Of a stretch of DNA of 64,000 nucleotides, positions 1-64,000 are shown piece by piece. Under the pieces are notes generated by a model that worked only from the letters and a program-made list of their open reading frames with translations, had not been told where the DNA came from and made no database searches. The position numbers and the translations under genes were made by a program. Every line of letters begins with the position of its first letter. Position 1 is the stretch's first letter. Source of the DNA: an uncultured Flavobacteriaceae bacterium (lineage in GTDB: Bacteria; Bacteroidota; Bacteroidia; Flavobacteriales; Flavobacteriaceae); assembly GCA_937944485.1 (NCBI GenBank), contig CALDYU010000005.1, positions 124,001 through 188,000 of the forward strand, given 5' to 3'.

Positions 1-20
1 AATATCATATAGGGTATTGG

Positions 21-302
21 GTGTTAAATCAAAAACCCCCTACTAAAGCCGCTACCCACCCCAGTAATATATGCAAACCTGAAATGTTCTCAGCGTATGA
101 TAATCCAAGAAAAACCACGATGCAAGAACTACGCTTTATTATGGAAAAAAAACGACCAAAAACTGTAGTTTCTAGAAAAAATAGACGCTTTTTCGATAAA
201 GAACAAAAAGCAGCTAATGCGTATTTAAAAAACTATTTGCAGCGTTTCTATAAGATACAAGCTGAAGTTGATAATGCTGTAATCTATACTCTATTAGAGT
301 AA
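21..302 (+). CDS. Uncharacterised basic small protein, possibly partial
   Basis: I do not recognise this protein. The frame stays open to the left edge of the window, so it may be the C-terminal end of a longer gene. Inside the window the possible starts are GTG at 21, ATG at 84 and ATG at 120. The last 60 residues look most protein-like: rich in Lys/Arg (KKRPKTVVSRKNRRFF) followed by a predicted helical stretch with several Tyr and Leu. There is no signal peptide or membrane segment. It converges on bioD and overlaps its stop by 9 bases. Function unknown; a chance frame is possible. Confidence 0.4.
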   Translation: MLNQKPPTKAATHPSNICKPEMFSAYDNPRKTTMQELRFIMEKKRPKTVVSRKNRRFFDKEQKAANAYLKNYLQRFYKIQAEVDNAVIYTLLE

Positions 303-911
303 TTCTAAGTTGTTTCGAAATAGATTCGCGTATTTTCGAATTGTCTTTTTGTCAAAAATAGGTTCTTCATTGATACGCCCTATTACAGGTGATTTCGTCT
401 TATCTCTTATTATTTGTTCCGTAGTTGGGTGCTCATCTCCACTAAATAATAATGAAATATGATATCCTTTTTGTTTGAGAACTTCGACGGTCAATAAGGT
501 ATGATTGATACTGCCTAAATAATGTCGTGATACTACGACCACTTTATCATTAGGCTTAATTAGGTCTAGTATCGTATCATTTTCGTTTAATGGAACCAGC
601 AAGCCCCCTGCTCCTTCAATGACCAAATGATTATTCGTTACTGGAATTTTAATATTTTGAAGATTGATTTGTACAGCATCTATTGCAGCTGCAGCATGGG
701 GACTCATAGGAGTTTTTAACGCATAGCTATTTGGATGAATAACCGTCTTCGAATTTGAGAGTAGGCGCTTTACTTTATGACTGTCAGAATTGTCTAAATC
801 ACCTGCCTGAATAGGTTTCCAGTAGTCAGCCTCAAGTGCTTCGGTAATTATCGCCGCAGCTATTGTTTTTCCAACTTCTGTAGATATGCCAGTAACAAAA
901 AGGCGCTGCAT
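294..911 (-). CDS. bioD: Dethiobiotin synthetase BioD
   Basis: ATP-dependent carboxylase that closes the ureido ring of dethiobiotin from 7,8-diaminopelargonate and CO2, the penultimate step of biotin synthesis, in the cytosol. The N-terminus carries the P-loop GISTEVGKT, the BioD version of Walker A, and a later VIEGAGGLLVPL segment matches the family Mg/ATP-binding region. Length of about 205 residues is normal. I chose ATG at 911 (MQRLFVTG) because it sits one base after the stop of the upstream gene and directly precedes the P-loop strand; the frame stays open further upstream to 938 but would overlap that gene. It is the last gene of the bioF operon; bioA and bioB are not in the window. 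Confidence 0.93.
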   Translation of the reverse strand: MQRLFVTGISTEVGKTIAAAIITEALEADYWKPIQAGDLDNSDSHKVKRLLSNSKTVIHPNSYALKTPMSPHAAAAIDAVQINLQNIKIPVTNNHLVIEGAGGLLVPLNENDTILDLIKPNDKVVVVSRHYLGSINHTLLTVEVLKQKGYHISLLFSGDEHPTTEQIIRDKTKSPVIGRINEEPIFDKKTIRKYANLFRNNLELL

Positions 912-912
912 T

Positions 913-1296
913 TTATTCTGGCTTTGTAATGATTCCACAACTCAAACATTTGTATTTTCTCTTTTCAAAAAACGGAAAAAGTTTATGAAATAAGCTTTTA
1001 CGTTCGTAAAACGTTTCTGATTTCGCGGCCTTACAATTAGGACAAATAATGGGCTTGCCATCATGATCAATAGCATAAGCTCTAATCTCGTTATAAATTG
1101 CTAGCGCTCTTTCCTTATCCTTGGTATACACCTCTAATTTTACGCCACCAATAGCAGTACTTATTAAAGGGTCAGAATTCAAAGTGTTTTCATCGCGAAG
1201 AAAAACTGGAATACCTTCTGCCTCTAATTTTCCTTTTATGATTTGTACATCAGCAACAAATTCAAATGCTGCTATTCTGTAAAATGTCTCTTCCAT
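913..1296 (-). CDS. DUF2007 domain protein with C-terminal zinc ribbon
   Basis: The first 72 residues match the DUF2007 'putative signal transducing protein' type: a compact alpha/beta domain with FYRIAAFEFVADVQIIKGKLEAEGIPVFLRD and a GGVKLEVYTKDKERALAI strand-helix. This is a ferredoxin-like fold of unknown ligand. The C-terminus adds two Cys pairs (C85/C88 and C117/C120), which should form a zinc ribbon. ATG at 1296 is preferred over the upstream TTG at 1305; it starts 5 bases after the bioF stop and ends one base before bioD, so it is translationally embedded in the biotin operon. A role in biotin metabolism is suggested only by this position. Confidence 0.8.
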   Translation of the reverse strand: MEETFYRIAAFEFVADVQIIKGKLEAEGIPVFLRDENTLNSDPLISTAIGGVKLEVYTKDKERALAIYNEIRAYAIDHDGKPIICPNCKAAKSETFYERKSLFHKLFPFFEKRKYKCLSCGIITKPE

Positions 1297-1301
1297 ATGT
1301 T

Positions 1302-2489
1302 TCAAAGATACTTCTTCAACAATTGCAATACTAGTCCGACTTCATCAGGACTATTATAACTATGCAGACAAAAACGAAGTCGTTCTTTACCTTCAGGTAC
1401 TGTTGGCGATAGAATTGCCTTAACATCAAAACCCTTCTCTGCTAATTTTTGAGAAATAGTCTTGACTTTATCATTGCCTGAAACGATACAACATTGAATA
1501 GCAGAAACACTCGACACAAAATTTTTCTCTAGCCCCAAAGACTTTAGTTTACTTTTGAACAGTGCAATATTCTTTTGAAGTACGCCAATCTCGTTTTGAC
1601 CATTAGATAGTTCAAGATAATTATAGGAAGAAAAAATGGTGGTTACCGTATGTGGCGTAAGTGCTGTCGTATAAATAATACTTCGAGCAAAGTTGATGAG
1701 ATAGTTTTTTAAACTTTCTGACCCTAAAATAGCCGCTCCGTGGCACCCTAGAGCTTTACCAAAGGTTACGATTCGAGCGAAGGCTTTTTTTTCTATTGCT
1801 AATTGCTGCACCAAACCTACTCCGTTTTTACCAAAAACTCCTATAGCATGAGCTTCATCGATAATTAAATGAAAACCCTCGGCATCACAATATTCAGAGA
1901 GTTTTTTTAAGTCAGGCGAATCACCGTCCATAGAAAAGATTGCTTCAGTTACGATGTAAATTTCTGCGTTCGAAATGTTTGATGAAGCGCGCACTGAGTC
2001 TAATTGAGATTCACCAACGGCTTGCTTTATCTTACTTTTTAAATCTTCTAAATCGTTATGTTTGAACTTATAGCTTTTTGCATTACTCATTTTTATTCCA
2101 TCACGAATACTGGCATGAATAAATTCATCGTAAAACACGATATCATTGCGTTGAGGTACAGCACTAAAAAAGCCAATATTAGCATCATAGCCAGAATTAA
2201 AGACCAATGCACTCTCTGTATTGTGAAACTGGGTTAGCCATTTTTCTAGCTCATTGTACATGGCATGATTGCCAGATAACAACCTTGAACCTGAAGCTCC
2301 ATTCTGAACACTATTTTTTTTTAAGCCAAGCTGAAAAGTATTCGCATAAATAGTTTCGTTACTAGCAAAACCTAAGTAATCATTGCTTGAAAAGTCAATC
2401 AAATTATTAGAAAGTGGTAAGCTTCGTAGGGTTTTATTATCAATTCGATCTTGTAATTTTTGCTGTAGTTTTTGTGGCAATTGAGGCAT
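1302..2489 (-). CDS. bioF: 8-amino-7-oxononanoate synthase BioF
   Basis: PLP enzyme of the alpha-oxoamine synthase family that condenses pimeloyl-ACP/CoA with alanine to give 8-amino-7-oxononanoate, the first committed biotin step. Visible signatures are NDYLG near residue 37, the GASGSRLLSGN substrate loop near 64-74, DEAHAIGVFG at 211-220 (cofactor-binding Asp and His) and the Schiff-base lysine K245 in TFGKALGCHG. The length of 395 residues is typical. The ATG at 2489 is chosen over a TTG two codons upstream. A good promoter lies just upstream. It is the first gene of bioF-DUF2007-bioD. A close relative such as 2-amino-3-ketobutyrate CoA ligase is less likely because of the bioD neighbour. 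Confidence 0.92.
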   Translation of the reverse strand: MPQLPQKLQQKLQDRIDNKTLRSLPLSNNLIDFSSNDYLGFASNETIYANTFQLGLKKNSVQNGASGSRLLSGNHAMYNELEKWLTQFHNTESALVFNSGYDANIGFFSAVPQRNDIVFYDEFIHASIRDGIKMSNAKSYKFKHNDLEDLKSKIKQAVGESQLDSVRASSNISNAEIYIVTEAIFSMDGDSPDLKKLSEYCDAEGFHLIIDEAHAIGVFGKNGVGLVQQLAIEKKAFARIVTFGKALGCHGAAILGSESLKNYLINFARSIIYTTALTPHTVTTIFSSYNYLELSNGQNEIGVLQKNIALFKSKLKSLGLEKNFVSSVSAIQCCIVSGNDKVKTISQKLAEKGFDVKAILSPTVPEGKERLRFCLHSYNSPDEVGLVLQLLKKYL

Positions 2490-2512
2490 CGTCAAATGTA
2501 CTATCTTTCAAT

Positions 2513-2546
2513 CAAATTTAAAGAATTGATATCTTTAAAATACAAA
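2513..2546 (-). promoter_or_regulatory. bioF operon promoter
   Basis: On the minus strand, TTTG (2543-2546) is followed after 22 bases by TAAATTTG (2513-2520), a perfect match to the Bacteroidota -33/-7 consensus with normal spacing. Transcription would start about 15-20 bases before the bioF ATG. I see no obvious biotin-repressor palindrome over it. Confidence 0.65.
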
Positions 2547-2621
2547 TTACAAGTACTGTTTATTAAGCATTGTTTTATTGAGATTAGTTGTAGAGACATT
2601 TATTTTTTTTAAATTCTATTA

Positions 2622-2663
2622 TTGTTTATCGATAATTTTATTATATTTGTTATCGTTAAACAA
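2622..2663 (+). promoter_or_regulatory. Promoter flanked by inverted-repeat operator (DUF2975/XRE operon)
   Basis: Two 14-base arms, TTGTTTATCGATAA (2622-2635) and TTATCGTTAAACAA (2650-2663), are reverse complements with one mismatch. The 14 bases between them end in TATATTTG (2642-2649), a perfect -7 box. One arm therefore covers the -33 region and the other the start site, as expected for an operator bound by a dimeric or tetrameric repressor. The ATG follows 13 bases later. The likely ligand is the XRE protein encoded at the end of the operon (inference). Confidence 0.6.
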
Positions 2664-2676
2664 TAATTTATTTATT

Positions 2677-3186
2677 ATGAATTCTGCAAAAACATTATTT
2701 ACCACATTAAATACTCTTATTTTTATTATTATTCTAGCCTTAGGAATTGGCTTTCTTTTTACAGTTTTATCTATTTCTGGAGTTTCTACTGAGCTTGTTA
2801 ATTTCAAGAACGAAATTCCAAATACGACATTAAGCGCCTCTCACTATATATTTATGGGGTTGAACCTACTAATATATTTTATTTTTATTTACGGGCTTTT
2901 CAAACTTCGAATTGTCGCAAAATTGTTTTTAAACAATACTTTTTACGATGTTGAATTAGGAAAAAACAGCAATTTATCAGGAAAGTGTTTTGTTCTTTCT
3001 GGGGTTTTCTGGTGGCTTTTTGATGGACTTAGTAGTATTCATTTTAATAATACTGTCTCAATTGGAGTCAGTGAAAAAACATTTGTCTATCTCTTTTTCA
3101 TTGTAATAGGATTATTCTTAATGCTAACGAGCAAAATATTTGACGACGCTTTCGATCTTAAGAATGAAAACGATCTAACTATATAG
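2677..3186 (+). CDS. DUF2975 family membrane protein, first copy
   Basis: A membrane protein of about 169 residues with four predicted hydrophobic segments (roughly residues 10-35, 55-75, 105-125 and 130-155), matching the DUF2975 type found beside small XRE regulators (the Bacillus YoaS/YozG arrangement). Function unknown. The ATG at 2677 follows the promoter/operator; the frame extends upstream to 2578 but that would place coding sequence across the promoter. The C-terminus ends LKNENDLTI, almost identical to the end of the next gene (LKEENDLTI), showing that the two are tandem duplicates. Spacing to the next gene is 3 bases. Confidence 0.75.
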   Translation: MNSAKTLFTTLNTLIFIIILALGIGFLFTVLSISGVSTELVNFKNEIPNTTLSASHYIFMGLNLLIYFIFIYGLFKLRIVAKLFLNNTFYDVELGKNSNLSGKCFVLSGVFWWLFDGLSSIHFNNTVSIGVSEKTFVYLFFIVIGLFLMLTSKIFDDAFDLKNENDLTI

Positions 3187-3189
3187 AAT

Positions 3190-3690
3190 ATGAAAAAAGC
3201 AATAGTATTTAAAACGCTAATAGATATTCTATTTATTGGGTTATGTTTTGGTTTTCTTAGCTTAATTTTTGTCGCTCCCTTTGGGTTAAATATGTTCGCT
3301 ATAGAAAATAAAGAAATATATGATTGGAGTGTATTCTCATGGACTATTCATTTACTTTCATTAGTATCCTACGTATTACTTCTAATTGGAATTAAACAAC
3401 TTAAGAAAGCGGCCAAACATATGTTAAAAAAGAATCTATTTGCCATTAAAATTTCAGATTTTTTAAGAAAATCTGGGAAGTATTTAATTTTCAGTTCCGT
3501 AATTAGTTATTTAACCTTCCTAATAGTGTTTATAAAAAATCTTACCATTGAAAATAAGCTAAATATTATATTTGATAATAACTTGTTATTGCAAATGATT
3601 ATAACGGCTGTTGGTCTCTTTTTCCTAATTCAGAGTGATGTTTTAAGAACTGCAAAACAGCTTAAAGAAGAAAACGATCTAACTATTTAA
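3190..3690 (+). CDS. DUF2975 family membrane protein, second copy
   Basis: Paralogue of the preceding gene: 166 residues, four hydrophobic segments in the same places, a basic loop after the second (KQLKKAAKHMLKKNLF corresponding to KLRIVAKLFLNNTFY in copy one) and the shared tail LKEENDLTI. Sequence identity elsewhere is low, so the duplication is old. It sits 3 bases after copy one and 2 bases before the XRE gene, so all three should be co-translated. The pair may form a hetero-oligomer in the inner membrane (inference); no catalytic motif is visible. Confidence 0.75.
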   Translation: MKKAIVFKTLIDILFIGLCFGFLSLIFVAPFGLNMFAIENKEIYDWSVFSWTIHLLSLVSYVLLLIGIKQLKKAAKHMLKKNLFAIKISDFLRKSGKYLIFSSVISYLTFLIVFIKNLTIENKLNIIFDNNLLLQMIITAVGLFFLIQSDVLRTAKQLKEENDLTI

Positions 3691-3692
3691 TT

Positions 3693-3896
3693 ATGTCCAT
3701 AATAGTAAATTTAGATATTATGCTGGCAAAACGTAAGATGAAAAGTAAAGTGTTGGCAAAAGCCATTGGCATAACGGAAGCTAATCTATCGATTCTAAAA
3801 TCTGGAAAGGCAAAAGCGATTCGGTTTTCAACATTAGAGGCTATTTGTAAGGAATTGGATTGTCAGCCAGCGGATATTTTGGAATACCAGAACTAA
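3693..3896 (+). CDS. Small XRE-type transcriptional regulator (HTH_26/YozG-like)
   Basis: A 67-residue protein that is only a Cro/C1 helix-turn-helix: MLAKRKMKSKVLAKAIGI, then TEANLSILKSGKAKAIRF as turn and recognition helix, then STLEAICKELDCQPADILEY, the standard HTH_26 ending. There is no sensor domain, so signal input must come from partners, most simply the two DUF2975 membrane proteins co-expressed upstream. It is the last gene of the operon and ends at a strong hairpin. Autoregulation through the inverted repeat at 2622-2663 is inferred. Confidence 0.85.
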   Translation: MSIIVNLDIMLAKRKMKSKVLAKAIGITEANLSILKSGKAKAIRFSTLEAICKELDCQPADILEYQN

Positions 3897-3897
3897 A

Positions 3898-3925
3898 AAA
3901 GCCATTCACATAAGCGAATGGCTTT
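3898..3925. terminator. Bidirectional terminator between XRE operon and atpDC
   Basis: The arms AAAGCCATTC and GAATGGCTTT (10 bp) close an 8-base loop. An A-run precedes it and T/A-rich sequence follows, so it can serve the XRE operon on the plus strand and atpC on the minus strand. Confidence 0.75.
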
Positions 3926-3946
3926 ATAAATTTTATAATGAATAAG

Positions 3947-4225
3947 TTAGTCTGCTAGAACAATTACTTTATTATCTTTCATTTCAATAGTACCGCTTGA
4001 AATGGGCAATACTGTTTTTCCATCTGAATTTTTAGTAAACTTATTTTCATAGGCTTCTTCAACGATAACATCACCTTCAATCTGCACATTACCTTCTTGA
4101 AGCAATGAAACAATTGGCGCGTGATCTGTCAACATTTGAAACTCTCCATTTATACCAGGTACAGTAACTGAAGTAACTTCTCCTGCAAATAATGTAGCTT
4201 CTGGGGATACGATTTCTAAATACAT
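3947..4225 (-). CDS. atpC: F1Fo ATP synthase epsilon subunit
   Basis: Central-stalk subunit of F1, linking gamma rotation to the c-ring. The 92 residues cover only the N-terminal ten-stranded beta sandwich (MYLEIVSPEATLFAGEVTSVTVPGINGEFQMLTDHAPIVSLLQEG). The C-terminal two-helix inhibitory domain of E. coli-type epsilon is absent, which is usual in Bacteroidota. It lies 81 bases downstream of atpD in the same direction, as a two-gene unit detached from the rest of the atp genes, none of which are in the window. The gap between the two genes holds a repeat. Confidence 0.93.
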   Translation of the reverse strand: MYLEIVSPEATLFAGEVTSVTVPGINGEFQMLTDHAPIVSLLQEGNVQIEGDVIVEEAYENKFTKNSDGKTVLPISSGTIEMKDNKVIVLAD

Positions 4226-4232
4226 CTTTATA

Positions 4233-4303
4233 TAGTTGTCGGTTGACGGTTATTGGTTGATAGTTTATTTCACGAACAACCATCAACTAACTCCTGTCAA
4301 CTA
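4233..4303. repeat. GTTGA-word inverted repeat between atpD and atpC
   Basis: The left half has repeated GTTGA/GGTTGAT words (4233-4265) and the right half has the complementary ATCAACT/GTCAACT words (4276-4303). Outer arms TAGTTG/CAACTA (4233-4238, 4298-4303) and inner arms GTTGAT/ATCAAC (4256-4261, 4282-4287) could form a long imperfect hairpin in the atpDC message. It resembles interspersed repeats seen in Flavobacteriaceae; this family assignment is from memory and should be checked. Confidence 0.5.
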
Positions 4304-4306
4304 TTT

Positions 4307-5839
<1,533 letters not shown>

Positions 5840-5886
5840 TTATTCTTTAACTGAAAGTACAATAACTGCGACTGATTTTCAGGCTG

Positions 5887-5894
5887 CAAAGATA
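5887..5894 (-). promoter_or_regulatory. atpD promoter -7 box
   Basis: The minus strand reads TATCTTTG, a perfect TANNTTTG. A TTTTC motif stands in the -33 region about 18-20 bases upstream, a weak match. The predicted leader is about 65-70 bases. Confidence 0.5.
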
Positions 5895-5942
5895 TAGCAT
5901 TACTATTGAAATGAAAACTACTTTTCAGGTTTTTTACGAAAC

Positions 5943-5973
5943 AAAAAAGGTGCTATTCTAGCACCTTTTTTTA
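5943..5973 (-). terminator. Terminator downstream of the SGNH lipoprotein gene
   Basis: AAAAAAGGTGCT and AGCACCTTTTTT form a 12-bp hairpin around a short ATTCT-type loop. On the minus strand it lies 20 bases after the stop at 5993 and is followed by a T-run. It also insulates the atpD promoter region. Confidence 0.8.
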
Positions 5974-5992
5974 TTTAAAGTTGTATGCACAT

Positions 5993-7633
5993 CTATTGAA
6001 GTGTGGGGGAATAATTTGTAGGATAGTCCCCAACATTTACAAAACTACCAGATGCTTCAAAATTAGATCCGTAAGTAGCATCTATCGCTTTCATAAACTC
6101 ATTTGCAATTAATGCATAACCTCTTGCCGTTGGGTGAACACCGTCTAAAGAAAAAGCACTCCCTGTTACGAGATTGCTAGTTAGCGTAAATTGACCACTG
6201 GTAATACCACCATTTGCTAGTTGATTCAATAATGCATTAGCATCTACAAAGGCTAAACCTGCTTGGCTTGCTGCAGCTTGAATAATCGAATTAAAAGCAG
6301 TCGTTGCTGCTGCAATTTCTTCTTGTTCACTGGGCAATAATACCCATTTATCTGCCAATGGCAAAGTAATTCCTTCAACAGAAAATTGACCCGCCAATGC
6401 TTGTGGTAACCCTTGCGCCATTAATGCTGCAACTGAGGCCGTATTAACTGTGCCTATAATTGCTGAACTTGGCAGTACAAACAAATCATCTTCGGTTGCC
6501 TCTCTTGTTTGTCCATAGGTATTTCCGAGCAATCCAGCTACAAGTGGCGCTGCTGCTGCAGGAAGTCCGAAGGACTCTACAAAAGCAGGAAAGGTAGGAC
6601 TAGCTGCCAAAACTCCTGCGATTTGAGCGGATAAATCAGGAAGGCTTTCATCACGAATTACGACCTCACTAGCAGCTGTAGAAGAGAACTCGATTGATCT
6701 TTCAGGTACTCCTAAAAAAGCATATACCTGATTCAGCTGACCAAAAATACCATTCAAAGTTGGTATTAGAGGCCCAAAAGTTTCATTCGTCGGATCAAGA
6801 GGGTTGTGTGGAACCGTGGTAAAATGAGGAATACTGGTCACATTAGGAATATTAGCTACTACGCCCTGTGCCCCTCCAGCAGTAAGTGTTGCTATTAAAG
6901 CGCCATAACTTCCATCAAAACCAACCCCTGGAGCGCCAGATACCGGAGTAAGTGGATTAGTACCATCACCTCCTGTAGTCGCATAGCCTAGCACGTCGTT
7001 ATTGCCAATCCATAATGAAAAGAAAGTTGGTGCTTGCCCTACTGCCAATTCTAGAACACTGGCATTAGGTGTACTACCCGTCATACGAACGAAGAACGGA
7101 TTCGCCAATCCTAATTGAAGATTAGCCAAATTACCATATCCTGGTGCGAGCAGATGAAAACTTTTTGCACCTGGCACACCCAGATTATTAAAAGGTCCTG
7201 CCGGATTATTTAGAGCAATATCTGTAGTTACCGTTACAGGTCCAATAAGAGATTCTAGTCCCACGGGGACCGAACCATTAAATACTAATCTAGGGTTTTG
7301 AATTCGCGTTCCTGCCAAAGCTAAACCTCCAAAATTATCGCTGGTTAAAGGTTGTGAAAAACTTCCGCCTCCAATTTGAGCAAATTTTTGAGAAAGAATA
7401 TTTGGAAACGACAGATTTTGAGAGGCCTGAAATAATGCGCCATCAGTAAAACCAGCAGTTAATGAATTTCCTAAAGCAACATAGTTCGAAAAATCAGCAG
7501 AACCAGCATTAAGCTCTTCAAATTCTTGTTCGATTATTTGTTCAGAAATATCTACATCTTCGGGGTCATTACAAGCTGCAAAAACTAATAAGGCAGCAAG
7601 AAATCCTATATATTTAATTTTCATCATTTTCAT
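5993..7633 (-). CDS. SGNH/GDSL-hydrolase outer-membrane lipoprotein
   Basis: Lipoprotein signal with lipobox FAAC (C21). The SGNH catalytic blocks are visible: block I YVALGNSLTAGF with nucleophile S57, block III-type WIGNNDVLG at 208-215, and block V DGVHPTARGYALIANEF with D497 and H500. At 546 residues it is larger than simple GDSL esterases, with long Ala/Gly/Pro-rich insertions between blocks. It is predicted to cleave an ester such as an acyl or acetyl group at the cell surface; the substrate cannot be read from sequence. It follows a TonB-dependent receptor by 9 bases, a recurrent pair in Bacteroidota, so the two probably act on the same ligand. Confidence 0.85.
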   Translation of the reverse strand: MKMMKIKYIGFLAALLVFAACNDPEDVDISEQIIEQEFEELNAGSADFSNYVALGNSLTAGFTDGALFQASQNLSFPNILSQKFAQIGGGSFSQPLTSDNFGGLALAGTRIQNPRLVFNGSVPVGLESLIGPVTVTTDIALNNPAGPFNNLGVPGAKSFHLLAPGYGNLANLQLGLANPFFVRMTGSTPNASVLELAVGQAPTFFSLWIGNNDVLGYATTGGDGTNPLTPVSGAPGVGFDGSYGALIATLTAGGAQGVVANIPNVTSIPHFTTVPHNPLDPTNETFGPLIPTLNGIFGQLNQVYAFLGVPERSIEFSSTAASEVVIRDESLPDLSAQIAGVLAASPTFPAFVESFGLPAAAAPLVAGLLGNTYGQTREATEDDLFVLPSSAIIGTVNTASVAALMAQGLPQALAGQFSVEGITLPLADKWVLLPSEQEEIAAATTAFNSIIQAAASQAGLAFVDANALLNQLANGGITSGQFTLTSNLVTGSAFSLDGVHPTARGYALIANEFMKAIDATYGSNFEASGSFVNVGDYPTNYSPTLQ

Positions 7634-7642
7634 ATTATGAGA

Positions 7643-10429
7643 TTATAAGTTATTGATTGTCCAAGATAGATAGTACATTGAACCTATAAATCCAGTACCA
7701 AAAGCAGTGAAATACTCTGTACCTAAAAGGTTTGTTCCGCCTAATTTAAATTCCGATTTTATACTCGGAATTCTATAATTAATCTGCGCATCAAGCGTGT
7801 GGAATTCTGGAACTACACCTTCGCCAAAAGTTGCTTCCCAGAAATAATCGTCGCTAAATCTATAAGCCATATTAAATCCAAAATTTTTGAAAAGCTCTCT
7901 ATTACCAAAGTTGGCTTTGAATTTATGCTCCGGAGTATTAAAGTTGAGCATTACATCTGGAAAAGCTTCTCGATCAAAATCAAGCTTTGTAAAGGTATAA
8001 CTACCTCCTAAATCAAAATTACCAAGAACCTTTGCGGTTAATCCTATTGACGCTCCATATGAATTAACATCTGCCTCAGAGTTCGTATAGGTACTATATG
8101 CTTGAAAATCTCCATTTCCAATTGCAGCTATTGACAGCGCCCCATCACCAGCAGTTCCGTAATACGGTGCAATCACAACTTCTTGAGATATAAAGTCTTT
8201 ATACTGATTATAATACGTGCTAAAATCAATAGTGAATTTATCTATTTTACCTCTGTAACCCACTTCTACTGAGGTAACCTGCTCTGGTCTTACAATATCG
8301 GGGTTTGCTACTTCTAAAACTGCCGGATTACCTGTTTCACCAAGGCTTGTTACTGAGCTCAACGTGTATGAGTTATTGTATGCAGCTGCTCCAGTTTGCG
8401 TTATACTTGCTGGTTGACCCAGTGCTTGACCTCCTCCGCTAACTTCAAAAGTTCGTGAATAACGATCTAAATTCTCAGGAGCAGAGCCTACTAAGATAGC
8501 TCTACCAGCATCTAATCCTATAAATAAATCTTGTGTTGTTGGATTTCTAAATCCTGTTTGCACGGAAGCTCTAATATTGTGATTTCTATTTACGGTTAAA
8601 CCAGCAGATAATCTAGGTGATAAGAACCCGTCAAAAAATTCAGATTTATCATAACGCATTGAACCTGTCAGTTTCAAATTCATTGCATCATTCAATTCAA
8701 AGCCTTTTTGAATTTGCGTATAAATACCGAATTCAGAGTAATCGATAGGACCATCAGCATCAGTATATATTGTGCCAAAAGAATTTAAACTATATTGCCT
8801 AAAAGACCCCCCAACTTGAATATCTGCAAAATCAGTTAGGTGACTAAAATTATAATTGGCATCAGCATGATAGTATTTTGATGCATCTTGAAATTTAGAC
8901 CCTGTAGATAAATCAGGGTCATTAATACTTCTGTTAAACGCAGCTATAAACTCTGGAGAACCTGGTTCAAAGCGTCCGCTTTCAGCAGTTGCTCTTCCCG
9001 CAGCATGGGCTTGTTCATTGGTGCCTCCTCCCAAGGTAGTCAATACATAGGCTCCTACATATTCTCCAAACCAAGTATTATCATCTTTCCAAGCTCTATT
9101 TATATTAATGCCTGTAAAAACCATGTCATACGAGTCACCCGCTTTATCTGCAACTACATAACCTCTTAAGAAGAAATTGTCATTACGGATTTCTAATTTA
9201 TGCTGTTCTTGAAAAAAGTTATCTATATTATATCTATTCGTTCCCTGATATATAGTGGACCCTGTACCAACTTTACCAACATAAGATAGCTCTAAACTAT
9301 TGTTTTCAATTGGTCTATAATACAATCCCCAATCAGCTTTGATACTCTCCGCGTTATAATCTGTTAAATCACGTTCATTATATCCTGTTCTACTAACGGT
9401 TACAGAAGGCACAAGTGCATTGGCTCCTGACGGTAAAATACCCAACCCTTCTAAGGTAACTGCTACATCTTTAATATCAGTTGCTACCTCATCTCCATAA
9501 ACATTAATTCCATCATAATTTAAGTTAGCTCTAGTATTACCTGCAACAAATTTATCTACCTCGCTGGTTGCTGCCCAATCAGTACCTTTTAGGTATCCAA
9601 AATTGACTTTGACTGCAAATTTATCACTAAACTTATGCGCAGCTCTTATACCTAAATCTGTATATTCATTATTTCCTGCAGCTTCTTGTGACGTTACCCC
9701 TCTTTTTACATAAGCACTTATTCCCTGATAATCAAAAGGACTTTTAGACCGCATAAACAGAATACCATTAAAAGCATTTGCCCCGTATAATGCAGAAGAT
9801 GCACCTGGAAGCAATTCAACACTTTGGACATCAGTTTCAATCATACCTACTAAATTTCCAATAGGAAAATTCAATGCTGGGGTGGAATTATCCATTCCAT
9901 CAACTAACTGCATAAATCGCGTGTTTGCAAAACTTGCAAAACCTCTGGTATTAATAGATTTAAAAGTCAAACTGTTGGTGTTCACATCAACACCCTTTAA
10001 ATTTTCTAAGCCATCATAAAAATCGGCAGATGCCGTATTTTTTATTTCTTTTAGCCCAAATCGTTCTACTGTAACGGGTGATTCAAAAATTCGTTCTGGA
10101 GTTCTTGACGCCGATATTACCACTTCATCAAGAAATGTTTCGGATTCTTCGAGTACAATCGTCAAGTTTTGATTGTTTTCAGCTACATCTACCGTAGCTT
10201 CAGCAAAACCCAGCGAAGTAATTCTCAACTGAAAGGGGGGAGTCTCAGAAGTTTCTAGTTTAAACAAACCATCAAAATCTGCAGTAGTTCCAATTGTTGT
10301 GCCAACAATTACAACATTTGCACCTGGTATTGGTTCATTATTCTGATCAACAACTTTCCCGCTAATAGTTGTCTGTGCAAAACTGCCTAATGCAAACAAA
10401 AGGGCGGATAAAAAAAGTACTGTTCTCAT
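7643..10429 (-). CDS. TonB-dependent receptor with carboxypeptidase-regulatory-like N-terminus
   Basis: Outer-membrane active transporter of 928 residues. A signal peptide (to about residue 18) is followed by a CarboxypepD_reg-like domain (TISGKVVDQNNEPIPGANVVIVG, about 20-105), then a plug with EVVISASRTPERIFESPVTVERF and VQSVELLPGASSALYGANAFNGIL, then a long beta-barrel ending in an aromatic strand. The barrel has many NxxxFxxxY strand patterns. The substrate is unknown; the downstream SGNH lipoprotein suggests an acylated or acetylated ligand such as lipid or decorated glycan. No SusD partner is present. A perfect 16-bp palindrome lies about 85 bases upstream of the start. Confidence 0.93.
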   Translation of the reverse strand: MRTVLFLSALLFALGSFAQTTISGKVVDQNNEPIPGANVVIVGTTIGTTADFDGLFKLETSETPPFQLRITSLGFAEATVDVAENNQNLTIVLEESETFLDEVVISASRTPERIFESPVTVERFGLKEIKNTASADFYDGLENLKGVDVNTNSLTFKSINTRGFASFANTRFMQLVDGMDNSTPALNFPIGNLVGMIETDVQSVELLPGASSALYGANAFNGILFMRSKSPFDYQGISAYVKRGVTSQEAAGNNEYTDLGIRAAHKFSDKFAVKVNFGYLKGTDWAATSEVDKFVAGNTRANLNYDGINVYGDEVATDIKDVAVTLEGLGILPSGANALVPSVTVSRTGYNERDLTDYNAESIKADWGLYYRPIENNSLELSYVGKVGTGSTIYQGTNRYNIDNFFQEQHKLEIRNDNFFLRGYVVADKAGDSYDMVFTGININRAWKDDNTWFGEYVGAYVLTTLGGGTNEQAHAAGRATAESGRFEPGSPEFIAAFNRSINDPDLSTGSKFQDASKYYHADANYNFSHLTDFADIQVGGSFRQYSLNSFGTIYTDADGPIDYSEFGIYTQIQKGFELNDAMNLKLTGSMRYDKSEFFDGFLSPRLSAGLTVNRNHNIRASVQTGFRNPTTQDLFIGLDAGRAILVGSAPENLDRYSRTFEVSGGGQALGQPASITQTGAAAYNNSYTLSSVTSLGETGNPAVLEVANPDIVRPEQVTSVEVGYRGKIDKFTIDFSTYYNQYKDFISQEVVIAPYYGTAGDGALSIAAIGNGDFQAYSTYTNSEADVNSYGASIGLTAKVLGNFDLGGSYTFTKLDFDREAFPDVMLNFNTPEHKFKANFGNRELFKNFGFNMAYRFSDDYFWEATFGEGVVPEFHTLDAQINYRIPSIKSEFKLGGTNLLGTEYFTAFGTGFIGSMYYLSWTINNL

Positions 10430-10512
10430 TCTGTTGTTATTAATTTAAGTTAGTTACCTAGTTACTGGCAATATACCGATTTTTTTAAATGCAGAATCAT
10501 AAAATAAAAAAA

Positions 10513-10528
10513 ATTATGCATGCATAAT
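10513..10528. promoter_or_regulatory. Perfect palindrome upstream of the TonB receptor
   Basis: ATTATGCATGCATAAT is a perfect 16-bp palindrome, 84 bases upstream of the receptor ATG and 46 bases from the glmS terminator. It is a plausible binding site for a homodimeric regulator. It has no loop, so it is unlikely to be an RNA hairpin. Confidence 0.4.
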
Positions 10529-10573
10529 ACTTTTCTATTAAAATTAACTCAGAAAATATAGTGATTAACTAAA

Positions 10574-10601
10574 AAAGGCCTTGGAATCATCCAAGGCCTT
10601 T
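10574..10601 (-). terminator. glmS terminator
   Basis: Arms AAAGGCCTTGG and CCAAGGCCTTT (11 bp) around AATCAT, 26 bases beyond the glmS stop on the minus strand, followed by a T-run on that strand. Confidence 0.85.
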
Positions 10602-10626
10602 AGAATTTTAAATCATCAATATTCCA

Positions 10627-12474
10627 TTACTCAACGGTAACTGATTTTGCCAGGTTTCTAGGCTGATCTACATTACAGTCTCTCATAACTGCAATATGAT
10701 ATGATAATAACTGTAGTGGAATAGTAGTTAACAGCGGAGTTAAACTTTCGTATGTCTCAGGCACTTCAATTACATGATCTGCTAACTCGGTTACCTGTTC
10801 ATCTCCTTCCGTAACAATTGCTATAATTTTTCCTTTTCTCGATTTTATTTCTTGAATATTACTTACAACCTTTTCATAATGCCCTTTCTTAGTTGCAATT
10901 ACAAATACAGGCATTTGCTCATCGATAAGTGCAATAGGACCATGCTTCATTTCAGCCGCTGGATATCCTTCAGCATGAATATAACTTATCTCTTTTAATT
11001 TAAGTGCCCCTTCTAAAGCGACAGGAAAATTATATCCTCTACCTAGGTACAAACAATTTGTTGAATCTTTATAAACTTCAGAAATAATTTCTATCAACGG
11101 ATTAGATTCTAGTGCTTTCTCTACTTTAGATGGTATAGTTTCTAATTCTGTCAAATACTCATGAAACTTAGACTCAGAAAATTCTCCTTTTTCTTTCGCT
11201 AATTTTAAGGCAATCAATGTGAGCACCGTAATTTGAGTGGTAAATGCTTTTGTTGATGCTACCCCAATTTCAGGTCCTGCATGTGTATACGCTCCGGCAT
11301 GTGTCTCACGAGCAATCGAAGAACCTACTACATTACACACTCCGAAAACAAAAGCTCCGTTTTCTTTTGCCAATTTTATTGCCGCCAAAGTATCTGCTGT
11401 TTCACCAGATTGCGATATGGCAATTAATACATCTTTACTAGTTATAACCGGATTACGATATCTGAATTCAGAAGCATATTCTACCTCTACAGGTATTCTC
11501 GCTAAATCTTCAAAAATATATTCTGCTACAAGCCCCGCATGCCATGAAGTACCGCAGGCTACTATAATAATGCGATCGGCATTCAAAAATTTCTCAAGGT
11601 GCTCATCAATACCAGCCATTTTTATAATCCCTTGATCAGCTCTAAGTCTACCTCTATACGTATCTAAAATAGCACGAGGCTGTTCATAGATTTCCTTTAA
11701 CATAAAATGATCATACCCTCCTTTTTCTATTTCCTCCAAATTCATTTGCAGTTCTAGAATGTTAGGATAAGCAACAGAATCATCCTTAATTTTTCTTAAT
11801 TTTATTTCTTTTCCTAAGCGAACAATCGCCATTTCTTCATCTTCAAGATAAACAGCGTTATTTGTAAACTCAATAAAAGGAGAAGCATCAGAGGCAATAA
11901 AAAATTCATCGTCTCCAATACCTATAGCTAAAGGACTTCCTAGCTTCGCAACAACGATTTCATCAGATTTTCTTTGATCGAAAACTGCAATAGCATAGGC
12001 CCCTACAACTTGATTTAATGCTATTTGAACTGCTTTTCCTAACATTACACCTTCAGTTTTTTGAACCTCTTCAATAAGGTTTACTAAAACTTCGGTATCA
12101 GTGTCAGAATGAAAAACATAGCCTCTTTTGGAAAGTTCTTTCTTTATCGACTCATAATTTTCAATAATTCCGTTGTGAATAATCACCAGATTTCCTGAAT
12201 TAGAGTAATGAGGATGGGAATTTACATCATTCGGAACACCATGCGTAGCCCATCTAGTATGACCAATTCCAACCTTTCCATCAACTGAAATAGAGTCTTT
12301 AGCCTTCTTTTTTAAATCTTCTACTTTTCCTTTGGTTTTGGCTAATTTAATTTCTGCACCGTCAAAAATAGCCACACCTGCGCTATCATAACCTCTATAT
12401 TCCAGACGTTGAAGTCCTTTTACAATAATAGGATAAGCCTCTCTATGGCCTATATAACCGACAATTCCACACAT
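10627..12474 (-). CDS. glmS: Glutamine--fructose-6-phosphate aminotransferase
   Basis: Makes glucosamine-6-phosphate from fructose-6-phosphate and glutamine, the entry to UDP-GlcNAc for peptidoglycan and lipid A. The start MCGIVGYIG exposes the Cys nucleophile after Met removal. The N-terminal glutaminase (1-230) has GHTRWATHG and HNGIIENYE, followed by two SIS isomerase domains (about 285-425 and 455-605) with ACGTSWHAG and SQSGETADTLAA. The C-terminus ends in the conserved NLAKSVTVE. The 615-residue length is standard. It is the third gene after the GT5 and DUF4270 genes on this strand but has its own -7 box and terminator. No glmS ribozyme is visible upstream. Confidence 0.98.
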   Translation of the reverse strand: MCGIVGYIGHREAYPIIVKGLQRLEYRGYDSAGVAIFDGAEIKLAKTKGKVEDLKKKAKDSISVDGKVGIGHTRWATHGVPNDVNSHPHYSNSGNLVIIHNGIIENYESIKKELSKRGYVFHSDTDTEVLVNLIEEVQKTEGVMLGKAVQIALNQVVGAYAIAVFDQRKSDEIVVAKLGSPLAIGIGDDEFFIASDASPFIEFTNNAVYLEDEEMAIVRLGKEIKLRKIKDDSVAYPNILELQMNLEEIEKGGYDHFMLKEIYEQPRAILDTYRGRLRADQGIIKMAGIDEHLEKFLNADRIIIVACGTSWHAGLVAEYIFEDLARIPVEVEYASEFRYRNPVITSKDVLIAISQSGETADTLAAIKLAKENGAFVFGVCNVVGSSIARETHAGAYTHAGPEIGVASTKAFTTQITVLTLIALKLAKEKGEFSESKFHEYLTELETIPSKVEKALESNPLIEIISEVYKDSTNCLYLGRGYNFPVALEGALKLKEISYIHAEGYPAAEMKHGPIALIDEQMPVFVIATKKGHYEKVVSNIQEIKSRKGKIIAIVTEGDEQVTELADHVIEVPETYESLTPLLTTIPLQLLSYHIAVMRDCNVDQPRNLAKSVTVE

Positions 12475-12509
12475 GTATGTAATAATTTAGTTGGGTTCTA
12501 ATCGATTTG

Positions 12510-12517
12510 CAAATTTA
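12510..12517 (-). promoter_or_regulatory. glmS promoter -7 box
   Basis: The minus strand reads TAAATTTG, a perfect -7 box 36 bases before the glmS ATG. The -33 element is unclear, with only a TTG at shorter than usual spacing. Confidence 0.4.
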
Positions 12518-12661
12518 TAATTTACAAACTTCAATTTTTACTTATTCTAGATGTAGAACGTAAAATATCTATAAGTGGTATAAATGCATTAACAAATCAA
12601 ACTTGAATTTTCTAAAGAGAACTAGATTCTTGCAGAATACATAGACAAACTAACTTATTTC

Positions 12662-14485
12662 TTAATCTACTTCAGTATAAAAAATTTCGAGTTTTAATTT
12701 TTTGTCCTCATTACTCGGTAATACATTGTTACCAATAAGGACTGTGCCTAACGGACTTATAACGGGTGCAGCAGGCAGCTCCATCTCTACACCATTTGAA
12801 AGCATCATGTTATTATCTCCAGTAATGCGTATATCAGGTGAAATTGTTAATCCTAAGGTGGCGTTTGCAGAATCACGCACAATTATATCATTAATATATT
12901 CCGTAATTTTTACCGTATACTTCAAGCCTCTATCTCCTGACTTTTCTATAATGCCATCATAGTTCTGAAATACGCCCAATGAGGTGTCGGCAATATTATT
13001 CTCTGTTCTAGGGTTATAAAGAGGTGTATTCGTTTCTGTATTATACATATATAATCTAGGCGGTTCATCAGCATCTACTGGCACCGCCTCCGTGTCTATA
13101 TAAAAAACCAAATTCGCTTCATTAATAATCCAATTATTAGCCTTAATTTGATTTATTATTGTTTCTGCTTCAGATGGCATTTCATCAAAAAGCTCAAGTT
13201 CAGCATATGAACCTGCGCCCCCTTTTAAATAAATTCGATCTGTATTTTCTTCGCCATTAATTCTATCCATTATAGTTGCTGGATAATCTTCATTGATAAG
13301 AGTATTTATAGCATTCCCCGTAATTGGGTTAGTCCCTGCCTGTGTAATAAGTCGAACTTCTAAAGTCTTTTGTGCTCGTTCAATCTCATCGTCATCATTC
13401 TCTTTATCATAACTATAAAAAATATCCATTCGAGCATCTGTGAGATCTAACAACATCATAAAATCGTTAGAACTTGGTAATACCGAAAGATGAATACCTC
13501 TAAAAAATTCTTTGAAATTAGAACTACTTAATAATTCTGAGCCCCCTTCTTTATTTAATATATTTTCTTGAAAAAAGGCATTCGCAGTCGCGTTCAATTT
13601 AACTCGAATTCCAGGATCTAACTTGCTTGAAATTGTGCCTATTTCATTCTCTTCTGTGTCTGGATCATCTTCCAATACAACAAATAAAATTTCTCGATCA
13701 TCAAAAGTTACTTGTCCGTCGTAAAAAACTTCTTCAGTAAAAGTCGGTGAAAATTGTTGGTTCGAAAAGAATTCTTGCGCCTCTTGAAAATTAGAATTCG
13801 GATCTAAATCTCTTAAGAAGAATGTAGAGCGAGATACCTTAAAATTAAATGGCAAAGTTCGATCACCATAAATACTATCAATTTTAAATGTTTCCGGAAA
13901 ACGATCACCTAAAGTTGATTCATCTTCATTATCATTAATTCCATCACCGTCAGTATCAACATCATTTGGGTTTGTGTTATTTGCTACCTCTACGTTATTT
14001 GCTACCCCATCTCCGTCAGTGTCATTGGTGCCATCAAAAGGCAACTCATCTAAGGCATCAACCACCCCATCACTATCAGTATCAATTTTGTTGTTTAAAT
14101 ATGGAATATAAATAAACACACTATCTATCACCTCATTTTCTGGTATTCCATTATTCTCACCACTTACCTCTTCGGATTGAGAAAAATCACCAAACTCAGG
14201 ATTATAAGCCGTTAATTGTACTTGTGAGGTAATCTGAGCTTCTGTATTTCCATATACAGGATCGTTAAATACACCCAGCTGATACAAAGGCAATGCGTTT
14301 GTTTGTACCGCCTCTATTTTTTTATTGACAGCAAAAACATCATAAACTGCTTTATCAGTAATGAATGGTTCTCCCCCAATAACACCATCTCCTATGGTAG
14401 TCAATTCTTGTTCACAAGATGTTATTGCTAAAACAAATAAAATTCCTGCCAAAGCAGGAAATTTAATTTTATTCAAAAAATTCAT
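12662..14485 (-). CDS. DUF4270 lipoprotein with embedded calcium-binding-type repeats
   Basis: A 607-residue surface or periplasmic lipoprotein (lipobox ITSC, C24). The body matches DUF4270, a Bacteroidota family of unknown function conserved beside the short starch-synthase gene. An Asp-rich block at residues 135-191 (13913-14083) contains three DxDxDG motifs (starting at D135, D155 and D177), the thrombospondin type 3 repeat pattern that binds calcium. The block interrupts the DUF4270 body between IPYLNNKI and [10 protein letters not shown]. It begins 5 bases after the GT5 gene stop, so the two are co-transcribed. The role is unknown; envelope structure or adhesion is a guess. Confidence 0.8.
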
Positions 14486-14490
14486 GCAGC

Positions 14491-15300
14491 TTATTTTAAA
14501 ACTTCGGTGTTATAAAAATTAGCATATGCCTCCTCAAATTCTTGTAAAGAAACAAATGGCAACACTGGTTTTTCAAGGTTGGAAATATGTTTTTGTAAAT
14601 CTTCTGGAATTTCTTCCGAGGCTAAAATAACAGCATCTGAAAAATCTACAGCAACTTTTAACAAATTATTATAGTTGGGAGTGTTGAGGTGTTGAATACT
14701 ATCTTCAGATACCCCATCAAAAGCTATTTTCTTAACAATGCCTTTATCTAGTTCTCCTTCAAAGGCTTGCCCGTACACTGAAGTAACTATTTTACTGTCT
14801 CCAAATAAAGGTTCATCAGCATAAAACTTTTTCAGATATAAAGGCAACAATGATGCTAACCAACCATGAACATGAATAATATCAGGAGACCAGTTTAACT
14901 TTTTTACCGTCTCAACAACTCCTTTCGCGAAAAAAATAGCGCGTTGATCGTTGTCCTTAAAAAAAACTCCGTCTTTATCGGAAAAAGTAGATTTCCTTTT
15001 AAAGTACTCATCATTGTCTATAAAATATACTTGAATTCGCTCTCTAGGAATAGAAGCTACTTTAATAATCAGTGGCATATCCATGTCATTAATCACTAAA
15101 TTCATTCCTGAAAGACGAATAACTTCGTGCAGTTGATGTCTACGTTCATTAATATTGCCATACCTTGGCATAAAAATGCGTATTTGCCCTCCTTTACTAT
15201 TTACCATTCTAGGTGTTTCATACGACATCAAAGAAACTTCATTCTCTGGCAAGTATGGTACTAGTTCTGAAGATACAAATAATATCTTTTTACCATTCAT
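14491..15300 (-). CDS. Half-length GT5 starch/glycogen synthase-like protein
   Basis: The 269 residues match only the N-terminal half of glycogen synthase (GT5 family): [12 protein letters not shown] at the start, the [14 protein letters not shown] region (KxGGL-like acceptor loop, here NSKGGQ), and [18 protein letters not shown], the conserved GT5 His-Gly-Trp segment. The C-terminal GT-B domain that binds ADP-glucose is absent, and the gene ends cleanly with its own stop 5 bases before DUF4270, so this is not a fresh truncation. Comparable short proteins are common in Bacteroidota next to panC. A normal glycosyl transfer reaction is doubtful; a regulatory or non-ADP-glucose role is possible. 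Confidence 0.8.
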
Positions 15301-15412
15301 ATAGCGTTATTTGATATAAAAACTAATTTCATTTTAAACATGGCTGCAAAATTACAAAAATTATGCAGATTAGCCGTAATTATAGTAAGTTTGCTAGCTT
15401 TAATTCTGCTTT

Positions 15413-16258
15413 ATGGTGCTTTTGAAAACGAAAAAAGAGCTTTCGGAATATCTAAATACTCTTGGTGAAAATGAAAAACTGGGCTTAGTGCCGACTATGG
15501 GTGCTCTACATCAAGGGCATATGTCATTAGTTTCAAAAGCAATTTCTGAAAACGAATATGTCATTGTAAGTGTTTTTGTAAACCCTACACAGTTCAATAA
15601 TCAAGAAGATTTAGAAAAATATCCTAAAACATTGAAAGCAGATATGACTTTGTTGAGCAGTATTTCTGGTCAAACTGCTGTTTTTGTGCCATCAGTTAAA
15701 GAAATTTACGAAAAAAGTGCTGTGCCAAACACCTACGATTTTGATGGTTTAGATACTGTAATGGAAGGAGAATTTAGAGATGATCATTTTAATGGTGTTG
15801 GAACCATTGTTGAATTGTTACTAAGAATAGTCAAACCAGATAATGCCTATTTTGGTGAAAAGGACTTTCAACAATTGCAAATCATTCGTAAAATGGTTCA
15901 ATTACAGAATATTTCTACTACTATTGTTGGTTGCCCAATTGTTCGAGAAAAATCGGGCCTGGCGATGAGTTCACGGAATGAGCGACTACCGAAAAAAATA
16001 CGGAAGAAAGCCGCTATCATTTATAAAGTTTTACTATCTGCCAAAACTAAATTTGGCATGAAAAGTGCGGTCTTTGTTAGAGAATGGGTGCAACAAGAGT
16101 TTAAAAAACATACCGATTTTAAATTAGAGTATTTTGAAATCGCAGCTATTGATACGCTTACCCCCATACTTGAGAAACAAAAGAATGTAAAATATCGGGC
16201 GTTTATTGCCGTTTATGCGAATGAGGTACGGCTAATAGACAATATTGCCCTTAATTAA
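15413..16258 (+). CDS. panC: Pantothenate synthetase
   Basis: Joins pantoate and beta-alanine with ATP to form pantothenate for CoA. Nucleotidyl-transferase fold with the HxGH motif in PTMGALHQGHMSLV, the FVNPTQFNNQEDLEKYP segment, YFGEKDFQQLQIIRKM, and the KMSKS equivalent AMSSRNERL. The length of 281 is standard. It is transcribed divergently from the GT5 gene across a 112-base gap and is followed by panD after 13 bases, so the two committed enzymes of the pathway are made together. Confidence 0.97.
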   Translation: MVLLKTKKELSEYLNTLGENEKLGLVPTMGALHQGHMSLVSKAISENEYVIVSVFVNPTQFNNQEDLEKYPKTLKADMTLLSSISGQTAVFVPSVKEIYEKSAVPNTYDFDGLDTVMEGEFRDDHFNGVGTIVELLLRIVKPDNAYFGEKDFQQLQIIRKMVQLQNISTTIVGCPIVREKSGLAMSSRNERLPKKIRKKAAIIYKVLLSAKTKFGMKSAVFVREWVQQEFKKHTDFKLEYFEIAAIDTLTPILEKQKNVKYRAFIAVYANEVRLIDNIALN

Positions 16259-16271
16259 TTAACTTTGCCCA

Positions 16272-16622
16272 ATGCAAATTGAAGTTGTAAAATCAAAGAT
16301 TCACCGTGTAAAAGTTACAGGTGCTGATCTTGAATACATAGGAAGTATTACCATTGATGAAGATTTAATGGACGCTGCCAATATTGTACAGGGAGAAAAA
16401 GTGCAAATCGTAAATAACAATAATGGTGAACGACTGGAAACCTATGCGATTCCTGGCCCCCGTGGAAGTGGTGAAATAACTCTAAACGGTGCAGCTTCTC
16501 GTAGAGTTGCAGTAGGCGACACCCTTATATTAATTACCTATGCACGAATGGATATGGAGGAGGCAAAAACCTTTAACCCTTCCTTAGTTTTTCCTAACGA
16601 AGAAAATAATCTTTTAAAATAA
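16272..16622 (+). CDS. panD: Aspartate 1-decarboxylase proenzyme
   Basis: Makes beta-alanine from aspartate for PanC. It is a pyruvoyl enzyme that cleaves itself between G24 and S25, here in [11 protein letters not shown]25 becomes the pyruvoyl group. Y58-type residue context [20 protein letters not shown] (an oligomer/active-site stretch) and [11 protein letters not shown] are conserved. The length of 116 is normal. It lies 13 bases after panC and 2 bases before the next gene. Confidence 0.97.
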
Positions 16623-16624
16623 GT

Positions 16625-17590
16625 ATGAGCGCATCTTTTAAGAAAATACTCAAATTTTTACTCCCAATTATATTGGGAGTTTTTTTGCTTTGGTACTTAT
16701 ACTATTCAACTACTTCCGAACAACGTACAATGATTTGGGAACAAATCAAAAATGCGAGCCCCTATTGGGTAACCTTATCAATAATTATCGGTGTTTCTAG
16801 TCACGTATCACGGGCTATTCGTTGGAACTATCTTCTAGAACCCCTAGGATATAAACCCTCCGTTTTGAATAATACTATGATGATTTTTACCACCTATTTA
16901 GCAAATTTGGGGGTGCCTCGTTCTGGTGAAATTCTTAGACCCACAGAATTAGCCACTTATGAAGGAGTGCCTTTCGAAAAAGGTTTTGGCACCATCGTTA
17001 CCGAACGTATTATTGATGTTATCATGTTATTGCTTATCATTTTTATGGCTGTTTTATTTCAGGCAGAATTAATACTTGGTTTTTTAGACGAGGCTGGTTT
17101 TGGCATATACGCAGGCTTGGCAATTTTAGTATTAGGCGTTTTAGGGTTAGTTATTGCCATTCAAATCATCAAAAAATCAAAAGCTCCATTTGCAAAAAAA
17201 ATCAGAACCTTTTTAAGCGATATGCTTGCAGGCATTACAAGTATCTTTAAAATGAAGCGTAAATGGCAGTTCATTTTTCATACCCTTTATATCTGGTTTG
17301 CTTATGTCGCCATGTTTTACGTTATAAAATTTACTGTGCCAGAAACAGTCGATTTAGGTGTTGGGCCAATGTTAGTTGCCTTTGTTGGAGGAGCCATTGC
17401 GATGACAACTACGAACGGAGGGTTTTTGGCGTATCCAATATTTGTAGGTACTGCCTTAGAGTTCTTCGGAATTGATAGAGAAGTTGGTCAAAGCTTCGGA
17501 TGGATTATGTGGATTGCGCAAACCCTTATGGTGGTTGTCTTTGGCGCAATATCTTTTCTGTTATTACCGTTATTGAACAGAAACAGGTAG
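16625..17590 (+). CDS. LPG-synthase-TM / flippase-like integral membrane protein
   Basis: A 321-residue inner-membrane protein with about eight hydrophobic segments, of the lysylphosphatidylglycerol synthase TM (YbhN/UPF0104) family. Family hallmarks are the SRAIRWNYLLEPLGY segment after the second helix, the NLGVPRSGEILRP motif (normally NxxxPxRxGExxR) near 95-108, and a late GGFLAYPIF loop. The family is proposed to move lipids across the membrane, but no substrate is shown here and the soluble synthase domain of MprF is absent. It sits 2 bases after panD, probably co-translated with the pantothenate genes without an obvious functional link. Confidence 0.85.
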   Translation: MSASFKKILKFLLPIILGVFLLWYLYYSTTSEQRTMIWEQIKNASPYWVTLSIIIGVSSHVSRAIRWNYLLEPLGYKPSVLNNTMMIFTTYLANLGVPRSGEILRPTELATYEGVPFEKGFGTIVTERIIDVIMLLLIIFMAVLFQAELILGFLDEAGFGIYAGLAILVLGVLGLVIAIQIIKKSKAPFAKKIRTFLSDMLAGITSIFKMKRKWQFIFHTLYIWFAYVAMFYVIKFTVPETVDLGVGPMLVAFVGGAIAMTTTNGGFLAYPIFVGTALEFFGIDREVGQSFGWIMWIAQTLMVVVFGAISFLLLPLLNRNR

Positions 17591-17615
17591 TTTATCTATC
17601 GCAGCAAAAATTATC

Positions 17616-18758
17616 ATGCAACGTTATATTGTTTTATTTGCCTTCTTCATATGCCTTGGTATTAATGCCCAAGTAACTCAAGAAATATTTGAATCTTTTA
17701 AACTTCAAGAACGACGAGACGTAAAATATTATATTCCTGAAGATTATGACGAAGAAAAGAAATACCCTTTAATTATTGTATTAGATGCAGAATATCTTTT
17801 TGACCAAGTAGTCGCTACATCTAAATTTTATAGTACTTTTCACGGTACGCCTCAAATGATTGTCGCTGGCATTAATCAAAATGAAGATAGCATACGCTTA
17901 GATGATTGTGCTTGGGATGAAGAAAATGGTTTACCTAATGAAAAAGCAAAAAGCTTTTTTGAATTTTTAGGTATGGAATTTATCCCCTTTTTAGATTTAA
18001 ATTACAAAACAGCCCCATTCAAAATGATTGTTGGGTATGACATTACCGCTAATTTTCAAAACTATTGGTTATTTAAAGAAAATTCTCTTTTTAACGCGTA
18101 TGTGAATATTTCACCAACGTTAGCTCCAGAAATGGAAACTAGAGTTCCCTCAAGATTAGCAGCTTTTGATAAGCAAATCTTTTATCAACTAATTTTAGAA
18201 GGAGAAAAGAACAAATACACTTCTCGAATTTTAGAAATGAACAAGAGCATCAAAGCTATTGAAAAAGAATCGTTGCATTATTTTTTTAACCAGCATGAAG
18301 GCGCTGATCATATTTCTATAGCAACTTATGGCATGGGACAAGCATTTGACAATATATTTGGAATGTTCAAACCGATAAGTCCAAAAGAATATAAAACAAA
18401 ATTGCTTACTTCGGAGGAACCAGTATTTGATTATTTACAAAATAAATATAATACTATTGAAGATCTGTTCGGAATTACAAAAACTGTTGATCTTAACGAT
18501 ATCATGGCCGTTTATGCTGGTTCACGAAAAAAAGAAGATTTCCAATCGTTAAAACCTCTTTCAGAACTCTGCAAACGCGAATTTCCTGAGACCATGTTGG
18601 GTTTCTTTTTTGAAGGTGAATTTTATGAGCAGTCTGGGGAGCCAAAAAAGGCGCTTAAAACCTTCGAAAAAGCTTTTATTATGGATGAAATCGACTTCTT
18701 AACTAAAGAAATGGCCTTAGATAAAATTGATGCTATCAAGGCAGATTTCGGGTATTGA
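17616..18758 (+). CDS. Secreted alpha/beta-hydrolase-fold protein (esterase D-like) lacking the nucleophile Ser
   Basis: Signal peptide (MQRYIVLFAFFICLGINAQ), then an esterase-D/enterochelin-esterase-type fold: DVKYYIPEDYDEEKKYPLIIVLDAEYLF leads into the first strands, and the nucleophile elbow should be GxSxG. At that place the sequence is VGYDITANF (140-147), so D142 replaces Ser. Candidate His residues remain at 227 and 232 (HEGADH). The C-terminal 100 residues resemble a TPR-like helical pair (GEPKKALKTFEKAFIMDE). It is probably a non-hydrolytic binding protein or a changed enzyme. Position: 25 bases after the flippase-like gene, 89 before radA. Confidence 0.75.
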   Translation: MQRYIVLFAFFICLGINAQVTQEIFESFKLQERRDVKYYIPEDYDEEKKYPLIIVLDAEYLFDQVVATSKFYSTFHGTPQMIVAGINQNEDSIRLDDCAWDEENGLPNEKAKSFFEFLGMEFIPFLDLNYKTAPFKMIVGYDITANFQNYWLFKENSLFNAYVNISPTLAPEMETRVPSRLAAFDKQIFYQLILEGEKNKYTSRILEMNKSIKAIEKESLHYFFNQHEGADHISIATYGMGQAFDNIFGMFKPISPKEYKTKLLTSEEPVFDYLQNKYNTIEDLFGITKTVDLNDIMAVYAGSRKKEDFQSLKPLSELCKREFPETMLGFFFEGEFYEQSGEPKKALKTFEKAFIMDEIDFLTKEMALDKIDAIKADFGY

Positions 18759-18847
18759 TTTTTGAACTAACAATTGCTTAATACCTTGCAATAGTAATTG
18801 CATATCAAACAAAGTTTTATCTTTAACGCCTAACTTCAATTTAGGAG

Positions 18848-20209
18848 ATGGCAAAAACAAAAACAGCATTTTTCTGTCAAAAATGTGGTACACAGTATGC
18901 AAAATGGGTAGGTCAATGTTCAGCCTGTAAAGAATGGAATACTGTTGTTGAAGAAGTTATACAGAAAGAAGAAAAAACGAATTGGAAATCGAGCTCTAGT
19001 GCCCAACGAAAAATTGCGAAGCCACTTCATGTAAACGAAATCAGCACTGAAAAAGAAATTCGATTAAATACTTTTGATATTGAATTTAATAGAGTGCTTG
19101 GTGGTGGACTCGTACCAGGCGCTTTGGTTCTTTTAGGAGGTGAGCCTGGCGTTGGAAAAAGCACATTATTACTTCAGATTGCATTAAAACTTCCTTTCAA
19201 AACCTTATATGTTTCGGGTGAAGAAAGTCAAAAGCAAATAAAGATGCGTGCAGACCGTATTCATCCTAATAGTGAAACCTGCTTGATTCTTACAGAAACT
19301 AAAACACAAAATATCTTTCAGCAAATTGAAGCAACTGAACCAGATATTGTGGTGATAGATTCTATACAAACCCTACATTCGAATGTCATAGAATCTGCTG
19401 CAGGAAGCATTTCTCAAGTACGCGAATGTACGGCTGAACTAATTAAATTCGCCAAGGAAACCAGTACCCCAGTGATTCTCATAGGACATATCACGAAGGA
19501 CGGTTCGATTGCTGGTCCTAAGATTTTAGAGCATATGGTTGATACGGTACTACAATTTGAAGGTGATCGTAATTATGTATATCGCATTCTTAGAGCGTTA
19601 AAAAATAGGTTCGGCTCAACAGCAGAATTAGGCATCTATGAAATGTTAGGTTCGGGTTTACGACAAGTTAATAATCCGTCAGAAATTTTAATCTCTAAAA
19701 ATGATGAAGGATTAAGTGGTACTGCCATCGCCTCAACTGTTGAAGGTATGCGACCGCTTATGATCGAGATTCAAGCTTTAGTGAGTACCGCAGTTTACGG
19801 TACTCCTCAACGATCTACAACCGGTTATAATGCCAAACGATTGAATATGCTTTTGGCTGTCTTAGAAAAAAGAGCTGGATTCAAATTAGGAGCGAAAGAT
19901 GTATTTCTAAATATCACTGGCGGCATTTCTGTAGACGATCCGGCTATAGATTTAGCTGTAGTAGCAGCTATACTTTCAAGTAATGAAGATATTCCGATAG
20001 AAAAAGGCGTTTGCTTTGCAGCCGAAATTGGTTTAGCTGGAGAAATACGACCCGTTCAACGTATTGAACAACGCATACTGGAAGCAGAAAAATTAGGTTT
20101 TTCTTCTATTTATGTGTCAAAACGAAATAAAATCACCTTAAAAAATACGACTATACAGATCAATTTAGTATCTAAAATTGAAGATGTAGTGCGAGGATTG
20201 TTTGGCTAG
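18848..20209 (+). CDS. radA: DNA repair protein RadA
   Basis: RecA-like ATPase that promotes branch migration and processing of recombination intermediates. Layout: an N-terminal four-Cys zinc finger (FCQKCG ... CSACKEW, residues 9-32), Walker A GGEPGVGKST, Walker B VVIDSIQT, the RadA-specific KNRFGS motif, and a C-terminal Lon-protease-like S16 fold (GGISVDDPAIDLAVVAAILSS). The 453-residue length is standard. ATG at 18848 follows TTAGGAG, a rare clear Shine-Dalgarno-like sequence in this window. Its stop overlaps, tail to tail, the stop of a small ORF on the opposite strand. Confidence 0.97.
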   Translation: MAKTKTAFFCQKCGTQYAKWVGQCSACKEWNTVVEEVIQKEEKTNWKSSSSAQRKIAKPLHVNEISTEKEIRLNTFDIEFNRVLGGGLVPGALVLLGGEPGVGKSTLLLQIALKLPFKTLYVSGEESQKQIKMRADRIHPNSETCLILTETKTQNIFQQIEATEPDIVVIDSIQTLHSNVIESAAGSISQVRECTAELIKFAKETSTPVILIGHITKDGSIAGPKILEHMVDTVLQFEGDRNYVYRILRALKNRFGSTAELGIYEMLGSGLRQVNNPSEILISKNDEGLSGTAIASTVEGMRPLMIEIQALVSTAVYGTPQRSTTGYNAKRLNMLLAVLEKRAGFKLGAKDVFLNITGGISVDDPAIDLAVVAAILSSNEDIPIEKGVCFAAEIGLAGEIRPVQRIEQRILEAEKLGFSSIYVSKRNKITLKNTTIQINLVSKIEDVVRGLFG

Positions 20210-20304
20210 CGTTTATCGCGCATAATTCTAGCGAAAACCATAATGATAAGAATCACTAATATTATCAATGCAAATTGCCAAATTCCAATCTTCAATAAAT
20301 ACAT
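20206..20304 (-). CDS. Putative 32-residue single-pass membrane peptide
   Basis: ATG at 20304 opens a 32-codon frame ending in TAG at 20206-20208. The peptide starts MYLLKIGIWQFALIILVILI and ends IMVFARIMRDKR: one hydrophobic helix (about residues 7-25) with a basic C-terminus, as expected for a small inner-membrane protein with its tail in the cytosol. It starts 10 bases after the aldo/keto reductase stop on the same strand and ends inside the last codons of the convergent radA gene. GAAGG lies just upstream. The N-terminus faintly resembles TatA, but the amphipathic helix is missing. Function unknown. Confidence 0.5.
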   Translation of the reverse strand: MYLLKIGIWQFALIILVILIIMVFARIMRDKR

Positions 20305-20314
20305 ACCTTCTTTT

Positions 20315-21355
20315 TTATGGGGCGGGATTAGGAATTTCGTTATGAATGGCCTCAATGCCTTCGAGAACTTCTTCACTTAAAGTAACATCAATACTTGCAA
20401 TATTTTCTTCTAACTGCTTAAGTGTCGTCGCTCCAATAATATTACTGGTTAAAAAAGGTCTGCTATTGACAAAAGAAAGTGCCATTTGAGTTATCGAAAT
20501 ATCATTGGCTTGTGCTAATTCATAATACTTTTGCGTCGCGTTAACCGCTGTGCCTTTTATATACCGATTGTAACTCGGAAATAGTGCTAATCGAGAATTT
20601 TCTGGAAGCCGATTTCCTAAATATTTCCCCGTTAATGCTCCAAAACCTAAAGGGGAGTAGGCTAACAATTTAATATCTTCTCGCATAGCTATCTCAGATG
20701 AGCCTATTTCAAACTGACGGTTCAATAAACTATACGGGTTTTGTATCGTGATCATTCTTGGCAAACTTGCATGTACTTTACTCTCTTCAAGATAGCGCAT
20801 AATTCCCCATGGATTTTCATTGCTAATACCAACTTGTCGAATTTTTCCTTCTCTAATTAGATCACGAAGCGTTTCTAAAACTTGATGAATATTATCTTTC
20901 CAGTGGTCATCGGCTGCATGTATATAACCACGTTTACCAAAGTAATTGGTATTACGCTCAGGCCAATGCAGTTGATATAAATCAATATAATCAGTTTGCA
21001 AGCGTTGTAAACTTCCTTCCACCGCTTCAATAATCGATTCTCTGTCGAAACCAGTACTCCGAATAAATTTGGTAAAAGGGGCTTTGCCAACAATTTTAGA
21101 CGCCAATACCACCTTTTCGCGATTATTGTTTTTCTTAAACCATGTACCAATAATTTTTTCGGTTACTGATTTTCGGTCAGGATGCGCAGGAATGGGATAT
21201 AATTCTGCAGTATCAAAAAAATTCACACCTTTATCTAATGCATAATTCATCTGCTCATGCCCTTCTGCCTCAGTGTTTTGGTTGCCCCAAGTCATGGTGC
21301 CCAAACATATTTTACTTACCTCAATATCAGTATGGGGTAACTTTGTATATAGCAT
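20315..21355 (-). CDS. tas: Aldo/keto reductase, Tas-like
   Basis: NADPH-dependent oxidoreductase with a TIM-barrel fold. Tetrad residues are visible: Asp and Tyr in NFFDTAELYP, Lys in VVLASKIVG, and His in IDLYQLHWPE. The order of segments, including the Tas-type insertion PERNTNYFGKRGY and the early CLGTMTWG, matches E. coli Tas rather than the short AKR families. 346 residues is the normal length. The physiological carbonyl substrate is not known. It is followed after 10 bases by a possible 32-residue membrane peptide gene and lies 60 bases downstream of xth on the same strand. Confidence 0.88.
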   Translation of the reverse strand: MLYTKLPHTDIEVSKICLGTMTWGNQNTEAEGHEQMNYALDKGVNFFDTAELYPIPAHPDRKSVTEKIIGTWFKKNNNREKVVLASKIVGKAPFTKFIRSTGFDRESIIEAVEGSLQRLQTDYIDLYQLHWPERNTNYFGKRGYIHAADDHWKDNIHQVLETLRDLIREGKIRQVGISNENPWGIMRYLEESKVHASLPRMITIQNPYSLLNRQFEIGSSEIAMREDIKLLAYSPLGFGALTGKYLGNRLPENSRLALFPSYNRYIKGTAVNATQKYYELAQANDISITQMALSFVNSRPFLTSNIIGATTLKQLEENIASIDVTLSEEVLEGIEAIHNEIPNPAP

Positions 21356-21415
21356 AAATTAAAAGTCTTAATCGGTACAAATTTACAATTTAAATATAGT
21401 GCAATTCCTTATAGA

Positions 21416-22180
21416 TTATGCGTCTACTTCTACTAAAATAGGACAATGATCACTATGTTTTGCCTCAGATAATATGACTGAACGCTTCAAGCGTTCTCTC
21501 AAGGGTTCAGCTACCATCGCGTAATCTAAACGCCATCCCTTATTATTATTTCTTGCATTTGCACGATAACTCCACCAAGTATAATTATCAGGTTCTTTGT
21601 TGAAATGCCTAAAACTATCAATGAAACCACTTTGAATTAAATTGCCAATCCACTCTCGTTCCACTGGTAAAAACCCAGAAACGTTTTTAAGTCCAACAGG
21701 ATTATGAATATCGATAGCTTCATGACAAATATTATAATCACCAAGAACAATTAAATTCGGCTTTTCCTTCCTAAGCGAATTAAAATATTCTTGAATTTCT
21801 GCCATGTAATTTAATTTAAAATCCAATCTGTCCATATTACTTCCCGAAGGCAAATACATGCTCATAATCGATAGATCGCCATAATCTGCTCTGATGTTTC
21901 TTCCTTCAAAATCCATAGTCGCAATACCTGTCCCTAACTCAATATGATCTGGTTTTGTTTTAGATAAAATAGCGACGCCGCTATATCCCTTTTTCTGAGC
22001 ACTATACCAATAGTTAAAAGGGTAACCAGCTTCTTCAAAAATAGAGAGATCAAGTTGGTCTTCTTGCGCTTTTATTTCTTGCAAACAGACCACATCAGGA
22101 TTCACTGATTTTAACCAACCAATAAAATCTTTTTTCAAAGCAGCACGAATTCCATTCACGTTATAAGATATAATTTTCAT
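21416..22180 (-). CDS. xth: Exodeoxyribonuclease III
   Basis: AP endonuclease and 3'-5' exonuclease of base-excision repair. EEP fold with all signatures: SYNVNGIRAALKKDF (N7), VVCLQEIKAQ (catalytic Glu), GDYNICHEAIDIHNP (Asp/Asn pair), the RLDYAMV strand, and SDHCPI (Asp-His). 254 residues, cytosolic, no signal peptide, which separates it from the secreted EEP nuclease at 38.9 kb. It probably shares a transcript with the aldo/keto reductase downstream. Confidence 0.95.
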   Translation of the reverse strand: MKIISYNVNGIRAALKKDFIGWLKSVNPDVVCLQEIKAQEDQLDLSIFEEAGYPFNYWYSAQKKGYSGVAILSKTKPDHIELGTGIATMDFEGRNIRADYGDLSIMSMYLPSGSNMDRLDFKLNYMAEIQEYFNSLRKEKPNLIVLGDYNICHEAIDIHNPVGLKNVSGFLPVEREWIGNLIQSGFIDSFRHFNKEPDNYTWWSYRANARNNNKGWRLDYAMVAEPLRERLKRSVILSEAKHSDHCPILVEVDA

Positions 22181-22272
22181 GTTTTGAATTTTACTCGAAA
22201 ATAGAGAATGTTTTAGTGACTAAAAAAGTTTGGAACGCAAATTGATTTAAGGATATCAAAATACCTCTAACA

Positions 22273-22788
22273 ATGAAAAATTTTGCTTTAATAATAATCT
22301 TACTATTTGGTCTTACAATACATGCTCAAGTTTATCGCGAAGGATATAATAATCATGAATTACGATTCAATATGGGGCGTTTCTTAACCACCGCAGTAAT
22401 TGATGTTTCTTACGAATATTACTTTACACCCTACGCAAGTTTTGGCGGAACCACCTTTTACAATTCTGGGGCAGTAGGCACTCGCGCTAATTTCGGTATC
22501 GGGCCTAATTTAAGAGCTTACTTTGGCTATAATCCGAAAATGGGCATTTTTGCTGAAGCCTTTGGGCTCTATTATTCAGGTGATATTGATACAACAAATA
22601 ATTTAGGCAGCCGTGATAACGATTATAGTACAACCGCAATAGGTCTCGGTTTAGGAAGAAAATGGTCCACGTTTGGGGAAAAACTTAGTTTTGAAGTATC
22701 TGCAGGTTTAGGGAGAAATATTAATCAGCATGAATTTCAAAATTCCTTTTTATTTCGATCAGGGATATCTGTAGGTATACGATTTTAA
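22273..22788 (+). CDS. Small outer-membrane beta-barrel protein
   Basis: 171 residues with a signal peptide (to about residue 19, ending HAQ) and then alternating hydrophobic/polar strands rich in Gly, Tyr and Phe, ending in the outer-membrane-type strand GISVGIRF. It is probably an 8-stranded barrel of the OmpX/OMP_b-brl kind. No specific function is visible. It is transcribed 31 bases ahead of a TonB-dependent receptor, so the two may be co-expressed. Confidence 0.7.
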   Translation: MKNFALIIILLFGLTIHAQVYREGYNNHELRFNMGRFLTTAVIDVSYEYYFTPYASFGGTTFYNSGAVGTRANFGIGPNLRAYFGYNPKMGIFAEAFGLYYSGDIDTTNNLGSRDNDYSTTAIGLGLGRKWSTFGEKLSFEVSAGLGRNINQHEFQNSFLFRSGISVGIRF

Positions 22789-22819
22789 TAGCTTATTTTT
22801 AGCCCAAATTTAAACTTCA

Positions 22820-24895
22820 ATGAAAGTACATTTCTTATTTTTTTTGTTTGGTGTAGCAATAGCTTATTCGCAAAACAATTTAAAAAAAGATAGTATTACG
22901 CAACTTGATGAGGTTATTCTTTTAGATGCGCTTAAAGCAAAAAAAACAACAGGTGCTGTAACTTCTGAGATCATTTCGGCCAAAGTATTTCAAAATTATA
23001 GTCCGGTTTCAATGGTAAATGCTATTAATCAAATTCCGGGTGTTTATATTTTTTCAGGAGCCCTAAATACCAATCGAATTACAATGCGGGGTATCGGTGC
23101 TCGAACCCTTTTTGGTACTGACAAATTGCGAATGTATTACGAAGATATTCCTGTTACAGATGGATCAGGATTTTCGTCTATAGAACAATACGATTTAGAA
23201 AATTTAAGTCAAATTGAAGTCGTAAAAGGCCCTAAAGCAAGTGCTTTTGGCTCTAATTTAGGCGGTGCTATAATCTTAAGCCCTAAAGAAGCATTAGGCT
23301 TATCTACCAATTTTTCAAATAACCTTACAGTTGGTTCTTTCGGACTTCTAAAAAACAATCTTTCATTTAATCATTTTGATGGAAAACTTCGTTTAGGATT
23401 ACAATACGGTCATTTAGAAACCGATGGCTATCGCCAAAACAGTATTTTCGAACGTGACGGAATTTTATTAAATACCTCGTATCAATTTGATCGTAAAAAT
23501 AAAATTTCACTGTTGGTAAATCATATTGACTTTAGTGCTCAAATTCCAAGCTCTTTGGGTGAAACGGCATTTGCAGAAGACCCACAACAAGCAACTTTTA
23601 CTTGGCGCGTATCTCAAGGATTCGAAGCAAACAATTCCACTTTAGCCGGACTGGCTTATTCGCACAATTTCAGTGAAAATTTAGAACATGCAACCAGCGT
23701 TTTTTATAGTTACTTAGATAAAACGGAAGCCGCTCCATTCGGAATATTGAATGAAATTACTAAAGGCTTTGGATTTCGAACACGGTTCTCAGGCAACTTC
23801 AAAATCAAAGAACAACATGCAAATTATATGTTTGGTACAGAATTGTTCAAAGACGAGTACGATTGGGATCAATTCGAAAACCTTTGGGCAAACAATAATG
23901 GCGCTGGCAGCTTAAAAGGAGAGCAATTTGGTAGAAACAAAGAGTTTAGAAGCTTGTGGAACATTTTTGGGGCCTTACAATTACCAATTTCAAAGAGTTT
24001 TATGGCACAACTTGGTATCAATGTAAATAAAACGCAATACGATTATCGTGATCTTTTTAGTAATGGCGCATCCAACAAAAGTGCTCGTCGTAATTTCAAG
24101 GCAATTATTCTACCTAACTTGAATTTTGAATATGTTTTTTCAAAAGACCAAAACGTTTATGCGAATGTCAGTCGCGGTTTTTCGAACCCTACTCTCGAAG
24201 AAACGCTTACCCCTGATGGTGTTATCAATCCTGATATAAATCAAGAAACGGGAATAAATTACGAACTAGGCACCCGACTATACTTTGATAAAAGAAAATT
24301 CAATCTTAACCTGTCAATCTACCAAATGAATATTAAAAATCTATTGGTTGGTGAACGCATTGCGGAAGATCAATTTGTAGGGAAAAATGCGGGAGCAACG
24401 CGTCATAAAGGTCTGGAGTTAGCTTTAAATTATTCGTGGCATATTTCTGAAAAAATAATAATAGCGCCTTTTATAAATCTCACTTTAACCGATCATAGTT
24501 TTATAACATTTATAGACGAAGGAGTTGATTTTTCAGGAAATCAATTAACTGGAGTTCCAAAATTTAGAAGCACCGCAGGAATACAAATGCGATTTTTGGA
24601 ACACTTTTATTGGAATAGCACTATGCAACATGTGAGCAAAATTCCACTAACTGATGCCAGTGATATATTCAGCGACCCTTTCACGGTTTTTAATACTCGA
24701 ATGGGCTATCAGAACAAGCTCTCTGACAAAATCACATTAGGGATTGACTTCGGAATCAACAACCTATTCGACAAGGTTTACGCCCAATCAGTTCTCATTA
24801 ATACGCAGAGCTTTGGAGGAAGAGAACCTCGTTATTTTTACCCAGGCGATGAGCGAAATTATTATGGAAGTTTACGCTTAGGTTATAAGCTATAA
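22820..24895 (+). CDS. TonB-dependent receptor without carboxypeptidase-like domain
   Basis: 691 residues: signal peptide (to about 18), a short TonB-box-like stretch with ITQLDEVILLDA, a plug domain with NAINQIPGVYIFSGALNTNRITMRGIGART and the IEVVKGPKASAFGSNLGGAI signature, then a 22-strand-type barrel ending NYYGSLRLGYKL. Size and plug sequence are like FecA/iron-complex receptors rather than SusC. An iron or siderophore substrate is therefore likely but not proven. Its stop codon abuts the glyS stop on the other strand with no base between them, and I see no terminator hairpin there. Confidence 0.92.
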   Translation: MKVHFLFFLFGVAIAYSQNNLKKDSITQLDEVILLDALKAKKTTGAVTSEIISAKVFQNYSPVSMVNAINQIPGVYIFSGALNTNRITMRGIGARTLFGTDKLRMYYEDIPVTDGSGFSSIEQYDLENLSQIEVVKGPKASAFGSNLGGAIILSPKEALGLSTNFSNNLTVGSFGLLKNNLSFNHFDGKLRLGLQYGHLETDGYRQNSIFERDGILLNTSYQFDRKNKISLLVNHIDFSAQIPSSLGETAFAEDPQQATFTWRVSQGFEANNSTLAGLAYSHNFSENLEHATSVFYSYLDKTEAAPFGILNEITKGFGFRTRFSGNFKIKEQHANYMFGTELFKDEYDWDQFENLWANNNGAGSLKGEQFGRNKEFRSLWNIFGALQLPISKSFMAQLGINVNKTQYDYRDLFSNGASNKSARRNFKAIILPNLNFEYVFSKDQNVYANVSRGFSNPTLEETLTPDGVINPDINQETGINYELGTRLYFDKRKFNLNLSIYQMNIKNLLVGERIAEDQFVGKNAGATRHKGLELALNYSWHISEKIIIAPFINLTLTDHSFITFIDEGVDFSGNQLTGVPKFRSTAGIQMRFLEHFYWNSTMQHVSKIPLTDASDIFSDPFTVFNTRMGYQNKLSDKITLGIDFGINNLFDKVYAQSVLINTQSFGGREPRYFYPGDERNYYGSLRLGYKL

Positions 24896-26440
24896 TCACA
24901 ACATTTTCTTCAGCCAAGACTTCATATCAACCTCTTGGTGTATGATATCTTTAACATCAGAAATGGCAACACGTTGTTGCTCCATAGTGTCACGATGACG
25001 AATAGTTACAGTTTGATCTTCTAAAGACTGGTGATCTACAGTGATACAAAAAGGAGTACCATTAGCATCTTGTCTTCTATAACGCCGTCCTACAGCATCT
25101 TTTTGATCATAAATCACGTTGAAATCCCATTTCAAATCATCTACAATTTCTTTTGCCAATTCAGGCAAACCATCTTTTTTCACCAATGGAAAAACAGCCG
25201 CTTTTGTTGGCGCTAAAACAGCAGGTATTTTTAATACTGTTCGAGTACTTCCGTTTTCAAGTTCTTCTTCTTTAAGCGAATTTGAAAATATCGCCAAAAA
25301 CATGCGATCTAAACCGATAGATGTTTCAACTACATAAGGCACATAGTTTTTATTTTCCTCGGTATCAAAATATTGTAATTTTTTTCCTGAATACTCCTGA
25401 TGTTTCGAAAGATCGAAATCGGTACGGGAATGAATCCCTTCCAATTCTTTAAACCCAAAAGGAAAACGAAATTCTATATCTGCTGCAGCGTCAGCATAAT
25501 GTGCTAATTTTTCATGGTCATGAAAACGATAATTCTCTTCGCCCAATCCTAACGAAAGATGCCATTTCAATCGATGTTCTTTCCAGTGTTCATACCACTC
25601 TTTTTGTGTGCCAGGTTTAATGAAAAACTGCATTTCCATTTGTTCAAACTCTCGCATTCTAAAAATAAATTGGCGCGCCACTATTTCATTTCGAAACGCT
25701 TTTCCCGTTTGTGCAATGCCAAAAGGAATCTTCATCCGACTCGACTTCTGCACATTCAAGAAATTCACGAAAATACCTTGAGCTGTTTCTGGACGTAGGT
25801 AAAGGTCCATTGCGGTTTCTGCAGAGGCCCCCAGTTTAGTGCCGAACATTAAATTGAACTGCTTCACGTCAGTCCAGTTCTTTGAACCTGACATAGGGCA
25901 GGAAATTTCTAGCTCTTCAATAAGTTTTTTCACGTCGGCTAAATCTTCATTTCCCAATGATTTACCCAAACGTTTTGATATGTTCGCTGCTTTTTCTTGG
26001 TAATCGACAACTCTTCGATTTGTTGCCAAAAATTGTTCTTTATCAAATGCTTCTCCAAAACGTTTTGCAGCTTTGGTAACTTCTTTCTCTATTTTGGCTT
26101 CAATTTTAGCAATATGATCTTCCACCAAAACATCAGCTCTATATCTTTTTTTTGAATCTTTATTATCTATTAAAGGATCACTAAAAGCATCAACATGACC
26201 CGAAGCTTTCCAAGTGGTGGGGTGCATAAATATAGCTGCATCTAAGCCGACTATATTATCATTAAGCTGTACCATGGCGGTCCACCAATACTCCCTTATA
26301 TTTTTTTTGAGTTCGACTCCGTTTTGGGCATAGTCATATACAGCACTCAAACCATCATAAATTTCGCTTGATTGGAATACATAGCCGTATTCCTTTGCAT
26401 GAGAAATTACCTTCTTAAAATCGTCTTCTTGTTTTGCCAT
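24896..26440 (-). CDS. glyS: Glycyl-tRNA synthetase (alpha2 type)
   Basis: Class II synthetase charging tRNA-Gly. 514 residues of the eukaryote/Gram-positive single-chain type. Motif 1 region WWTAMVQ and DAAIFMHPTTWKASGHVDAFSDPL, motif 2 FRNEIVARQFIFRMREFEQMEMQ, motif 3 near YVVETSIGLDRMFLAIF, and an anticodon domain from about 405. The start MAKQEDDFKKVISHAKEYGYVFQSSEIY is conserved. A perfect -7 box only a few bases upstream suggests a very short or absent leader. Confidence 0.97.
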   Translation of the reverse strand: MAKQEDDFKKVISHAKEYGYVFQSSEIYDGLSAVYDYAQNGVELKKNIREYWWTAMVQLNDNIVGLDAAIFMHPTTWKASGHVDAFSDPLIDNKDSKKRYRADVLVEDHIAKIEAKIEKEVTKAAKRFGEAFDKEQFLATNRRVVDYQEKAANISKRLGKSLGNEDLADVKKLIEELEISCPMSGSKNWTDVKQFNLMFGTKLGASAETAMDLYLRPETAQGIFVNFLNVQKSSRMKIPFGIAQTGKAFRNEIVARQFIFRMREFEQMEMQFFIKPGTQKEWYEHWKEHRLKWHLSLGLGEENYRFHDHEKLAHYADAAADIEFRFPFGFKELEGIHSRTDFDLSKHQEYSGKKLQYFDTEENKNYVPYVVETSIGLDRMFLAIFSNSLKEEELENGSTRTVLKIPAVLAPTKAAVFPLVKKDGLPELAKEIVDDLKWDFNVIYDQKDAVGRRYRRQDANGTPFCITVDHQSLEDQTVTIRHRDTMEQQRVAISDVKDIIHQEVDMKSWLKKML

Positions 26441-26444
26441 TTGG

Positions 26445-26479
26445 CAAAAATAGAATATTCTCTGATTTTAAAGAGCAAT
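26445..26479 (-). promoter_or_regulatory. glyS promoter, start site at or near the ATG
   Basis: The minus strand has TATTTTTG (26445-26452), a perfect -7 box, with a weak ATTG at 26476-26479 after a 23-base spacer. The expected start site falls on or within a few bases of the glyS ATG at 26440, which would make the message almost leaderless. Confidence 0.4.
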
Positions 26480-26520
26480 TAAATAAGCCTTTTGGTAAAA
26501 AATTATGGCTTGATTAGAAA

Positions 26521-27417
26521 CTATTTCAAATTAAATTCTGAAGTCACGAGAAGTCTTGAGTCTTCGAAAACGTTCAAGATATAAGGACCCGATTCAAGAG
26601 AACCTTCTGGCACGGTAATGTAGGCTGTTACCTCTGTAGAGTTGCCATCAAAATCGACTTCTACACGCTTACTATACGGATTACCATTTACAATAATGGT
26701 ATTGGCATTATCTTCAATTATTCCCATATTGGGGCGTACGAACTGAAAATAAATTATTTTTTTAGTATTGGCCATACTCGCATCGGCAGCAATTACCACA
26801 GTGCCTTCTAAACGTTTTACCGTAGAAGCCTTATTTGTCTTAAGAAGTTTTCCATTTCGAAAGCGAAATGCACTGCCCTCAGCAAATTCTAATTCTAAGT
26901 ACTTCTTGGTTTTAAGCTCCTCATTGATCTTTTTCTGTTGATCTCTAAGGAATGTTTCTGCTTCAGTTAAAGCGGCATTTGCATTTTTAATTCTTTGAAT
27001 CTCTCTTTGAGACGCTTCAAACTTTTCAGTAAGTTGCATCTTACTATAGTTCAGAAAATCATTTTTTACTTTAAGGCTATCATTTTTAGCCTGTAACCTG
27101 CGAAGTTCTGTACGATATTCTCGTAATTTTGAAACCGTGAAATTTAACTTTCCGACAGAATCTAATAACTGTTGTACTCTATATCTTGAGTCTTGCAATT
27201 CGTAGTCATACACTTCTTCAAGTGCTGAGAGTCGATCAACATCAGCTTTCATTATTTTCAAATCTTGAACTAGAACTTCTTTTTCATCCTCTAGAAAACT
27301 AATTTCTCTTTTTGATTGGGTATGACTAAAGTAAAATGCAATAAGAATACCTAAGATCACCGCACATAAGGCAGCAAAAATTATCTTATAGTTGAAATTT
27401 GTATCTTGATTGTCCAT
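26521..27417 (-). CDS. Inner-membrane coiled-coil protein of unknown function
   Basis: 298 residues: a short cytosolic N-terminus, one transmembrane helix (about 11-30, IIFAALCAVILGILIAFYF), a long coiled coil (about 35-170, heptad Leu/Ile with many Glu/Lys/Arg) and a C-terminal beta-rich domain (about 175-298) ending TSEFNLK. The topology puts the coiled coil and globular domain in the periplasm. The type is seen widely in Flavobacteriaceae but I know no function; an envelope or cell-division scaffold is a guess. It is divergent from comF with only 44 bases between the starts. Confidence 0.75.
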   Translation of the reverse strand: MDNQDTNFNYKIIFAALCAVILGILIAFYFSHTQSKREISFLEDEKEVLVQDLKIMKADVDRLSALEEVYDYELQDSRYRVQQLLDSVGKLNFTVSKLREYRTELRRLQAKNDSLKVKNDFLNYSKMQLTEKFEASQREIQRIKNANAALTEAETFLRDQQKKINEELKTKKYLELEFAEGSAFRFRNGKLLKTNKASTVKRLEGTVVIAADASMANTKKIIYFQFVRPNMGIIEDNANTIIVNGNPYSKRVEVDFDGNSTEVTAYITVPEGSLESGPYILNVFEDSRLLVTSEFNLK

Positions 27418-27461
27418 TAGTAGAATGGGCTTTATAAGTAGGTTTTTAATGTGCTATAGTT

Positions 27462-28175
27462 TTGTTCCATAGACAGTTCACAAAGATAATAAATGATATC
27501 AACAGCATACTGCTACCTATAGTATGTTTTGGTTGTAATGCACGATTATATAGAGGAGAGCAACACCTTTGTACCGTTTGTCGAAATCATTTGCCACTCA
27601 CCGAGTACACATTTAACGAAGAAAATGCACTTGACCGTATTTTTTATGGTCGAATTAATTTTAAAAAGGCTAGTTCTTTTCTTTTTTTTACTGAAAATAG
27701 TATTGTACAGCAATTAATTCATCATTTAAAATATAAAAATCAAGAGCAAATTGGGGCGTTTTTAGGTGATTGGTATGGGCAATTACTGCAAGAAAATGGG
27801 TTTTTAAAAGAAATAGATATTGTAATACCAGTTCCCTTGCATAAAATCAAACTTGCTAAAAGAGGCTATAATCAAGTAGCGCGCTTTGCAAAAAAACTTG
27901 CTTTTCATCTTAACGCAACCTACAGAGATGACCTCCTTATTAAAAATGCAAATACAAAAACGCAAACTGCTAAAACGAGAATTGGTCGGTGGCAGCAAAG
28001 TACCGCCTTATACACGTTAAGCGATTCTTCTGTCTTAAAAAACAAAAATGTGCTTCTTGTCGACGATGTTATTACTAGCGGAGCAACGATAGAAATTTGT
28101 TCAAAAACCCTGTTAGAGGCGACAGGTATAAAACTATATATTGCCAGTATGGCGTCTGTTCCGCAATTTCAGTAA
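27462..28175 (+). CDS. ComF family phosphoribosyltransferase-like protein
   Basis: 237 residues. N-terminal zinc finger with C22/C25 and C37/C40, then a type-I phosphoribosyltransferase domain with IDIVIPVPLHKIKLAKRGYNQ and the PRPP loop VLLVDDVITSGATI (197-210). ComF proteins take part in natural DNA uptake and recombination in several bacteria; the reaction is unsettled. Start choice is odd: the frame has no ATG before the zinc finger. After an in-frame stop at 27447 the only common start is TTG at 27462. Confidence 0.85.
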   Translation: MFHRQFTKIINDINSILLPIVCFGCNARLYRGEQHLCTVCRNHLPLTEYTFNEENALDRIFYGRINFKKASSFLFFTENSIVQQLIHHLKYKNQEQIGAFLGDWYGQLLQENGFLKEIDIVIPVPLHKIKLAKRGYNQVARFAKKLAFHLNATYRDDLLIKNANTKTQTAKTRIGRWQQSTALYTLSDSSVLKNKNVLLVDDVITSGATIEICSKTLLEATGIKLYIASMASVPQFQ

Positions 28176-28228
28176 TCTACAAATTAATCGTTTCTTTGTA
28201 CATTCAATTTTTTTTCGAATAAAACCTT

Positions 28229-29854
28229 ATGTTACAACGTTTTTTAGGTAGTTGTTTTTTTGTTTTAATTGCGATTTCGCTGTCACAATGTGGCAGACGA
28301 GGCGGAACTTTAACCGGAGGCCCAAAAGATGTTACACCGCCCGTATTAATCAAATCGGAACCAGAAAATTTTACCACAAATTTTAAAGCAAAAAAAATAC
28401 GTCTAACCTTTGATGAATACATAAAAATTCAAGATTTAGAAAATCAACTAATCGTTTCTCCTCCTCTAAAATACCAACCCGATATTAGCCCTCAAGGTGG
28501 TGCCCAAAAGTACGTTGAAATCGAAATTAAAGATACCTTAGTACCAAATACTACATATACTTTAAATTTTGGTCAAAGTATTCAAGATAATAATGAAGGT
28601 AACCCAAGTAGTTTTTTGACCTATGTATTTTCTACAGGCGAATTTATTGATTCATTGGAGGTTTTAGGAGTAGTTAAAGACGCCTTCAATAAAAAATCAG
28701 ACAACTTTGTTAGCGTCTTGTTATACGAAATAGATTCTGCATATACAGATTCTACGATTTACAAGAAACCGCCTAATTATATAACGAATACTTTAGATAG
28801 CGCGGTTATTTTTAATCTAAAAAATATAAAAGAAGGGCAATATGCTATTTTTGCCTTAAAAGACGAGGCGAAAAACAATATTTTTGATCAAAATGCTGAC
28901 AAAATTGCATTTATTCAAGATACGCTGGTATTACCTTCAGATACTACTTATTTACCTGAGCTCAAATTATTCAAAGAAATAACCAATTATAGTGCGGTAG
29001 TACCTAATTTTGCGGCAAAAAATAAGATCGTATTCGGTTACTACGGTAGTACAAATGAAGATGTGGTTATTGCTCCCCTTACCAAACTGCCTGATAGCAT
29101 TAAAACAAAAAGCCTCAAAGCATATGAGAAAGACACCATCAACTTTTGGTTTACCCCTTTTGAAACTGATTCAATAATTTTCACAGTCACCAATAGCACA
29201 AAAAAGAAGATTGACACCTTTACGGTTAAACAACGTAAAGTAGGTACTGATTCTTTAAAAATAACGGCAAATCAAAGTGGCTCTTTAGATTTCAATAGAT
29301 CTTTTTATCTACAAGCAAACACCCCTATATTGAGAATTGATTCTTCGAAAATATCTATGACCGTTAAAGATTCTATTCCGTTTCAGTTTAAAACAGCTCT
29401 TGATACTATAGCAAATAAGATTGATTTTGAATTCGCTGTAGAACCCGATCTAAACTATAAGGTTGAATTACTGCCAGGTGCAATTACGGACTTTTTCGAA
29501 CAAACTAACGATAGTACCAATTATAGAATCAATACTAGAAGTTATAGTGATTATGGAAACTTGAAAGTTCGATTAGCTGGTGACATTACGTATCCCATAT
29601 TGGCACAATTAACCAATGAGCAGGGAGAAACTCAAACCGAACAATATGCTACCAAGGAAAATGTGATTGCATTTACTAATTTACAACCCGCGAGTTATTT
29701 CGTTCGCATTATTTTTGATACTAATAAAAATAAACAATGGGATACTGGTTCTTTTATAGAACGAAAGCAACCTGAAAGGGTAAGTTATTATCCTGATAAA
29801 ATTGATATTCGAGCCAACTGGGATGAAGATATTACTTTTACAATTTCAAATTGA
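28229..29854 (+). CDS. Big_5 (Ig-like) domain lipoprotein
   Basis: 541-residue lipoprotein (lipobox SLSQC, C21). The segment PKDVTPPVLIKSEPENFTTNFKAKKIRLTFDEYIKI (about residues 31-66) through YTLNFGQSIQDNNEGNPSS is the Big_5 domain common in Bacteroidota lipoproteins; the rest is beta-rich, ending in a SpaA/EF-hand-like region FDTNKNKQWDTG near residue 500. It is probably anchored in the outer membrane. Specific role unknown. Its last 17 bases overlap the end of the omega-amidase gene on the other strand. Confidence 0.8.
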   Translation: MLQRFLGSCFFVLIAISLSQCGRRGGTLTGGPKDVTPPVLIKSEPENFTTNFKAKKIRLTFDEYIKIQDLENQLIVSPPLKYQPDISPQGGAQKYVEIEIKDTLVPNTTYTLNFGQSIQDNNEGNPSSFLTYVFSTGEFIDSLEVLGVVKDAFNKKSDNFVSVLLYEIDSAYTDSTIYKKPPNYITNTLDSAVIFNLKNIKEGQYAIFALKDEAKNNIFDQNADKIAFIQDTLVLPSDTTYLPELKLFKEITNYSAVVPNFAAKNKIVFGYYGSTNEDVVIAPLTKLPDSIKTKSLKAYEKDTINFWFTPFETDSIIFTVTNSTKKKIDTFTVKQRKVGTDSLKITANQSGSLDFNRSFYLQANTPILRIDSSKISMTVKDSIPFQFKTALDTIANKIDFEFAVEPDLNYKVELLPGAITDFFEQTNDSTNYRINTRSYSDYGNLKVRLAGDITYPILAQLTNEQGETQTEQYATKENVIAFTNLQPASYFVRIIFDTNKNKQWDTGSFIERKQPERVSYYPDKIDIRANWDEDITFTISN

Positions 29855-30614
29855 AGTCATCACGATCTTCTAGAAATTTAAGTTTTTCTCGCACGCTAAC
29901 AAGGTGGTTTTTGCTTAATGTAGTACATTGTATTTCTTCTTTGTCTGTAAACACTAGCTGTTTGCCTAAGCAATCATAAACTCCTGAATGACCGGGGTAT
30001 TCGAGACCCAATTCATCATATCCTATTCGATTGACTCCAATGGTATATGCCATATTTTCAATGGCTCTAGCTTTTAATAAGGTATCCCAAGCGGTAATTC
30101 TAGGCGCTGGCCAGTTAGCAACATAAATCAATAGGTCATATTCTTCAGTGTTTCTTGCCCAAACAGGAAAACGTAAATCATAACAAATCAATGGGCAGAT
30201 ACGAAAACCTTTATAGTCCACAATTAATCTTTTGACTCCTGCCTGGTATATCTTGTCCTCACCTGCTAAAGTAAAGGTGTGGCGTTTATCATAATAATGG
30301 AAGTTACCGTCAGGTTTTACAAAAAACAGTCGGTTAGCGTAGTTTCCATTTTCATAGAAAGGAAGGCTTCCTATTATTGCCGAGTTCTTTTCAATAACGA
30401 GGTTTCGCATCCACTCTAAGGTACGAGCTCCTTCTTCTTTATCTAGATTTTGAGGGTTCATAGTAAAACCAGTGGTAAACATTTCTGGTAGAATAATTAA
30501 ATCCATATCCGAAGAGAGCCTATTGATTTTTTCAGTGAAGTTTACTCTATTTTGCTCTGGATTTTCCCAAATTAATGAAGATTGTACTAATGCTACTTTA
30601 AGTTCTTTAGTCAT
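29838..30614 (-). CDS. yafV: Omega-amidase, YafV-type nitrilase
   Basis: Carbon-nitrogen hydrolase that removes ammonia from 2-oxoglutaramate or 2-oxosuccinamate-type amides, a metabolite-repair step for transaminase by-products. The Glu-Lys-Cys triad is E44 (LPEMFTTGF), K109 (YYDKRHTF) and C142 (LICYDLRFPVW). 258 residues, cytosolic. The YafV-specific GAR-Trp and ANWPAPR segments are present. It lies 29 bases after the AlkD-like gene on the same strand and overlaps the convergent Big_5 gene by 17 bases. Confidence 0.9.
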   Translation of the reverse strand: MTKELKVALVQSSLIWENPEQNRVNFTEKINRLSSDMDLIILPEMFTTGFTMNPQNLDKEEGARTLEWMRNLVIEKNSAIIGSLPFYENGNYANRLFFVKPDGNFHYYDKRHTFTLAGEDKIYQAGVKRLIVDYKGFRICPLICYDLRFPVWARNTEEYDLLIYVANWPAPRITAWDTLLKARAIENMAYTIGVNRIGYDELGLEYPGHSGVYDCLGKQLVFTDKEEIQCTTLSKNHLVSVREKLKFLEDRDDFNLKL

Positions 30615-30643
30615 CGTATAAAATTAGGAAAATAATAATGTCT

Positions 30644-31312
30644 TTATAACAAACGAAGTGCCTCTCTTTTACTTAAACCGGAGAGCTTTGTATGGTGCGC
30701 AAAATCAAAAACCCATTGCGGATTCACTCGGCTATACTCTCGCAACACCCACCCTATAGCCTTATTAATGAAAAATTCGTTGCTGTTTAATAGGGCTTTA
30801 ATTGCATACGCTAATAGCTCTTCATCTAATTCTTGCTTATATTTTAGTTGGAATAACAATGCCGAACGTTGCAACCAAATGTTACCAGATTGCAGCCATT
30901 TGTCTACATAAAACTTTCTGGTTTCAGGATATTTTCTAAAATAAGTTCCCATTAACTTTGTTGCAATAAAATCAACAGTATCCCACCAAGATTTATTCAT
31001 TACCATAAATTCAAAATGAACTATATCTTCTTTCGCTATTTGACGTGCATATTTAAATAGCAATTCTTGCCCTACATAGTGGTAATCACGCTGGGATTTG
31101 TTCCATAATAGTTTTACGATCTGTAGTGCTTCTTTCTTCTCAGGTAAAAATTGCTTTGCTAAAAAAGGTTTTTGAATTTCTCTTCGCTGAGGTGTTTTGA
31201 TACCAAAATACTCAAACTGATCACGCATATATGCTTTTTGCTCACGAGCTATTTTAGCATCTGCATTTTTTCGGAATTCCTCCGTAAGCGTGTCAATGAA
31301 ATCTTCAATCAT
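30644..31312 (-). CDS. AlkD-like DNA alkylation repair protein
   Basis: 222 residues of HEAT-like helices. The starting pattern RKNADAKIAREQKAYMRDQFEYFGIKTPQRREI is the family signature, followed by LWNKSQRDYHYVGQELL, KSWWDTVDFIATKLMG (conserved Trp-Trp-Asp) and KAIGWVLREYSRVNPQWV. The family removes bulky or N3/N7-alkylated bases without base flipping. Its ATG overlaps the ankyrin gene stop by 4 bases (ATGA), so the two are translationally coupled. Confidence 0.88.
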   Translation of the reverse strand: MIEDFIDTLTEEFRKNADAKIAREQKAYMRDQFEYFGIKTPQRREIQKPFLAKQFLPEKKEALQIVKLLWNKSQRDYHYVGQELLFKYARQIAKEDIVHFEFMVMNKSWWDTVDFIATKLMGTYFRKYPETRKFYVDKWLQSGNIWLQRSALLFQLKYKQELDEELLAYAIKALLNSNEFFINKAIGWVLREYSRVNPQWVFDFAHHTKLSGLSKREALRLL

Positions 31313-31791
31313 CTATCCCTGACACTAAACAAATCAATAAGTTCAGGGTGACCCTGTAATTTCGCATGATCTGCAGCGGTATTTCCTCTGCCGTCTTTAA
31401 TGGAAACATCTGCGTGGTTTTCTAACAGTAGCTTTACAATAGCTACATGTTTAAAAGTAACGGCGTAGATCAGACTTGTAGCACCCATGGCATTACGCTC
31501 ATTTATATTTGCGCCTTTTTCGATAAGAACTTTCGTCATAGCTGTAAAACCTTTAAAACAGGTGCCCATCAAAGCCGAGTTACCTGAGGCATCTTTTGCA
31601 TCGATTTTAGCGCCATATTTCAATAATAAATTGACAATTTTAATTTGATTGTAATAGGCCGCCAATATTAAAGGTGTAGAACCACGCTTGTCTTTTTCAT
31701 CTATTAAGACGCTATTTTCAAGAAGCATTTTTTCGACTTTTTGATAATTGCCATTTCGTATTTCTTCGAAGAAAACTGTGCTATTTTTCAT
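31309..31791 (-). CDS. Ankyrin-repeat protein divergent from katG
   Basis: About 160 residues, built from four ankyrin repeats: KRGSTPLILAAYYNQIKIVNLLLKYGAKIDA, ASGNSALMGTCFKGFTAMTKVLIEKGANI, AMGATSLIYAVTFKHVAIVKLLLENHADV, GRGNTAADHAKLQGHPELIDLF. No signal peptide. ATG at 31791 is preferred to a GTG at 31824 that would add a non-ankyrin tail. It lies head to head with katG; in Pseudomonas and Streptomyces small ankyrin proteins next to catalase genes support catalase activity, so a KatG helper role is likely here by analogy. Coupled to the AlkD-like gene downstream. Confidence 0.85.
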   Translation of the reverse strand: MKNSTVFFEEIRNGNYQKVEKMLLENSVLIDEKDKRGSTPLILAAYYNQIKIVNLLLKYGAKIDAKDASGNSALMGTCFKGFTAMTKVLIEKGANINERNAMGATSLIYAVTFKHVAIVKLLLENHADVSIKDGRGNTAADHAKLQGHPELIDLFSVRDR

Positions 31792-31862
31792 ATATTTAAA
31801 AGTATAAAAAAACTGGTATATCACTATTTAATTCAGATCAACATTTAGAAGATATTTCAGTT

Positions 31863-32006
31863 ATGCAAGTACTTTGGAATGCTGTTGATGAAGATAACTT
31901 TGTCATAGATTTTTTCAATACCAAAATAACACAAAACAAGATTTTGGCTATTTACATGAAAGTGCTATTTGATAACTTTACAATAGCTATAAGTAAAAAC
32001 ATTTAA
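31863..32006 (+). CDS. Possible 47-residue ORF in the katG leader region
   Basis: ATG at 31863 opens 47 codons (starts MQVLWNAVDEDNFVIDFF, ends FTIAISKNI) and stops 18 bases before the katG ATG. The frame is open for 21 further codons upstream, without another ATG. In such AT-rich sequence a 69-codon open stretch is uncommon but not exceptional. There is no clear ribosome site and no recognisable family. It would be co-transcribed with katG if the promoter lies upstream of it. It could equally be non-coding promoter sequence. Confidence 0.28.
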   Translation: MQVLWNAVDEDNFVIDFFNTKITQNKILAIYMKVLFDNFTIAISKNI

Positions 32007-32021
32007 TATTAAATCATATAA

Positions 32022-34235
<2,214 letters not shown>

Positions 34236-34256
34236 TTAATTATAGTTTTATAATAT

Positions 34257-34291
34257 AAAACCTGAGTTACCTTCTTAGCTCAGGTTTTTTT
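34257..34291 (+). terminator. katG terminator
   Basis: AAACCTGAG and CTCAGGTTT close a 12-base loop, followed by a T-run, 22 bases after the katG stop. Confidence 0.85.
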
Positions 34292-34391
34292 GTGTCTTAA
34301 AGAGCCATGTCCTCGTTTTCAACCGCCGATTGTTAATAATTAATTTTTTAGTAGTTGAAATACAACCTATTAAAATGTGTAATTTTCTACT

Positions 34392-34727
34392 ATGGAAATA
34401 GCCACAAATATTACAAAATCTACGAAAAAAACAGCCATTTCCTTCCAAGAACACAAATGTTCTTTTTCTGGAAGTAAAGCTGATTATTATGTTGGTCTTT
34501 CTGATAGTGGCTCTAACACCACGATTCGCATTATGGGTGCAGTTTGTCAAGACATGGTGATTACGGCTATCAATAAATTATTAGGGCAGGGTTGGGAAGA
34601 TGTGAAGTGGCCTGTAGTACTTGATATTGAGAAAAATTTACTGTATCATTCGTATGATGCTTATAAAAATGGTTCTTCTGCCGTTTTTGGTTGGCAACAG
34701 TACGAAGCCCAGAGTATTTCAGCCTAA
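34392..34727 (+). CDS. Uncharacterised 111-residue protein
   Basis: I do not recognise it. The sequence is well-behaved and protein-like: a Thr/Lys-rich start (MEIATNITKSTKKTAISF), a middle strand-rich part with two Cys (KCSFSGSKADYYVGLSD, MGAVCQDMVITAINKLLGQGWEDVKWPVVLDIEK) and an aromatic end (FGWQQYEAQSISA). No signal peptide or membrane helix, so probably cytosolic. It stands alone between the katG terminator and a convergent secreted protein gene, with about 100 bases of leader. Confidence 0.6.
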   Translation: MEIATNITKSTKKTAISFQEHKCSFSGSKADYYVGLSDSGSNTTIRIMGAVCQDMVITAINKLLGQGWEDVKWPVVLDIEKNLLYHSYDAYKNGSSAVFGWQQYEAQSISA

Positions 34728-34740
34728 TAGAGAATCGCCT

Positions 34741-35121
34741 TTATTTTGAAATTCCAATTTTATTTATTTCTTTATTTAATGTAAAATTTAAGGTCGGTTT
34801 TAAAAAGTACCTATGTATCTCTTCCATTGAATAATAGCGACCCATTTTTTTAAACCTTTGCCTAAATGCAATTATTTTTTCTTTTCTGTTGTCATTTAAT
34901 TCGTTAAGCACTAAATAATAGGCCTCTTTATTTTTTACTTTAAAAAATGCTTGCCTAAATATAGTATCACTCTTAAAGAGATAATGTGCTTTTTGCGCAT
35001 ACTTCATATCAGTGAACTCACTACTTGCTAAAATTTTCGCTTTATATCGTTCCTTTCTAGATTGCGAGTTCATAGACGTAACAAAAAATATCCCCAAACA
35101 AAAAATTAAAATATACCTCAT
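34741..35121 (-). CDS. Uncharacterised secreted basic protein
   Basis: 126 residues with a signal peptide (MRYILIFCLGIFFVTSMNSQ). The mature part is helical and basic, with repeated charged stretches (RKERYKAKILASSEF, NELNDNRKEKIIAFRQRFKKMG) and the sequence GRYYSMEEIHRYFLKPTLNF. There is no lipobox Cys. No family recognised. It converges on the 111-residue gene, ending 13 bases from it. Confidence 0.6.
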   Translation of the reverse strand: MRYILIFCLGIFFVTSMNSQSRKERYKAKILASSEFTDMKYAQKAHYLFKSDTIFRQAFFKVKNKEAYYLVLNELNDNRKEKIIAFRQRFKKMGRYYSMEEIHRYFLKPTLNFTLNKEINKIGISK

Positions 35122-35229
35122 GAGTAAATTTATTTTATAATTCTAAAATTACAAATGACTTTTGACGTAACTTATTATCTTAAAGATACTTAAATACATC
35201 CGGAAAGATATTTCTTCTAAAAATTTCTG

Positions 35230-36036
35230 CTAGTCAATACCACTACAACGGGTCTCTAGCAATAAAATGTCTTGTAGGTCTCGAATGACTAGTTGAAAAT
35301 TTTCACGTTCTCGTAAAAGTACACCTGTAATTGTACCATTCCCTGAAGGCAATGGTGTCACTTGAAAATCAGAAAATCCGCTGTTAAGTAGTACAATTTC
35401 ATTACCGTCGCAATCCACTAAAGTACGTTCGGTTTCTTCTCTAACTTCAGCAAATAACAACCCGAGCTCTTTTTCAATAATTTCAACATCTTCCAAACTA
35501 ATCAAAGTATTGGTCAATCGCTTTTCAAGTGCTGTAATAGTCGTTTTTTGAGGCATGATAGATACGGGATTATCACATGCTACAATAATGTGATCAGCTA
35601 TAACGGTTTTTGGAAGCCGCCCAATAAACAGATTGCCAAATGACGGAAAAGTGGCTCCTAATTTAAAAACATCCTTCGATTTTCCTAAATAGAGTCCTTT
35701 TAATTTTATGAAAATTTTACTCCCAGATGGGTAAAAAAGATGCGAATCGCGCAAATCAATTTCAATTTGAAAACCTTCTGTTGGGTTTTCTGCGCGATCT
35801 TGAAAATGAAGCACGCTAAAGAAGTTTCCCATTTCATCGGAAGAATTTACAAAGCCTTCAATAATAAGGTCATCTTGTATTTGGATTGTGCTTTCTTGAA
35901 ACAAGTTTTTAACCTCTAAATAGGTAGTATTCGCAACTAAATCTACACAAGAATCACTTTCAGGCGCTTCAAAATTTCGATCTTTAACACAGCCAAACAT
36001 CAAGCTAAAACATAATACTATACTTAACCATTTCAT
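35230..36036 (-). CDS. DUF5689 lipoprotein, OB-fold-like
   Basis: 268-residue lipoprotein (lipobox MFGC, C16). The region about 50-115 (DDLIIEGFVNSSDEMGNFFSVLHFQD through PSGSKIFIKLKGLYLGKSKDVFKLG) shows the strand order and glycines of an OB-fold as found in secreted bacterial nucleases, and a second similar unit follows at about 165-255 (TNTLISLEDVEI ... ITGVLLRERENFQLVIRD). It is translated 47 bases after the TonB receptor at 36.1 kb and faces a secreted nuclease gene. I infer nucleic-acid or nucleotide binding at the cell surface. Confidence 0.8.
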   Translation of the reverse strand: MKWLSIVLCFSLMFGCVKDRNFEAPESDSCVDLVANTTYLEVKNLFQESTIQIQDDLIIEGFVNSSDEMGNFFSVLHFQDRAENPTEGFQIEIDLRDSHLFYPSGSKIFIKLKGLYLGKSKDVFKLGATFPSFGNLFIGRLPKTVIADHIIVACDNPVSIMPQKTTITALEKRLTNTLISLEDVEIIEKELGLLFAEVREETERTLVDCDGNEIVLLNSGFSDFQVTPLPSGNGTITGVLLRERENFQLVIRDLQDILLLETRCSGID

Positions 36037-36083
36037 AAGTTCTTTTTTTCATACTCGTCATAAAAACGAATACTGGCGTTTAT

Positions 36084-38804
36084 TTAAAAACTAAATGCAA
36101 CATTTAAGAAATAGGTGCGCCCATAGCCGTACCAATATTTCGGTGCGAAAGATGGGGTGCCACTTAAATTATCTTGTTGCAATTGACCAAAATTGCCATT
36201 TCTACTTTGTTCATATCCCCCGGTTCTAAATACCGCATCAAAAACATTATTTATACTAGCAAAAACACTTATATATTTTCCGTTTTTTAGCCATGATTTA
36301 CCTCCCACCAGATTAAGCAAATAAAAACTATCTAAAGGTTTTTGCGTAAGTAACTTGCTTACATTTTCGTCAGTTGCATCGGGAAAAGGGGCGTTGGTTT
36401 CTGGGTCAATGTAAAAACTCTCTGTTCTCGTTATAGTAGAAATATTCCCATAGTTACTGGTCATATAATTCGCTGTCGTACCAACCCACCAGTATTTCGG
36501 ATCACGGTAATTTATGCCTAATGCAAAAGCTTGTTGCGGTCCTTGGGCGAGTTTATAGCCCTTAATACTAGCTCTACCAAGATCAACATTTCCAGTGTCG
36601 CTTATTCCATTTTCTGTTACTGTTGAAGTATCAAAATTTATCGCAACAGATGGGTTATTCGAATACACAAATTTTCCTAAAGCTGCCACACCATTTAATT
36701 GAACTGCTGAAGAGATTTGATATGCTAGACCTAATTCTATACCCGAATGTGTTTTTTTAATATCAGTCAGTACTTCTTGTACAAAATCAGAACCGATACC
36801 CGAATCAACAAAAAAGAAATTTACATCTGTCACTCCCTTAAATTGTGTATGATATCCGGTAATTCTACCTGTTAGCTTAGGAAGCCTTAAATTATAATTA
36901 ACAGCAACAGCTTCTACCCTTTCGCTTTCGACCTGAGGAACAACTTGGTTATTTTCACGGGGATTTACAAAAGCGTTTTGCAAGGTTGGTGGTTTTCGCA
37001 TTAAAGCACCGTGCAACTGAAGGTTATGCCGGCTATTAAAACTATAATCTAATCCCATTTTAGCACTGACATCTTTAAAGTTTAGTGATTCACTAGGCCC
37101 CAATGAATTGTTTAAATAGCGTTCATTTTGAAAATGACCATTTCGCTGGTACCCAGTATTTGATAGGCTTCCCGAAATAAATGCATTCCATTTTTTTTGC
37201 TTTATTCTAAATTGAGCAAAAGTTTGTAATTGAGAGGCCGTAATATCATAATAGTAGTTGAAAATATCATTTGTCTCCCTATTGATATTTCCAGAGATAT
37301 CATTTTTAGTATTTGAAAATGTATCAATGTCTTCGTGAAAATCAGCTCCTAATAGATCGTTGATTTGTGCAAAGTTTTTCGAATTAAGTTTTTGATAAAC
37401 AACGCCAAAGTCTAATTTTAAAAAGTCAGTTATTTGAACATTCGCGGAGCCGTTAAGTGTTAGTTGCTCATCTTTTATAACATCATCATACACCATATAG
37501 GCAGCTCTTCCATTGGAATTCGCCGTATAGAGTTGCGACCAATCTATTTGTTGATTTTGTAGCAAACCTTCGCGCGCGATTTCAGCGTTCCTAAAATTTG
37601 CTCCGATACTGCTGTTAATATAGAAGCTTGGTAAATACCTATAATAAATAGGGTCCGGATTTGGCGCATTGTAATATCCTAATCGACCTCTAGCATGTTT
37701 ACCAAACTGATATGCTATGCCTGTATTTAATTGAAATTTCTTGCCCTCGAACAGATAATTAAGCATCACTATTGGTTCTTGAATTTTTCGTTCTTTCGAG
37801 TTACGAATTTTACCGTTTTGCATACCCCAATTTGGATTAAAACGTCGCCCTAATAATTCAAACACTTCTTCTGTAAGTGCCGAAGAACGCCCTCTTCGAT
37901 TTGAAGCAAGAATGGCTGACAACAGTACGGTACTACGAGAGCTCATCTGATATTCAATAGCTCCAAAAACAGAAAAGGCATCATATAAAGTGCCATCATT
38001 ATAGCCTTGCGATGCCCATCTTCTGGAAGAAGATACGACGTAATTCATATTTTTTTTACGTGGAGAAGTATAGGTGACCATAAACCTCCCAGCATAAGTT
38101 CTATTTGACATTGAAGAAGAAATTCTGGTGCCGCTTCTAGACTTAGAGGGTCGCGTGTCAATATTAGAAGTGCCTAATAAGTCTCCGAAATTAATAGCTG
38201 TGGCTTGCAAACCCAGACTAAATTTTTGGTTTCGCATTACATCATTGAGACCGCCCCAATTATTCCATTGCGGTCGGCCATCATGAAATTTATTCATAGG
38301 TAATCCATTGATAAGGATTTTTCCATATTGAGCATCATAGCCACGAACCCGAAAAAAAGCTTGTCCGAAATCAAACGCGGCTCTGTTTAAAAATAAGTCT
38401 CGACTTGCTTGTAGCAGACTCGAATTATTTATGCTAGCCTCATCTTCAAGCAATTCAGCATCGGATATAGCAATAAGATTGTTGCTTTGATTTCTAACAA
38501 TATCTCTTTCTAAAAAAAGCGCTCCAATTTCTTGAACTTTATTTTTTAAAGTGACTTGCAGTCGTTTGGTTACATATCCTTCTAAAGAGATATTCAAAAT
38601 ATAAGTGCCTTGCACCAAATTCATGGTGAAACGACCATCGATAGTTGAATTTGTATGCTTTAAAGTCTCTTCAACTAGAATTTTTACCCCAACCAATGGT
38701 TTCTTTTCTCGATCACTTACAATTCGTCCTTTAATCGTAGTTTCTTGTGTAAATCCTAACCTGAGGGCAAAAAGAAAAAGGCTAATTGCAGTTAAATAAG
38801 GCAT
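36084..38804 (-). CDS. TonB-dependent receptor linked to DUF5689 and a secreted nuclease
   Basis: 906 residues: signal peptide, CarboxypepD_reg-like domain (TIKGRIVSDREKKPLVGVKILVEE, about 21-100), plug (about 110-225; includes SSLLQASRDLFLNRAAFDFGQAFFRVRGYDAQYGKILINGLPMN) and a barrel ending in an aromatic strand (YGRTYFLNVAFSF). The plug sequence is unusual compared with the iron-type receptor at 22.8 kb. It is co-transcribed with the DUF5689 lipoprotein and lies head to head, 87 bases apart, with the secreted EEP nuclease. The ligand may be DNA fragments or nucleotides (inference from context only). Confidence 0.9.
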   Translation of the reverse strand: MPYLTAISLFLFALRLGFTQETTIKGRIVSDREKKPLVGVKILVEETLKHTNSTIDGRFTMNLVQGTYILNISLEGYVTKRLQVTLKNKVQEIGALFLERDIVRNQSNNLIAISDAELLEDEASINNSSLLQASRDLFLNRAAFDFGQAFFRVRGYDAQYGKILINGLPMNKFHDGRPQWNNWGGLNDVMRNQKFSLGLQATAINFGDLLGTSNIDTRPSKSRSGTRISSSMSNRTYAGRFMVTYTSPRKKNMNYVVSSSRRWASQGYNDGTLYDAFSVFGAIEYQMSSRSTVLLSAILASNRRGRSSALTEEVFELLGRRFNPNWGMQNGKIRNSKERKIQEPIVMLNYLFEGKKFQLNTGIAYQFGKHARGRLGYYNAPNPDPIYYRYLPSFYINSSIGANFRNAEIAREGLLQNQQIDWSQLYTANSNGRAAYMVYDDVIKDEQLTLNGSANVQITDFLKLDFGVVYQKLNSKNFAQINDLLGADFHEDIDTFSNTKNDISGNINRETNDIFNYYYDITASQLQTFAQFRIKQKKWNAFISGSLSNTGYQRNGHFQNERYLNNSLGPSESLNFKDVSAKMGLDYSFNSRHNLQLHGALMRKPPTLQNAFVNPRENNQVVPQVESERVEAVAVNYNLRLPKLTGRITGYHTQFKGVTDVNFFFVDSGIGSDFVQEVLTDIKKTHSGIELGLAYQISSAVQLNGVAALGKFVYSNNPSVAINFDTSTVTENGISDTGNVDLGRASIKGYKLAQGPQQAFALGINYRDPKYWWVGTTANYMTSNYGNISTITRTESFYIDPETNAPFPDATDENVSKLLTQKPLDSFYLLNLVGGKSWLKNGKYISVFASINNVFDAVFRTGGYEQSRNGNFGQLQQDNLSGTPSFAPKYWYGYGRTYFLNVAFSF

Positions 38805-38891
38805 TTAGGGGAAGTTTGATATTACAAGAAAACCAATATATTAATTATCTTACATTTATATGCGTATTTTCTTAAAAAGAATTTTTATAAA

Positions 38892-39959
38892 ATGAAGCTT
38901 TATAGTCTATTTCTAGTTTTTCTTTTACCATTATGGCTAAGTGCGCAGGCTAAGCGAGAATACGAAGTGCGGACCATTGCTTTTTACAATGTTGAAAATC
39001 TTTTTGATATCTACAATGACACATTGGCTTTTGATGATGATAGAACTCCTGAGGGTAAAGACCGATGGACACAAGAAAGATATCAGCATAAGATTACCCA
39101 AACCTCAAAAGTTATTTCAGAAATAGGCCGCGAAATAACAAGATCAGCTCCAGATATTATCGGTTTATGTGAAATAGAAAATAAGCAAGTTGTTGAAGAC
39201 CTTATCGCAAGTGAAATGTTACGTAAGAATACTTATGGAATTATTCACTTTGATTCGCCTGATGAACGCGGTATTGATGTGGCTTTGCTTTTTAAAAAAA
39301 ATGCTTTTAATGTGCATACTTTCAAAAGTCACCGCTTGCTACTTTACAATGAAGAGGGTTTTCGTGATTATACAAGAGATCAGCTGGTTGTTGGCGGTAT
39401 ACTAGACAATGAAGCGTTTTACTTTATTGTCAATCATTGGCCTTCTAGAAGTGGTGGAGAATCACGAAGCAGACCCTTTCGTTTGGCTGCTGCAAAACTG
39501 AACAAGCGTATTATAGATTCGCTACACAAAGTCGATATACAAGCAAAAATAATAAGTATGGGCGATTTTAATGACGACCCTACTAGCGATAGCTTTAAGA
39601 AAATACTACGAACAAAAGGAAAGACAAAAAAAATTGACTCTCTTAATTTGATTAATCCGATGGAAAAAATATTCAAGAAAGGTTACGGGTCTTTAGCCTA
39701 CCGTGATAAATGGAATCTGTTTGATCAGTTTTATTTTAGTTCAAATTTATTAAACCTCAATTCACAAGAGTTTAGGTTTTGGAAGGCTGGAATTTATAAT
39801 CCGAATTATTTAATAACTCAAAATGGAAAATACGAAGGGTACCCATTGCGAACCTATGCCGGAGGCAGTTATCTTGGAGGATATTCAGACCATTTTCCTG
39901 TATTTATGTATTTGATTAGAGAAAGTACTTCCCGAACCCCTCCAAAGGAGGGAAATTAA
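38892..39959 (+). CDS. Secreted endonuclease/exonuclease/phosphatase (EEP) nuclease
   Basis: Signal peptide (MKLYSLFLVFLLPLWLSAQ) followed by an EEP domain with every catalytic block: FYNVENLFDI (N33 and E35), IGLCEIENK (E94), VNHWPSRSGGESRSRPFR (His), MGDFNDDPTSDSF (Asp-x-Asn) and YSDHFPVF (D333, H334). The FYNVENLFD and NHWPSR forms are those of secreted DNases/RNases rather than ExoIII. It is exported to the periplasm or beyond. The last ten residues (TSRTPPKEGN) are encoded by a short palindromic repeat that has entered the 3' end of the gene. It is divergent from the TonB/DUF5689 operon. Confidence 0.9.
   Translation: MKLYSLFLVFLLPLWLSAQAKREYEVRTIAFYNVENLFDIYNDTLAFDDDRTPEGKDRWTQERYQHKITQTSKVISEIGREITRSAPDIIGLCEIENKQVVEDLIASEMLRKNTYGIIHFDSPDERGIDVALLFKKNAFNVHTFKSHRLLLYNEEGFRDYTRDQLVVGGILDNEAFYFIVNHWPSRSGGESRSRPFRLAAAKLNKRIIDSLHKVDIQAKIISMGDFNDDPTSDSFKKILRTKGKTKKIDSLNLINPMEKIFKKGYGSLAYRDKWNLFDQFYFSSNLLNLNSQEFRFWKAGIYNPNYLITQNGKYEGYPLRTYAGGSYLGGYSDHFPVFMYLIRESTSRTPPKEGN
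39928..39957. repeat. REP-like palindromic element at the nuclease 3' end
   Basis: CCCTCC (39938-39943) and GGAGGG (39947-39952) close a 3-base AAA loop, inside a GC-rich island (CCCGAACCCCTCC...) that stands out from the AT-rich surroundings. It resembles the CCCTCCAAAGGAGGG-type interspersed element common in flavobacterial genomes (from memory). It spans the last codons and stop of the nuclease gene. Confidence 0.55.
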
Positions 39960-39970
39960 CTTAACAACTA

Positions 39971-40558
39971 TTAAAGTTCCGTAATCATCAGATTTCGCCA
40001 TTTTACTTTAATGCCTCCCCCGTCGTGAATTTGTAGCGCCACCGACCCTTCACCTGCACCAATAATTTCATCAGAAAGCTTAATCATTTGGGTGCCGTTC
40101 AACCATGAGGTTATGGTATCTCCGTCAACGCGTATTTTCATGGTGTTCCATTCACCCATTTTAAGGGCTTTGTCTTTTTCGGGGTCTGGTTTTATCAACC
40201 ATCCACGACCATAAGATTCATAAACCCCACCAGTATCAAAGCCAGGGGGCGCTACCTCAACTTGCCAACCGCTCACTGTGGTACCATCTACAGTGGAGCG
40301 AATAAAGACACCACTATTGCCATTCGCTTCTTGTTTGAAATCTAAGGTTAATTCGAAATTCTTATAATGTTTATTTGTTGCTAAATAGCCATAGGCCTTG
40401 TCAGGACCACTTTCACAAACCAATAAGCCCTTTTCAACGTACCATTTTTCGGTGCCATAAATCGTCCAACCATCGAGATTTTCTCCATTAAACAACGATT
40501 TTTGAGCTGTTGTACAACTTACCAATAATACGACACAGACTATTGCTATCTTTTTCAT
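39971..40558 (-). CDS. DUF1080 (3-keto-disaccharide hydrolase-type) lipoprotein
   Basis: 195 residues, lipoprotein signal with lipobox VVSC (C15). The mature part is one concanavalin-like jelly-roll: SLFNGENLDGWTIYGTEKWYVEKGLLVC, FELTLDFKQEANGNSGVFIRS, WQVEVAPPG, GEWNTMKIRVDGDTITSWLNG and IALQIHDGG-type end, the DUF1080 order. Family members bind or cleave sugars, some being 3-keto-glycoside hydrolases. The substrate here is unknown. It follows the small membrane protein gene by 50 bases. Confidence 0.88.
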   Translation of the reverse strand: MKKIAIVCVVLLVSCTTAQKSLFNGENLDGWTIYGTEKWYVEKGLLVCESGPDKAYGYLATNKHYKNFELTLDFKQEANGNSGVFIRSTVDGTTVSGWQVEVAPPGFDTGGVYESYGRGWLIKPDPEKDKALKMGEWNTMKIRVDGDTITSWLNGTQMIKLSDEIIGAGEGSVALQIHDGGGIKVKWRNLMITEL

Positions 40559-40608
40559 TTTAGTTCAATTTTATAATTTTAAGCTCATTTTCTTTAAAAC
40601 ATACTTCA

Positions 40609-41049
40609 TTAGTTCAACCATTGCCCGTATGGAATACGGCTCAAAATCAATAGCAAGCCTAAACCATAAAAAATAGCAATGCTTTTAAATTTCTTTTTAC
40701 CCTCCATAAACTTTTTATGGCGCGACCAACCAATGGTTATTAATACGATCGCAATAATATTCGTGAATGGATGTTCAACTGCCAATAGTCGCGACGCAGC
40801 ATTCATGCCGCCCATACCTAACTCTTGAATGGCGTTTAAACCACTCGGCGAAACAAAAAACAAAATCAAGCCTATAACTAACATGATATGTGATAAGATC
40901 AAAGCAAAAAGGCTTAAGCGAAAATCTTTTTCTGGGGTAAACATTTTATTCCCTAACCAACCTCTAAGCGCATTGATAACGGCAAGTATTAAAATAGCCA
41001 AAGCAACATAGGCTATATAAGAATGAATAACTTGAATGGTTTCGTACAT
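40609..41049 (-). CDS. Small four-helix membrane protein (cytochrome b-like annotation class)
   Basis: 146 residues with four hydrophobic helices (about 8-28, 47-68, 88-108, 122-142). Conserved-looking His residues at 9, 54 and 92 lie in or next to helices, which is why such proteins are often labelled cytochrome B, but no known haem motif is present. It is frequent in Flavobacteriaceae; function not established. It precedes DUF1080 on the same strand and lies 23 bp downstream of... the Oar-like receptor terminator. Confidence 0.65.
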   Translation of the reverse strand: MYETIQVIHSYIAYVALAILILAVINALRGWLGNKMFTPEKDFRLSLFALILSHIMLVIGLILFFVSPSGLNAIQELGMGGMNAASRLLAVEHPFTNIIAIVLITIGWSRHKKFMEGKKKFKSIAIFYGLGLLLILSRIPYGQWLN

Positions 41050-41092
41050 GGTATTTCTTATTTAGTATTTAAATGTACTGAATTTTAGGCAT

Positions 41093-41123
41093 AAAAAAAC
41101 CCTGATCTTTTCATCAGGGTTTT
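41093..41123 (-). terminator. Terminator of the Oar-like receptor gene
   Basis: AAAACCCTGAT and ATCAGGGTTTT (11 bp) around CTTTTC, 23 bases beyond the receptor stop on the minus strand and followed there by a T-run. Confidence 0.85.
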
Positions 41124-41145
41124 CAAATTAAAGTTGAAGCTACTT

Positions 41146-44100
41146 TTAGAAGCTATATCTCAAACCTAGTTGAGCTTGCCATCTTGAAGACTGCAGTCCA
41201 AAATCATCGAGTTCTACTAAATTAGGACTTCCATCTGCATTAATAACACCATCATTTACACTAAATACAGGAATTCCTCCACTTGTTGAAACTGTCTGTA
41301 AAGGACTTACATTTCTTCGGATAAATTTGCGTTGCCCCCATTCTGAATTCAACAAATTGGTGAAGTTAAAAATATCAGCAGAAACTTGTAGGGTATGCTT
41401 TTTATCACCAACATTAAAAGAGAAATCTTGTAATAGTTTAAAATCTACTACATGGCTCCAAGGACCTCTTACAGCGTTTCTTTCAGCATAATTTCCTCTA
41501 TTTTCACTAAGGTATTCATTGCTATTAATGAAAGTGTTTAGACGCTGCCATTGAGCCGCTTGCTCGGCCGCATCACCTGATAACTGAATTTCACCCGCTG
41601 AAGCTGGAATATAGATTAAGGCATTATCTCTAGAATCATCATTCAATAAATCTCGCCCTTCTCTATACGTAAAACTATACGGGCCACTCTGTGAACCATC
41701 ATAGGTTAAACCGAAGGTTGTTTTTACATTTTCATTCCAAGCAAATTGATATGAAAAATTCGCAAAAATTCTATTCCCTAATGCAAAATCAGAACGAGAA
41801 ACTGGTATTCTAGAATTTTTTCCATTTACCGTTTGAATGTTTCTCCATTGCGAACTATTTTGAGAAGATGTGCCATCAAATATTTTATTTGACTCTCCGT
41901 AAGTATAGGAAACCTGACCTGCAAAACCATTTTCAAATGGTTTACGCAATGTAAATGTTAAATTAGTAGCATCACCACCGCCTGTATTCGAAGCTAGAAT
42001 AATTCGACCATAGGTATCATCAATTTCATCTCCTCTATTGTAAAAAGGTCTGCTATCTGCACCGTCATATCTTCCCACGGGCCCTCTCAAGTTCAAGTTT
42101 TCATAATAGATATCTGTAATGACATCAGTATATAAGAAATCTGCAGAAGCAATTAAATTCCACCATGGCAACTTATGATCGATGGCAATATTATACTTTA
42201 CTACTTGCGGCAATTTAAAATCTTCTGCCAATAGGTCAATATTTCCACCAACACCACCAGAACCTGGAGCAACATTTTCAAATTGGTTATTTACATCTGG
42301 CTCAAAGGCTTGGCCTGCACCTGGACCAAAGAAAGTAGCATCAAAAGTAAAACCACCAGTAACTCCATTATTATTATAAGTTCCGCCTGGCCAAACTAAA
42401 GGTAAACGCGAGGTAAATACTCCTAAGCCACCACGAACCTGCGTTGTTCTATCTCCGTTTACATCCCAATTAAACCCAAGTCTTGGCGCTAAATGGGCTA
42501 TGCCTTTGATACCTTGACCTACCCGAGCCCCTTGCAAATTTTTTCCTGCACTTTCTAACAAACCGACCGTTCTTGTATTAAAATCTTGATTTTCAGAACC
42601 ATCTTCCCAATAAGGGATATCTACTCTAACACCCATGCTGGCCTTGAAATTATCACTTATTTGAAAATCATCTTGCACATAGAAACCGGCTTGGAAAGTT
42701 TTAAAATCAGCAGAACCTGCAGATTCATCACCATTAATTCCGTTTCCTACTAAAGAATAACCATGCTGATACACATCTGAAATTTGTCCAGTCAAAAACT
42801 GATTTAATCCTGAAGAAGTCAAATTACCATCATCATCAAATTGATCTTCGAAAGTATAGTCTCCGAAATTAAAAGCGAAGAAGAGGTTTTTGACAGAAGC
42901 AAATTCAAGGTTCGCACCTAATGTAAAGGTGTGTTTACCTGAATAAATTTCGAAATTATTTGTTATAGTTGTTAAATCTGTATTTAACAAGTTGGCCGTT
43001 GAAAAAGGCTCTGAACCAAAAGAAATTGTTCCGTCACCATCTTGTATATCAACCGTTGGGAAAGGATCTCCTAAAGGATCTCTATCATCTCTAACAGCAG
43101 TGTAAGTCAAAATTAGATTGTTAGCGTATTTATTTCCGAAACTAGAGCTTAATTCTAAGGCCGTGGAATTCGTATTAGAAATAAAGGCTTCTGAACCGTT
43201 TATGAACCCAATATTTCTATTACCTGAATTTCTCGCTTCAAGGTTATCAGCACCTACATAACCATGTCTTAAGGACAACTTATGATTATCACTAATATTC
43301 CAATCTATTTTAGCTGTAATTTTATTACTTTCTAAGGTTCTGGTATTGTTATCAAAAATGCCAGGGTTGTATCCATACGTAGATTGAAGAAAATTACTTA
43401 ATCCCGTGATATCGGCTTCCGAAGCCCTTCCAGTATAGTTACTAAAATTAAACGGTTGTGGTACTTCTTCATCTTGACGCTCGTAGTTAAAGAAAAAGAA
43501 TAATTTATCTTTTATAATAGGACCTCCAACTCTAAGACCATAAGTAAGTGCGCTAAAGTCATCAACTTTTTCTCTTTCTTCACCGTCTCCTACTAATGAG
43601 GGTGGTGTTTTGCCAACTAAACTTTGGTTTCGTACAAATCCATATGCCGAACCTTCAATTTCATTAGACCCCGATCGGGTTATTGCGTTTATTGAACCTC
43701 CTGAAAAACCCGATTGCCTAACATCAAAAGGGGCTATGTTTATTTGAAAAGACGCTATCGCATCTACTGAAAAGGGGTTCACCCCAGTTTGACCTCCGTT
43801 AGTACCAGAACCTGCTAAACCAAAAACATCATTATTAGCTGCACCATCAATATAAATAGCATTGTATCTATTATTTTGACCTGCTAGCGAAATAGAAAAA
43901 CCATCATTCCCTTCCGTAATTTGAGCCTGAGGAGTAATTCTTACGAAGTCTGCGATTGATCGTGAGGCAGCTGGTAATGTTGCTATATCTCTCTCGGAAA
44001 CATTTGTTTCAGTACCCGTTTTGTTCGATCCAAAAATACTATTGTTAGTTGCGGTTACAATGACTTCATCTAAGGCCGTTGAAGATTCAACCATTTTGGA

Positions 44101-44412
44101 ATTAATTCTTGCGGTTTGGCCTAAATCGAAAAATAAATTTTCACGTACATCATCATTAAAACCAACATAAGATATTGTCACTTTATACGGGCCACCAACT
44201 CTCATATTAGCTATTCTGTAATACCCATCAAAATCGGCAATTGCTCCGTAAGTGGTTCCTGAAGCAACATGAACCGCGACAATATTCGCCCCTAATAATG
44301 GCTCACCTGAACTGTCCGTTACCTGACCCCCTATGGCAGCTGTGGTAACACCTTGCGAAAATGCAATGGTCGTTATAAATAACGATACCATTGTGAAGTA
44401 GATTTTTTTCAT
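41146..44412 (-). CDS. Oar-like TonB-dependent receptor
   Basis: 1088 residues: signal peptide, CarboxypepD_reg-like domain (AAIGGQVTDSSGEPLLGANIVAVH, about 25-110), and a plug with EVIVTATNNSIFGSNKTGTETNVSERDIATLPAASRSIADFVRITPQAQ and FDVRQSGFSGGSINAITRSGSNEIEGSAYGF. These are the marks of the Oar group (Myxococcus Oar and flavobacterial homologues), longer than ordinary receptors. The barrel ends ARWQ-type LGLRYSF. Substrate unknown; Oar proteins have been linked to export of a signalling protease in Myxococcus. It forms a single-gene unit with its own terminator. Confidence 0.9.
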   Translation of the reverse strand: MKKIYFTMVSLFITTIAFSQGVTTAAIGGQVTDSSGEPLLGANIVAVHVASGTTYGAIADFDGYYRIANMRVGGPYKVTISYVGFNDDVRENLFFDLGQTARINSKMVESSTALDEVIVTATNNSIFGSNKTGTETNVSERDIATLPAASRSIADFVRITPQAQITEGNDGFSISLAGQNNRYNAIYIDGAANNDVFGLAGSGTNGGQTGVNPFSVDAIASFQINIAPFDVRQSGFSGGSINAITRSGSNEIEGSAYGFVRNQSLVGKTPPSLVGDGEEREKVDDFSALTYGLRVGGPIIKDKLFFFFNYERQDEEVPQPFNFSNYTGRASEADITGLSNFLQSTYGYNPGIFDNNTRTLESNKITAKIDWNISDNHKLSLRHGYVGADNLEARNSGNRNIGFINGSEAFISNTNSTALELSSSFGNKYANNLILTYTAVRDDRDPLGDPFPTVDIQDGDGTISFGSEPFSTANLLNTDLTTITNNFEIYSGKHTFTLGANLEFASVKNLFFAFNFGDYTFEDQFDDDGNLTSSGLNQFLTGQISDVYQHGYSLVGNGINGDESAGSADFKTFQAGFYVQDDFQISDNFKASMGVRVDIPYWEDGSENQDFNTRTVGLLESAGKNLQGARVGQGIKGIAHLAPRLGFNWDVNGDRTTQVRGGLGVFTSRLPLVWPGGTYNNNGVTGGFTFDATFFGPGAGQAFEPDVNNQFENVAPGSGGVGGNIDLLAEDFKLPQVVKYNIAIDHKLPWWNLIASADFLYTDVITDIYYENLNLRGPVGRYDGADSRPFYNRGDEIDDTYGRIILASNTGGGDATNLTFTLRKPFENGFAGQVSYTYGESNKIFDGTSSQNSSQWRNIQTVNGKNSRIPVSRSDFALGNRIFANFSYQFAWNENVKTTFGLTYDGSQSGPYSFTYREGRDLLNDDSRDNALIYIPASAGEIQLSGDAAEQAAQWQRLNTFINSNEYLSENRGNYAERNAVRGPWSHVVDFKLLQDFSFNVGDKKHTLQVSADIFNFTNLLNSEWGQRKFIRRNVSPLQTVSTSGGIPVFSVNDGVINADGSPNLVELDDFGLQSSRWQAQLGLRYSF

Positions 44413-44578
44413 TTGTTTAAAATTTATTTGGTTCTTAATTCTGCTGCAAATGTGTGGTTTATTTTCATTGCCTTTGTTAAGACAGTGTTAAATCTGCAAC
44501 ATACTAATGTAAGATAATTTATTCAAAAATCATCAAAAAAAATGCTATAGAAAATTTCAAAAAATACCTTTTAACGAA

Positions 44579-46216
44579 CTATTCTTTGTAGAAAGCTAAT
44601 AAATTAGCAGTTGAACTATCATGGGCACTAATCGCAGATCCTTCAATATCTTTTAAGGTAGTGCCGGCTAATTGTTTGCCCAATTCTACCCCCCATTGAT
44701 CATAACTGAAAATATTCCAGATAACGCCTTGTACAAAAATTTTATGCTCATAAAGCGCGATCAATGATCCCAAGCTTCTTGGGGTAAGCTTATCAATTAA
44801 TATGGTATTCGTTGGGTTATTTCCTTCAAAAATTTTAAATGGAAGTAATTTTTGAAGCTCCCTTTCTGACATGTTTTTGGCCTTCAATTCAGTTCGTACT
44901 TCTTCGCCTGATTTGCCATTCATTAAAGCCTCGGTCTGCGCAAAAAAGTTAGCCATGAGTTTATTATGATGACTCGCTTCTCCATGAAGTGATTTTTTAA
45001 AACCTATAAAATCAGCAGGAATTAACTTTGTGCCTTGGTGTATTAATTGAAAGAAGGCGTGCTGCGAATTTGTACCAGGTTCACCCCAGATAATAGTGCC
45101 TGTTTGATAATCAATTGGGTTACCTTCTCTATCGACACTTTTGCCATTACTTTCCATAATACCTTGTTGTAAATAGGCGGAAAATCTACTCAAATATTGG
45201 GTATAAGGTATTATCGCTTCCGTCTCGGCACCATGAAAATTATTATACCAAATACTTATCAATGCTAAAACAACGGGGATATTTTGATCGAAATCTTCGT
45301 TTCTAAAATGTTCGTCCATTTCATGCGCTCCCATTAAAAGGGTATTAAAATTTTCAAATCCGACGGCCAAAGCAATTGAAAGGCCTACGGCACTCCATAG
45401 CGAAAATCGACCTCCAACCCAATCCCACATTGGGAAAACATTATTTTGAGAAATTCCGAATTCAGCAATTTTTGCAGTATTCGTTGATACTGCGGCAAAA
45501 TGTTTGGCAATATCTTTTTGAGTACCGTGTTTTAAAAACCAATCTTTAATTGTAGTAGCATTACTAAGCGTCTCTTGTGTGGTAAACGTTTTTGAAACGA
45601 CAACGAACAAGGTTGTTTCTGGATTTAATTCTTTCAAAATCTCATGGACATGATCACCATCAACATTACTTACAAAATGAACTTTTAAATGATTTTTATA
45701 AAATTTCAAAGCTTCCGTAACCATCGCAGGACCTAAATCTGAACCTCCAATTCCGATATTTACAACATCTGTAAACGACTTTCCTGTGTACCCTTTAGCT
45801 TCACCAGAAATAACATTTTCAGTGAACTTTTTAATATGTTCTTTAACTTTAGCAACTTCAGTTATAATATTCGCACTATCAATTTGAATTGACTCTGATT
45901 TTTTTGCTCGTAAAGCGGTATGAAGAACGGCTCTTCCTTCAGTTTCATTGATGGCCTCACCTTCGAAATATTTCTGAATAGCATCTTTCAAATGAACCTG
46001 ATCGGCTAATTGCAGTAATAAATCAAGTGTCTTTTGATCTATTCTGTTTTTCGAAAAATCTACTAAGAAATCATTCCATTCAATAGAAAACTTATTAGCT
46101 CGGTCGGCATCTGTTAAAAACAGATTTTTTAAATGAATTGACTTTGTGTTCGCATAATGGAGTGCAAGCTTTTTCCAAGCATCAGTAGTCGTAGGGTTCA
46201 CATTCAATAATGCCAT
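44579..46216 (-). CDS. pgi: Glucose-6-phosphate isomerase
   Basis: Interconverts glucose-6-phosphate and fructose-6-phosphate in glycolysis/gluconeogenesis. 545 residues with two SIS folds: [36 protein letters not shown], the PGI signature [39 protein letters not shown] and [13 protein letters not shown] (catalytic His), then [12 protein letters not shown] (catalytic Lys). Full length and intact. It lies 112 bases after the M23 peptidase gene on the same strand. Confidence 0.98.
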
Positions 46217-46328
46217 TTCAGTTCTTTAAAATTTACTTCTTATATTATTCACATTCCACGTGAATTTCAAAGCAGCAAAAATAGGTCATAATGCTGAGAC
46301 TTAGGCATTGTCTTTAAAACCGAAATTA

Positions 46329-47612
46329 CTAATGATTTAAACTTGCTATATCTTCATCAGCCTCAATAGGTTTTTCTGGATAAATTATACAGTCTAATTG
46401 ATCTTTTATAGGATCAACGTAGGCAAAATATTCAGGCTGAAGCGTTTCCGCTAATGGTTCTGCCTTTGGTAGTTCTTCACGTAAAGGATCTACCTGCCTA
46501 CCATTTTTCCAAAATCGATAACAAACATGTGGACCACTCGTATTACCTGTCATACCAACCCACCCAATGATATCACCTTGTCTTACAAACTGCCCTTTTC
46601 TGACGTTTTGTTTGCGCATATGCAAGTATTGCGTGCTATAGGTAGCGTTGTGCCTTATTTTAACATATTTGCCATTGCCGCCTCTACGGGTTGATTCAGT
46701 AACTGTACCATCTGCAGTTGCCATAATGGGAGTGCCTATCGCGGCAGCATAATCGGTTCCTCTATGTGGTCGCACCCGATTACCGTAATATCTTATACGT
46801 CGTTTCAAATTGTACCTCGACGACAACCTTCCGTATTCCACAGGCATTCTTAAAAAAGTTCTTCTTAAATTATTTGCTTCTTCATCATAATAATCTACTA
46901 GTCTTTTTAAAGAATCATTTTCATAAGAAAAAGCATAAATAGGTTTTCCATTATGTTCAAAATAAGCAGCTTTTATAGGCTCTGCACCGGCGTAAATAGA
47001 ATCATTGATGAACTTTTCATTGTAGATTACTTTAAACTTATCATTCTTTTGAAGCATTGTAAAGTCTATAGTCCATGCATATACATTAGCCAAATTATGG
47101 GTGATATTGTAATCGATACCTTGATCAAGAATAGCCTCTGAAAGTGAGGTCTCGATAACACCTGAGATCTCGCGTTCTACAAATTTCACTTCTTTTTTGT
47201 TTTTATAGGCGGCTACACTATCTCGAAAATCAACGACTGTATAATTAATGCGGTCATTTTCATAGATGAATATCTGAGCCACTTCGGTAGTGTCTTTTGA
47301 TTTTAAAATGGTATAGGGCTTTCCTACTTGTATTTTACGAACATCAAATGTATCTCTAAATTCTTGTGATACTTTATAAATTTTTGGGTAGTCTACCTTA
47401 TTTTGAAGCATTAGTTCACCAAAGCTATCACCATTTCGAACAGTATCTTCTTGTACGTTAAAGTCGTCAAGGTTAAACCCGAATTTTACTATTGGTTTTG
47501 TAACCTTAGCCACTTTTTCAAGTTCTTTCTTTACAGTTTCGTTCTTCTGCTTATCGTCTTTACACGAGAAAAAAACAACCGCAATAAAAAGTACGCCCCA
47601 AAATTTGTTCAT
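46329..47612 (-). CDS. M23 peptidoglycan metallopeptidase, lipoprotein
   Basis: 427 residues, lipobox FFSC (C17). A LysM/OapA-like region (about 55-105: NGDSFGELMLQNKVDYPKIYKVSQEFRDTFDVRKIQVGKPYTIL) precedes a linker and a C-terminal LytM domain with all zinc and catalytic residues: H283 and D287 (RPHRGTDYA), H331 (QYLHM) and H362 (GPHVCYRFW). It should cut peptide cross-links of peptidoglycan during growth or division. It starts 2 bases after the tryptophan dioxygenase gene. Confidence 0.92.
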   Translation of the reverse strand: MNKFWGVLFIAVVFFSCKDDKQKNETVKKELEKVAKVTKPIVKFGFNLDDFNVQEDTVRNGDSFGELMLQNKVDYPKIYKVSQEFRDTFDVRKIQVGKPYTILKSKDTTEVAQIFIYENDRINYTVVDFRDSVAAYKNKKEVKFVEREISGVIETSLSEAILDQGIDYNITHNLANVYAWTIDFTMLQKNDKFKVIYNEKFINDSIYAGAEPIKAAYFEHNGKPIYAFSYENDSLKRLVDYYDEEANNLRRTFLRMPVEYGRLSSRYNLKRRIRYYGNRVRPHRGTDYAAAIGTPIMATADGTVTESTRRGGNGKYVKIRHNATYSTQYLHMRKQNVRKGQFVRQGDIIGWVGMTGNTSGPHVCYRFWKNGRQVDPLREELPKAEPLAETLQPEYFAYVDPIKDQLDCIIYPEKPIEADEDIASLNH

Positions 47613-47614
47613 TT

Positions 47615-48583
47615 CTAATCTTTTTCTTTATCAGGATTAAAGATATGGTCTACCCATTGCTTTCCCCAATTATTTAACTCTTCTTTGGTGTATAGTTCAG
47701 GAAAAAATACCACTTTTTGAAAGCGTGGTGGCAAATATTCTTTCCAATTTGTACCGCCAGTAGCATCTACCTGCATTTTATCTTTATTTAGGTAACGATG
47801 TGCAGACCCCATGTGCATTAAAGGCCAGTTCACATTTGCATTTATATCTAAGGTTTTTAACGCTTCAATTAGGGTTTTATTCTCCTTATTCTCTTTTGAT
47901 AATTGTAGGTATTTATGATAAATCGTTGCATTATTAACTTGTTTGGCAATTCGAATTAAACGTGGAGTATAGCGGTATTCAAATTGTTGAAGTGTAAGTG
48001 TTTTTTCACCTGTCTGTTTGTCTGTTGCTCCTTTTTTCCAATATATATTTTCGTATAACTCTTCAATGCTATTGTTCGAAGAGTATGCTTGCCGTTTTGA
48101 ATGATGTACTAAATTTTCTAATGGTGTGGCATATAATTCAATCATTCTATATTGAGCAGATTGAAAACCGCTAGCAGGTAACAAAGCCATGCGGTATTGC
48201 AAAAATTGTTTGCGTTCCATGCCTTTTATCATAATGCTAAACGAAGAAATTAAAGCTTCATAGTAACTATTTATTCGTCTAGTTTTTTCAATAAAAAAAT
48301 CTAACTTCATGGTCTTATCATCAACCAATTGCTTTTGTTCATGAAGAATTAGTTTGAAATAAAGCTCGGTGATTTGATGATACATAATGAAGATTTCTTC
48401 ATCTGGGAAGTATGTTCTAGGCACTTGTAAACTCAAAAGGGTATCTAAGTGAATATAGTCCCAGTAGGTAAGATATCTTTGGTACAATAACCCGTCTAAA
48501 TAAGAGCTTAAATCTTGTCCAGAATCTTTGTATTTTTCTTCAAGCTTTGAGATTTGGGAATCAATCTGCTCTTTTTTATCCAT
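47615..48583 (-). CDS. kynA: Tryptophan 2,3-dioxygenase
   Basis: Haem dioxygenase opening the indole ring of L-tryptophan to N-formylkynurenine, the first step of the kynurenine route. About 322 residues. Family segments: LLSLQVPRTYFPDEEIFIMYHQITELYFKLILHEQKQ (substrate/haem pocket), RYRMALLPASGFQSAQYRMIE-type SGFQS loop, and ATGGTNWKEYLPPRFQKVVFFPELY, the conserved TGGT loop. ATG at 48583 is chosen; an upstream TTG at 48625 would add an unrelated tail. It overlaps no gene and is 2 bases from the M23 gene. No kynB or kynU is in the window. Confidence 0.88.
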   Translation of the reverse strand: MDKKEQIDSQISKLEEKYKDSGQDLSSYLDGLLYQRYLTYWDYIHLDTLLSLQVPRTYFPDEEIFIMYHQITELYFKLILHEQKQLVDDKTMKLDFFIEKTRRINSYYEALISSFSIMIKGMERKQFLQYRMALLPASGFQSAQYRMIELYATPLENLVHHSKRQAYSSNNSIEELYENIYWKKGATDKQTGEKTLTLQQFEYRYTPRLIRIAKQVNNATIYHKYLQLSKENKENKTLIEALKTLDINANVNWPLMHMGSAHRYLNKDKMQVDATGGTNWKEYLPPRFQKVVFFPELYTKEELNNWGKQWVDHIFNPDKEKD

Positions 48584-48690
48584 ATGTTGAAGTTGCCGTT
48601 TATAAACAAATTCAAAATTACACAAAGATTTTCAATGAAGATTTAATATTTAAGATTGAGAAGTATAATTATTTAATAGGTGAAGTCTAA

Positions 48691-49536
48691 CTAATCCATT
48701 ATAATTTTAAACTGATGTTTTAGTCCATTATACCCATCAAGATCAGCCTTAATAGCACCTACGGCTAAGTCTGCACTTATACGAATGGGTATCTTATTGT
48801 CATCAGCCGAAACCCATAATGATAGACTTTCTTGCTCTTTAAAGACTCTACCCGATTGTACATAGGGTCTGAACTTATGGCATTTGACCTTTCCGTATTT
48901 CGTTTTAAGAATTTCTTCTCCTAAATATTTAAGCTTAAAATTAAATATTCCATCATCATCATACAGCATCTTCATAGTTATCGATTTACCAACTTCAAGA
49001 CTGTCGGCATCGTAATTATTTCTCAAATAATAAAAGCCAGATATTAAGTCTTGAACACTCTCTTCAAGCTTAATCTCATGCTTTTTTTTATTTTTTTTAT
49101 CGTTCAAAACAGCATTTTGTTCTTCATGATCGAAGTCAATTTCTATATCTTTAGTATAACCTCCTTCATTAATATTTCGAATAAATTTATAAGGCCTACC
49201 ATTTTCTTGATCAAAATAGCTTTCGTAAGTATCATTTACTTTGAAGAAAATGCTTGCAAAACCTGATGTTTTTCCATGACCAACAACGTGGTAAACAGGA
49301 ATGCCGTCAATTTGATCAGATTTTAGATGAAGTGTGGCGTAACTCGCATTTAAAAAACCATAATGCAATCGAAACTTTAGCCATTCGCCAGGTTTAAATG
49401 CTGTTTTTTTCGCAGCTTTCCGTTTTGGAGTGTGTGATTTTATCTCTGTATTTGCGGCAAGCTTCGTATAGCTAGTATCTTGAGCATTTAGAACTAAGCC
49501 AAAGGACAAATAAATAAATAATTTTAAATTCTTCAT
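48691..49536 (-). CDS. DUF3108 secreted protein
   Basis: 281 residues with signal peptide (ends NAQ near residue 19) and a DUF3108 body: AFKPGEWLKFRLHYGFLNASYATLHL, IPVYHVVGHGKTSGFASIFFKVNDTYESYFDQENGRPYKF and the closing DNKIPIRISADLAVGAIKADL. The fold is a beta-barrel-like periplasmic domain of unknown role. It heads the DUF3108-kynA-M23 run, with 107 bases between it and kynA. Confidence 0.85.
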   Translation of the reverse strand: MKNLKLFIYLSFGLVLNAQDTSYTKLAANTEIKSHTPKRKAAKKTAFKPGEWLKFRLHYGFLNASYATLHLKSDQIDGIPVYHVVGHGKTSGFASIFFKVNDTYESYFDQENGRPYKFIRNINEGGYTKDIEIDFDHEEQNAVLNDKKNKKKHEIKLEESVQDLISGFYYLRNNYDADSLEVGKSITMKMLYDDDGIFNFKLKYLGEEILKTKYGKVKCHKFRPYVQSGRVFKEQESLSLWVSADDNKIPIRISADLAVGAIKADLDGYNGLKHQFKIIMD

Positions 49537-49738
49537 AGCTTGAAGCTTATAGTAAAAATAATGAATGTCTTTTATAACGTTTATTCATTTACTATTACTT
49601 AAACAAAATTTATTCCAAAGTATTGTTAGCATTTAAAGAAATGCCACTTTAAGAACTCTTAATATGTGCTATCATAAAGTTGTTAATATACTAGGAAAAA
49701 CATCTAAAAGGACCATAAAATAAAGGATTGTTGACAAA

Positions 49739-49766
49739 AAAAGCCCAGTTAAAATAACTGGGCTTT
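49739..49766 (-). terminator. Terminator downstream of hppD
   Basis: AAAAGCCCAGTTA and TAACTGGGCTTTT (13 bp) around AAA. On the minus strand it is followed by seven T; the plus-strand T-run is shorter. It lies 194 bases beyond the hppD stop, giving a long 3' untranslated region. Confidence 0.8.
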
Positions 49767-49783
49767 TCCTAAATAACCAACCA

Positions 49784-49837
49784 AACTTTAAATTATGAAA
49801 AACCAATACTTAAAGTTGTAAGGGAACCACCCCTTAC
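49784..49837. other. Two adjacent inverted repeats, candidate structured RNA
   Basis: AACTTTAA (49784-49791) pairs with TTAAAGTT (49810-49817), then GTAAGGG (49818-49824) pairs with CCCTTAC (49831-49837); the two stems are directly adjacent. They lie inside the long hppD 3' region upstream of its terminator on the minus strand. The 10-mer TTAAAGTTGT at 49810-49819 also occurs twice upstream of hppD. Confidence 0.4.
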
Positions 49838-49959
49838 TGGCGTAAATTTAAACCATAAAGCAATGTTAGAACTTGCTTTTAACGTACTTTAACGTATCTC
49901 TTAACACTTCTTTATATTTCTTGTACGAGAATTGGCAAATCATTAAGAAAGTACGGTAA

Positions 49960-51123
49960 TTATAAGGTGCCTCGAGCTGCTTGTTCTCTTTCTATCGCTT
50001 CAAAAAGAGCCTTAAAATTACCTACTCCGAAAGACTGAGCCCCTTTTCTTTGAATTACTTCTATAAATAATGTAGGGCGATCAACAATGGTTTTGGTAAA
50101 AAGCTGTAATAAATACCCTTCTTCATCACGATCTATTAAAATTCCATGTTTTTTTAGTATTTCTACATCCTCATCGATCTCGCCTACACGATCTAATAGA
50201 TCATCATAATATTCTTCTGGAACATATAAAAATTCTACCCCTCTATCTCTCATAGCAGATACGGTTGCGACAATATCATCGGTTGCAAGGGCCATATGCT
50301 GCACTCCTGGACCATTATAAAAATCAAGGTACTCTTCTATTTGTGATTTCTTCTTCCCTTTTGCTGGCTCATTGATCGGAAATTTTACACGACCATTACC
50401 GTTGCTCATAACTTTGCTCATGAGCGCGGTATATTCCGTTGCAATGTCATCATCTACAAAAGATACGATTTGAGCAAACCCCATTACCTCTCCATAAAAC
50501 TTACACCATTGATTCATTTCTCCCCAGCCTACATTACCCACCATATGATCAATAAATTTTAAACCAACTGGTTCTGGGTTATAATGAGATTCCCATTTTT
50601 GATAGCCAGGTAAAAAGATTCCATTATAATTTTTTCGTTCAACGAACATGTGTACTGTCTCGCCATAGGTATAAATTCCTGAACGTATAACATAGCCTTT
50701 TTCATCTTCTTCACGAGTAGGTTTCATATATGGCTTTGCCCCTCTTTTTGTGGTTTCTTCAAACGCTTTTGTAGCATCATCAACCCAAAGAGCCATTACC
50801 TTTACACCATCTCCATGCGTGTCAATATGTTTATTTATAGCTCCTCCTTTCACCAAAGGAGTTGTAAGCACTAATCGTATTTTATCTTGTCTTAACACGT
50901 ACGAAACCCTGTCTTTCAAACCTGTCTCAAGACCTGCATAGGCTTCTGATTGAAAACCTAATGCCGTTTTGTAAAAATGAGCCGATTGTTTGGCGTTACC
51001 TACATAGAGTTCTACATAATCTGTGCCCAACAGAGGAAGAAAATCTTCTGCTTCTTTGAATAATTTTTTAAGAGAATATTCTGTATTCTTTAAATCCTTT
51101 AGATTTTTTATTTCTGCTGCCAT
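49960..51123 (-). CDS. hppD: 4-hydroxyphenylpyruvate dioxygenase
   Basis: Fe(II) dioxygenase turning 4-hydroxyphenylpyruvate into homogentisate in tyrosine breakdown. Two vicinal-oxygen-chelate halves; metal ligands are His in GLKFIDHMVGNV, His in GPGVQHMALATDDI, and Glu in the PTLFIEVIQR ending. 387 residues from ATG at 51123 (MAAEIKNLKDL). A TTG at 51195 would extend the frame across an ordered set of repeats, so it is rejected. Transcribed alone, with a long 3' region. Confidence 0.96.
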   Translation of the reverse strand: MAAEIKNLKDLKNTEYSLKKLFKEAEDFLPLLGTDYVELYVGNAKQSAHFYKTALGFQSEAYAGLETGLKDRVSYVLRQDKIRLVLTTPLVKGGAINKHIDTHGDGVKVMALWVDDATKAFEETTKRGAKPYMKPTREEDEKGYVIRSGIYTYGETVHMFVERKNYNGIFLPGYQKWESHYNPEPVGLKFIDHMVGNVGWGEMNQWCKFYGEVMGFAQIVSFVDDDIATEYTALMSKVMSNGNGRVKFPINEPAKGKKKSQIEEYLDFYNGPGVQHMALATDDIVATVSAMRDRGVEFLYVPEEYYDDLLDRVGEIDEDVEILKKHGILIDRDEEGYLLQLFTKTIVDRPTLFIEVIQRKGAQSFGVGNFKALFEAIEREQAARGTL

Positions 51124-51132
51124 TTGAATTGT

Positions 51133-51185
51133 ATTAAAGTTGTTATTATATCTTTCGTAGTAATGCGAAAGAAAATTAAAGTTGT
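51133..51185. promoter_or_regulatory. hppD upstream control region: direct repeat - palindrome - direct repeat
   Basis: ATTAAAGTTGT occurs at 51133-51143 and 51175-51185, 42 bases apart (about four helical turns). Centred between them is TCTTTCG (51151-51157) / CGAAAGA (51166-51172), a 7-bp inverted repeat. The set lies 10-62 bases upstream of the hppD ATG and so overlaps the leader or promoter. Confidence 0.5.
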
Positions 51186-51374
51186 GTTTTATCAAAAATT
51201 AAGTGTTTTCGATAAACTTTACCACATAGCCCTAAGGTGGGCAGTAATATCAACTCTGAAATGCATCATTTTACTGTTAATCTAAGTACTGCAAATATCG
51301 GAAAATAATACCACTATAATATAATTTATATTACGCCCTTAAAATCACAGTAAATACAAATGATGCATTTTATA

Positions 51375-53651
51375 CTAAAACCAATATCCTACCGAAAAGA
51401 ACCAATTGCCTTGATTAATTTCTGGTGACCACGAATATAATACTTGAACAGGGCCTATAAAAGATTCTAAGCCATAACCAATTGCATATCCTGAAAATGT
51501 TGGTTCAGTAAACCATTCTCCTGTTCGAAATAGGTCATCATCAACATTGGCAAAATTTGCACTAAACATAAAATGATTTTTTGGAGCGATTTCATAATCA
51601 ATTCTCCCATAGGCTTTTACATAACTATTGCCTGGTAAAGAAAGAAAGTCATACCCTAAAAACGGAACGAAATTATTTATTAGGTCGGTACCGTAACCTC
51701 CTAAAATAAAATCGAACGAAGTTACATTTGAAGTTCCTAATTTAAACCCTCCTTCTGTTTCAAGATTGATCGATACATTTCTAAAAACCGAAAAAGCCCC
51801 TCCTAATTTGGCTTTACTAATAGAATACTCTTTAAAATTATTGTTGAAATCTGAGGAAAATGCATAAAAATGAAAATCCCCGTCAAATAACAATCCTCTG
51901 GTAGGAAAGTATCGGTCGTCATAGGTGTCTAATTTAAGTTTAGCATAAGCGCTATAATAATTGCTTTTTTCAAACAAAGTGCGCCCATCATTACCACTTC
52001 TCAAAGTACTAAATGTAGATTCACTTTGATTTAATAACTCCGCTAGCGTTCTCGTACCATACTTTATATATTTATGCTCAACACCCAAGGTAAAAGCGAA
52101 CTCTTCTTGCCACACCGTTTGAATATAAAATTGATTTGTTAAATCAGTAACCCCCAGATTGATATTATTCACGTTACCAACATTAGGCACTTCATAATTA
52201 CCGCGAATAACATCAAAGTCGATTTCTTTACCGAAATCATTAAAGCGCGAATTAAATCCAAAACTCCAATAAGACCCTTTATCTACATAATACTCTAAAT
52301 TATATCTTACATTATCACCTAAAATAAAATCGAACGAAGCAACATCATCTGCCATTGCAAAATTCTTTTTTGTTACGTTAATCATCGCCGCGCTTTTATA
52401 AAGATCATCATAATGCGCACCCAAACGAATAAAGGTTTTTTCTTGATTTTCAATAAGGGGTAATTCTAAATCTTCGTTTAATCCATTTGATGCAATCTTG
52501 TATCGAATGGTTTGAAAATTTCCGGTTGCCCCTAAATTACTTATCCCTTTCTGTAGCTTTTCAAATGTAATTTTAGCTGGTAGGTTGTAGCGTAATTTAC
52601 CTTTAACATACCCTCGCGAATAATTATCATTTTTACCTGAAATAATTATTCGATTAAGTGCAATTGTGTCGTTTGATTTTATAGTCTTTATTTGAGGTCT
52701 TTCCGCTTCTTGAGAAGATGCAAGTTCTCGTAATTGATCATATTTTTCTCGAGCTGCATCTTCGCCCAACTCAACAATAGCATTGCCCTTATCAAAATCT
52801 AGTACGGTATGCATAGAAATATCAGGTTTGATATAGATGTCAGCTACTTTCGACTTTTCTATCATCGCATCTGTAGATCTAAAATTGTTTATTTGAAGAA
52901 GAATTTCTGTTGCAGATAGCAACTCATTTCGATTAACGAGACTATGTTGCACGTCTACCCCAATAATTTTGTCTGCTCCCATCGCTGCTACTTTTTCTAT
53001 AGGATAGTTATTGACCACTCCTCCGTCAATCAAGATTCTATCATCTAATTGCGAAGGTTCGAACAAGGAAGGTAGCGTACCGCTGGCCATAATCGCTTGC
53101 GGCAAATAACCTTTATTTAAAACTACTTCTTTACCATTTTCAATATCTGTAGCAATACAAACAAAAGGGATTGGTAATTTATTAAAATCGTCAATGTCTT
53201 TAACATGATATAACAAGCGCACTAACTCATTATATATATTTTGGCCTCCTGAATACGCTCTTGGAACGGATACCTTAAAATTTTTGAAGGGCAAGGTCAA
53301 TGCATATCTTTCAGAATCTTCTTTTTCATAAAACGTTTTAGCACTTCTTGGTAAATTATCTTTTATTAGCAGGTTCAAATTAGTAGCTCGAAAAATAGAA
53401 TCTAAATTCGCAGCTGAATAGCCCGAGGCATACAATGCCCCTATAATAGCACCCATACTTGTGCCTCCGATATAATCAATCTTAATACCAGCCTCTTCAA
53501 TAACTTTTAAAGCTCCGATATGAGCCAACCCTTTAGCCCCACCGCCACTCAAAACCAGCCCTACTTTTATGTCCTTTTTGACTATTGTATCCTGCGCAAT
53601 ACAAGCTCCAGAAATCAAAAAGGTAATAAGTACTATAATGTGTTTAAGCAT
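51375..53651 (-). CDS. Patatin-like phospholipase fused to an Omp85-type barrel
   Basis: 758 residues from ATG at 53651 (a further ATG at 53669 overlaps uvrC by one base). Signal peptide, then a patatin domain: oxyanion loop SGGGAKG (35-41), nucleophile S65 in GGTSMG, catalytic D209 in LIDGGVVNN. A POTRA-like segment (about 325-395, IALNRIIISGKNDNYSRGYVKGKL) and a 16-strand-type surface-antigen barrel (about 400-758) follow, ending GNWFFSVGYWF. This is the PlpD/FplA-like type V-d layout: an outer-membrane lipase. Directly follows uvrC. Confidence 0.92.
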   Translation of the reverse strand: MLKHIIVLITFLISGACIAQDTIVKKDIKVGLVLSGGGAKGLAHIGALKVIEEAGIKIDYIGGTSMGAIIGALYASGYSAANLDSIFRATNLNLLIKDNLPRSAKTFYEKEDSERYALTLPFKNFKVSVPRAYSGGQNIYNELVRLLYHVKDIDDFNKLPIPFVCIATDIENGKEVVLNKGYLPQAIMASGTLPSLFEPSQLDDRILIDGGVVNNYPIEKVAAMGADKIIGVDVQHSLVNRNELLSATEILLQINNFRSTDAMIEKSKVADIYIKPDISMHTVLDFDKGNAIVELGEDAAREKYDQLRELASSQEAERPQIKTIKSNDTIALNRIIISGKNDNYSRGYVKGKLRYNLPAKITFEKLQKGISNLGATGNFQTIRYKIASNGLNEDLELPLIENQEKTFIRLGAHYDDLYKSAAMINVTKKNFAMADDVASFDFILGDNVRYNLEYYVDKGSYWSFGFNSRFNDFGKEIDFDVIRGNYEVPNVGNVNNINLGVTDLTNQFYIQTVWQEEFAFTLGVEHKYIKYGTRTLAELLNQSESTFSTLRSGNDGRTLFEKSNYYSAYAKLKLDTYDDRYFPTRGLLFDGDFHFYAFSSDFNNNFKEYSISKAKLGGAFSVFRNVSINLETEGGFKLGTSNVTSFDFILGGYGTDLINNFVPFLGYDFLSLPGNSYVKAYGRIDYEIAPKNHFMFSANFANVDDDLFRTGEWFTEPTFSGYAIGYGLESFIGPVQVLYSWSPEINQGNWFFSVGYWF

Positions 53652-53668
53652 ACTGCTATTGTGCCTCA

Positions 53669-55459
53669 TTATTTATGAAAAGTTTCATATATTTTTTTGG
53701 CCTTTGCCATTCCAATTTGTTCAGCAAGATGCGCCATTGACGCTTCTTTAATTCGTTTTACCGATTTAAAATTTTTCAGTAACTCTTGAACAGTTTTACC
53801 CCCTATCCCTTCTATTTGTTCTAATTCAGAATTGATAGCTGCTTTACTTCTTTTATTTCTATGAAAAGTAATTCCGAAACGGTGTGCTTCGTTCCGTAGT
53901 TGTTGTATAATTTTTAAGCTTTCAGATTTCTTATCTAAATATAAGGGAATAGGATCTTCGGGAAAATAAATTTCCTCCAACCGCTTTGCTATTCCAATAA
54001 TGGCGATCTTTCCGCGCAGTCCTAATACATCTAAACTTTTTAAGGCCGATGATAATTGTCCTTTCCCTCCGTCAATAACAATTAATTGAGGTAGTGGACG
54101 ATCTTCAGTTAATAGTCTTTTATACCTTCTAAAAACAACTTCTTCCATTGAAGCATAATCATCGGGGCCGTCAACTGTTTTTATATTGTAATGGCGATAT
54201 TCTTTTTTTGAAGGTTTTCCGTCTTTAAATACCACACATGCGGCAACGGGATTACTACCTTGAATATTACTATTGTCAAAACATTCGATATGTCTAGGTT
54301 CTTCAGACAAACGAACATCCTTCTTCATTTGAGCCATGATTCGATTAGTATGCCGATCAGGATCAATTATCATTACTTGTTTAAACCGCTCTTGTCGAAA
54401 AAACTTTGCGTTTCGAATAGAAAGATCAAGAATCTTTTTTTTATCGCCTAATTGGGGAATTGTAATTTTTAAATGGGGTTCGACGGTAACCTTAAAGGGC
54501 AAATACAGTTCTTTTGATTCAGAATTAAATCGGGCTCTAATTTCAACAATAGCCAAGGCCAAAAGATCTTCTTCTTTTTCATTCAATTTCTTCTTTACTT
54601 CTAAAGTATGAGAGCGAATAATTGACCCATACGATAATTGTAAAAAATTAATGTAGGCAAAATCTTCATCAGAAATTATTGAAAAAACATCTACGTTATT
54701 GATCTTCGGATTAACAATGGTGCTTTTTACTTGATAATTTTCTAAGACTTCTATCTTCTCTTTAATTAATTGTGCTTCTTCGAATCTCATTTCAGAAGCA
54801 AGAATCTTCATTTGGCGTTTGAAATAATGTATTGAAGATTTAAAATTTCCTTTTATTATTTCTCTAATATCTGCAACCTGACGATCATATGCTTCTAAAC
54901 TTTGCAAGCCTTCACAAGGACCTTTACAATTTTCAAGATGATGTTCAAGACATACCTTATACTTACCTGCTTTTATTTTTTCTTCGGAAAGGTCATAATT
55001 ACATGTTCTTAAAGGATATACACTTTGAATAAGGTCGAGCAATACCCTTACCGTTTTCATACTTGTATATGGGCCAAAATATTCAGAGCCGTCTTTAATC
55101 AACTTTCGCGTGGTGAATATTCTAGGAAAACGTTCCTTCTTAATACAAATCCATGGATAAGATTTATCATCTTTTAAAAGAACATTATATCGGGGGCGAT
55201 GTTTCTTTATCAGATTATTCTCTAAAAGTAAGGCGTCTGATTCCGTTGGAACAACAATATGTTTTAGACGGGCAATTTTTTTCACCATTACACGGGTCTT
55301 GCCATACTCATGCTTTTTAGTAAAATAAGAGGATACTCTTTTTTTTAAATTTTTCGCTTTACCAACATATAAGATCTTATCAGTTTTATCATAAAACTGA
55401 TAAACGCCTGGGGTTGAAGGCAGTGTTTTCAGTTGTATTTCAATTGAAATTTGCGACAT
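53669..55459 (-). CDS. uvrC: Excinuclease ABC subunit C
   Basis: Makes both incisions in nucleotide-excision repair. 596 residues: GIY-YIG domain (TPGVYQFYDKTDKILYVGKAKNLKKRVSSYF, 15-45), a Cys-rich link (RTCNYDLSEEKIKAGKYKVCLEHHLENCKGPC), UVR/UvrB-binding motif (about 200-235), RNase H-like endonuclease domain with CFDNSNIQGSNPVA and VIDGGKGQLSSA, and a C-terminal helix-hairpin-helix pair (IEGIGGKTVQELL). Complete. Followed directly by the patatin gene. Confidence 0.98.
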   Translation of the reverse strand: MSQISIEIQLKTLPSTPGVYQFYDKTDKILYVGKAKNLKKRVSSYFTKKHEYGKTRVMVKKIARLKHIVVPTESDALLLENNLIKKHRPRYNVLLKDDKSYPWICIKKERFPRIFTTRKLIKDGSEYFGPYTSMKTVRVLLDLIQSVYPLRTCNYDLSEEKIKAGKYKVCLEHHLENCKGPCEGLQSLEAYDRQVADIREIIKGNFKSSIHYFKRQMKILASEMRFEEAQLIKEKIEVLENYQVKSTIVNPKINNVDVFSIISDEDFAYINFLQLSYGSIIRSHTLEVKKKLNEKEEDLLALAIVEIRARFNSESKELYLPFKVTVEPHLKITIPQLGDKKKILDLSIRNAKFFRQERFKQVMIIDPDRHTNRIMAQMKKDVRLSEEPRHIECFDNSNIQGSNPVAACVVFKDGKPSKKEYRHYNIKTVDGPDDYASMEEVVFRRYKRLLTEDRPLPQLIVIDGGKGQLSSALKSLDVLGLRGKIAIIGIAKRLEEIYFPEDPIPLYLDKKSESLKIIQQLRNEAHRFGITFHRNKRSKAAINSELEQIEGIGGKTVQELLKNFKSVKRIKEASMAHLAEQIGMAKAKKIYETFHK

Positions 55460-55772
55460 ACAGTTTGTAGGTGATAATTGTTGTTGGTAATTACTGTTAA
55501 AATAAGATGTTTTTATAAAACTGTGGTGAATTTAGAATTATTTAACGTTGCCGAATTATATCAAATTCGCTTCGTGTTTTTTAGAATTTTGCTTGAAATG
55601 ATGGTTACGGTGCCCAAAAGAGTAAAATGTCGAGTAGGTTAGCAAAAAAATGCCTTCTAAATGCAAATTAAAAACAGCAATTGTAAATTTCTGTTTTTCA
55701 GATACTTGAAAAAAATTAAGGATTAAAAACACTAACTAAATTGCGCTCAAATGTTAAAATTTTAAAAAAAAC
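55460..55772. other. 313-base AT-rich intergenic region
   Basis: Lies between the divergent uvrC and the 52-codon ORF. I see no gene, no strong hairpin and no clear -7 box on the uvrC side. Short frames here are broken every few codons. Confidence 0.4.
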
Positions 55773-55931
55773 ATGCAGTTCATCGATAAAAAACTACACT
55801 TAATAGGTTTTTTTTGTATATATTTAGCCATCAAAATCAACCGCATGGACAATTATTATATTACAATAGGCACCTACTTAATACTTATGTTATTCTTTAA
55901 AGTGTACTATTCGGTAGCAGTTAAAGAATAA
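55773..55931 (+). CDS. Possible 52-residue double-pass membrane peptide
   Basis: ATG at 55773 opens 52 codons to TAA at 55929-55931. The peptide has two hydrophobic stretches: LIGFFCIYLAI (about 10-20) and IGTYLILMLFFKVYY (about 32-46), with a charged end AVKE. An internal ATG at 55845 gives a 28-residue single-pass form (MDNYYITIGTYLILMLFF). It lies 41 bases upstream of the 5-formyl-THF cyclo-ligase gene on the same strand. Unknown function; coding status is uncertain because AT-rich sequence easily encodes hydrophobic residues. Confidence 0.4.
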   Translation: MQFIDKKLHLIGFFCIYLAIKINRMDNYYITIGTYLILMLFFKVYYSVAVKE

Positions 55932-55972
55932 ATTTAGTGCGTGTATTAGTCGCAAGAATCTAACACTTTATC

Positions 55973-56536
55973 ATGTTAAAAAAAGATTTGCGATTAAAAT
56001 ATTCGACGTTGCGCACTGATCTGTCTTCTCAAGAAGTAATACATTCAAGTTTAAGCATTGCCAATAAGCTACTTAAGCTTCCCATTTGGGAAGCCGCCTA
56101 CTACCATATTTTTTTACCTATAGCTGAAAAAAAAGAAGTAGACACTTCTTTTATTCTTTCCGTTTTACATGGAAAAGATAAAAATGTCATCCTGCCTAAA
56201 ATATCTGGTGAAAATTCTCTAGAACATATTTTACTAACGGATACCACCAAACTAATAACAAATTCTTGGGGCGTTCCTGAACCTAAAGAAGGTATTGAGG
56301 TTCCGATACAAAAAATAGATGTAGTTTTCGTGCCTTTACTGGCATTCGACCTAGTAGGTAATCGCGTCGGTTATGGCAAAGGCTTCTATGATGTATTTTT
56401 AACCCAGTGTAAACCTACCGTAATTAAAATAGGATTATCTCACTTTGCAGCTGAGGATAGCATTAGTAACCCAGATGAATATGATGTTTCATTAGACTAT
56501 TGTGTGACACCTGACAAAGTTTATTCTTTTTCTTAA
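55973..56536 (+). CDS. 5-formyltetrahydrofolate cyclo-ligase
   Basis: ATP-dependent enzyme returning 5-formyl-THF to 5,10-methenyl-THF (MTHFS family, YgfA-like). 187 residues. Landmarks: LRLKYSTLRTDLSS basic start, YYHIFLPIAEKKEVDTSFIL, WGVPEPKEG, and the signature VPLLAFDLVGNRVGYGKGFYDVFL with the Gly-Tyr-Gly-Lys-Gly-Phe-Tyr-Asp nucleotide loop. Converges on lspA with a 4-base overlap of the ends. Confidence 0.93.
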   Translation: MLKKDLRLKYSTLRTDLSSQEVIHSSLSIANKLLKLPIWEAAYYHIFLPIAEKKEVDTSFILSVLHGKDKNVILPKISGENSLEHILLTDTTKLITNSWGVPEPKEGIEVPIQKIDVVFVPLLAFDLVGNRVGYGKGFYDVFLTQCKPTVIKIGLSHFAAEDSISNPDEYDVSLDYCVTPDKVYSFS

Positions 56537-57207
56537 TGCGCGTCATTTAATACCTCGGTATTCTCTTCTTCCTCTATTATTTGCTCAGCCTTAGGAAATG
56601 CTCTCTTGTTAAATACTAATAAAACTCCAACCCCGGTACTGATTGCCATATCTGCAATATTAAACACGGGTTCGAAAAAATTAAAAACTCGACCCCCAAA
56701 ATAAGGCACCCATTCAGGCCATATTTTATCTTGAATTATAGGAAAATAAAGCATGTCAACAACTTTACCATAAAACAAACTCCCATAGGGTTCATCTGAA
56801 AATAACGTGGCTACTTGCCCATTACTGTGATTGAATATTAAGCCATAAAAAACAGAGTCAATAATATTTCCAAGTGCTCCAGCGAAAATTAATGATACTG
56901 CAAGTATCAAAATTTTAGAAGATTGCTTCTTAATAGTATCTAATAGCCAATAGCCAATACCAGCAACAGCGAACAAACGAAATATAGTCAAAATGAGCTT
57001 TCCAGAAGATTCAGAAATAGGTAAAAAATCACTCAATTTAGCTCCCCAAGCTGCTCCAGAATTTTCAATAAAGTGAATTTTAAACCAATCAAAAACCTCA
57101 ACTGCACCTGCATTACCCAATACAAAATGAGTTTTGATATAAATTTTACTGACTTGATCAACAAGTAAAATGAGACTTATTAGTAGTAGTGACTTTTTTA
57201 AGTTCAT
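56533..57207 (-). CDS. lspA: Lipoprotein signal peptidase (signal peptidase II)
   Basis: Cleaves the signal of lipidated prolipoproteins at the inner membrane. Four-helix protein of about 224 residues with the family motifs DQVSK, ENSGAAWG (normally NxGAAFS), GNIIDSVFYG (first catalytic Asp) and FNIADMAISTGVG (second catalytic Asp). ATG at 57207 is preferred over a TTG at 57234. It has a longer loop between GNIID and FNIAD than E. coli, usual for Bacteroidota. Many lipoproteins in this window would be its substrates. The gene is downstream of ileS-dksA and the 204-residue protein. Confidence 0.95.
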   Translation of the reverse strand: MNLKKSLLLISLILLVDQVSKIYIKTHFVLGNAGAVEVFDWFKIHFIENSGAAWGAKLSDFLPISESSGKLILTIFRLFAVAGIGYWLLDTIKKQSSKILILAVSLIFAGALGNIIDSVFYGLIFNHSNGQVATLFSDEPYGSLFYGKVVDMLYFPIIQDKIWPEWVPYFGGRVFNFFEPVFNIADMAISTGVGVLLVFNKRAFPKAEQIIEEEENTEVLNDAH

Positions 57208-57245
57208 TAGCTCTCTGATTATTGATTTCGGCAAAAATAGCCATA

Positions 57246-57860
57246 TTATTCGATTCTATATAGTTGAATATTTCCAGTTACTGTGCTAAAATTATATTGA
57301 CTATTTCCTTTAGGAATAAATTGTTTTTCAATGCTTCCGTATTTGCTGTTACTTAATATCACAGCAGCTTTAGCACTCGCATTTATAGTACCGCTTTGCG
57401 TAACTACATATACTTGCCCTTGAACATTATACATTGTACAAGAACCATCATTCAAAGTGACCTTTAATGTTTCGTAATTTCCTCGAACTGCAACATTGCT
57501 ACTGCTTCCAAAAACAATTACATTTTTGTCTTTAGGTAAACTTATTTTTAATGCTATTGAAACTACTTTATGAGCACTTAATTTGTCATTAGGGTTTACA
57601 AAGTTGGGTCGAAATCCGACTCCTACCAATAGTGTAGACCCTTCTTCTACAATGCGCAACGCAAGGTCTTTTTCATATTCTCCTTCAATACGAGCTTCCA
57701 CGATCATCTCATTAGTATCAGATGTTTCTAATTGCAATTCATAACAATTCGATAAATCAATTTGAACTGCTGTCGTGGCAGAATTAATGAGTTTTTTTTG
57801 TGCTAGCTTTTGAGCACTTAACAATTGACTTACAAGTAAAAGTGCAAACAGTAATTTCAT
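57246..57860 (-). CDS. Secreted beta-rich protein (DUF4097-like)
   Basis: 204 residues with signal peptide (MKLLFALLLVSQLLSAQ). The rest is short beta-strands with regular Gly/Asn turns (VIVFGSSSNVAVRGNYETLKVTLNDGSCTMYNVQGQVYVVTQSGTINASAKAAVI), the look of an adhesin-like beta-solenoid as in DUF4097 proteins. No catalytic motif. Between dksA and lspA; a hairpin precedes it. Function unknown. Confidence 0.7.
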   Translation of the reverse strand: MKLLFALLLVSQLLSAQKLAQKKLINSATTAVQIDLSNCYELQLETSDTNEMIVEARIEGEYEKDLALRIVEEGSTLLVGVGFRPNFVNPNDKLSAHKVVSIALKISLPKDKNVIVFGSSSNVAVRGNYETLKVTLNDGSCTMYNVQGQVYVVTQSGTINASAKAAVILSNSKYGSIEKQFIPKGNSQYNFSTVTGNIQLYRIE

Positions 57861-57878
57861 ATATTTTAGAAATAAAAA

Positions 57879-57909
57879 AACCTATAAGGTTTCATAATTC
57901 TTATAGGTT
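57879..57909 (-). terminator. Intra-operon terminator after the DksA-like gene
   Basis: AACCTATAAG and CTTATAGGTT (10 bp) around an 11-base loop; on the minus strand a T-run follows. It lies 22 bases after the DksA-like stop and 19 bases before the next gene, so it probably limits read-through from ileS-dksA into lspA. Confidence 0.75.
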
Positions 57910-57930
57910 GTTTTTAAAAGAAGCATCAGG

Positions 57931-58314
57931 TTACTTCTGCATGTTTTTAGCCTCTATACTTAAGGTAGCATGAGGTACTAGTTTAAGTCTTTCTTTATTT
58001 ATGAGTTTGCCCGTTACCCGGCATACGCCATATGTTTTGTTTTCAATACGTAATAAGGCATTTTTCAAATCACGAATGAACTTTTCTTGACGAATAGCCA
58101 ACTGTGTATTTGCCTCTTTGCTCATTGTTTGAGAGCCTTCTTCAAAAGCCTTGAAGGTTGGTGAAGTATCATCAGTACCGTTATTGCCATCATTCATATA
58201 TGCGCTTTTCAACAGTTCTAAATGACTTTTAGCCTTTACTATTTTTTCTTCTATAAGCTCTTTGAACTCCGCCAAATCGGAGTCGGAATATCTAACTTTT
58301 ATATCTCCTGCCAT
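57931..58314 (-). CDS. DksA/TraR-family regulator with zinc cysteines lost
   Basis: 127 residues: a helical hairpin (about 10-92, coiled-coil, SDLAEFKELIEEKIVKAKSHLELLK ... NTQLAIRQEKFIRDLKNALLRIENKTYG) and a C-terminal globular part of DksA type that should bind zinc through CxxC-x17-CxxC. Here only C98 remains (YGVCRVTG): T101, S119 and A122 stand at the other three positions. Such Cys-poor DksA forms work without zinc in other bacteria. RNA-polymerase secondary-channel binding and a stress/starvation role are inferred. Directly follows ileS (4-base gap). Confidence 0.87.
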   Translation of the reverse strand: MAGDIKVRYSDSDLAEFKELIEEKIVKAKSHLELLKSAYMNDGNNGTDDTSPTFKAFEEGSQTMSKEANTQLAIRQEKFIRDLKNALLRIENKTYGVCRVTGKLINKERLKLVPHATLSIEAKNMQK

Positions 58315-58318
58315 GGTA

Positions 58319-61300
58319 TTAATGTTTTGAAATAAATAATTTAGTGTTCACTTCATCAAAGGCAATTGCTACGCCTTTCTCTAATTTTTCTTCAAAATCA
58401 AGATCAGCAATTAGCGTTTCGGTTTTGATATAACTCAAATTACTTTCTACCGCTTGTTCAATGCAACCGTCTTTTAATATTTTAATATCTATTTTATCTG
58501 TGACTTCAAAACCCGAGTCTTTTCTCAAATTTTGAATTCTATTTACAAGTTCTCTTGCGATACCTTCTTTTCTTAATTCATCATTGATCGTAACATCTAG
58601 TGCTACAGTGATTGCTCCTGAAGTAGCAACAAGCCAACCTTCAATATCTTGAGATGTTATCTCTACATCCTGTAACTGTAAAATAATACTTTTATTTTCA
58701 ATATTAAGTGAAATTTCGCCCTCTTGTTCAATTTTTTGGATGTCTTCCTGTACCAATTTAGATACGGCAGCCGCAATCAGCTTCATTTGTTGCCCATACT
58801 TAGGACCAAGCACTTTAAAATTTGGTTTAATTTGCTTTACTAAAATTCCAGATGCATCTGTTAGTAAGTCGATTTCTTTTACATTAACTTCTGATTTAAT
58901 TAAGTCCGCAACTGCCTCAATCTCATGCTTTTGATCTTCATCTAAAACAGGAATCATTATTTTCTGTAAGGGCTGACGTACTTTAATTTTTTCTTTTTGT
59001 CTAATAGATAATACTAAAGAAGAAATGGTCTGCGCTTTCTGCATTTTTTGTTCCAATTCAACATCAACAAAAGCATTATTAAAGATTGGAAAGTCAGCCA
59101 AATGAACACTATCAAATTTTTCTTTTTGAGTAGTATTTATTAGGTCTTGGTATAGCCTATCCATAAAAAATGGTGCTATTGGTGCCGATAGCTTAGCAAT
59201 AGTAAGCAAACATGTATATAAGGTTTGATATGCTGATATTTTATCTTGTTGATAATCTCCTTTCCAAAAGCGTCTTCTACTCAAGCGCACATACCAATTA
59301 CTAAGATTTTCTTGAACATAATTCGATATCGCTCTTGACGCCTTGGTCGGCTCATAATCGGCATACGCTTCGTCTACCGTTCTTATAAGGGTGTGTAATT
59401 CAGAAAGAATCCATCTATCAATTTCAGCCCTTTCATTTAAAGGTATATCTGCTTCGGAATAATCAAAGGCATCTATATTAGCATATAAAGCGAAGAAAGA
59501 GTATGTATTATAAAGTGTTCCGAAGAACTTTCGTTTTACTTCTACAATACCATCAAGATCAAATTTCAAATTATCCCATGGATTCGCATTTGATATCATG
59601 TACCAACGTGTAGCATCTGCGCCATGGGCATCCATAGTTTCAAATGGATCAACAGCATTCCCTAATCGCTTCGACATTTTCTTGCCTTCTTTATCTAAAA
59701 CAAGACCATTTGAAACCACATTTTTATAGGCTACAGAATCAAATACCATGGTGCCTATAGCATGCAAAGTATAAAACCACCCTCTGGTTTGGTCGACTCC
59801 TTCGGCAATAAAATCTGCCGGAAAAGTTTCCCCTCCATCAATTAATTCTTTATTTTCAAACGGGTAATGCCATTGTGCATAAGGCATTGAACCACTATCA
59901 AACCAAACATCAATCAAATCACTTTCGCGTTTCATAGGTTTCCCAGACGCAGACACTAAAGTAATTTGATCAACGATATTTTTGTGTAAATCAACTTTTT
60001 CATAATTCTCTTCGGACATGTCGCCGACGTTAAAATCTTCGAAAATATCTTTTTCTAATACGCCCGCCTCTAATGCTTTAGCCATTTCAGCTTTCAATTC
60101 AGCAACAGAACCAACCATCATTTCTTCAGTACCATCTTCGGTACGCCAAATTGGCAAAGGAATACCCCAATAACGCGAGCGCGATAAATTCCAATCATTC
60201 GCATTGGCTAACCAATTACCGAAACGCCCTTCACCAGTAGATTTAGGTTTCCAATTAATGGTTTGATTTAAAGCAAACATTTTGTCTTTAACATCTGAGA
60301 TTTTGATAAACCAAGAATCTAGTGGGTAATACAATATAGGTTTATCCGTACGCCAGCAGTTCGGATAACTGTGTACATACTTCTCTACCTTAAATGCTTT
60401 ATTCTCTTCTTTAAGCCTGATGGCTATCTCAACATCAATAGAACGTTCAGGTGCTTCACCATCATCATAATATTCGTTCTTGACATATTTACCACCCCAT
60501 TCTTTCATTTCAGGTCGAAACTTACCCTGCAAATCAACCAGAGGCACAGGATTCTTATTTTCATCAAGCACTAATAAAGGTGGCACTTCAGGCTTCGCTT
60601 GTTTTGCTACCAAAGCATCATCAGCACCAAATGTTGGAGCAGTGTGCACAATACCTGTACCGTCTTCTGTTGTTACAAAATCTCCTGCTATTATACGAAA
60701 AGCATGCTCAACATTTTGATAGGGCTGCGCATAATCAATCAGTTGTTCGTATTTGATACCTACTAAATCTTTCCCCCTAAATTCTTTTACAACGTAGTAT
60801 GGAATCTTTTTATCGCCAGAGTTATAGGCTAACAAATCGGGTTTGCTCTCTACTTGATTAAACTTTCCTGCAAATTGTTTCGAAACTAAATTCTTTGCCA
60901 AAACCACATTCATTGGCTTGAAAGTATACTGGTTATACGTTTCTACTAACACATAATCAATCTTAGGGCCTACTGTCAAAGCGGTATTCGAAGGAAGCGT
61001 CCATGGTGTGGTCGTCCATGCCAGAAAATACACATCGCCTTCATTTTTCAAGAAATCAGGCAGCGTATTTTCGAAAGCTTTAAATTGTGCTGTAACTGTA
61101 GTATCAGTAACATCTTGATAGGTGCCCGGCTGATTTAGTTCGTGTGAGCTCAATCCTGTCCCTGCTTTTGGCGAATAGGGTTGAATGGTATAGCCTTTAT
61201 AGATCAATCCTTTATCATAAATCTGTTTCAACAACCACCACACGGTTTCCATGTATTTCGACTTGTAGGTAACGTAAGGGTCAGACATATCAACCCAATA

Positions 61301-61717
61301 ACCTACTTGTTCTGTCATTTTGTTCCATACATCTGTATAACGCATGACCGCCTTTTTACAGGCAGCATTGTACTCTTCCACAGAAATTTTCTTGCCAATA
61401 TCTTCTTTCGTAATTCCTAGTTCTTTTTCTACACCCAGTTCAATAGGAAGACCATGTGTATCCCAACCAGCTTTTCGCTTTACTTGGAAGCCTTTCATAG
61501 TCTTATATCTAGGAAAAATATCTTTGATGGTGCGTGCCATCACATGATGTATGCCCGGCATACCATTCGCCGACGGAGGGCCTTCATAAAATACGTAGCT
61601 AGACTCATTCTCTCGAGTAGTTACGCTCTTCTCAAAAATTTGATTTTCCTTCCAATAGGTAAGCATTGATGCAGCAACCTTGGCTAAATCTAATCCTTTA
61701 TATTCTGCAAACTTCAT
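58319..61717 (-). CDS. ileS: Isoleucyl-tRNA synthetase, type 2
   Basis: Class I synthetase charging tRNA-Ile. 1132 residues, longer than the E. coli enzyme. HIGH-like segment PPSANGMPGIHHVMART (50-66), editing domain (about 190-410) with TTTPWTLPSNTALTVGP and DGTGIVHTAPTFGADD, KMSKS motif in GKKMSKRLGNAVDP, anticodon domain from about 680. The PGIHHV form and the C-terminal length indicate the eukaryote-like type 2 IleRS, which is known to tolerate mupirocin. Leads the ileS-dksA transcript. Confidence 0.98.
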   Translation of the reverse strand: MKFAEYKGLDLAKVAASMLTYWKENQIFEKSVTTRENESSYVFYEGPPSANGMPGIHHVMARTIKDIFPRYKTMKGFQVKRKAGWDTHGLPIELGVEKELGITKEDIGKKISVEEYNAACKKAVMRYTDVWNKMTEQVGYWVDMSDPYVTYKSKYMETVWWLLKQIYDKGLIYKGYTIQPYSPKAGTGLSSHELNQPGTYQDVTDTTVTAQFKAFENTLPDFLKNEGDVYFLAWTTTPWTLPSNTALTVGPKIDYVLVETYNQYTFKPMNVVLAKNLVSKQFAGKFNQVESKPDLLAYNSGDKKIPYYVVKEFRGKDLVGIKYEQLIDYAQPYQNVEHAFRIIAGDFVTTEDGTGIVHTAPTFGADDALVAKQAKPEVPPLLVLDENKNPVPLVDLQGKFRPEMKEWGGKYVKNEYYDDGEAPERSIDVEIAIRLKEENKAFKVEKYVHSYPNCWRTDKPILYYPLDSWFIKISDVKDKMFALNQTINWKPKSTGEGRFGNWLANANDWNLSRSRYWGIPLPIWRTEDGTEEMMVGSVAELKAEMAKALEAGVLEKDIFEDFNVGDMSEENYEKVDLHKNIVDQITLVSASGKPMKRESDLIDVWFDSGSMPYAQWHYPFENKELIDGGETFPADFIAEGVDQTRGWFYTLHAIGTMVFDSVAYKNVVSNGLVLDKEGKKMSKRLGNAVDPFETMDAHGADATRWYMISNANPWDNLKFDLDGIVEVKRKFFGTLYNTYSFFALYANIDAFDYSEADIPLNERAEIDRWILSELHTLIRTVDEAYADYEPTKASRAISNYVQENLSNWYVRLSRRRFWKGDYQQDKISAYQTLYTCLLTIAKLSAPIAPFFMDRLYQDLINTTQKEKFDSVHLADFPIFNNAFVDVELEQKMQKAQTISSLVLSIRQKEKIKVRQPLQKIMIPVLDEDQKHEIEAVADLIKSEVNVKEIDLLTDASGILVKQIKPNFKVLGPKYGQQMKLIAAAVSKLVQEDIQKIEQEGEISLNIENKSIILQLQDVEITSQDIEGWLVATSGAITVALDVTINDELRKEGIARELVNRIQNLRKDSGFEVTDKIDIKILKDGCIEQAVESNLSYIKTETLIADLDFEEKLEKGVAIAFDEVNTKLFISKH

Positions 61718-61747
61718 AAGTGCTTCTTGTACGGCAATTTAAGGCTG

Positions 61748-61755
61748 CAAAATTA
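61748..61755 (-). promoter_or_regulatory. ileS promoter -7 box
   Basis: The minus strand reads TAATTTTG, a perfect -7 box 30 bases before the ileS ATG. The -33 region has only a TTG at shorter than usual distance. Confidence 0.4.
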
Positions 61756-61908
61756 CGTATTTAGATTCAATATATAGGCATGGAAAGCCTGAAACCAATG
61801 CCTTATCCAATGTTCTTTACGTGCATTTACAAGTCGTAAATGACCATTTTGTTCATTAAAGCATCCTTCATGTTAACAAATTCCGTCTAAACATACATTT
61901 TAACCGTA

Positions 61909-61916
61909 TATCTTTG
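61909..61916 (+). promoter_or_regulatory. Promoter -7 box of the repeat lipoprotein gene
   Basis: TATCTTTG is a perfect -7 box, 31 bases before the ATG. The -33 box is not obvious. The leader would be about 25 bases. Confidence 0.45.
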
Positions 61917-61947
61917 TAGTAATAAATAAACACTAAAACTATTAAAC

Positions 61948-62355
61948 ATGAAAAAAGTAATTTTAAGTTCAATGATGGTACTGGCACTTTGTGTATCATT
62001 TGTATCATGTAGAGAAGCTGCCGATAAGGCAAAAGACGGAGTAGAAGCTGCGGCTGATGCTGCAGGCGAGGCGGCCGATGCTGCAGGTGAAGCTGCTGAA
62101 GGGGCTATGGACAAGGCTGGCGAGGCCGTTGATGCTGCTAAAGAAGCTGGTACTGACGCCATGGATGCTGCAGGCGAAGCTGCTGAAGGAGCTATGGACA
62201 AAGCGGGTGAAGCAGTCGATGCTGCTAAAGAAGCCGGTACTGATGCCATGGATAAAGCAAAAGAAATGGGCGAAGATGCCAAAGACGCTGCAGGTGAGGC
62301 TATGGATAAGGCTAAAGATGCCGCAAAAGAAGTTAAAGATAAAGTGAAACAATAA
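61948..62355 (+). CDS. Ala/Glu/Lys-rich amphipathic-repeat lipoprotein
   Basis: 135 residues: lipoprotein signal (lipobox SFVSC, C21), then a fully helical mature part of Ala, Glu, Asp, Lys and Gly with no aromatic residue. The repeating DAAGEAADAAGEAAEGAMDKAGE-like pattern is an 11-mer-type amphipathic helix of the LEA or apolipoprotein kind. Residues 47-75 and 76-104 are a near-exact 29-residue duplication. It is probably a periplasmic or surface-lining helix, perhaps a stress protectant (inference). It has its own promoter and shares a bidirectional terminator with the TonB receptor gene. Confidence 0.85.
   Translation: MKKVILSSMMVLALCVSFVSCREAADKAKDGVEAAADAAGEAADAAGEAAEGAMDKAGEAVDAAKEAGTDAMDAAGEAAEGAMDKAGEAVDAAKEAGTDAMDKAKEMGEDAKDAAGEAMDKAKDAAKEVKDKVKQ
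62086..62259 (+). repeat. 87-base in-frame tandem duplication
   Basis: 62086-62172 and 62173-62259 encode 29-residue units that differ at one residue near the end (DAA versus DKA). The DNA differs at many third positions (for example GAAGGGGCT versus GAAGGAGCT), so the duplication is not recent or is held by selection on the protein. Confidence 0.8.
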
Positions 62356-62373
62356 CCTTTTTTGCCCCCTAAT

Positions 62374-62408
62374 AAAAAACCCTTGGCACTATTGTCAAGG
62401 GTTTTTTA
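62374..62408. terminator. Bidirectional terminator between repeat lipoprotein and TonB receptor
   Basis: AAAAAACCCTTG and CAAGGGTTTTTT (12 bp) around GCACTATTGT-type loop. A-runs on one side and T-runs on the other serve both converging genes. Confidence 0.85.
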
Positions 62409-62409
62409 T

Positions 62410-64000
62410 TTAAAATTTATATCGTAAGCCCATAATAAGATTAACTCCAGGAGCGCTAATTCCTGATGAATATGATCGATACCTTTGATTTGTAATATTC
62501 TCTATACTTAAGTTAAAATTTAAATTTTGAGATAGCGCATATTGCGAACGAAAATTCACAGTATACCATGACGGAGCAAATGGATTACCATTAGCATCTG
62601 TCGCATAGAGATATGCTTTATTTCGCTCCGAACTTGCTAAATCGTCGAAGGCTATTTCATCATTATAATTGATGTAAAAATCTGCTTTTAGCTTTTGATT
62701 ATTCCAAATAAAATGTAGATCTCCAAAAGTAGGAGCTACATGTCTGCCTGGCGATTCTGTACCATCTGCATCTTCCTCAATACCCTTTGTAATTGTAGCA
62801 TTCGAAGTGATCGAAAAATTGTCAGTCAAGAAAGCTTCAAGACTCAATTCAAATCCATACACATATGCTTTTGCAGCATTTTGTATGGCCTGAACATTAC
62901 TCAGTTCTCCATTATACACAATTTCCGAAGCTCCATTAAACAGAAAATCTCTTCGCACCAAAGCATCGACCAAATAGGTATAATATGTGGCTCCTTTTAA
63001 AACCACTTTATCTGCGAAATTTTTGCGTATTCCTAGCTCGGTATTATACGCATATTCGGGTTCTAAATTAGGGTTAGGCACAACAACGGCACCTGGTTCC
63101 GAATCAAAAATTTTACCTATATCGTCAATATTAGGAGATCGAAACCCAGTAGACCCATTCCATGTTATTTGTAAATCTGCTTTAGGAAACCAGCTCAGAC
63201 CAATACTGCCAGTCAATGCCCCATTATCTAAATCAGCAGAATCAAAAGGGAATGGAAAAAAAGTTTTGTCAAAAGTAGCATTAATCCATACGTGACTATA
63301 TCGCAGGCCAGAAAGTATGGTTAAGTTATGTTTTGCTTTATATTCTGCATTCAAATAGCCCGCCAATGTCTGCCATCTGGCCCCATCGGGATATCGCGAA
63401 GCGGCTGCCAATAGTTCATTAGTATTAATATTTAGTTGGCTCCCTATAGAGCGCACCTTATTAAAAACATAGGCTCCGCCATAATACAATCGAAGATCGC
63501 CAATGCGTTTATTTTCAAAATCAACATTCAAAGAAAAAGCATCAAGATTTTCTTTTGTTTGATTTCTAAGTAGGTCTTGAAAATCTCGTTCATTTCTACT
63601 CTCTTCAAAGTGTTGATATGCACTCGTTATTCGTAGGCCATCGTAAAAAAGCCCTTTGCCCTTTTTATGAATTTGAAAATTGCCCATAAACCATTTTTGT
63701 GGGCCATAAAACCATTCGGCGGATTGCAAACCCATACCGGTATCATTCGGTCGAATTAGTCGATCATATCTTGAAAAATCAGAGGTTTTAGAATAATATA
63801 ACCCTAAATCGTATTGCCAATTACTATTGGGTTTGTACCCTATTTTTTGCAAAAAATTAATTTGATCATAACCTGTAGTACGTTGAATTTTCGGATTTTC
63901 ATTGGCAACTAAAACATCTTGTTGATTAATTCGCTCTACAAAGGTGTTTCGAAGGTAAGAATCAGGCCCATTCGCTCCCATTTTCAAATCTCCAAAATTG
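62410..64000 (-). CDS. TonB-dependent receptor, haem/haemoglobin type, N-terminus outside the window
   Basis: C-terminal part (about 530 residues) of a receptor; the frame is open to the right edge, and the TTG near 63987 is not a real start (the codons before it read on as NFGDLK). Strands typical of the hemoglobin/transferrin/lactoferrin receptor family: NWQYDLGLYYSKTSDFSRYDRLI, GLQSAEWFYGPQKWFMGNFQ, GLRITSAYQHFEESRNERDF, the WNGSTGFRSPNIDDIGKIFD barrel segment and PNLEPEYAYNTELGIRKNF, ending in VNLIMGLRYKF. Signal, plug and any N-terminal domain are not visible. Haem or iron uptake is the likely job. Confidence 0.85.
   Translation of the reverse strand, partial: NFGDLKMGANGPDSYLRNTFVERINQQDVLVANENPKIQRTTGYDQINFLQKIGYKPNSNWQYDLGLYYSKTSDFSRYDRLIRPNDTGMGLQSAEWFYGPQKWFMGNFQIHKKGKGLFYDGLRITSAYQHFEESRNERDFQDLLRNQTKENLDAFSLNVDFENKRIGDLRLYYGGAYVFNKVRSIGSQLNINTNELLAAASRYPDGARWQTLAGYLNAEYKAKHNLTILSGLRYSHVWINATFDKTFFPFPFDSADLDNGALTGSIGLSWFPKADLQITWNGSTGFRSPNIDDIGKIFDSEPGAVVVPNPNLEPEYAYNTELGIRKNFADKVVLKGATYYTYLVDALVRRDFLFNGASEIVYNGELSNVQAIQNAAKAYVYGFELSLEAFLTDNFSITSNATITKGIEEDADGTESPGRHVAPTFGDLHFIWNNQKLKADFYINYNDEIAFDDLASSERNKAYLYATDANGNPFAPSWYTVNFRSQYALSQNLNFNLSIENITNQRYRSYSSGISAPGVNLIMGLRYKF

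What the first reader, a model, noticed from the sequence alone, without database searches (positions are those of the whole stretch)
35230..39959. TonB receptor + DUF5689 lipoprotein + secreted EEP nuclease: candidate nucleic-acid scavenging locus
Seen: a receptor/DUF5689 operon lies 87 bases head to head with a signal-peptide EEP nuclease carrying every catalytic block. Known: EEP proteins with FYNVENLFD and NHWPSR include secreted DNases; TonB receptors import ligands bound by surface lipoproteins. Inferred: DUF5689, which shows an OB-fold-like strand pattern twice, captures DNA or RNA; the nuclease cuts it; the receptor takes up the fragments as a phosphorus, nitrogen or nucleotide source. 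This would be a SusCD-like system for nucleic acids, with DUF5689 in place of SusD.
Basis: partly seen in the sequence, partly recalled or inferred. Interest (0 to 1): 0.72.

Follow-up and report, generated by a model that had tools for sequence, protein, structure and literature searches.

The report
Flavobacterial DNA-uptake locus with nuclease
These three neighbouring genes look like the outer-membrane part of the machine that some flavobacteria use to take up DNA for natural transformation, plus a nuclease of unknown role, rather than a nutrient-scavenging system.

Summary
In detail: a TonB-dependent-receptor-like gene (TBDR) and a DUF5689 lipoprotein gene lie in tandem, head to head (87 bp) with an exported EEP nuclease whose catalytic-type residues are intact. 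The unit is conserved: in a sample of 148 genomes of the order the TBDR is in 42; DUF5689 is beside it in 40 of 42, EEP head to head in 31 of 42. The purpose proposed is probably wrong. The pair is orthologous to RA0C_RS04915/RS04920 of Riemerella anatipestifer; deleting either abolishes natural transformation (PMC8459023), and tonB deletions reduce it (PMC8383284). The nuclease there is RA0C_RS04910 by gene count; I found no report of its deletion. Best reading: DNA uptake across the outer membrane by a TonB-dependent receptor and a surface OB-fold lipoprotein, with a probably periplasmic nuclease of untested role. Against: DUF5689 is acidic, nothing shows DNA binding, and in this genome dprA is interrupted by a mobile element. 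New here: the conserved nuclease partner, the OB-fold, the resemblance to a split ExeM/NucH nuclease, and the unusually non-acidic receptor.

The parts
36084..38804 (-). TonB-dependent-receptor-like outer-membrane protein (906 aa), orthologue of RA0C_RS04915 (30% over 940 columns); proposed outer-membrane DNA channel
35230..36036 (-). DUF5689 lipoprotein (268 aa), predicted OB-fold protein, orthologue of RA0C_RS04920 (30%); here without the C-terminal LTD or choice-of-anchor-J domain seen in relatives
38892..39959 (+). Exported EEP-family nuclease (PF19580, 355 aa), orthologue of the gene counted as RA0C_RS04910 (40%)
38805..38891 (.). 87-bp intergenic region between the divergent nuclease and receptor genes; no TAnnTTTG motif found in the window copy
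34741..35121 (-). Small signal-peptide-like ORF (126 aa) downstream of DUF5689; no relative outside its own genome among the loci searched, so not taken as a conserved part

Best explanation
The receptor and the DUF5689 lipoprotein are the outer-membrane DNA-uptake module of natural transformation, first found genetically in Riemerella anatipestifer. Proposed working: the lipoprotein, anchored at the surface beside the receptor, holds or guides DNA with its OB-folds; the receptor, energised by TonB, lets DNA through the outer membrane in place of the type IV pilus/secretin route; a ComEA-like helix-hairpin-helix protein and ComEC carry it on. The divergent EEP nuclease probably acts in the periplasm, cutting incoming duplex or degrading a strand, or limiting or recycling DNA. 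Shown elsewhere: essentiality of receptor and DUF5689, and a tonB effect. Shown here: orthology, conserved gene order, predicted folds, identical catalytic-type residues. Inferred: DNA binding, DNA passage through this barrel, and every part of the nuclease's role.
For: Riemerella genome G439 identified by an exact dprA primer match (1 of 320 genomes of its family), an exact comEC primer match and a gene order recA-comEC-EEP-TBDR-DUF5689 that fits RA0C locus-tag counting. Window vs Riemerella: TBDR E=2e-140, DUF5689 1e-36, EEP 6e-99. Markerless deletions of RS04915 and RS04920 below detection (PMC8459023 Table 2); tonBA and tonBB deletions reduce transformation (PMC8383284 passages). Receptor found once per genome at E<=1e-100 in 42 of 148 genomes. 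No secretin match in 8 of 10 genomes searched, Riemerella among the 8. DUF5689 model pLDDT 93.4; the 13 PDB matches at E<=0.001 are, by title, HIN-200 and related DNA-sensor domains and Teb1. DUF5689 with PLD nuclease domains, overlap with OB and ExeM/NucH models. Receptors of this family are less acidic (median net charge -9, n=109) than other receptor-like proteins of the loci held (-41, n=36); window copy +17 against -44 and -41. ComEC and a ComEA-like protein in this genome.
Against: DUF5689 is acidic (window net -18, pI 4.5; median -20 of 78). Foldseek TM-scores are about 0.3. No binding or uptake was measured on these proteins. The tonBB effect was ascribed by its authors to iron shortage, the tonBA effect possibly to nutrient transport (PMC8383284). 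Flavobacterium johnsoniae was not transformable under the same conditions (PMC7965970). The nuclease is not head to head in 11 of 42 genomes, is not named among the screen's 16 hit genes and has no tested role. In this genome dprA is in two pieces, DUF5689 lacks its C-terminal domain, and a secretin is present, so transformation may have decayed or may run otherwise here. comEC lies near the locus only in three loci of the Riemerella genus among 161 sequences searched, many of them short. A role in LPS/antigenicity was reported for a gene of this DUF5689 family (M949_1556).
Confidence: 0.62

Rival explanations
1. Nutrient scavenging: the lipoprotein captures DNA or RNA, the nuclease cuts it and the receptor imports fragments as P, N or nucleotide source.
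For: Nuclease often beside the receptor (31 of 42); OB-fold and nuclease fusions; lipoprotein-receptor pairing as in Sus-like systems; marine sediment bacteria feed on DNA (PMC8289736, start of abstract seen in a listing).
Against: Orthologues are essential for transformation in Riemerella. The receptor is found in 20 of 21 genomes of the window's family and in all 19 genomes of a second family that the listings show, and in 6 of 6 genomes of the Riemerella genus: more like a core function than a diet. No T9SS tail found on the nuclease.
Confidence: 0.2
2. Envelope or LPS assembly: the receptor/DUF5689 pair exports or places a surface component, and loss of transformation and of LPS reactivity are side effects.
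For: The Riemerella DUF5689 protein belongs to the NCBIfam family named after M949_1556 (599 bits, cut-off 475), a gene described as associated with LPS synthesis, antigenicity and pathogenicity (passages and reference titles seen; the original paper was not read).
Against: Does not explain OB-folds, nuclease fusions or the linked nuclease. That M949_1556 is the very orthologue of RS04920 rests on the family model only.
Confidence: 0.12
3. The EEP gene is only a neighbour, with a housekeeping role such as phosphoesterase or clearance of DNA or phage DNA in the periplasm (this can be true together with the best explanation for the other two genes).
For: No head-to-head EEP in 11 of 42 genomes, 8 of them in one genus; PF19580 is in 96 of 148 genomes, far wider than the receptor; genome G109 keeps EEP without the receptor; transposon insertion in RS04915 did not change RS04910 expression.
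Against: Linkage across several families and in one of two genomes looked at outside the order (G506), also in two genomes where DUF5689 itself is not adjacent (G003, G010).
Confidence: 0.35

Closest known systems
Riemerella anatipestifer natural-transformation genes RA0C_RS04915 / RA0C_RS04920 (PMC8459023)
   Same: Orthologous receptor and DUF5689 lipoprotein, same order and strand, with an EEP gene head to head upstream.
   Different: Window DUF5689 lacks the C-terminal domain; no comEC nearby; dprA interrupted in this genome. The published work does not treat the nuclease as part of the system (RS04910 is named once, as an upstream gene).
ExeM/NucH-family extracellular DNases (NCBIfam NF033681, NF033680)
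   Same: EEP matches positions 236-485 of NF033681 (E 3.7e-9); the LTD part of relative L035 matches NF033680 near its N-terminus; DUF5689 regions of L178 and L180 overlap matches to positions 21-113 of NF033681.
   Different: One chain there (recalled), two divergently transcribed proteins here; scores far below the family cut-offs; a receptor is added.
SusCD and BtuB/BtuG-type receptor plus surface lipoprotein pairs (BtuB/BtuG: listing only)
   Same: TonB-dependent receptor with a lipoprotein encoded directly downstream.
   Different: No SusC/RagA model match; the lipoprotein model matches OB-folds; substrate probably DNA.
Surface or competence nucleases NucA (Bacillus) and EndA (Streptococcus) (recalled)
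   Same: A nuclease acting next to a DNA-uptake machine is the analogy proposed for the EEP protein.
   Different: Different protein family (recalled); no functional test here.

Membership tests
Riemerella-type DNA-uptake module | Receptor orthologous to RA0C_RS04915 | tested here: met
   30% over 940 columns, E=2e-140; a model built on relatives gives the Riemerella gene 1205 bits, the next in that genome 128
Riemerella-type DNA-uptake module | DUF5689 lipoprotein gene directly downstream | tested here: met
   40 of 42 genomes
Riemerella-type DNA-uptake module | Genes required for natural transformation | not testable with these tools
   Published for Riemerella only
Riemerella-type DNA-uptake module | Other required genes present and intact: ComEC, helix-hairpin-helix protein, DprA | tested here: inconclusive
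   ComEC and an HHH protein present; dprA in two pieces about 15 kb apart. ComF, RecA and the DUF1343 gene were not searched in this genome
TonB-dependent transporters | Fold of solved TonB-dependent transporters | tested here: met
   Prediction: model pLDDT 84.3; Foldseek matches to PqqU, Fiu, FhuA, BtuB, E down to 2.6e-29, TM by target up to 0.72; Pfam Plug below cut-off and no barrel model
TonB-dependent transporters | Energised by TonB | not testable with these tools
   tonB effect on transformation published for Riemerella
OB-fold | Fold of solved (tandem) OB-fold proteins | tested here: met
   Prediction only: (alignments of 206-230 columns to tandem-OB proteins among the 13 best, except one of 238; TM about 0.3); overlap with PF01336 in L182. 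Strand topology was not checked on coordinates
Nucleic-acid-binding protein (DUF5689) | Binds DNA or RNA | not testable with these tools
   Fold speaks for it, acidic charge against it
SusCD | SusC/RagA-type receptor and SusD-fold lipoprotein | tested here: not met
   No NCBIfam SusC model up to E 0.1, though the N-terminal domain resembles a SusC-homologue chain at E 2.6e-4; OB-fold matches for the lipoprotein
ExeM/NucH DNase | Score over family cut-off | tested here: not met
   36 bits against 300 for the EEP protein
EEP nucleases (PF19580) | Over cut-off, catalytic-type residues intact | tested here: met
   396.9 bits, cut-off 27; 8 residues identical in 17 of 17

The most novel reading that the evidence does not exclude
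Flavobacteria and their relatives import transforming DNA through a TonB-dependent receptor instead of a secretin and type IV pilus: a surface OB-fold lipoprotein loads DNA into the barrel, and a dedicated divergent EEP nuclease turns it into the single strand that ComEC takes. The proteins would be an ExeM-like DNase taken apart and rebuilt around an outer-membrane channel.
Probability: 0.35. Interest if true: 0.88.

Novelty: new variant of a known kind. Interest (0 to 1): 0.7.

Why it matters
How bacteria without type IV pili or a secretin bring DNA through the outer membrane is open. If this reading holds, a TonB-dependent receptor would carry a polymer as large as DNA; the machine would be encoded in 20 of 21 sampled genomes of one flavobacterial family and in all 19 listed genomes of another; and three defined proteins become testable. 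It would also give a function to DUF5689 and a partner nuclease to a genetic finding of 2021.

Tried and rejected
Viral contigs: 22 stretches matched a pattern, none encodes a relative of the DUF5689 protein. PDB by sequence: nothing convincing for DUF5689 (best E 0.065), none for EEP; for the receptor only an 85-residue SusC-homologue chain, E 2.6e-4. Shared promoter: TAnnTTTG was found EEP-ward in 27 of 67 and TBDR-ward in 15 of 67 intergenic sequences (window, 65 named loci, Riemerella; letter shuffles give about 6.5 each), but not in the window; inconclusive. Remnant of an LTD domain downstream of DUF5689: none convincing in the window. ComEC next to the locus as a general rule: rejected. 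SusCD membership: rejected. DUF5689 as a simple basic DNA-binding protein: not supported, it is acidic. Small ORF 34741-35121 as a part: rejected for lack of relatives. The charge comparison uses related proteins and a control picked by similarity to the receptor model, so its p-value (1.7e-18) is not a fair probability.

Limits of the counts. Dropped were weak DUF5689 rows, nearly all of genomes without the receptor, and lower-scoring EEP rows; the EEP listing was itself cut at its weak end. The 80 named loci are the best of 590, so they lean towards close relatives; of the 67 counted with EEP, two (L110, L131) show only a shortened EEP ORF, and one of the 77 counted with DUF5689 (L082) only part of it. 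The family listings for non-matching genomes are capped, so a genome of the second family without any of the three genes could have been missed. In reading the Riemerella locus I left out two short ORFs that overlap larger ones on the other strand.

Full report
What is there. The window holds two genes in tandem, a receptor-like gene (36084-38804, -) and a DUF5689 lipoprotein gene (35230-36036, -), head to head with an EEP nuclease gene (38892-39959, +) across 87 bases. The EEP protein starts like a signal-peptide protein; no lipobox was found in 69 of 69 linked EEP proteins by a simple pattern (a further one, L053, does look like a lipoprotein), and no T9SS sorting domain among its Pfam or NCBIfam hits. 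Periplasm is the likeliest place (inference). Eight catalytic-type residues are identical in 17 of 17 linked EEP proteins.

Conservation. In 148 genomes of the order, the receptor family (E<=1e-100) is found in 42, one match each. DUF5689 lies directly downstream in 40 of these 42 and EEP head to head upstream in 31 of 42 (from coordinates). The two without adjacent DUF5689 are G010 (DUF5689 on another contig) and G003 (an LTD/DUF5017 protein in its place). The 11 without head-to-head EEP include 8 of the 10 genomes of one genus (g2); in 6 of those 8 an EEP gene lies 16-47 kb away on the same contig. Both domains also occur apart from the receptor: DUF5689 matches in 84 and PF19580 in 96 of the 148 genomes. 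Among 80 named loci, a similarity-biased set (best 80 of 590), DUF5689 is adjacent in 77 and EEP head to head in 67; of the 13 without EEP, 10 are titled Flavobacterium (of 16 so titled), two lie at contig ends, one is a MAG contig. In a phylum sample the receptor is in 50 of 296 genomes at E<=1e-60. Of two genomes outside the order that I looked at, G506 has all three genes in the same arrangement; G464 has no DUF5689 directly downstream, and I did not scan the ORF upstream of its receptor. Genome G109 has EEP but neither DUF5689 nor the receptor.

Link to natural transformation. The only paper of the library that names DUF5689 is a transposon screen for natural transformation in R. anatipestifer (PMC8459023; abstract, sections 18-20 and passages read). 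RA0C_RS04920 (DUF5689) and RA0C_RS04915 (CarboxypepD_reg outer-membrane protein) gave no transformants when deleted without markers. The authors already propose, as a speculation, that RS04920 binds DNA and RS04915 carries it through the outer membrane, and report no pilus homologues in R. anatipestifer. I located this locus: genome G439 is the only one of 320 of its family with the published dprA primer and holds the comEC primer; its order recA, four genes, comEC, two genes, EEP, receptor, DUF5689 fits the RA0C numbering step by step, which makes the EEP gene RA0C_RS04910. Window and Riemerella proteins align over most of their length: receptor 30%, DUF5689 30% (its DUF5689 part), EEP 40%. 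RS04910 appears once in the paper, as an upstream gene whose expression did not change. No other paper of the library names these tags, so I know of no deletion of it. tonBA and tonBB deletions lower transformation, though the authors explain tonBB through iron (PMC8383284, passages). R. columbina is also competent and needs divalent cations; F. johnsoniae was not transformable in that test (PMC7965970, passages).

What the proteins look like. DUF5689: AlphaFold2 model with mean pLDDT 93.4. Its 13 PDB matches at E<=0.001 are, by title, HIN-200 and related DNA-sensor domains (two OB-folds each, recalled) and the telomerase factor Teb1; BRCA2, RPA-containing complexes, SSBs and the OB domains of tRNA synthetases follow at E 2e-3 to 3e-2. 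Best E is 6.4e-5 and TM-scores are about 0.3: the fold kind is clear, the detailed match is not. Independent sequence support: in L182 Pfam's OB-fold family PF01336 (923-992) lies inside a DUF5689 stretch (899-1097); in L178 and, weakly, L180 a match to the N-terminal part of the ExeM/NucH DNase model overlaps a DUF5689 stretch. In L180 and L183 DUF5689 is fused to PLD-type nuclease domains and a T9SS tail. Of 8 relatives scanned, 6 carry DUF5689 plus a lamin-tail domain (LTD); Riemerella has DUF5689 plus choice-of-anchor J. LTD, OB and EEP are also the parts of ExeM/NucH nucleases, there in one chain (recalled, with the model matches). The window's copy stops at the end of DUF5689, with no convincing LTD remnant in the window. 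Among 79 DUF5689 proteins, 73 had a lipobox-like pattern; 65 of these have at least one acidic residue among residues 2-5 after the cysteine, 42 at least two, the commonest residues being V-K-D-D-D. This resembles the C-X-K-(D/E)2 export signal of surface lipoproteins (PMC5080379, passages). The window has VKDRN, a weaker match.

The receptor is modelled at pLDDT 84.3 and matches TonB-dependent transporters (PqqU, Fiu, FhuA, BtuB; E down to 2.6e-29). Its family is clearly less acidic than other receptor-like proteins of the loci held: median net charge -9 (n=109) against -41 (n=36); window copy +17 against -44 and -41 for two other receptor-like proteins of the window (the second, 7643-10429, was taken as receptor-like from size and N-terminus only, and a third large protein compared there, -33, is not a receptor). 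That suits a polyanion, but relatedness makes the statistics unsafe. Against DNA binding by DUF5689: it is acidic, window net -18, median -20 of 78. It may therefore act as lid, guide or receptor partner, or need divalent cations.

Other competence parts. This genome has ComEC and a helix-hairpin-helix protein (25% identity, E 5e-11) resembling a Riemerella one that lies roughly where locus-tag counting puts RS02645 (that this is RS02645 is not proven). dprA is in two pieces: the front part, directly followed by a serine recombinase gene, and the winged-helix end about 15 kb further on, with a resolvase and two adenine methyltransferase genes between. If so in the living strain, it should not be transformable while the element stays; the uptake locus itself is open. 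A secretin was found in 2 of 10 genomes searched, this one included, and not in Riemerella.

Verdict. The three genes most likely serve DNA uptake for transformation (0.62 for the explanation as stated; the receptor/lipoprotein part is firmer than the nuclease part). Scavenging (0.2) is not excluded and could coexist. The genetic core has been in print since 2021; what is added is the nuclease as conserved third gene, the fold of DUF5689, the relation to the parts of ExeM, the spread and the charge of the receptor. Searches behind 'added'. Novelty is set accordingly at new variant of a known kind.

Noticed in passing
Outside the window, same contig: G000:C5:485362-501427 (L170:1362-17427): dprA is interrupted by an element of about 15 kb with a serine recombinase at one end, a second resolvase, two D12-class adenine methyltransferases and small regulator-like ORFs (the last by eye).
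   Followed up: partly
L180:2166-4457, L183:1958-4234, L178:1076-5500, L182:1821-5897: In other families of the order DUF5689 sits in large T9SS-tailed proteins, two of these four fused to PLD-type nuclease domains, two with LTD and OB-fold domains; probable extracellular nucleases or DNA binders.
   Followed up: partly
L040, L042, L048, L117, L135: A second EEP gene lies downstream of DUF5689 pointing towards it, so the operon is flanked by two nuclease genes; in the window's genome the second EEP is unlinked (G000:C8:140673-141590).
   Followed up: no
L146:16730-18133: The Riemerella DUF5689 protein falls in NCBIfam family M949_1556, named after a gene tied to LPS, antigenicity and virulence; the transformation paper PMC8459023 is not among the 12 papers that name M949_1556.
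   Followed up: partly
L174 (G109:C1:1890000-1906000): A same-family genome keeps an EEP gene close to the window's in sequence but has no DUF5689 match and no receptor of this family.
   Followed up: partly
window 41146-44412 and 39971-40558: A second receptor-like protein (OMP_b-brl_4) and a 3-keto-disaccharide hydrolase lie just beyond the nuclease; no sign that they belong to the unit.
   Followed up: no
L146, L149, L150: In three loci of the Riemerella genus comEC lies within the fetched stretch around the uptake locus (recA too in L146), a clustering not seen in the other loci searched.
   Followed up: partly
control genomes: The DUF5689 family also matches in Bacillus subtilis and Bacteroides ihuae above its cut-off; which proteins these are was not looked up.
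   Followed up: no
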